Source: Thermoplasmata archaeon
GTDB taxonomy: Archaea > Thermoplasmatota > Thermoplasmata > Thermoplasmatales > Thermoplasmataceae
Assembly (NCBI GenBank): GCA_021802165.1
Contig: JAKAAU010000124.1
Location: 1-5,279 of the forward strand
Reading direction: 5' to 3'
Length of the DNA stretch: 5,279 bases
The position numbers and the translations under genes are program-made. How positions within the stretch are numbered: the stretch's first letter is position 1; each line of letters begins with the position of its first letter. This document shows, one piece after another, positions 1-5,279 of this stretch. Below the pieces are notes generated by a model. That model was not told where the DNA came from. It did no database searches and was given only the letters and a program-made list of their open reading frames with translations.

Positions 1-1398
1 AGGTATTATAACATTTTTGATTCCCAGCTCATCAGCAACAGGCATGGTAACCTGCGGCCCCGCACCGCCAAAGCCAAATAATGTAAATTCAGTTGGGTCC
101 AACCCCCTTTCAACGGTAACGAGCCTTATTGCCCTTGCCATTTCAAGGTTTGCCAGCTTAATGGCTGATTCAGCCACCTCATATGGATCACCCAGCTTCT
201 GGAGTGCTTTTAAAGCCAGGTCTTTCCTTAATATTTTGTCAGAACCTGACATTTTATCATTTATAATGCCCATAACAAGGTTTGAATCTGTAAGTGTAGG
301 CTCTTTTCCACCCCTGTTATATGCAACAGGCCCAGGTTCCGATCCTGCGCTCATAGGGCCTATATTAAGTGCGCCCGTTTTATCTTTCCATATAACTGTG
401 CCACCGCCTGACGATACTTCTGAAAGGTCTATAAATGGAAATCTCACAGGATAGCCAGATCCTTTCACTATACGCCCGTGGTGTGAAGAACCGCCAACCT
501 CGTATTCTGCGGTGATGTCCACATTATAGTTAATAACTGTACCTGCCTTGGATGTCGTTCCACCCATATCAAAACTTATTACATGGTCAATGCCCAGAAT
601 GCTTGCAAATTCACTGGCGGCAATTACCCCCGCTGCTGGCCCTGATTCTATTATGTTGACTGGCTTTTTAATAACTTCATCAACAGAAACCAGGCCTCCT
701 GCATTGGACATCATATTTATTTCCGGCGAACCGAATTTATCCAGTACAGACTTCAATCTTTTTAGATAGCCCGAAACCACAGGCATAAGGACGGCATTAA
801 CAACTGTAGTTGATGTCCTTTCATATTCCCTGGGTTCGGGTGAAACATCGTATGATATGGAAATATTATCAAAGTATTTTGATAAATAATTCTTAATATT
901 CATTTCATTTTCAGGCCTTAAATAGGAATGCAAAAAGCATATTGCAAGGGATTTTACGTTATTCTTAGCCATAGATGTTTTTATGGATTCAAGATCAGAT
1001 GTTTCAGCCTTTTTAATTATATGCCCATTAACATCGGTACGTTCATCTAACTCATAGCGCAATTTTGATGGTATAAGTGATCTGGGCCTGTGAAAATCAA
1101 GATTATAAAGCTCAGGCCTGTTCTGCCTTCCTATCTCTATTACATCCTTAAAACCCTTTGTGGTAAGAAGTGCAGTTTTTGGCAATTCAAGGCCATACTG
1201 CCCCAGCAATGAGTTTGTTGCGATTGTTGTTGCATGTACAAACTCATCAATATTTTTATTAAGATATTTGCTTAATCCGTCCATGACGGCCTGTTCAGGG
1301 TTGGCAGGCGTTGTTGGAACTTTATAATAGTGTATTTCCTCATCTATTACAATAATATCAGTGAAGGTCCCACCTATATCAATTGATACTGTAACCAT
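1..1398 (-). CDS. hyuA: HyuA-type hydantoinase/5-oxoprolinase subunit A, partial (3' end off the window)
   Basis: The reading frame starts at ATG 1398 and stays open for 466 codons to base 1, ending in the residues KNVIIP. The family is usually about 640-700 residues, so roughly the last 200 are outside the window. These enzymes are cytosolic, ATP-dependent and open cyclic amides (hydantoins, 5-oxoproline) or carboxylate ketones, normally with a HyuB subunit. Seen in the sequence: the N-terminal phosphate-binding motif DIGGTFTD (residues 7-14), [12 protein letters not shown] (55-66), SNAGG (231-235), ESGPAAGV (251-258), the second phosphate loop DMGGTTSK (277-284), SSGGGT (329-334), [11 protein letters not shown] (347-357) and FGFGGAGP (441-448). 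These are the Hydant_A_N and Hydantoinase_A domain hallmarks in the right order, without a frameshift. No Shine-Dalgarno is visible before the ATG, which suits a leaderless or short-leader mRNA. HyuB would be expected to the left. The family is secure; the exact substrate (5-oxoproline, hydantoin, acetone or acetophenone) cannot be told. Confidence -1.
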
Positions 1399-1701
1399 AT
1401 ACTTGGGATTAGCTTTTACATTATTAATATTTTCACGGAAACTTTAAATTTATGCAATATTTTGTGGTTTTTATCGTTTATTACGTAGATATAGGTTAGA
1501 GTTGTGCATGACTTTTGAAATTACAGCAATTCATATACACTGCCAGAATTCCATAATTTTTATCTCATTTTCTTATGTACAACAATTGTAGTATACAGAG
1601 AATATATAACTCCAATAGTAACTTAAAAATTAGAAGACCCCGATTTACCATATATATGCACAATGGGATTCATTGAAGAGAATATAGTTAATGCGTTTGC
1701 G
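1399..1701. other. Noncoding gap between the RDD gene and hyuA
   Basis: This A+T-rich gap of about 300 bases separates two genes of the same orientation. I find no supported gene on either strand; the longest start-to-stop frame noticed is 27 codons on the plus strand (1508-1591), without a ribosome site or recognisable product. It contains the likely hyuA promoter at its left end, the end of the upstream operon at its right end, and a weak inverted repeat (TACAA-caa-TTGTA, 1578-1590) with no clear role. Confidence 0.6.
1421..1433 (-). promoter_or_regulatory. Candidate TATA box of hyuA
   Basis: On the minus strand this reads AAAATATTAATAA, centred about 28 bases before the hyuA ATG, which is the spacing expected for a TATA box driving a leaderless archaeal transcript. 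A second candidate, ATAAATTTAAAG (about 1443-1454), lies some 50 bases upstream and would give a leader of about 20 bases. The lack of a Shine-Dalgarno before the ATG favours the nearer element. The region is so A+T-rich that chance matches are likely. Confidence 0.35.
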
Positions 1702-1706
1702 TTAAC
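1687..1706 (-). terminator. Hairpin over the stop codon of the RDD gene, possible operon terminator
   Basis: The minus-strand RNA can fold GUUAACGC-AAAC-GCAUUAAC, an 8-bp stem with one G-U pair and a 4-base loop. It includes the TAA stop codon (1704-1702) and is followed by a pyrimidine-rich stretch (ctatattctcttc). Archaeal termination depends mainly on U-tracts, so the hairpin could instead be a 3' stability element. It sits at the end of the three-gene unit and before a long gap, which supports an end-of-transcript role. Confidence 0.4.
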
Positions 1707-2724
1707 CTAACACGTAAGATTCTATATTAGCAGCAATAAATATGAGAAACATAGAAGTGGCAAAGTAAAATACAAACATTGATGTCTCTGCTTTTAAAAT
1801 ATTTTGAAACTCTTTATAACTAATTCCTTTGGTATAATTCTCTATAAAACTTGTTACAATTGTAACCACACACATTGCAAATGCTATTCCTAAAACATAT
1901 GCAAAGGTCTCCGGAAAAAATTGTGGAAGAACTTTATCCACAAAAGTGTATTTATTTCCAAGAAGTGCCATACCCATTACAGACCCTTCCAGTAGTGAGG
2001 AGGTGTATAATACAAAAATCGTAGGTATTAATAAGAAAAGCCCGCCAAGTTCTAATTGGAGATCATACGACGTGTTATTCCCAATTAATATATTATTTAA
2101 TTGATTAAATGTGGGGTTGTGATAGGGTGCTATGGAGCCAGAACCACCTGAAAAATACGTTTTACCAATCATTAAAGTTATGATAGATATGGTGAATAAT
2201 GGAAGGTAATACAATATTGCCGATATAAGTATATAATCATATAGATGCTTCTTTTTAGCATTATCAATATAAAATATATGTAATGCCTGTTCAGTAAATT
2301 TTTGTGGTCTTTCTCTTTTTCTTAGCAAACTCAGGGAGTCTACTATATTTGTTATAGGAAACGCTTTGATAGCCGTTCTAATTAGTGTTTTGCTTATATA
2401 GCTATTATCCGTTTTCAATAAAACTATTTTGCCATGGACAAGTCTATTCCCCAATGAGAGATTTCCATATATTTCAAAAAAGAAATATACAAACGAAACA
2501 ATAACAAATATCATAGATGAAATCAGTAATTTATCAGCATATGATGTGGTAATTCCTTTAGTGCCATAGGAATAAACTTCCACTAAATCAAAAAGCTCAA
2601 ACTGCTTATGTAAAGGATAAAGAATAAATGATGTTATGCAAATTAAAAGAGTTAAATCTATAAGATATGCAAATATCCTTTGGTAGAAAGTTGCTACTTC
2701 AACTTGGGAATTTGTCTTCGCCAT
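1702..2724 (-). CDS. RDD-family polytopic membrane protein with C-terminal extension
   Basis: RDD proteins are small membrane proteins, mostly of unknown role, some linked to ion or solute transport. Numbering from the ATG at 2724 (340 residues), the defining residues are R16 and D23 in FYQRIFAYLIDLTLL and D163 in HLYDY. Between them FFFEIYGNLSLGNRL (81-95) matches the family's loop after helix 2. Predicted membrane segments are about 18-38, 65-86, 166-187, 227-247, 272-294 and 315-336. The classic domain ends near 187, so the C-terminal half is an extension with three more helices and an outside loop (about 188-226) rich in Gly, Ser and Asn. I prefer 2724 over the upstream ATG at 2742 (346 residues) because GGAG sits 6 bases before it. 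The gene overlaps the end of the M48 gene by 26 bases (44 with the longer start), so the two are probably translationally coupled. A role in export of, or immunity to, the upstream small peptide is inference from position. Confidence 0.85.
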   Translation of the reverse strand: MAKTNSQVEVATFYQRIFAYLIDLTLLICITSFILYPLHKQFELFDLVEVYSYGTKGITTSYADKLLISSMIFVIVSFVYFFFEIYGNLSLGNRLVHGKIVLLKTDNSYISKTLIRTAIKAFPITNIVDSLSLLRKRERPQKFTEQALHIFYIDNAKKKHLYDYILISAILYYLPLFTISIITLMIGKTYFSGGSGSIAPYHNPTFNQLNNILIGNNTSYDLQLELGGLFLLIPTIFVLYTSSLLEGSVMGMALLGNKYTFVDKVLPQFFPETFAYVLGIAFAMCVVTIVTSFIENYTKGISYKEFQNILKAETSMFVFYFATSMFLIFIAANIESYVLG

Positions 2725-3703
2725 GCTTTTGACTCCATTCATTAATTTTCTTTATTCTGACAGTGGTAGATGGATGACTGAGAGTTAAAGAAAAGGTATA
2801 CATATACTTCGGGCTAAACTTTAACGGGGTTTTATTAAGGTTATCTATACTTACGAGAGCTGATTTTACAGTATCTGCCCCTACAGCTTTACAGGCAAAT
2901 AGATCGGCTTTTACCTCATCGCTGCGCTGTAGTAGTGGAAGTATTAATGTGGCGAAAATATAAAGGAAAATAATTGCTATAGGAATCAGTATATAAAATT
3001 TTTTTTCAATGAATGAAAGCAGGAAAGCGTTAATGCCAAATACCAGTGCCAACCAGCTAATCAAAAAATGTTTTAAATTATGTTTCATAACTAAATGCCC
3101 TATTTCGTGTGCAACAACAGCTTCTAATTCTGACTCTGATAAGTTTGAAAGCAGATAGCTTGTAATATAAATATAATATTTATCTGATTGGTATCCATTA
3201 GCTATTTTAACGCTGTTTGTATCTATTATTTTTATGTGAGGTGTTATGTTATAATCCCGAAAAACCTTAAGTATTGACTGTATTTTTGTGTCTTCATTGT
3301 TTTCTATTGATGGAATTCTATTATATTTTATATTAGAGATTGGCTGTAATAGAACCAGGAGTATGAATATAATTAATACTATATTTATGTATATTAAAGT
3401 ATCAATATATGTGTGAGTCATAATATAATATCCAGAAACAAACATAAAAAATAATATAAGCACTATTAGTGGACCATAACTATTGAATTTTAGATATTCA
3501 GCAAATGTTGCTGTTATACCTTTATCTTTCCTGTCAATAAGGTATCCTAAAAAAACAAGAATAAATGCTACAAATTCTGAACCCGTAAGAGTTATTAACC
3601 ATATCAACAGTGTAAAGTGATAAATAATAATTGAAGGTATAAATAAAAATATAGATATCGGATACAAAGTACCGATTATTATGCGTTTTTGAAAATTATC
3701 CAT
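2699..3703 (-). CDS. M48-family membrane metalloprotease (HtpX/Ste24-like)
   Basis: This 334-residue protein is a zinc metallopeptidase embedded in the cytoplasmic membrane. The zinc site is HEIGH (His199, Glu200, His203) with the third ligand Glu263 in the family motif RSDEVKAD (260-267, the usual ExxAD). The C-terminal HPSTTVRI (310-317) is also typical of M48, as is the IANGY strand (167-171) before the active site. Four hydrophobic segments (about 8-29, 31-55, 77-95, 100-122) precede the soluble part and two more (about 212-232, 236-256) split it. With Lys/Arg at the N-terminus and in the 57-61 loop, the positive-inside rule puts the protease domain in the cytoplasm, as in HtpX. HtpX acts in membrane protein quality control and Ste24 in peptide precursor maturation. 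The four-helix N-terminus and the setting, 15 bases after a small hydrophobic protein and overlapping an RDD gene, fit a dedicated maturation protease, but general quality control is not excluded. No catalytic residue is missing. Confidence 0.93.
   Translation of the reverse strand: MDNFQKRIIIGTLYPISIFLFIPSIIIYHFTLLIWLITLTGSEFVAFILVFLGYLIDRKDKGITATFAEYLKFNSYGPLIVLILFFMFVSGYYIMTHTYIDTLIYINIVLIIFILLVLLQPISNIKYNRIPSIENNEDTKIQSILKVFRDYNITPHIKIIDTNSVKIANGYQSDKYYIYITSYLLSNLSESELEAVVAHEIGHLVMKHNLKHFLISWLALVFGINAFLLSFIEKKFYILIPIAIIFLYIFATLILPLLQRSDEVKADLFACKAVGADTVKSALVSIDNLNKTPLKFSPKYMYTFSLTLSHPSTTVRIKKINEWSQKHGEDKFPS
2733..2736 (-). promoter_or_regulatory. Shine-Dalgarno GGAG deciding the RDD start
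   Basis: GGAG followed by 8 bases (2+6; GGAGTC then AAAAGC) precedes the ATG at 2724. The alternative ATG at 2742 is preceded only by A-rich sequence, so the downstream start is favoured. The site lies inside the last codons of the M48 gene, as expected for coupled translation. Confidence 0.5.
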
Positions 3704-3707
3704 ATCG

Positions 3708-3712
3708 CACCT
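3708..3712 (-). promoter_or_regulatory. Shine-Dalgarno AGGTG of the M48 gene
   Basis: AGGTG lies 4 bases before the ATG at 3703 and within the 15-base gap after the stop codon of the small-peptide gene. It matches the archaeal anti-Shine-Dalgarno well. It supports both the chosen start and translation of the protease from the same mRNA as the upstream peptide. Confidence 0.6.
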
Positions 3713-3718
3713 ATGGAA

Positions 3719-4192
3719 TCAATATGCAGCTATTGCAGCGCCAATGGCCGCTCCAACATATCCACTTGCTGCTAAAATTGCATCTGCGGTCGCTTCTGTA
3801 ATCCATCCAGCAGCCCCTAATGCGTCAGCGACAAGAATGGCTACGCTGGGTTCCAGTCCCATAGTGACAGTTAGCCAATTAAACCAAGTAGACGCTGTCG
3901 GGAAATGGCCATGTGTGAAGTAGTAGTATAGAAAATTTCCATGTGATGTGCCAGTATTAATTAGCGCCCCGGGAAGCATATGACTTGCGTCTTCAATAAT
4001 AGGAACTCCTGCAATACTTAAGTATCCTGCTCCCGATATCATACAGAAGAGTGATACCATCACAATAGCTTTTGCAACTCTCTTGTAGTGCTCCCTGTTA
4101 TCTTTTTGCATGGAGCCAATTGCCATGTTCGAAGATAACCCCTTTCTTTTACGGTAGAGAACACTGCTCTCAACTATGTTTATTTCAAACAT
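3719..4192 (-). CDS. Unknown small membrane protein, candidate bacteriocin-like precursor peptide
   Basis: I do not recognise a named family for this 157-residue protein. Seen: a basic N-terminus (R14-K17, K37-R38), one hydrophobic segment (about 39-62), a middle stretch with four His (71, 84, 94, 96) and many aromatic residues (88-106), and a C-terminal region (115-157) with 16 Ala in 43 residues, ending GAAIAAY. Residues 107-157 contain no Lys, Arg or His and four acidic residues. The block from M111 onward aligns without gaps to the start of enterocin AS-48 as I recall it (shared G112, V117, A118, V121, A127, G129, W130, T132, S143, G144), but lacks the cationic end of AS-48. The start at 4192 is chosen because a TATA box lies 27 bases upstream, which fits a leaderless mRNA. 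ATGs at codons 23 and 28 are alternatives, the former with a weak GGGGTT upstream. The gene leads an operon with an M48 protease and an RDD protein. A processed secreted or membrane-inserted peptide is my inference; an anchored regulatory partner of the protease is the main alternative. Confidence 0.75.
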   Translation of the reverse strand: MFEINIVESSVLYRKRKGLSSNMAIGSMQKDNREHYKRVAKAIVMVSLFCMISGAGYLSIAGVPIIEDASHMLPGALINTGTSHGNFLYYYFTHGHFPTASTWFNWLTVTMGLEPSVAILVADALGAAGWITEATADAILAASGYVGAAIGAAIAAY

Positions 4193-4215
4193 AATATATA
4201 TAGATACATAACATT

Positions 4216-4223
4216 TATTTAAA
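4216..4223 (-). promoter_or_regulatory. TATA box of the peptide-M48-RDD operon
   Basis: The minus strand reads TTTAAATA, close to the archaeal TATA consensus, centred 27-28 bases upstream of the A of the ATG at 4192. That spacing places the transcription start at or next to the start codon, so the mRNA is probably leaderless. No Shine-Dalgarno is present before this ATG, in contrast to the two downstream genes. Confidence 0.55.
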
Positions 4224-4256
4224 TATTTCTATAAATACATACATCAAGATTGCCTT

Positions 4257-4293
4257 ACTATATAATTTACTTTCTTCGTTATACTATATAGTA
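4257..4293. repeat. Direct repeat and 12-bp palindrome upstream of the operon promoter
   Basis: ACTATATA occurs at 4257-4264 and again at 4283-4290, 26 bases apart. The second copy lies within the perfect palindrome TACTATATAGTA (4282-4293). Both lie some 40-70 bases upstream of the TATA box, where an archaeal activator could bind. The low-complexity A+T background makes chance occurrence quite possible. Confidence 0.35.
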
Positions 4294-4435
4294 GTAATAT
4301 ATAGAAATTAATTCGTGAATAAACTTATTCTTATTTAACTTCATTCTGGGCTTATATTCTTTTATTGTATTTTTAGATGGTATATATGGAATATTTACGG
4401 GGCGATATATTATTTACTATTTAAATAAATTTCAA

Positions 4436-4453
4436 AAGGGAAAATATTCCCTT
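4436..4453. repeat. Perfect inverted repeat AAGGGAA-AATA-TTCCCTT
   Basis: A 7-bp perfect stem with a 4-base spacer, G+C-rich at its core within an otherwise very A+T-rich gap. Part of it (AAATATTCC, 4442-4450) is also the reverse complement of GGAATATTT at 4388-4396. It lies about 140 bases beyond the DUF763 stop and about 240 bases upstream of the small-peptide gene. It could be a protein-binding site or a transcript-end hairpin; the sequence alone cannot decide. Confidence 0.45.
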
Positions 4454-4578
4454 CCATTTAATTATTAACTTCATTGAGAGTGTTGGCCTATATTTACCCC
4501 AAATTATGGATAGGATCATTTAGTTTCAACAATGTTTATAATAATATTTATAATACATTATATAAATAACACCCAGAA

Positions 4579-4594
4579 AGAAAATTGATTTTCT
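4579..4594 (-). terminator. Weak inverted repeat at the DUF763 stop codon, possible terminator
   Basis: The minus strand reads AGAAAATCAATTTTCT, a 7-bp A/T-rich inverted repeat that begins within the TAG stop codon and is followed by T-rich sequence. With only 2 bases between the arms the real loop would be larger. The T-run (ATTTTCTTTCT) is the part most likely to matter for archaeal termination. Confidence 0.3.
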
Positions 4595-5279
4595 ATCTGC
4601 TGGAAATTCTATAACTCATTCTGGCCAGGCGTTTTGATATTTCTGCATAGTTGCTGTTTCCATTCAGTATTTCCTTATAAAATTTTATAGCTTCATCATA
4701 ATCGTTTACATTTACCGGCTTTGGAACGCCGTCCTTCCCACCAAGGCAAAAAGAATATTTAACCGGGTCTGCAAATGATGGCTTATCCCCATAAACAATT
4801 TCAGCAAGATATGAAAGTGCCCTTATTGTTGATTTTGAAATTCCTGGCATGTCCATCAATTCATCGAACTTACCAGGATTATACTCATAAAGTTCTTTCA
4901 TTTTCTGCCAGTTTATTTTATAATTCAGGTCAAGAACAGAGGCTGATTCCATAAAATTGTCCAGTGAACGTTGTTTGCTGTATTTTAGAGGATTGTCCTG
5001 TATTATATTTATTATTCCTTCCCTATTTTTTTCACTTTTTCTGGTTGAAAGGTCAAGTGCAATATTTTCTTCGTAGCCGGAAATGCCATTCCTTTTATCA
5101 TCATATAAAGAAATGTCATTATTTTTCCAGTGGTACCGCCTGGCAAGGCTTGAAACAGTATTCATGCCCTGGTTGACTATTGTATAATTTCCTTTGTAAT
5201 CCATCAGAATAAATTGCATATAAAGGTTAAATCCGTCCTGGAGCAGCTTTTCATCCACCTTTGCTATTGATTTCGCATC
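4593..5279 (-). CDS. DUF763 domain protein, partial (5' end off the window)
   Basis: The frame is open to the right edge of the window and ends at TAG 4595-4593, giving 228 visible residues of a family that is typically near 370-400 long, so the N-terminal part is missing. A GTG at 5258 is in frame but is not the true start: the seven codons before it (DAKSIAK) continue the conserved domain, and the family's QDG and QQGMN-like motifs follow at once. Seen in the visible part: LLQDGF (12-17), NQGMN (36-40), ARRYHW (46-51), the helix-hairpin-helix-like MPGISKSTIRAL (144-155), and the signature DPVKYSFCLGGKDGVPKPV (171-189), followed by YDEAI. The role of DUF763 is not established. The hairpin-like motif hints at nucleic acid contact, but this is inference. 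Base composition is closer to hyuA than to the operon downstream, and the 400-base gap suggests it is transcribed separately from that operon. Confidence 0.92.
   Translation of the reverse strand, partial: DAKSIAKVDEKLLQDGFNLYMQFILMDYKGNYTIVNQGMNTVSSLARRYHWKNNDISLYDDKRNGISGYEENIALDLSTRKSEKNREGIINIIQDNPLKYSKQRSLDNFMESASVLDLNYKINWQKMKELYEYNPGKFDELMDMPGISKSTIRALSYLAEIVYGDKPSFADPVKYSFCLGGKDGVPKPVNVNDYDEAIKFYKEILNGNSNYAEISKRLARMSYRISSR

Follow-up and report, generated by a model that had tools for sequence, protein, structure and literature searches.

The window, a 5,279-nucleotide stretch from a Ferroplasma-like archaeon, carries a three-gene cassette on its minus strand. ORFs were recovered at positions 3719 to 4192, 2699 to 3703, and 1702 to 2742, as the initial annotation had described, and encode in this order a small hydrophobic protein, an M48 membrane metalloprotease, and a membrane protein with RDD and SpoIIM domains. 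The small gene and the M48 gene are separated by 15 nt, and the M48 ORF then overlaps the third ORF. Shine-Dalgarno-like sites were read for the last two genes only: AGGTG (3708 to 3712, minus strand) lies 4 nt ahead of the M48 ATG, and GGAG (2733 to 2736) is found immediately upstream of the putative Met7 start (2724) of the third gene, which is the more likely start of this gene judging from the sequence. The first gene has no such site. The minus-strand sequence TATTTAAATA (4216 to 4225), a putative TATA-like box by its match to the consensus, is centered ∼28 nt upstream of it, a pattern as in leaderless archaeal transcripts. A hairpin had been noted at the end of the cassette, but a terminator there is not supported: its predicted fold, at −6.0 kcal/mol (z, −1.36), was a weak one that 15 of 200 shuffled sequences equaled, and there was no clear U-run. 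Comparison with Ferroplasma acidarmanus revealed purifying selection on all three genes, with dN/dS values of 0.10 (small gene), 0.17 (M48), and 0.13 (third gene).

The first gene (3719 to 4192) encodes a putative precursor of 157 amino acids that is 91% identical in F. acidarmanus. Throughout the family, a conserved basic leader and a membrane helix are followed by a hypervariable hydrophobic core. In the window protein, the leader comprises residues 1 to 41 (4070 to 4192; nine K/R and four D/E) and is predicted to be cytoplasmic, and the helix, assigned by hydropathy and region identities, comprises residues 42 to 62 (4007 to 4069), ends in GVP, and is the best-conserved region of the family. 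The family alignment identified a junction motif at residues 83 to 98 (3899 to 3946), with a family form of approximately GD..YE..HWG..P. The core then extends over residues 99 to 157 (3722 to 3898), the probable extent of the mature peptide; it contains no K/R, four D/E, and 39% Ala plus Gly and ends in AAIAAY. Family cores run for 57 to 80 residues after the motif, are very hydrophobic and mostly end in a small residue plus Y/F/W or A; over 23 cores, 12 K/R were counted against 95 D/E. By a crude K/R count (9 versus 0), the basic N terminus would lie inside, on the same side as the M48 active site, as claimed previously, whereas the part that follows the helix would lie outside; the core itself has one to three hydrophobic stretches by hydropathy, so the C terminus may lie on either side. 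A PDB sequence search with the precursor family yielded nothing beyond an enolase at an E value of 0.083, taken as a chance match.

The second gene product (2699 to 3703; 334 amino acids) was confirmed as an M48 membrane metalloprotease (PF01435; E value, 2.6e−21). Its zinc-site motif HEIGH is at residues 199 to 203 (3095 to 3109), and the third ligand is the glutamate of EVKAD at residue 263. HExxH was kept in 22 of 23 cassette M48 proteins. The exception, in L039b, shares its cassette with a second M48 carrying HEYGH, and in four cassette M48 proteins the third ligand E is replaced by Q. The predicted cytoplasmic position of the active site was also supported by the crude K/R count, which gave 18 versus 2 for the two sides of the window protein; of 27 M48 proteins of the family, 25 had HExxH on the side richer in K/R (exceptions, L040 and L098).

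The third gene encodes an ORF of 346 amino acids (1702 to 2724 from the likely Met7 start; ORF to 2742). It had been described as an RDD protein, and the RDD domain is indeed present (2335 to 2697; PF06271; E value, 5.4e−8), but that description missed a SpoIIM (DUF95) domain at 1711 to 2097 (PF01944; E value, 2.2e−7; 31.4 bits versus a Pfam cutoff of 26.9). Among 13 family members including that of the window (E values up to 0.01), SpoIIM was found in nine and RDD in three; for four relatives, PF01944 scored 27.7, 26.8, and 24.2 bits, with one lacking a match, against the same cutoff of 26.9. The SpoIIM domain gives force to the earlier suggestion that the third gene encodes an export or immunity protein. 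No match to the RDD-SpoIIM protein was found in a PDB sequence search, nor was any match obtained in a plasmid search. Viral carriage of the cassette was rejected, as the RDD-SpoIIM protein had no relatives in the viral contigs searched.

Of 77 genomes from the GTDB family to which the window belongs, 22 carried relatives of the small gene. An M48 gene lay within 150 nt of 31 of the 38 small ORFs of at least 100 amino acids (37 distinct) and within 400 nt of 18 of the 21 RDD-SpoIIM ORFs of at least 300 amino acids, which supports the first proposal that the precursor, protease, and RDD-SpoIIM protein form one functional unit. The small gene thus mostly sits beside these partners, but not always, since an M48-less subtype exists. 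The small genes of L036 and L037 are oriented away from the M48 gene, and in genome G236 an intact precursor gene lies kilobases from its own RDD-SpoIIM gene with no adjoining M48. Tandem arrays occur, with several different cores side by side, and one array of four units has a single full RDD-SpoIIM gene; decayed copies of the cassette are also present. No further recurrent gene, including any for an ABC ATPase, was seen when the window and its relatives were read and neighbors judged by eye.

The leader is constant, and the core is variable. Between P0002 and L001, 96 of 98 residues before the core were identical, compared with 33 of 59 within it; the corresponding figures were 80 of 102 and 11 of 70 for L043 and L042b, and 89 of 102 before the core and 15 within it for a further pair. 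In L042, the tandem copies do not differ in their leader residues or in their RDD stub, but their cores and M48 proteins are only 25% and 21% identical; one of these copies shares 99% of its core and 98% of its M48 with L043, from another genome. Hence, among close relatives, the core and M48 are replaced together as a block, also within tandem arrays. The junction motif switches with the core in tandem copies, yet covaries with RDD-SpoIIM across the family.

To these comparisons can be added the covariation of region identities. Given the leader and RDD-SpoIIM, the partial correlation between core and M48 was moderate (rho, 0.34; P = 0.0005), in a test framed after L042 had been seen and on pairs that are not independent. 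The partial value for the leader and RDD-SpoIIM was 0.77, that for M48 and the leader, given core and RDD-SpoIIM, was 0.07 (P = 0.19), and that for M48 and the junction motif, given the other three regions, was 0.01. In 18 less redundant cassettes (omitting L001, L043, L042a, L095b, and L039a), leader-RDD and core-M48 values were 0.80 and 0.45. The 39 pairs with a leader identity of at least 0.6 included 8 (four locus groups) in which core and M48 were both alike, 31 in which both were unlike, and none that were discordant, under cutoffs (0.6, 0.5, and 0.45) chosen after the data had been seen. Across all 378 pairs, however, eight had similar cores (0.58 to 0.79) with M48 identities of only 0.28 to 0.43, so the linkage of core and M48 is less than strict at long distance. 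Single-linkage clustering at a core identity of 0.38 placed 19 of the 28 cores in one cluster and gave no signal, with M48 medians of 0.27 within and 0.26 between clusters, and was dropped for the leader-matched pairs. The 23-cassette set omitted L041, a near-copy of L040, and L002, which has the precursor, M48, and third protein of L001; both this and the 28-cassette set omitted L059, L099, L100, L102, L115, L116, and L148 to L150, which are M48 less, cut by a contig end, or decayed. The M48 of L043 was entered as its larger ORF only.

An operon for membrane protein quality control, in which an HtpX-like M48 acts with a membrane protein and the small protein is a substrate or accessory, would be in keeping with the additional M48 genes found outside the cassettes of these genomes, which indicate that the M48 family has other roles. 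However, L147, L153, and L156 have a likely housekeeping M48 at another place, where the gene order is similar among them, and patchy presence (22 of 77 genomes), block replacement, arrays, and decayed copies are unlike housekeeping operons. We regard this explanation as very improbable.

Loci that lack one component bear on what the M48 protein does. Intact M48 genes without a core were identified in L152, L150, and L149, and the M48 of L152 shares 210 of 274 residues (77%) with that of L048 at a dN/dS of 0.31. In three M48-less loci, the M48 slot is occupied by a small cationic ORF with two helices, with K/R:D/E ratios of 13:3 (L059), 17:5 (L100), and 6:3 (L050). Both observations make cognate immunity likelier than leader cutting as the function of M48. 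Near RDD-SpoIIM in two M48-less loci, L050 and L053, there is also a peptidase weakly resembling S24/S26, under the Pfam cutoffs.

While the proposal of a single unit was supported, the initial view that the M48 enzyme matures the precursor found no support in the form given. A protease that removes the leader should track the leader, and after partialling M48 followed neither the leader nor the junction motif; leader-directed proteolysis was therefore rejected as the main reading. Maturation could instead involve a cut at or inside the variable part, by M48 as protease or cyclase with RDD-SpoIIM providing export and immunity, in which case M48 would have to match the core. Ste24-type M48 proteases mature a peptide pheromone precursor in yeast, and Ste24p was the nearest PDB entry to the M48 family profile (5.7e−14). 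The catalytic motif is kept in 22 of 23 M48 proteins, and the S24/S26-like peptidase of L050 and L053 raises the possibility that maturation is the task of M48. In addition, one paper reports an M48 gene in two bacterial circular-bacteriocin clusters and proposes it for processing (PMC8659200), and two papers of 2020 and 2021 report that no leader-processing enzyme has been identified for circular bacteriocins (PMC8659200 and PMC8534725); these peptidase and M48 occurrences also count against an immunity role. Against maturation are the M48 genes that persist intact without a core and the active site predicted to be cytoplasmic in 25 of 27 proteins, opposite the predicted outside start of the core. 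We consider maturation by M48 unlikely, if a serious contender. A core-specific partner, either a cognate immunity protein or a core-directed protease, fits M48 better, and cognate immunity is more likely than leader cutting.

We therefore favor, with a probability of roughly 0.6, a leader/core conflict peptide resembling an archaeocin, with RDD-SpoIIM for export and M48 as the partner of the core. The precursor would be anchored in the membrane through its basic leader and helix with the core facing out. RDD-SpoIIM, which most likely serves the leader, would recognize leader and junction and help to export or release the peptide, the function that SpoIIM proteins have in the clusters of circular bacteriocins. 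The variable weapon would be the core; being acidic, it should be nearly uncharged at the habitat pH near 1 and could therefore insert into the membranes of neighbors. M48, as a cognate immunity protease, may remove core that has inserted into the producer's own membrane, acting from the cytoplasmic side. New weapons would arise by swapping a block of motif, core, and M48 between a constant leader and a constant RDD-SpoIIM gene, and such blocks may sometimes be stored as tandem arrays. The data show the domains, the conservation across the family, the purifying selection, the contrast of a constant leader with a variable core, the arrays, and, among close relatives, the replacement of blocks, whereas secretion, the export and immunity roles, acid activation, killing, and any cyclization are inferred.

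Other observations weigh against the conflict-peptide reading. The core-M48 linkage is not strict over the 378 pairs, the leader and M48 correlate without partialling (0.35), and within the 39 leader-matched pairs this correlation (0.41) was as high as that of core and M48 (0.38). The scarcity of K/R outside is equally expected from the positive-inside rule. The loss of HExxH in L039b, the four E-to-Q replacements, the absence of M48 beside the G236 precursor, and the sidedness of L040 and L098 also count on this side.

Leader/core polymorphism with a matching partner would also suit self/non-self signaling, and the maturation of a yeast pheromone by M48 enzymes is established knowledge. As a hypervariable pheromone-like peptide rather than a weapon, however, a very hydrophobic core of 57 to 80 residues would be long, and different cores lie adjacent within one array. 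No recurrent receptor or regulator gene was noticed in the cassettes read, with neighbors judged without a family search. Such signaling therefore appears improbable.

If the conflict-peptide reading is correct, acidophilic archaea harbor a rapidly swapped peptide-protease cassette that would offer a testable weapon system for acid mine communities, M48 proteases would gain a candidate role as cognate immunity, and the question of the leader-processing enzyme in circular bacteriocins would be touched on as well. Few archaeal peptide weapons are known, and those of halophiles are known best. Among the open-licence papers listed in the literature searches, none described, by title and abstract, an archaeal system of this kind. 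With halocins and sulfolobicins, the cassette product has in common, by description rather than by sequence, that it is a small, archaeal, and presumably secreted antagonistic peptide. A 2019 survey reportedly covered archaeal antimicrobial peptides, and its candidates may overlap with the cassette peptides. None of the 18 precursors searched matched an archaeocin model of Pfam or NCBIfam. According to a 2023 study, the genome of E-plasma yielded no bacteriocin locus with antiSMASH and BACTIBASE (PMC10354927); if E-plasma carries such a cassette, present mining tools may thus miss it.

Circular bacteriocins (the AS-48/uberolysin/carnocyclin group of PF09221 and the gassericin A groups) resemble the archaeal unit in their precursor, with a leader that is both basic and hydrophobic ahead of a hydrophobic core, and the SpoIIM (DUF95) protein is a regular part of the bacterial clusters. 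They differ in that the cassette and its relatives, as read, have no ABC ATPase, in contrast to bacterial clusters L104 to L107, and do have M48, for which no gene is annotated in the bacterial clusters compared; the archaeal core is also acidic and that of AS-48 basic. Window-type cores showed a weak resemblance to AS-48, aligning with it in hhalign over 41 columns at 39% identity, with a score of 21.2 and a probability of only 21.7%; none of 600 column shuffles or 40 partner-protein windows reached this score. In five other shuffled core comparisons, 2 to 47 of 60 shuffles scored as well, and three comparisons with a pooled bacterial set were unshuffled. A resemblance of a second core group to gassericin A is not claimed, as 2 of 60 shuffles were as good. 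None of the 18 precursors matched PF09221 at E values up to 10, a range in which the HMMER filters drop most matches above ∼0.1, and no NCBIfam bacteriocin model matched. Plain membership in the circular bacteriocins was rejected for want of a model match and of an ATPase in the cassette. A polymorphic, acid-activated archaeocin system in Thermoplasmatales-type archaea, distantly related to AS-48, with acidic cores that insert only at the habitat pH, each with its M48 as cognate immunity enzyme, and arrays of leader, core, and M48 that recombine into one RDD-SpoIIM export site, is a speculative extension that we hold only tentatively.

For the proposed immunity role, the closest parallel is with the Abi/CAAX immunity genes that accompany class II bacteriocins such as pneumococcal blp, where a membrane metalloprotease is likewise encoded beside the peptide, albeit one of the type II CAAX family (EExxxR and FxxxH) rather than M48 (HExxH). 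In two papers, these proteases are reported or proposed to provide self-immunity, and processing and receptor roles are named too (PMC9298176 and PMC4517551); deletion of SilX did not cause sensitivity, which argues against immunity (PMC9298176), so the analogy cuts both ways. The cassette also shares the logic, but only the logic, of polymorphic toxin systems (the subject of PMC3482391), namely a constant delivery part, a swappable variable part with a partner gene, and arrays of additional cassettes, although the unit here joins a short membrane peptide to a protease, where those systems have a large toxin and its immunity protein. As in weapons systems, the peptide and the protease are swapped together among related genomes while the rest is kept.

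The three genes form a real, conserved and modular peptide cassette on the minus strand of the window, flanked by a DUF763 gene and one for hydantoinase A: ORFs for the 157-aa small protein, or precursor (3719 to 4192), the M48 membrane protease (2699 to 3703) and the RDD-SpoIIM protein (1702 to 2742, with a likely start at 2724). The same three genes were found between the same neighbours in Ferroplasma acidarmanus Fer1 (locus L001) and Ferroplasmaceae archaeon UBA567 (L002), and all three window proteins were letter-for-letter identical in genome G036 (1,826,943 bp). Against F. acidarmanus, dN/dS was 0.10 for the small gene, 0.17 for M48, 0.13 for RDD-SpoIIM, and 0.02 and 0.05 for the neighbouring genes. 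Given its value of 0.10, the small gene encodes a constrained protein.

A small-protein profile (18 sequences) matched 22 of the 77 genomes in the GTDB family, and of these matches the weakest (G404; 5.6e-4) is doubtful. It also matched 19 of 400 genomes sampled from the class, one of which (G253; E value, 4e-4) is probably a chance match that falls within a 795-aa frame. Across the phylum, a third-protein profile matched 14 of 389 sampled genomes, with three weak matches among them. In the regions read, an M48 ORF lay within 150 nt of 31 of the 38 small ORFs of at least 100 aa (37 distinct, as G236 is listed twice). The seven entries without M48 were G236 (twice), L059, L100, L099 and L115, both at contig ends, and L116, where a 93-aa M48 fragment at a contig end fell below the threshold. 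In two loci, L036 and L037, the small gene faces away from M48, so transcription of all three genes as one unit is not universal. The adjacency described in the initial annotation held for most small ORFs, but the shared direction failed in these two loci and the seven entries had no M48 ORF above the threshold within 150 nt. M48 was also found within 400 nt of 18 of 21 third-gene ORFs of at least 300 aa. Among 43 M48 ORFs of at least 200 aa in these regions, 25 had both partners, 5 the small gene only, 4 RDD-SpoIIM only and 9 neither, a tally that is no frequency estimate because several regions were picked for an M48 lacking any recognised small gene. L147, L153 and L156, from three genomes, hold a further M48 gene with similar gene order around it, near a ribosomal-protein-like gene that we take to be S15-like; this M48 is probably a housekeeping gene.

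From its basic N-terminus, the small protein runs through a helix with GVP at its end, a linker and a junction motif (approximately GD..YE..HWG..P) into a hydrophobic core, whose final residues in most members are a small one followed by Y/F/W or A. For the window protein, K/R counts predict an N-terminus inside (9 versus 0) and a linker outside, and hydropathy gave extra hydrophobic stretches in the core, so the C-terminus may lie on either side. Charged residues summed over 23 cores were 12 K/R versus 95 D/E. Ferroplasma lives at approximately pH 1, where such cores would be nearly uncharged, and we infer acid activation of the core. The abstract of one paper (PMC11349054) puts the growth optimum of a related genus at pH 1.0.

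Before the core, precursor sequence P0002 and that of L001 were identical at 96 of 98 residues, against 33 of 59 within it; for L043 and L042b these counts were 80 of 102 and 11 of 70. In the tandem copies of L042, the 59-residue RDD start was identical, as were the leader residues present in the first copy, which is cut by the contig end, with identities of 25% for the core and 21% for M48 (18% and 30% by pairwise alignment). This first copy was 99% (core) and 98% (M48) identical to L043, from another genome, whose leader was only 75% identical. Both in L042 and in L043 versus L044, the DNA identity profile dropped at the junction motif or immediately ahead of it and recovered at the RDD-SpoIIM start. 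In L095, a second and less diverged tandem pair (leader, 0.88; core, 0.51; M48, 0.62), it dropped slightly earlier and recovered within the last part of M48. L114 (4211 to 12247) is a four-unit precursor-M48 array that holds a single full RDD-SpoIIM gene plus a stub; three leaders are full (0.74 to 0.96 alike) and the fourth precursor has none, and the cores (0.24 to 0.34) and M48s (0.22 to 0.29, each with HExxH) all differ. In L039 (1404 to 6146), two M48 genes precede RDD-SpoIIM, the first without HExxH, and a third lies downstream of the upstream precursor. RDD-SpoIIM genes that are broken or truncated, with no M48, were seen in L049, L052, L054, L056, L057 and L058, and transposase-like ORFs (by eye) adjoin some such loci; decay of the cassette is often seen.

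Across 23 cassettes, partial rank correlations were 0.77 for leader-RDD (p 0.0005), 0.34 for core-M48 (p 0.0005), 0.07 for leader-M48 (p 0.19) and 0.16 for core-RDD (p 0.06), using a permutation test that keeps no tree and was framed after L042 was seen. The corresponding values for 18 less redundant cassettes were 0.80, 0.45, 0.12 and 0.15. With M48 and core given, the junction motif correlated with RDD at 0.38 (p 0.001); with leader, RDD and core given, its correlation with M48 was 0.01. The plain leader-M48 correlation was 0.35, so partialling matters. Of 39 pairs with leader identity of at least 0.6, 8 (from four groups of loci) were alike in core and M48, 31 were unlike in both and none was discordant; within these pairs the plain leader-M48 correlation (0.41) was no lower than that for core-M48 (0.38). 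Over all 378 pairs, 12 were alike in both and 358 in neither, 8 had similar cores with M48s at 0.28 to 0.43, and none had a similar M48 with a different core. Among close relatives, then, motif, core and M48 are replaced as one unit, and either M48 diverges more quickly than the core over long distances or it is at times swapped while the core stays in place. In its evolution the cassette resembles a weapon system; the role of each part is one that we infer.

Catalytic HExxH was present in 22 of 23 M48s, so proteolysis probably matters. The initial annotation had M48 processing the precursor; the catalytic motif agrees, but the leader-M48 partial correlation of 0.07 and intact M48s without a core do not. 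We favour M48 as cognate immunity, at a probability of about 0.5, over leader removal because M48 is independent of the leader after partialling, intact M48 copies occur without a core, and an M48-less subtype carries a small cationic two-helix ORF. The M48 of L152 (4200 to 5024; 274 aa) was 77% identical to the cassette M48 of L048, from another genome (dN/dS, 0.31), with no adjoining small or RDD-SpoIIM gene, although its genome, G346, may be incomplete and a core could have been missed; intact M48s adjoin a leader-only remnant in L150 and a broken small gene in L149. The M48-less subtype, with related precursors, was found in L050 (168 to 2863; precursor broken), L053 (1441 to 3959), L059 (5453 to 6678), L100 (5388 to 6756) and L102 (4815 to 5348). 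In L050, L059 and L100, a 71- to 103-aa ORF with two predicted helices and K/R exceeding D/E adjoins RDD-SpoIIM; those of L059 and L100 are clearly related, that of L050 not clearly. A maturation protease is the less likely role for M48. Counting against immunity, L050 and L053 have, close to RDD-SpoIIM, a membrane peptidase with weak likeness to S24/S26 that may replace an M48 maturase, and the precursor frame is retained with a broken or absent M48 in L043 and L059. Bacteriocin-adjacent membrane proteases are reported in both roles in excerpts from two papers, a deletion in one of which counts against immunity (PMC9298176, PMC4517551).

The third gene was initially annotated as an RDD protein, which stands, but SpoIIM (PF01944, 2.2e-7; Pfam) in its C-terminal part had been overlooked; 9 of 13 family members, the window included, carry SpoIIM (E value up to 0.01). 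Excerpts from three reports present SpoIIM/DUF95 proteins as a regular component of bacterial circular-bacteriocin clusters (PMC8659200, PMC8534725, PMC7132975), and one describes mature leucocyclicin Q staying inside the cell without SpoIIM (PMC7132975). PF09221 was matched by none of the 18 precursors. Window-type cores (five sequences) aligned with AS-48 over the stretch that runs from the GL/GI motif to AGW (hhalign score, 21.2; probability, 21.7%), a likeness noticed first and tested afterwards. This score was reached by none of 600 column shuffles (mean, 10.3; SD, 2.2; maximum, 19.8) and none of 40 windows of partner membrane proteins; the reversed core scored 10.6, and the score was 20.3 to 24.3 whichever single sequence was omitted. 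Among five other shuffled core comparisons, only the second group versus the gassericin type came near a signal (2 of 60 shuffles). We take the AS-48 resemblance of window-type cores as a lead. In the plasmid clusters inspected for AS-48 and gassericin A, the annotation shows a precursor, SpoIIM and ATPase without M48, whereas the window cassette has M48.
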